8,582 nt of DNA, from assembly GCA_021159235.1 (NCBI GenBank), contig JAGGSF010000054.1, positions 1 to 8,582 on the forward strand, written 5' to 3'. Both the position numbers and the translations under genes were made by a program. The notes beneath the pieces were generated by a model. That model ran no database searches, was not told the DNA's origin, and was given only the letters and a program-made list of their open reading frames with translations. Of this stretch, positions 1-8,582 are shown piece after piece; the first letter of the stretch is position 1; each line of letters begins with the position of its first letter. The DNA is from Deltaproteobacteria bacterium (lineage in GTDB: Bacteria; Campylobacterota_A; Desulfurellia; JAGGSF01).

Positions 1-55
1 CTGAGGTTTTGTGGAAATCAAAGGTAGAAGATGCAATTAAAAGTTACGGAAAGGG
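1..55 (+). repeat. 55-base direct repeat, copy 1 (hydC 5' end, window edge)
   Basis: Identical base for base to 8097-8151. The sequences diverge at the next base (G here, A at 8152). It covers codons 2 to about 20 of hydC. It begins exactly at the window edge, so the true upstream extent of the repeat cannot be seen. Confidence 0.98.
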
Positions 56-467
56 GAAAGAAGCTCTCTTACCCAGCCTGGAATCAATCCAGGAACTATT
101 TGGTTACATCCCTGAAGAAGCGATTACATATCTCAGTGAAACTCTCAATGTCCCTTTGGTAGACATCTACGGTGTAATAACCTTTTATGGTATGCTTACT
201 ACTGAGAAACAGGGAAAATATGTAATACGAGTCTGTAACTCGTTGCCCTGTCATATCAACAGGTCAAATGAAATCATTGATGCCTTTGAGAAGGAGCTGG
301 ACATAAGGTGTGGAGAAACCACACCGGATGGAAAGTTTACGCTGGAAGGTGTAGCCTGTTTAGGGCTGTGCGATAAAGCACCGGCGGCAATGATCAATGA
401 AAAGATATACGGAAATCTAACTGCAGAGAAAGTTAAAGAAATTATCAGTGAACTGAGGAGGCAATGA
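1..467 (+). CDS. hydC: [FeFe] hydrogenase subunit HydC (NuoE-like, [2Fe-2S]), missing first four bases
   Basis: Electron-transfer gamma subunit of a heterotrimeric NAD(H)-linked [FeFe] hydrogenase, of the NuoE/thioredoxin-like [2Fe-2S] family and cytoplasmic. An N-terminal helical part (reading ...LPSLESIQELFGYIP..., typical of NuoE) is followed by the cluster domain with four cysteines in the pattern CNSLPC and CLGLC (residues about 80, 85, 121, 125 of the full protein). The frame is open from the window edge. The internal copy at 8093 begins ATG-GCT-GAG-GTT-TTG, so the true start is very likely an ATG whose first four bases lie before the window, giving about 156 residues. The TTG at position 9 is the first in-window start-like codon but is not needed. 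The stop TGA overlaps the hydB ATG. Family assignment is firm; NuoE of an FDH or NDH complex is excluded mainly by the downstream hydA. Confidence 0.93.
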   Translation, partial: EVLWKSKVEDAIKSYGKGKEALLPSLESIQELFGYIPEEAITYLSETLNVPLVDIYGVITFYGMLTTEKQGKYVIRVCNSLPCHINRSNEIIDAFEKELDIRCGETTPDGKFTLEGVACLGLCDKAPAAMINEKIYGNLTAEKVKEIISELRRQ

Positions 468-1696
468 TGGAAAAAATCTTGTTGAAAAACATTGATAAGC
501 CAGATTCTCAGGATATAGAAACCTACATCTCAGGCGGTGGTTACAAGGCATTGGAAAAAGCACTGAGCATGAAACCGGAAGATATTATTGCAGAGGTGAA
601 GAAATCCAAGCTCATAGGGAGAGGAGGAGCAGGATTTCCTACAGGTTTGAAGTGGGAATTTACAAGAAAGGAAAAAGGTGAACCCAAGTATGTGGTTTGC
701 AATGCAGATGAAGGAGAACCGGGAACATTTAAAGATAGGGTAATCCTTAACAAAGATCCACACCTCCTTCTGGAATCTATCATCATCTGTGGTTATGCTG
801 TTGGTGCAGAGAAAGGTTTCATCTACATCAGGGGAGAATACTTTGAAGAGATCAACACCCTAAAAAAGGCCATAGAACAAGCAAAAGCAAAGAAGATGTT
901 GGGAGAAAACATCCTTGGTTCTGACTTTTCCTTCGATATTCAAATATTTAAAGGTGCAGGAGCGTATGTATGCGGAGAGGAAACATCACTCTTTGAATCT
1001 ATGGGAGGAGGAAGAGCCACATCCAGGGAAAAACCGCCCTTCCCCACTCAGTTTGGTGTTTATGGAAAACCTACAGTAATCAATAATGTGGAGACATTGT
1101 CCAACGTGCCATCCATTATTTTAAATGGTGGTGACTGGTATTCACAGATTGGTAGTCCAGATTCACCAGGACCAAAACTCTTCTGTCTTTCCGGACATGT
1201 GAACAAACCTGGTGTATATGAGTTACCACTGGGCACCTCCTTAAAGGAACTGGTTGAAACCTATGGAGGTGGTGTGAAGGGGAGATTTAAGGCTGTCTTG
1301 CCGGGCGGTGTCTCCAGTAGCTTCTTAGATACCTTAGATGTGAAGTTGGACTACAAGAGTGTGATGGAGGCAGGTAGTATGCTGGGTTCAGCAGCAGTAA
1401 TCATAATGAACTCAGATACAGACATGGTGAATGTCTGTAAAAATATTATGGAGTTCTTTGCTCATGAATCTTGCGGACACTGTGTGCCCTGCAGAGAGGG
1501 AACAAGAAGAGCAAGGGAAATCTTTGCTCTCTTTGCCAATGGTGAAGGCAAAGCAGAATACCTTGATACTCTACTTGATTTGAAAGATACAATGTACGAT
1601 ACATCTCGCTGTGGTCTGGGACAGGCAGCACTAAATGCTGGAGCAAGTGCGGTAAAATTATTTAGGGACGAGTTTACTAAGAGGATAAAGAAGTAA
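464..1696 (+). CDS. hydB: [FeFe] hydrogenase subunit HydB (short NuoF-like, FMN/NADH-binding)
   Basis: NAD(H)-oxidising or -reducing flavoprotein subunit related to NuoF. Visible in order: the NuoF glycine-rich motif GRGGAGFPTGLKW (residues 52-64), CNADEGEPGTFKDR (79-92), a second nucleotide-site segment with AGAYVCGEETSL, an SLBB-type region around residues 240-310, and the N3-type [4Fe-4S] ligands C337, C340, C343 (ESCGHCVPC) and C383 (RCGLGQ). At 410 residues it is only the core. Long HydB proteins such as that of Thermotoga maritima (about 620 residues) add an N-terminal thioredoxin-like [2Fe-2S] domain and a C-terminal ferredoxin domain, and both are absent. AGGAGG at 456-461 sits 2 bases before the ATG at 464 and 5 before the ATG at 467, so the second ATG is the likelier start. 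The gene overlaps hydC (ATGATG over TGA), implying translational coupling. Confidence 0.94.
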   Translation: MMEKILLKNIDKPDSQDIETYISGGGYKALEKALSMKPEDIIAEVKKSKLIGRGGAGFPTGLKWEFTRKEKGEPKYVVCNADEGEPGTFKDRVILNKDPHLLLESIIICGYAVGAEKGFIYIRGEYFEEINTLKKAIEQAKAKKMLGENILGSDFSFDIQIFKGAGAYVCGEETSLFESMGGGRATSREKPPFPTQFGVYGKPTVINNVETLSNVPSIILNGGDWYSQIGSPDSPGPKLFCLSGHVNKPGVYELPLGTSLKELVETYGGGVKGRFKAVLPGGVSSSFLDTLDVKLDYKSVMEAGSMLGSAAVIIMNSDTDMVNVCKNIMEFFAHESCGHCVPCREGTRRAREIFALFANGEGKAEYLDTLLDLKDTMYDTSRCGLGQAALNAGASAVKLFRDEFTKRIKK

Positions 1697-1706
1697 GGAG
1701 GACGAA

Positions 1707-3443
1707 ATGGAGAAGATGGTTACGTTAACTATAAATGGTGAACAGGTTACAGTTCCAGAGGGAACTACTATAATGGATGCCGCGAAGAAAGCTTATATCA
1801 ACATTCCGCATTTGTGTTTTCTTGAGGGACTTCAGGCCGAGGGTGCCTGTCGTGTGTGTGTGGTTGAAGTGGAAGGTGAACCGAGGTTGGTTCCTTCCTG
1901 TATGAGAGAAGTGCACGAAGGAATGAAGGTATATACCCATTCGGAAAGAGTGAGAAAGGCAAGAAGAATGATCGTTGAACTACTCTTAGCCAACCATCCT
2001 ACGGACTGTTTCACATGTGAGAGAAACCAGATCTGCGAGCTTTTAAAGCTGGCATACGAACTGGGAATAGATAAAATAAGGTTTGACGCAAAAAAACCGC
2101 AGTATGAGCTTGACGAAACAAGTCCTGCTGTTATAAGAAATCCAAATAAGTGCGTGCTCTGCGGAAGGTGCATCCGTGTCTGTCATGATGTACAAACAGT
2201 CAGGGTCATAGGATTTATCAACCGTGGAAGCGATACAAAGGTAGCTACATACTTGGAAAAGGGATTGGGTAATGTTCCATGCACAAACTGTGGTCAGTGC
2301 ATCCATGCCTGTCCAGTGGGAGCAATCAAAGAGAAATCTTATGTTGATGAAGTATGGGCAGCAATAGCAGATCCAGAGAAACATGTTGTTGTTCAGGAGG
2401 CACCGGCAATCAGAGCGGCTCTGGGTGAAGAGCTGGGTCTTCCTCCAGGAACACTCGTTGCAGGTAAAATGCACGCCGCATTAAGGAGACTGGGTTTTGA
2501 TATGGTGTTTGACACAAACTTCGCTGCTGATCTAACTATCATGGAGGAAGGTAGCGAACTCGTGGGTAGGATCACAGGCAAGATTAAGAAGCCCCTGCCT
2601 CAATTTACCTCCTGTTCGCCTGGCTGGATAAAATTTATGGAACATTTCTATCCCGATTTAATGGATCATGTCTCCAGTTGTAAATCCCCTCAACAGATGT
2701 TCGGTCCACTGGCAAAGACATACTATGCAGAAAAAGCGGGCATTGATCCAGCAAAGATTGTCTCTGTTTCCATTATGCCCTGTACCGCAAAGAAATATGA
2801 AGCTCAAAGACCGGAGATGAATGACTCGGGCTTTAGAGATGTGGACTATGTGCTTACCACAAGGGAACTTGCGCGGATGATTAAAGAAGCAGGAATTGAC
2901 TTTGCGAACCTGCCGGATGAACCAGCAGAACCCCTGATGGGTGTGTACACCGGTGCAGGAACCATCTTTGGAGCAACAGGTGGAGTAATGGAAGCAGCAC
3001 TCAGAACTGCCTATAAATTGGTTACAGGAAAAGAACTGGAGAAAATAGATATTGAACCGGTAAGGGGAATGGATGGAGTAAAAACTGCCACCGTGGATGT
3101 AAATGGCTTGGAGGTAAAGGTGGCTGTGGCTCATGGACTGGGTAATGCCAGGAAGCTTCTGGATGAGGTAAGAGAAGGTAAATCACCGTATCACTTTATT
3201 GAAATTATGGCCTGTCCTGGAGGATGCATCGGTGGTGGTGGACAACCAATCAGTTTTGACATGCCGCTCCGAAAGATGCGATGCGATGTTCTCTACAAAG
3301 AAGATAAACAGCTTCCATACAGAAGATCCCATGAAAATCCATCTATAAAGAAATTATACGAAGATTATCTGAAAGAACCCTTATCGGAGAAATCTCATCA
3401 CCTGCTGCATACAGAGTATACACGGAGAGAAATAGGGGGTTAA
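1707..3443 (+). CDS. hydA: [FeFe] hydrogenase catalytic subunit HydA (H-cluster)
   Basis: Catalytic subunit that interconverts protons and H2 at the H-cluster. It is 578 residues long, close to Clostridium pasteurianum CpI. Domains: N-terminal plant-type [2Fe-2S] (C37, C48, C51, C65); the NuoG-type His-Cys3 [4Fe-4S] site (H97, C101, C104, C110); two ferredoxin-like [4Fe-4S] sites (C149/C152/C155/C159 and C192/C195/C198/C202); then the H-cluster domain with L1 TSCSPGW (301-307), L2 MPCTAKK (357-363) and L3 with C503 and C507 in EIMACPGGCIGGGG. The C-terminus ends with the usual small-subunit-like tail (LYEDYL...SHHLLHT) and has no extra [2Fe-2S] domain. L1 has Ser where CpI has its second cysteine. 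Start: AGGAGG at 1696-1701 with 5-base spacing, the hydB TAA overlapping this site. No Tat signal, so cytoplasmic. Confidence 0.97.
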   Translation: MEKMVTLTINGEQVTVPEGTTIMDAAKKAYINIPHLCFLEGLQAEGACRVCVVEVEGEPRLVPSCMREVHEGMKVYTHSERVRKARRMIVELLLANHPTDCFTCERNQICELLKLAYELGIDKIRFDAKKPQYELDETSPAVIRNPNKCVLCGRCIRVCHDVQTVRVIGFINRGSDTKVATYLEKGLGNVPCTNCGQCIHACPVGAIKEKSYVDEVWAAIADPEKHVVVQEAPAIRAALGEELGLPPGTLVAGKMHAALRRLGFDMVFDTNFAADLTIMEEGSELVGRITGKIKKPLPQFTSCSPGWIKFMEHFYPDLMDHVSSCKSPQQMFGPLAKTYYAEKAGIDPAKIVSVSIMPCTAKKYEAQRPEMNDSGFRDVDYVLTTRELARMIKEAGIDFANLPDEPAEPLMGVYTGAGTIFGATGGVMEAALRTAYKLVTGKELEKIDIEPVRGMDGVKTATVDVNGLEVKVAVAHGLGNARKLLDEVREGKSPYHFIEIMACPGGCIGGGGQPISFDMPLRKMRCDVLYKEDKQLPYRRSHENPSIKKLYEDYLKEPLSEKSHHLLHTEYTRREIGG

Positions 3444-3477
3444 CACAAGCGTACTATTGTTGAATTAAGAAACAAAG

Positions 3478-3547
3478 CGGAACCTGCGGTGAGGGTTTTT
3501 CCGAAACCAAGGGTTGGGATGAAAACTTTAAGCCCAGACCCTCACCG
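3478..3547 (+). promoter_or_regulatory. Candidate attenuator leader with antiterminator helix (hydA to TM1266-like gene)
   Basis: Bases 3487-3495 (CGGTGAGGG) are perfectly complementary to 3539-3547 (CCCTCACCG), a 9-bp helix that uses the base of the 5' arm and the whole loop side of the terminator at 3530-3560. The two folds therefore exclude each other. A further competing pairing is 3511-3518 (GGGTTGGG) with 3533-3541, with one bulge. CGGAA at 3478-3482 can pair with TTCCG at 3499-3503, which would hide part of the antiterminator strand. This is the architecture of a transcription attenuator or riboswitch expression platform. It matches none of the riboswitch consensus sequences I recall. 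The ligand or factor is unknown. Confidence 0.5.
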
Positions 3548-3569
3548 GGGGTCTGGGCTTTTTGTTTTT
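3530..3569 (+). terminator. Strong intrinsic terminator before TM1266-like gene
   Basis: A perfect 12-bp GC-rich stem (3530-3541 with 3549-3560, AAGCCCAGACCC against GGGTCTGGGCTT) encloses a 7-base loop and is followed by a T-rich tail to 3569 (TTT-G-TTTTT). It ends the hydCBA transcript. Because the next gene starts only 3 bases after the T tail, readthrough here would also control the maturation genes. Confidence 0.9.
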
Positions 3570-3572
3570 AAA

Positions 3573-3824
3573 ATGAAACGGGTAGGTTTTATAGGAATAG
3601 TTGTTGAAAATAGAAAAAGATGTGCACCAAAGGTAAACGAACTGCTTTCCGAATATGGAGATATCATCGTTGGAAGAATGGGAATTCCATATCCAAAAAG
3701 AGACATCAATGTAATCACACTGATTGTGGATGGAACAACAGATGAAATTGGAGCTCTAACGGGAAAGTTGGGGATGATTAAAGGTGTAACGGTGAAATCT
3801 GGCTTGAGTAAGATAAATGAGTAA
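3573..3824 (+). CDS. TM1266-family putative iron-only hydrogenase system regulator
   Basis: An 83-residue protein of the TM1266 family, a small ACT/NikR-C-terminal-like ferredoxin-fold domain usually found beside [FeFe]-hydrogenase maturation genes and annotated as a putative hydrogenase system regulator. Recognisable are the start MKRVGFIGIVVENR, the central YGDIIVGRMGIPYP, and LIVDGTTDEIGALTGKLG with VTVKSGLSK at the end. It has no DNA-binding domain, so direct transcription control is unproven. The ORF stays open upstream to GTG 3489, but those codons are the terminator hairpin and leader, and family proteins begin at about the ATG 3573 chosen here. No Shine-Dalgarno sequence is seen in the T-rich stretch before this ATG. 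An ATG at 3519 preceded by weak AAGGG is an alternative but unconvincing start. Confidence 0.88.
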   Translation: MKRVGFIGIVVENRKRCAPKVNELLSEYGDIIVGRMGIPYPKRDINVITLIVDGTTDEIGALTGKLGMIKGVTVKSGLSKINE

Positions 3825-3868
3825 GAAATTCTTTGAAAAGAAAATTGAGAAAGGAAACGGTGGAAAGA

Positions 3869-3919
3869 ATGCTTTCACCATATAGGTTAACAGCTCTGGG
3901 GCGTAAAGGTTATGAATAA
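3869..3919 (+). CDS. Possible 16-codon leader ORF overlapping the hydF start
   Basis: A short ORF, ATG at 3869 with a GGTGG element a few bases upstream, reads MLSPYRLTALGRKGYE and ends at a TAA (3917-3919) 8 bases inside hydF. The stop falls just past the hydF ATG at 3912, an arrangement that permits translational coupling. Its own ATG lies in the loop of an imperfect hairpin (3859-3867 with 3872-3879, one bulged G). hydF itself has only a poorly spaced AAAGG (2 bases), which makes coupling plausible. It may equally be chance; nothing in the peptide is recognisable. Confidence 0.25.
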   Translation: MLSPYRLTALGRKGYE

Positions 3920-5192
3920 AACACCGAAAGGAAACAGACTGCATCTTGCTATATTTGGCAGAACAAATGTAGGTAAATCCAGCCTGCTTAATTTAATTGT
4001 GGGTCAGGATATAGCCATCACCTCTCCTGTTGCAGGCACCACTACAGATGTAGTTGAAAAGGCAATGGAACTTTTACCAATAGGACCGGTTTTATTCCTT
4101 GATACAGCGGGACTGGACGATACATCCTCCCTATCTGTTTTGAGATTGAAAAAAACCCAGAAGATATTTGAGAGAGCGGATGTAATTCTTCTCGTTGTGG
4201 AACCCGATATATGGACAGACTATGAAAAAAACATTGTGACTGAGGCAAAGAGAAGAAAGATACCCACCATAGGCATTATAAATAAGATAGATTTAAAAAA
4301 ACCGTCTTCGGACTTCTTAGAACATCTCAAAAAAGAAATAGGACATGTGGTTCCTGCATGCAGTATAGATTGGAAAAACAGGAACAGATATATAGAGCCC
4401 TTGAAGAAACACCTGCTTGAAGTCTGTCCTGATGACTTCATTTTACCACCCCCTTTAATTGGAGATCTTCTTCCCTCTGGAGGACTGGCAGTTTTAGTTG
4501 TTCCAATAGATTTAGAAGCACCGAAGGGGAGACTTATCCTTCCCCAGGTTCAAACCATAAGAAACGCTCTGGATAACGATGCGGCAGCCTTGGTGGTTAA
4601 GGAAAAAGACCTTGCCCGCATCTTAAGTACTTTGAATAGACCACCGGATATTGTGGTCTGTGATTCTCAGGTCGTGTTGAAGATGTGTGCAGATACACCA
4701 AAAAATGTTCCCTGCACCACATTTTCCATCCTTTTTGCCAGATACAAAGGAGACTTGATAGAGACGGTAAAGGGAGTAGCCCAAATAGAGAGACTGAAGC
4801 CTGGAGATAAGGTGTTGATTGCAGAGGCCTGTTCTCATCATCCTATTGGGGATGATATCGGGAGGGTAAAGATTCCCAGGTGGTTAAGACAACATGTGAG
4901 GGGTGATGTGGATGTAGATGTTTATGCAGGAAGAGACTATCCTGAAAATCTCAAAGAATACAAACTGATCATTCACTGTGGAGCCTGTATGCTCACCAGG
5001 AGGGAAATGTTAAACAGGATTCAAAAGGCAAGGGAGGCAGGTGTCCCCATTACAAACTATGGGGTGTGTATATCGTTTGTGCAGGGTGTTTTGGCAAGAA
5101 CACTTTCCCCCTTCCCTGCAGCAAAAATTACTTTTGAAAGAGAAATGAAGAACATAAAGGAGGATTTAGATGAGCGTGCAGTTAGCTTATGA
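3912..5192 (+). CDS. hydF: [FeFe] hydrogenase H-cluster maturation GTPase HydF
   Basis: Scaffold protein on which the diiron subcluster is assembled before transfer to apo-HydA. It has 426 residues in the usual three parts. GTPase domain: P-loop GRTNVGKSS (16-24), switch threonines in AGTTTD (41-46), DTAGLDD (64-70) and NKID (124-127). A middle dimerisation domain covers about residues 180-290. The C-terminal [4Fe-4S] domain has C307 and H309 (ACSHHPIGDDIGR) and HCGAC (H355, C356, C359), matching the family pattern CxH...HCxxC. The start MNKTPKGNRLHLAIFG is the usual HydF N-terminus. A weak AAAGG lies 2 bases before the ATG, and an 87-base gap separates it from the TM1266-like gene. The last 23 bases overlap hydG. 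Confidence 0.96.
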   Translation: MNKTPKGNRLHLAIFGRTNVGKSSLLNLIVGQDIAITSPVAGTTTDVVEKAMELLPIGPVLFLDTAGLDDTSSLSVLRLKKTQKIFERADVILLVVEPDIWTDYEKNIVTEAKRRKIPTIGIINKIDLKKPSSDFLEHLKKEIGHVVPACSIDWKNRNRYIEPLKKHLLEVCPDDFILPPPLIGDLLPSGGLAVLVVPIDLEAPKGRLILPQVQTIRNALDNDAAALVVKEKDLARILSTLNRPPDIVVCDSQVVLKMCADTPKNVPCTTFSILFARYKGDLIETVKGVAQIERLKPGDKVLIAEACSHHPIGDDIGRVKIPRWLRQHVRGDVDVDVYAGRDYPENLKEYKLIIHCGACMLTRREMLNRIQKAREAGVPITNYGVCISFVQGVLARTLSPFPAAKITFEREMKNIKEDLDERAVSL

Positions 5193-6684
5193 TCTTAGCA
5201 AAACAGAAAAAAGATGGATGGAAAATGTTATCAAAGAAAACGAAATCACAAGGTATATGGAGAATGGAAGAGACTTCATCAATGATGAGGAAATCTGGGA
5301 AAAGTTAAGGAAAAATAGAAAGCCAGAACCACAGAGGATAAGAGACATCCTCCAAAAATCACTGGCAGTAGAAACCCTGGAACCGGATGAAACAGCAGCG
5401 TTGCTCAATGTGGAAGATGAAGAGTTATGGGAAGAGATGTTTGAGACGGCAGGTAAAGTAAAGAAAAAGGTTTATGATAATCGAATTGTAACCTTTGCTC
5501 CTCTGTACTGTAGCAACTTATGTGTGAACAACTGCCTGTATTGTGGATTCAGAAGAGAGAACAAGGCTGAAAAAAGAAGAAGACTAACACTGGAAGAGAT
5601 AAAGAATGAAGCAAGGGTTCTGGCAGGTGAAATTGGACACAAGCGTCTCATTGTAGTGTATGGAGAACATCCACTCTCGGATGCAAGATACATTGCAGAT
5701 ACGATAAGAACCATTTACGATGTGAAGGTGAAAACAAGAAAGGGATTTGGGCAGATCAGGCGGGTCAATGTAAATGCCGCACCGATGTGCATTGATGATC
5801 TAAAGATGTTGAAAGATGTAGGAATCGGAACCTATCAAGTGTTTCAGGAAACTTATCACCACGAAACTTATAGAAAGGTTCATCCTGCAGGAACCATAAA
5901 ATCCAACTACGGATGGAGACTCTACTGTCACCACAGGGCACTGGAAGCGGAGGTTGATGATGTAGCTATCGGCGTTCTATTTGGATTGTATGATTGGAGA
6001 TTTGAGGTGATGGGACTTCTGTATCATGCACGAGATTTGGAAAAACACTTCAACGGTATAGGACCGCATACCATCTCCTTTCCACGTTTAGAACCGGCAG
6101 CAAATACCCCCTTTATTCAGCAGACAGAATACAAAGTTTCAGATGAAGACTTCAAAAAGATAATAGCGGTCATTAGGCTTTCCGTTCCCTACACCGGTAT
6201 GATACTCACTGCCAGGGAACCTGCAGAGATCAGAAGAGAAGTTATACCACTGGGATGCACACAAACTGATGCCTCCACAAGGATTGGCATCGGTGCTTAC
6301 AGCGACAGGTATAATGAACAGGAGGCGGAGAGACAGCAGTTTTTGCTGGGGGACACGAGAAGCCTGGATGAGGTGATTAGAGAGCTTGCCGAGATGGGTT
6401 ATATAACATCCTTCTGCACGGCAGGTTACAGATGTGGAAGAACAGGTGAACACATCATGAAGCTTCTGAGATGCGGAAGAGAAGGTAAATTCTGTAAACT
6501 CAATGCCATCCTTACATTCAGGGAGTGGCTGGATGACTTTGCATCTGAAGAAACAAAGAAAGCAGGAGAAAAGGTCATAGAAAAGGAAATAAGAGAGGTT
6601 AAAGAACAGATGCCGGAGGTGTATCCAACACTCATGGAATACTACACAAGGATTGAAAATGGAGAAAGAGACCTCTACTTCTAA
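5170..6684 (+). CDS. hydG: [FeFe] hydrogenase H-cluster maturase HydG (radical SAM tyrosine lyase)
   Basis: Radical SAM enzyme that cleaves tyrosine to p-cresol and supplies the CO and CN ligands of the H-cluster via an Fe(CO)2(CN)-cysteine synthon. The radical SAM motif is CVNNCLYC (C118, C122, C125; CX3CX2C), in the HydG/ThiH-type context YCSNLCVNNCLYCGF. The protein is 504 residues, slightly long, and the extra length includes an N-terminal lead-in. The C-terminal auxiliary-cluster region reads FCTAGYRCGRTG then KFCKLNAILT. C416 and C442 are in place, but the middle cysteine of CX2CX22C is Gly419, with a new cysteine at 422. ThiH lacks this C-terminal extension, so HydG is favoured, and the flanking hydF and hydE agree. 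The start ATG has AGGAGG at 5158-5163 with 6-base spacing, inside the end of hydF. Confidence 0.95.
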   Translation: MSVQLAYDLSKTEKRWMENVIKENEITRYMENGRDFINDEEIWEKLRKNRKPEPQRIRDILQKSLAVETLEPDETAALLNVEDEELWEEMFETAGKVKKKVYDNRIVTFAPLYCSNLCVNNCLYCGFRRENKAEKRRRLTLEEIKNEARVLAGEIGHKRLIVVYGEHPLSDARYIADTIRTIYDVKVKTRKGFGQIRRVNVNAAPMCIDDLKMLKDVGIGTYQVFQETYHHETYRKVHPAGTIKSNYGWRLYCHHRALEAEVDDVAIGVLFGLYDWRFEVMGLLYHARDLEKHFNGIGPHTISFPRLEPAANTPFIQQTEYKVSDEDFKKIIAVIRLSVPYTGMILTAREPAEIRREVIPLGCTQTDASTRIGIGAYSDRYNEQEAERQQFLLGDTRSLDEVIRELAEMGYITSFCTAGYRCGRTGEHIMKLLRCGREGKFCKLNAILTFREWLDDFASEETKKAGEKVIEKEIREVKEQMPEVYPTLMEYYTRIENGERDLYF

Positions 6685-6943
6685 AGATAGGTTGATTGCA
6701 AAGTTTATGGAGATAATAGAACTTATAAAGAAAGAATACAATGTTAATATATGGCTGGTTGAAATTCTGGGGAAGAGGTGGTCCTATATTGCCGGAGAAA
6801 GGGAAGACTCCCTCCTCCCCCCCGAGCGCATCCAGTTGAATGAGAGATTCGGTGTAGTGTCAAACAACTGGGAAAGAATACCACCTGAGGAAAGAGAAAA
6901 TATTATTTCTTCTTTAAAGAAAATAATAGAAACATATGGATAA
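6659..6943 (+). CDS. Unidentified 94-residue protein between HydG and HydE
   Basis: I do not recognise this protein. It has no cysteine, no signal peptide and no membrane segment. It is rich in Lys and Glu, with a likely N-terminal helix (DRLIAKFMEIIELIKKEY), a central possibly beta-strand segment with tryptophans (NIWLVEILGKRWSYIAGE), and a likely C-terminal helix (PEERENIISSLKKIIETYG). The ATG at 6659 has AAGGA 6 bases upstream, so it is preferred over an in-frame TTG at 6653. It overlaps the end of hydG by 26 bases and hydE by 8 bases, so it is co-translated with both maturases. The open frame, good start signal and double overlap make it a real gene. A role in H-cluster maturation is inference from position only. 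Absence of cysteine argues against an FeS protein. Confidence 0.75.
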   Translation: MEKETSTSKDRLIAKFMEIIELIKKEYNVNIWLVEILGKRWSYIAGEREDSLLPPERIQLNERFGVVSNNWERIPPEERENIISSLKKIIETYG

Positions 6944-7967
6944 AAAAGAAATTCTACACTATCTGAAAACATCATCTGAGGACGAAACATTATTCCAGAA
7001 AGCTGATTATGTAAGGAAGAGATACTGTGGAGATGAGGTGCATATAAGGGGTATAATTGAATTTTCCAATCATTGCTGTAGAAGCTGCCTCTACTGTGGT
7101 CTGAGGAAGGAAAACAAAAAACTAAAGAGATACAGAATGAGTGAAGATGAAATAGTGGCGCTGGCATTGAGAATTGCATCATACGGTGTGAAAACAATAG
7201 TGCTTCAATCAGGGGATGATTTTTACTACAGCCGCTCCATGATTTGTAACATTGTTCAAAACATAAAAAAAGAAGCAGATGTTGCCATTACTCTGAGTAT
7301 TGGAGAAAGACCTCTGGATGACTACAGGGCGTTCAAAGACTCAGGAACAGACAGATACCTGCTGAAACACGAAACAGTCAATGAAAAATTGTATAAAAGG
7401 CTTCACCCCGGTCAATCTCTTAAGAAAAGACTGAAAATCTTAGAACACCTGAAAAAACTGGGTTACCAGACAGGAGCAGGAAATATCGTTGGACTGCCCG
7501 GGCAGACTCTGGAAGACCTCTGCGAAGATATACTGTTTTTTAAGAGATTTGATCCAGATATGATAGGTATTGGTCCCTTTATTCCTCAGAAAGATACTCC
7601 TCTTTCTACTTTTCCTCAAGGGAGTTTCTTGCTTACACTGAAGGTTCTGGCACTCACAAGAATAACTACATTAAACAGTCATATTCCCGCGACAACAGCA
7701 CTGGCTACAGTAGAGCCTGATGGACAATTCATGGGATTAAAAGCAGGTGCAAATGTTATTATGCCGGATTTCACACCTTCCAACTACAGAAAGAATTATA
7801 CAATCTACGACAATAAAGCCCATATTACATTAGAGAAAGCAAAAGAGACGATTTTTAAAGCAGGTAGGATAATTTCTACTGATAAGGGACACTCCTTAAA
7901 AAGACTTAATGAGTCTAAATATTCAGCCATCATGGAGAATAAAGTGTCACACTCTTTTATCTATTAA
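6936..7967 (+). CDS. hydE: [FeFe] hydrogenase H-cluster maturase HydE (radical SAM)
   Basis: Radical SAM enzyme that processes the HydG product on the way to the diiron subcluster with its azadithiolate bridge. It has 343 residues, near the usual 350. The radical SAM cysteines are C47, C51 and C54 in CCRSCLYCGLR (CX3CX2C). Further family segments are YRMSEDEIVALA, VLQSGDD, LSIGERP, LLKHETVNEKLYKRLHPG and TGAGNIVGLPGQTLEDL. The fold is BioB-like, and BioB or PylB are excluded mainly by the HydE-type segments and the hydFG context. The optional second FeS site of some HydE proteins is not evident. No Shine-Dalgarno sequence precedes the ATG. Its 8-base overlap with the upstream small gene suggests translation by coupling. 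Confidence 0.95.
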   Translation: MDKKEILHYLKTSSEDETLFQKADYVRKRYCGDEVHIRGIIEFSNHCCRSCLYCGLRKENKKLKRYRMSEDEIVALALRIASYGVKTIVLQSGDDFYYSRSMICNIVQNIKKEADVAITLSIGERPLDDYRAFKDSGTDRYLLKHETVNEKLYKRLHPGQSLKKRLKILEHLKKLGYQTGAGNIVGLPGQTLEDLCEDILFFKRFDPDMIGIGPFIPQKDTPLSTFPQGSFLLTLKVLALTRITTLNSHIPATTALATVEPDGQFMGLKAGANVIMPDFTPSNYRKNYTIYDNKAHITLEKAKETIFKAGRIISTDKGHSLKRLNESKYSAIMENKVSHSFIY

Positions 7968-7984
7968 GATCGTGTGACATTTTT
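7941..7984 (+). terminator. Intrinsic terminator at the end of hydE
   Basis: TGTCACAC (7945-7952) pairs perfectly with GTGTGACA (7972-7979). The stem can extend with A-T pairs into the flanking AAA and T tract, and with TCTT/AAGA inside the loop. A five-T run (7980-7984) follows. The hairpin spans the hydE stop codon (7965-7967), so the last codons of hydE form one arm. The A-rich 5' flank means it could act on both strands. Confidence 0.7.
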
Positions 7985-8013
7985 AAATAGTAATCACATG
8001 CTTAAATTAATTG

Positions 8014-8042
8014 TTGACAGAGAATATTTTGTTCGTTATTAT
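8014..8042 (+). promoter_or_regulatory. Sigma-70-type promoter upstream of hydC-like start
   Basis: A perfect -35 TTGACA (8014-8019), a 17-base spacer and TATTAT (8037-8042, five of six matches to TATAAT) lie in an AT-rich intergenic region after the hydE terminator. Initiation near 8049-8050 would give a leader of about 43 bases before the ATG at 8093, which has AGGGGGT at 8081-8087. If the upstream of the hydC at the window start is the same sequence, this is also the form of the hyd operon promoter. Confidence 0.75.
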
Positions 8043-8050
8043 AGTATAAC
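8035..8050. promoter_or_regulatory. Inverted repeat overlapping the -10 (possible operator)
   Basis: GTTAT-N6-ATAAC, 5-bp arms, lies over the -10 element and start region, with AACAA continuing to the right. Its position would allow repression. The right half (ATAACAA) resembles half of a Rex (NADH/NAD redox repressor) operator, and Rex is known to control hydrogenase and fermentation genes in several anaerobes. The left half is a poor Rex match, so the assignment is weak. Confidence 0.3.
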
Positions 8051-8092
8051 AATTTAATATAAGTTATATATCTATTTATAAGGGGGTAGGGC

Positions 8093-8158
8093 ATGGCTGA
8101 GGTTTTGTGGAAATCAAAGGTAGAAGATGCAATTAAAAGTTACGGAAAGGGAATATGA
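8093..8158 (+). pseudogene. Truncated duplicate hydC start, 21 codons then TGA
   Basis: ATG with a ribosome site and strong promoter reads MAEVLWKSKVEDAIKSYGKG, identical to the start inferred for hydC, then I and a stop TGA at 8156-8158. All of the thioredoxin-like fold and the cluster cysteines are missing, so no functional HydC can be made. The reading frame continues after the TGA directly into formate dehydrogenase-like sequence, so the two remnants are joined in the same frame. It is either a real recombination product or a chimeric assembly joint. Confidence 0.7.
8097..8151 (+). repeat. 55-base direct repeat, copy 2 (truncated hydC 5' end)
   Basis: Second copy of window bases 1-55, here with its ATG (8093), ribosome site and promoter in view. 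Identity stops at 8151, where formate dehydrogenase-like sequence begins. Confidence 0.98.
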
Positions 8159-8470
8159 TTTGCCGAAAAAGATGGAACATTTACCAATACTGGCAGACGG
8201 GTTCAACTCCTGCATAAGGCAGTTACTCCTCCAGGAAAAAACAGACGGGATTGGGAAATTATCTGTGAAGTTAGCAAAAGAATAGGGTATGAAATGGCAT
8301 ACAACCATCCAATACCTTCCCACTTTAAGGAAGCAGCTGCAAATTACTTAACCATTACGGCATTAGATCCTGTGGCAAAGATACCAGAGTATAAGGTTTG
8401 TGCGGTAAAAATAAATAAAGTAGGAGGATTAAGATGTATAAAATCTTGTTCCCAGTGTGGTTTACATTAA
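8159..8470 (+). pseudogene. Formate dehydrogenase alpha-subunit remnant (molybdopterin oxidoreductase), internally deleted
   Basis: Two pieces of an NAD-dependent formate dehydrogenase alpha subunit remain in one frame. Bases 8159-8311 read [16 protein letters not shown]...[21 protein letters not shown], the family segment that usually follows VLPAAS. Bases 8312 to about 8422 read [13 protein letters not shown]...[17 protein letters not shown], the extreme C-terminus of the molybdopterin-dinucleotide-binding domain. From memory of the family well over 100 residues are missing at the junction near 8309-8314, and everything before FAEKDG, including the active-site Cys/Sec region, is also gone. 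The frame closes at TAA 8468-8470. Not functional as an enzyme. It suggests that an fdhA gene once lay here beside the hydrogenase genes. Confidence 0.75.
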
Positions 8471-8526
8471 GAGACAGAAGCTTCTTATGTTGCTCAGGCG
8501 GAACTTGTAATCTTGAGAATGGATGA
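8434..8526 (+). CDS. 30-codon ORF of unknown nature with good ribosome site
   Basis: ATG at 8434 follows AGGAGG (8422-8427) by 6 bases and reads [18 protein letters not shown], then [12 protein letters not shown] and a TGA. It overlaps the tail of the formate dehydrogenase remnant in another frame. Three cysteines (CC...C) might recall a metal site but match no family I know. The strong ribosome site suggests the start of a once longer gene that followed fdhA and has been truncated by the same kind of deletion. It may not be expressed as a useful product. Confidence 0.35.
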
Positions 8527-8540
8527 GAAAGGAGAAGAAA

Positions 8541-8582
8541 ATGGATTATGTAACTCTTGTTATAGATGGAAAAGAGGTTCAG
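8541..8582 (+). CDS. Start of a [2Fe-2S]-domain subunit (HydA/NuoG/FdhA-like), cut by window end
   Basis: ATG with AAAGGAG (8528-8534) upstream at 6 bases reads MDYVTLVIDGKEVQ and runs off the window. This closely parallels the first residues of HydA here (MEKMVTLTINGEQV), the opening beta strands of a plant-type [2Fe-2S] ferredoxin domain. It could be a second hydrogenase, a NuoG-like subunit or a formate dehydrogenase alpha subunit with this N-terminal domain; 14 codons cannot decide. Confidence 0.6.
   Translation, partial: MDYVTLVIDGKEVQ

Follow-up and report, generated by a model that had tools for sequence, protein, structure and literature searches.

A small hydG-linked gene that belongs to a previously undescribed family and probably has been overlooked as a helper in the HydG step

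Three genes, hydG among them, are known to be responsible for assembly of the active site in [FeFe]-hydrogenases. Maturation is commonly ascribed to a closed set, i.e., HydE, HydF and HydG plus the glycine-cleavage H-protein, and both the route by which the product of HydG reaches HydE and the reloading of HydG are still being worked out. HydE from Thermotoga maritima is a long-standing structural model in this field. In addition, hyd operons encode small uncharacterised proteins of the TM1266 family (TIGR03959/PF21699). The portions of the recent literature considered here attribute maturation to HydE, HydF, HydG and aminomethyl-lipoyl H-protein (PMC12752695) and add aspartate ammonia-lyase and the glycine cleavage H-protein as maturation partners (PMC11736057, PMC12752695). 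The latter two are precedents for extra genes that feed maturation.

The gene described here, termed X, resembles the established maturase genes in that it resides in the same operon, where it overlaps hydG as well as hydE. On the other hand, the encoded protein of 94 residues is not homologous to HydE, HydF or HydG and lacks radical SAM, GTPase or Fe-S features: the copy under study contains no cysteine, no P-loop motif and no match to TIGR03955, TIGR03956 or TIGR03918. Furthermore, X is confined to one section of the HydG tree and lacking in the majority of the HydG-bearing lineages sampled. With the TM1266 family it shares small size and occurrence in hyd operons, but X matches neither TIGR03959 nor PF21699 and genes for both proteins coexist in one operon. 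Identity of X with the TM1266 regulator was rejected on the same grounds, i.e., the separate position of the TM1266-family gene and the lack of a profile match for X, for which NCBIfam yielded nothing and Pfam just a 12-bit match to UME. Aspartate ammonia-lyase and H-protein, finally, are known enzymes supplying the DTMA ligand, while X is unrelated to them and linked to hydG; aspA is located in the same cluster as X at two loci (L013, L095). Aspartase-like genes of the hyd cluster and, on the L013 contig, genes for glycine-cleavage proteins H and T were noted at L013:808-2193, L013:11188-12716 and L095:90-1499. Neither an aspartase-like gene nor a glycine-cleavage H or T gene is present in the stretch of DNA analyzed here.

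This stretch, in the following called the window, comprises 8,582 nucleotides and constitutes the entire contig C48 of a 1.13 Mb assembly. Its features are collected in Table 1; open reading frames identified by eye further included nuoE-like and nuoF-like genes. The first 55 bases of the contig (1-55) are repeated exactly at 8097-8151 and are followed there by sequence unrelated to the operon, which probably reflects an assembly artefact at the contig end or duplication of the beginning of the first gene. The 3' end of hydE (7700-7967) does not encode the C-terminal cysteine cluster that is found in the Thermotoga-like HydE of locus L025 (CVFEKDTACIPC) and also in HydE of L013 (CIFENADHCHSC), and the auxiliary Fe-S cluster is therefore probably missing from the window protein.

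Table 1. Features of the hyd operon and of gene X in the window.
Feature	Position	Strand	Basis or remark
[FeFe]-hydrogenase group A6 catalytic subunit	1707..3443	+	NF040763; the genome's only Fe_hyd_lg_C match
TM1266-family putative regulator	3489..3824	+	TIGR03959/PF21699, 118 bits; gene separate from X
hydF	3912..5192	+	TIGR03918, 542 bits
hydG	5170..6684	+	TIGR03955, 465 bits
Probable ribosome site of X, AAGGA	6648..6652	+	within hydG, 6 nt 5' of ATG
Gene X	6659..6943	+	94-aa ORF; member of undescribed HydG-linked protein family
Overlap hydG/X, 26 nt	6659..6684	+	hydG C-terminus GERDLYF-stop; X N-terminus MEKETSTSK
Overlap X 3' end/hydE start, 8 nt	6936..6943	+	hydE without own ribosome site
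hydE	6936..7967	+	TIGR03956, 357 bits
X family motif E-x-[LIM]-G-[RK]-R-[WIL]-[SA]			homologues adjoining hydG, purifying selection

A preliminary description of the window, made from the DNA alone, had reported the open reading frame of X with its two overlaps and had stated that hydE is not preceded by its own ribosome site. Translation and coordinates confirm the former and inspection of the 22 nt upstream of hydE (TTAAAGAAAATAATAGAAACAT), in which no Shine-Dalgarno-like sequence is present, the latter. Dependence of hydE translation on that of X is plausible. The frame of X is open upstream as far as a TTG at 6653, but it is the ATG at 6659 that a good ribosome site precedes. Codons for the conserved C-terminus of HydG double as codons for the N-terminus of X, and a comparable overlap exists in many homologues. 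That X is free of cysteine holds true for the window copy (none among 94 residues) and not for the family, because several homologues contain this amino acid, e.g., in LCELLGRRW or WVCEKIGRR.

X had also been presented as an unrecognised gene. Indeed, neither window X alone nor a family of 29 members gave a convincing match in Pfam, NCBIfam or PDB sequences, and yet a conserved family exists. The first good relative, found by direct search in genome G034 (37% identity over 66 residues, E 7e-8), again sits between hydG and hydE, and more relatives occur in the family to which that genome belongs. Window X matches the 29-member profile, which includes it, at E 6e-26, with a G-[RK]-R core and a frame directly after hydG. 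Relatives are likewise present in a Desulfurobacterium metagenome-assembled genome and in 'Thermotogae bacterium S016_39' (63% identical), where the gene order is TM1266-like, aspartase, hydF, hydG, X, hydE. Profile searches revealed X throughout the phylum of the latter, taken to be Thermotogota. Presumably, TM1268 is the gene to be expected between TM1267 (HydG) and TM1269 (HydE), and we take X of genome G251 to be probably the TM1268 locus of T. maritima MSB8. Among open-licence papers, mostly represented by their abstracts, none was found that names a small gene of this kind, and the string TM1268 led to an unrelated usage for worms. Three candidates (L003, L009, L010) were rejected as homologues, being weak matches within unrelated genes.

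As homologues occupy the same position in many bacterial groups, the reading frame is not a product of chance. Purifying selection, looked for as a possible point of refutation, is present: dN/dS amounts to 0.02-0.05 among Thermotoga-like pairs (codons in the overlap excluded), 0.054 for the Desulfurobacteriaceae-like loci L005 and L006 and approximately 0.13 for the window compared with its closest relative L013, all values being rough with dS high and near saturation. X is a real, conserved gene under strong purifying selection and represents a previously unnamed and undescribed gene family. As it is found behind hydG in dozens of bacteria that are only distantly related, it probably assists the HydG step as a helper overlooked so far. 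The strength of selection on the protein sequence speaks against the idea that X mainly opens the hydE start by being translated, or that its protein controls hyd expression. The missing ribosome site of hydE and the overlap of X with both neighbours would agree with such a role, but X is kept where hydE does not follow, it matches no DNA-binding family at a convincing score and the TM1266-like regulator is encoded by another gene, so that we judge an effect of this type to be very improbable.

The link of X to hydG was assessed in 386 genomes, a domain-wide sample spread by kinship, and 95 of these genomes contain hydG. At E<=5e-4, X occurs in 17 of the 386 genomes, all of them among the 95 and each time with X adjoining a hydG, while at the same threshold X was found in none of the hydG-less genomes of the sample. 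When 60 hydG 3' flanks were scanned locally with the same profile, two peaks resulted, one of flanks with X (E<4e-7) and one of flanks without it (E>0.1). This local scan also yielded a diverged copy (L147 in G329, E 0.001) as the eighteenth X-bearing genome. In eight of these 18 genomes X is followed by hydE. In the remaining ten, hydE does not adjoin X (L088, L091-L093, L095-L097, L128, L129, and L147), and in some it is separated from X by tens of kilobases or placed on a different contig. A hydE match was detected elsewhere in all ten, although in G326 it is partial only, and every one of 16 X-bearing genomes tested has a match to hydE. In one genome (G454), X adjoins a hydG that is broken by a frameshift (L096/L132 on G454:C1), while a different contig carries an intact hydG with hydE but no X behind it; we regard G454:C1 as a decaying X-type hydG locus.

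Within the Thermotogota, hydG is encoded in 70 of 103 genomes and hydE in the same 70. All 31 matches to X at E<1e-3 lie directly behind hydG according to coordinate comparison. With the 29-member profile and reading of open reading frames, X directly follows hydG in 56 of the 70 hydG-bearing genomes (45 by coordinate comparison, three by ORF reading and eight in a further step), and every hydG locus of this phylum that has room for X carries it. The other 14 genomes (G198-G211) are related to one another and constitute a natural absence set: hydG is directly followed by hydE with a short gap, and X is found nowhere in them at E<=0.01. A further arrangement, hydE, hydG, X, occurs in G249.

Thus, in the Thermotogota as well as in the 386-genome sample, convincing homologues of X all adjoin an H-cluster maturation gene, and a location mostly away from such genes, looked for as a refutation, is not the case. 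Since X keeps its place behind hydG in genomes that have hydE at another site, it is tied to hydG and not to the hydG/hydE pair; judged from gene neighbourhoods, hydG is the constant partner of X. This has consequences for the proposal in the preliminary description that X is a partner joining HydG and HydE, i.e., a scaffold on which the HydG product would pass directly to HydE. X indeed sits exactly between the two genes, frequently with overlaps, in the window, the Thermotogota, the Desulfurobacteriaceae-like bacteria and several others, and the presence of hydE in the X-bearing genomes tested would suit a scaffold as well. However, X follows hydG without an adjoining hydE in at least ten genomes as well as in G249, where hydE precedes hydG, and hydG and hydE stand side by side without X in the 14 Thermotogota genomes. 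Gene order argues for a link to hydG alone and lends no specific support to the joining of both enzymes, and we consider a scaffold function improbable.

In the phylum of the window, X occurs in one of 25 genomes, namely that of the window itself, and HydG above the family cut-off was found neither in the two genomes of the same genus nor in the other phylum members tested. The contig is slightly richer in GC (0.418) than ten other contigs of the genome (0.370-0.404) and its tetranucleotide composition is shifted. This mildly atypical composition is compatible with horizontal transfer and with misbinning, and the operon may have been acquired horizontally or the contig may have been misbinned. 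The result for the X family is independent of the origin of this contig. Linked genes travel together and the window operon looks transferred, as would be expected for a small gene of unrelated role that is merely carried along by inheritance of hydG-linked operons. Against such a passenger, which we hold to be very doubtful, speak the restriction of X to hydG-bearing genomes of the sample at E<=5e-4 and the persistence of X next to hydG in surroundings where hydE and further adjoining genes vary.

Phylogenetic analysis of HydG (73 rows) placed all 29 X-bearing loci within one group of 38 rows (SH-aLRT 99), and none of the 35 rows outside this group bears X. The presence of X requires six changes on this tree vs. 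23 in shuffles; the tree is a quick one in which several forks have values below 80. The pattern fits a single gain of X followed by several losses. Residues A348, D367 and I372 of window HydG are fixed in the 38-row group and different in nearly all other HydG proteins. As they are common to X-less members of the group, these columns may be markers of a HydG subtype, and none of the HydG columns distinguished members with X from those lacking it at the thresholds applied.

An AlphaFold2 model of X, built from three sequences (window, L012 and L013) and no deep alignment, reached a pLDDT of 86 and a pTM of 0.73. It predicts an alpha-beta4-alpha arrangement (helix 8-27; strands 31-37, 40-46, 56-59 and 64-68; helix 76-93) with the invariant residues G38 and R40 at the tip of the first hairpin. 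A second model with L012 as the first sequence was poor (pLDDT 52) and agreed in outline only. Foldseek gave no match at E<=0.001, the best being DosP with E 0.097. In VIA-align a Loki roadblock protein scored best (Z 7.7, rmsd 2.2 over 76 residues), other top structures being Rag C-terminal domains, DosP and MglB; the scores of GAF and IclR domains are similar to those of roadblock, and Z values below 8 may reflect merely a common arrangement. The similarity in layout to the roadblock/LC7 and GAF domains of MglB, Rag and DosP reaches Z values of up to 7.7. X differs from them in being shorter, in its helix-beta4-helix layout and in the lack of significant Foldseek or sequence matches; at E<=1, none of 29 family members matched a roadblock model of Pfam or NCBIfam. 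The fold of roadblock/LC7 proteins is helix-beta2-helix-beta3-helix and dimeric, and the model of X is that of a single chain. The layout hints at roadblock/GAF domains as nearest neighbours and is too weak for a claim of kinship. Roadblock domains such as those listed are partners of small GTPases and HydF is a GTPase encoded upstream of X, so that X could conceivably bind the GTPase domain of HydF and tune the GTP-dependent docking of HydG and HydE on HydF. Given the weak structural scores, their equal height for GAF and IclR, and a gene link with hydG rather than hydF, we rate such an activity as quite improbable.

The reading that we favour, with a little more confidence than doubt, is that X acts as a lineage-specific accessory protein dedicated to the HydG step, which is translated with hydG and most likely binds HydG. 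With its start codon inside the end of hydG, X would probably be made together with HydG. It would most likely bind HydG, probably via the basic, conserved tip (G-[RK]-R-[WI]-S) of the hairpin that connects strands 1 and 2, and could stabilise HydG or aid its turnover, be it by cysteine/iron loading or by setting the Fe(CO)2(CN)-cysteine synthon free for HydE. We infer both the physical contact and the step that is helped: operon linkage alone does not prove that X binds HydG, and genes overlapping in this way are co-inherited even without physical contact. A more far-reaching and rather unlikely variant is that X serves as a fourth dedicated H-cluster maturation protein of one HydG lineage, which loads HydG with iron and cysteine or carries the Fe(CO)2(CN) synthon to HydE, a hand-over that other lineages manage without X. 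Most HydG proteins sampled and 14 Thermotogota genomes do without X and published accounts of maturation make no use of it; X is therefore, as far as its distribution tells, optional and not generally essential to maturation. Of the new accessory factor of H-cluster assembly originally envisaged, the undescribed, conserved and hydG-linked gene stands, the accessory role would be that of an optional helper.

Taken together, X offers a missing part that lends itself to easy testing. It is coupled to hydG and inherited along with it in different phyla, apparently also in Thermotoga maritima, and it may bear on the variable maturation yields obtained with thermophilic maturases.
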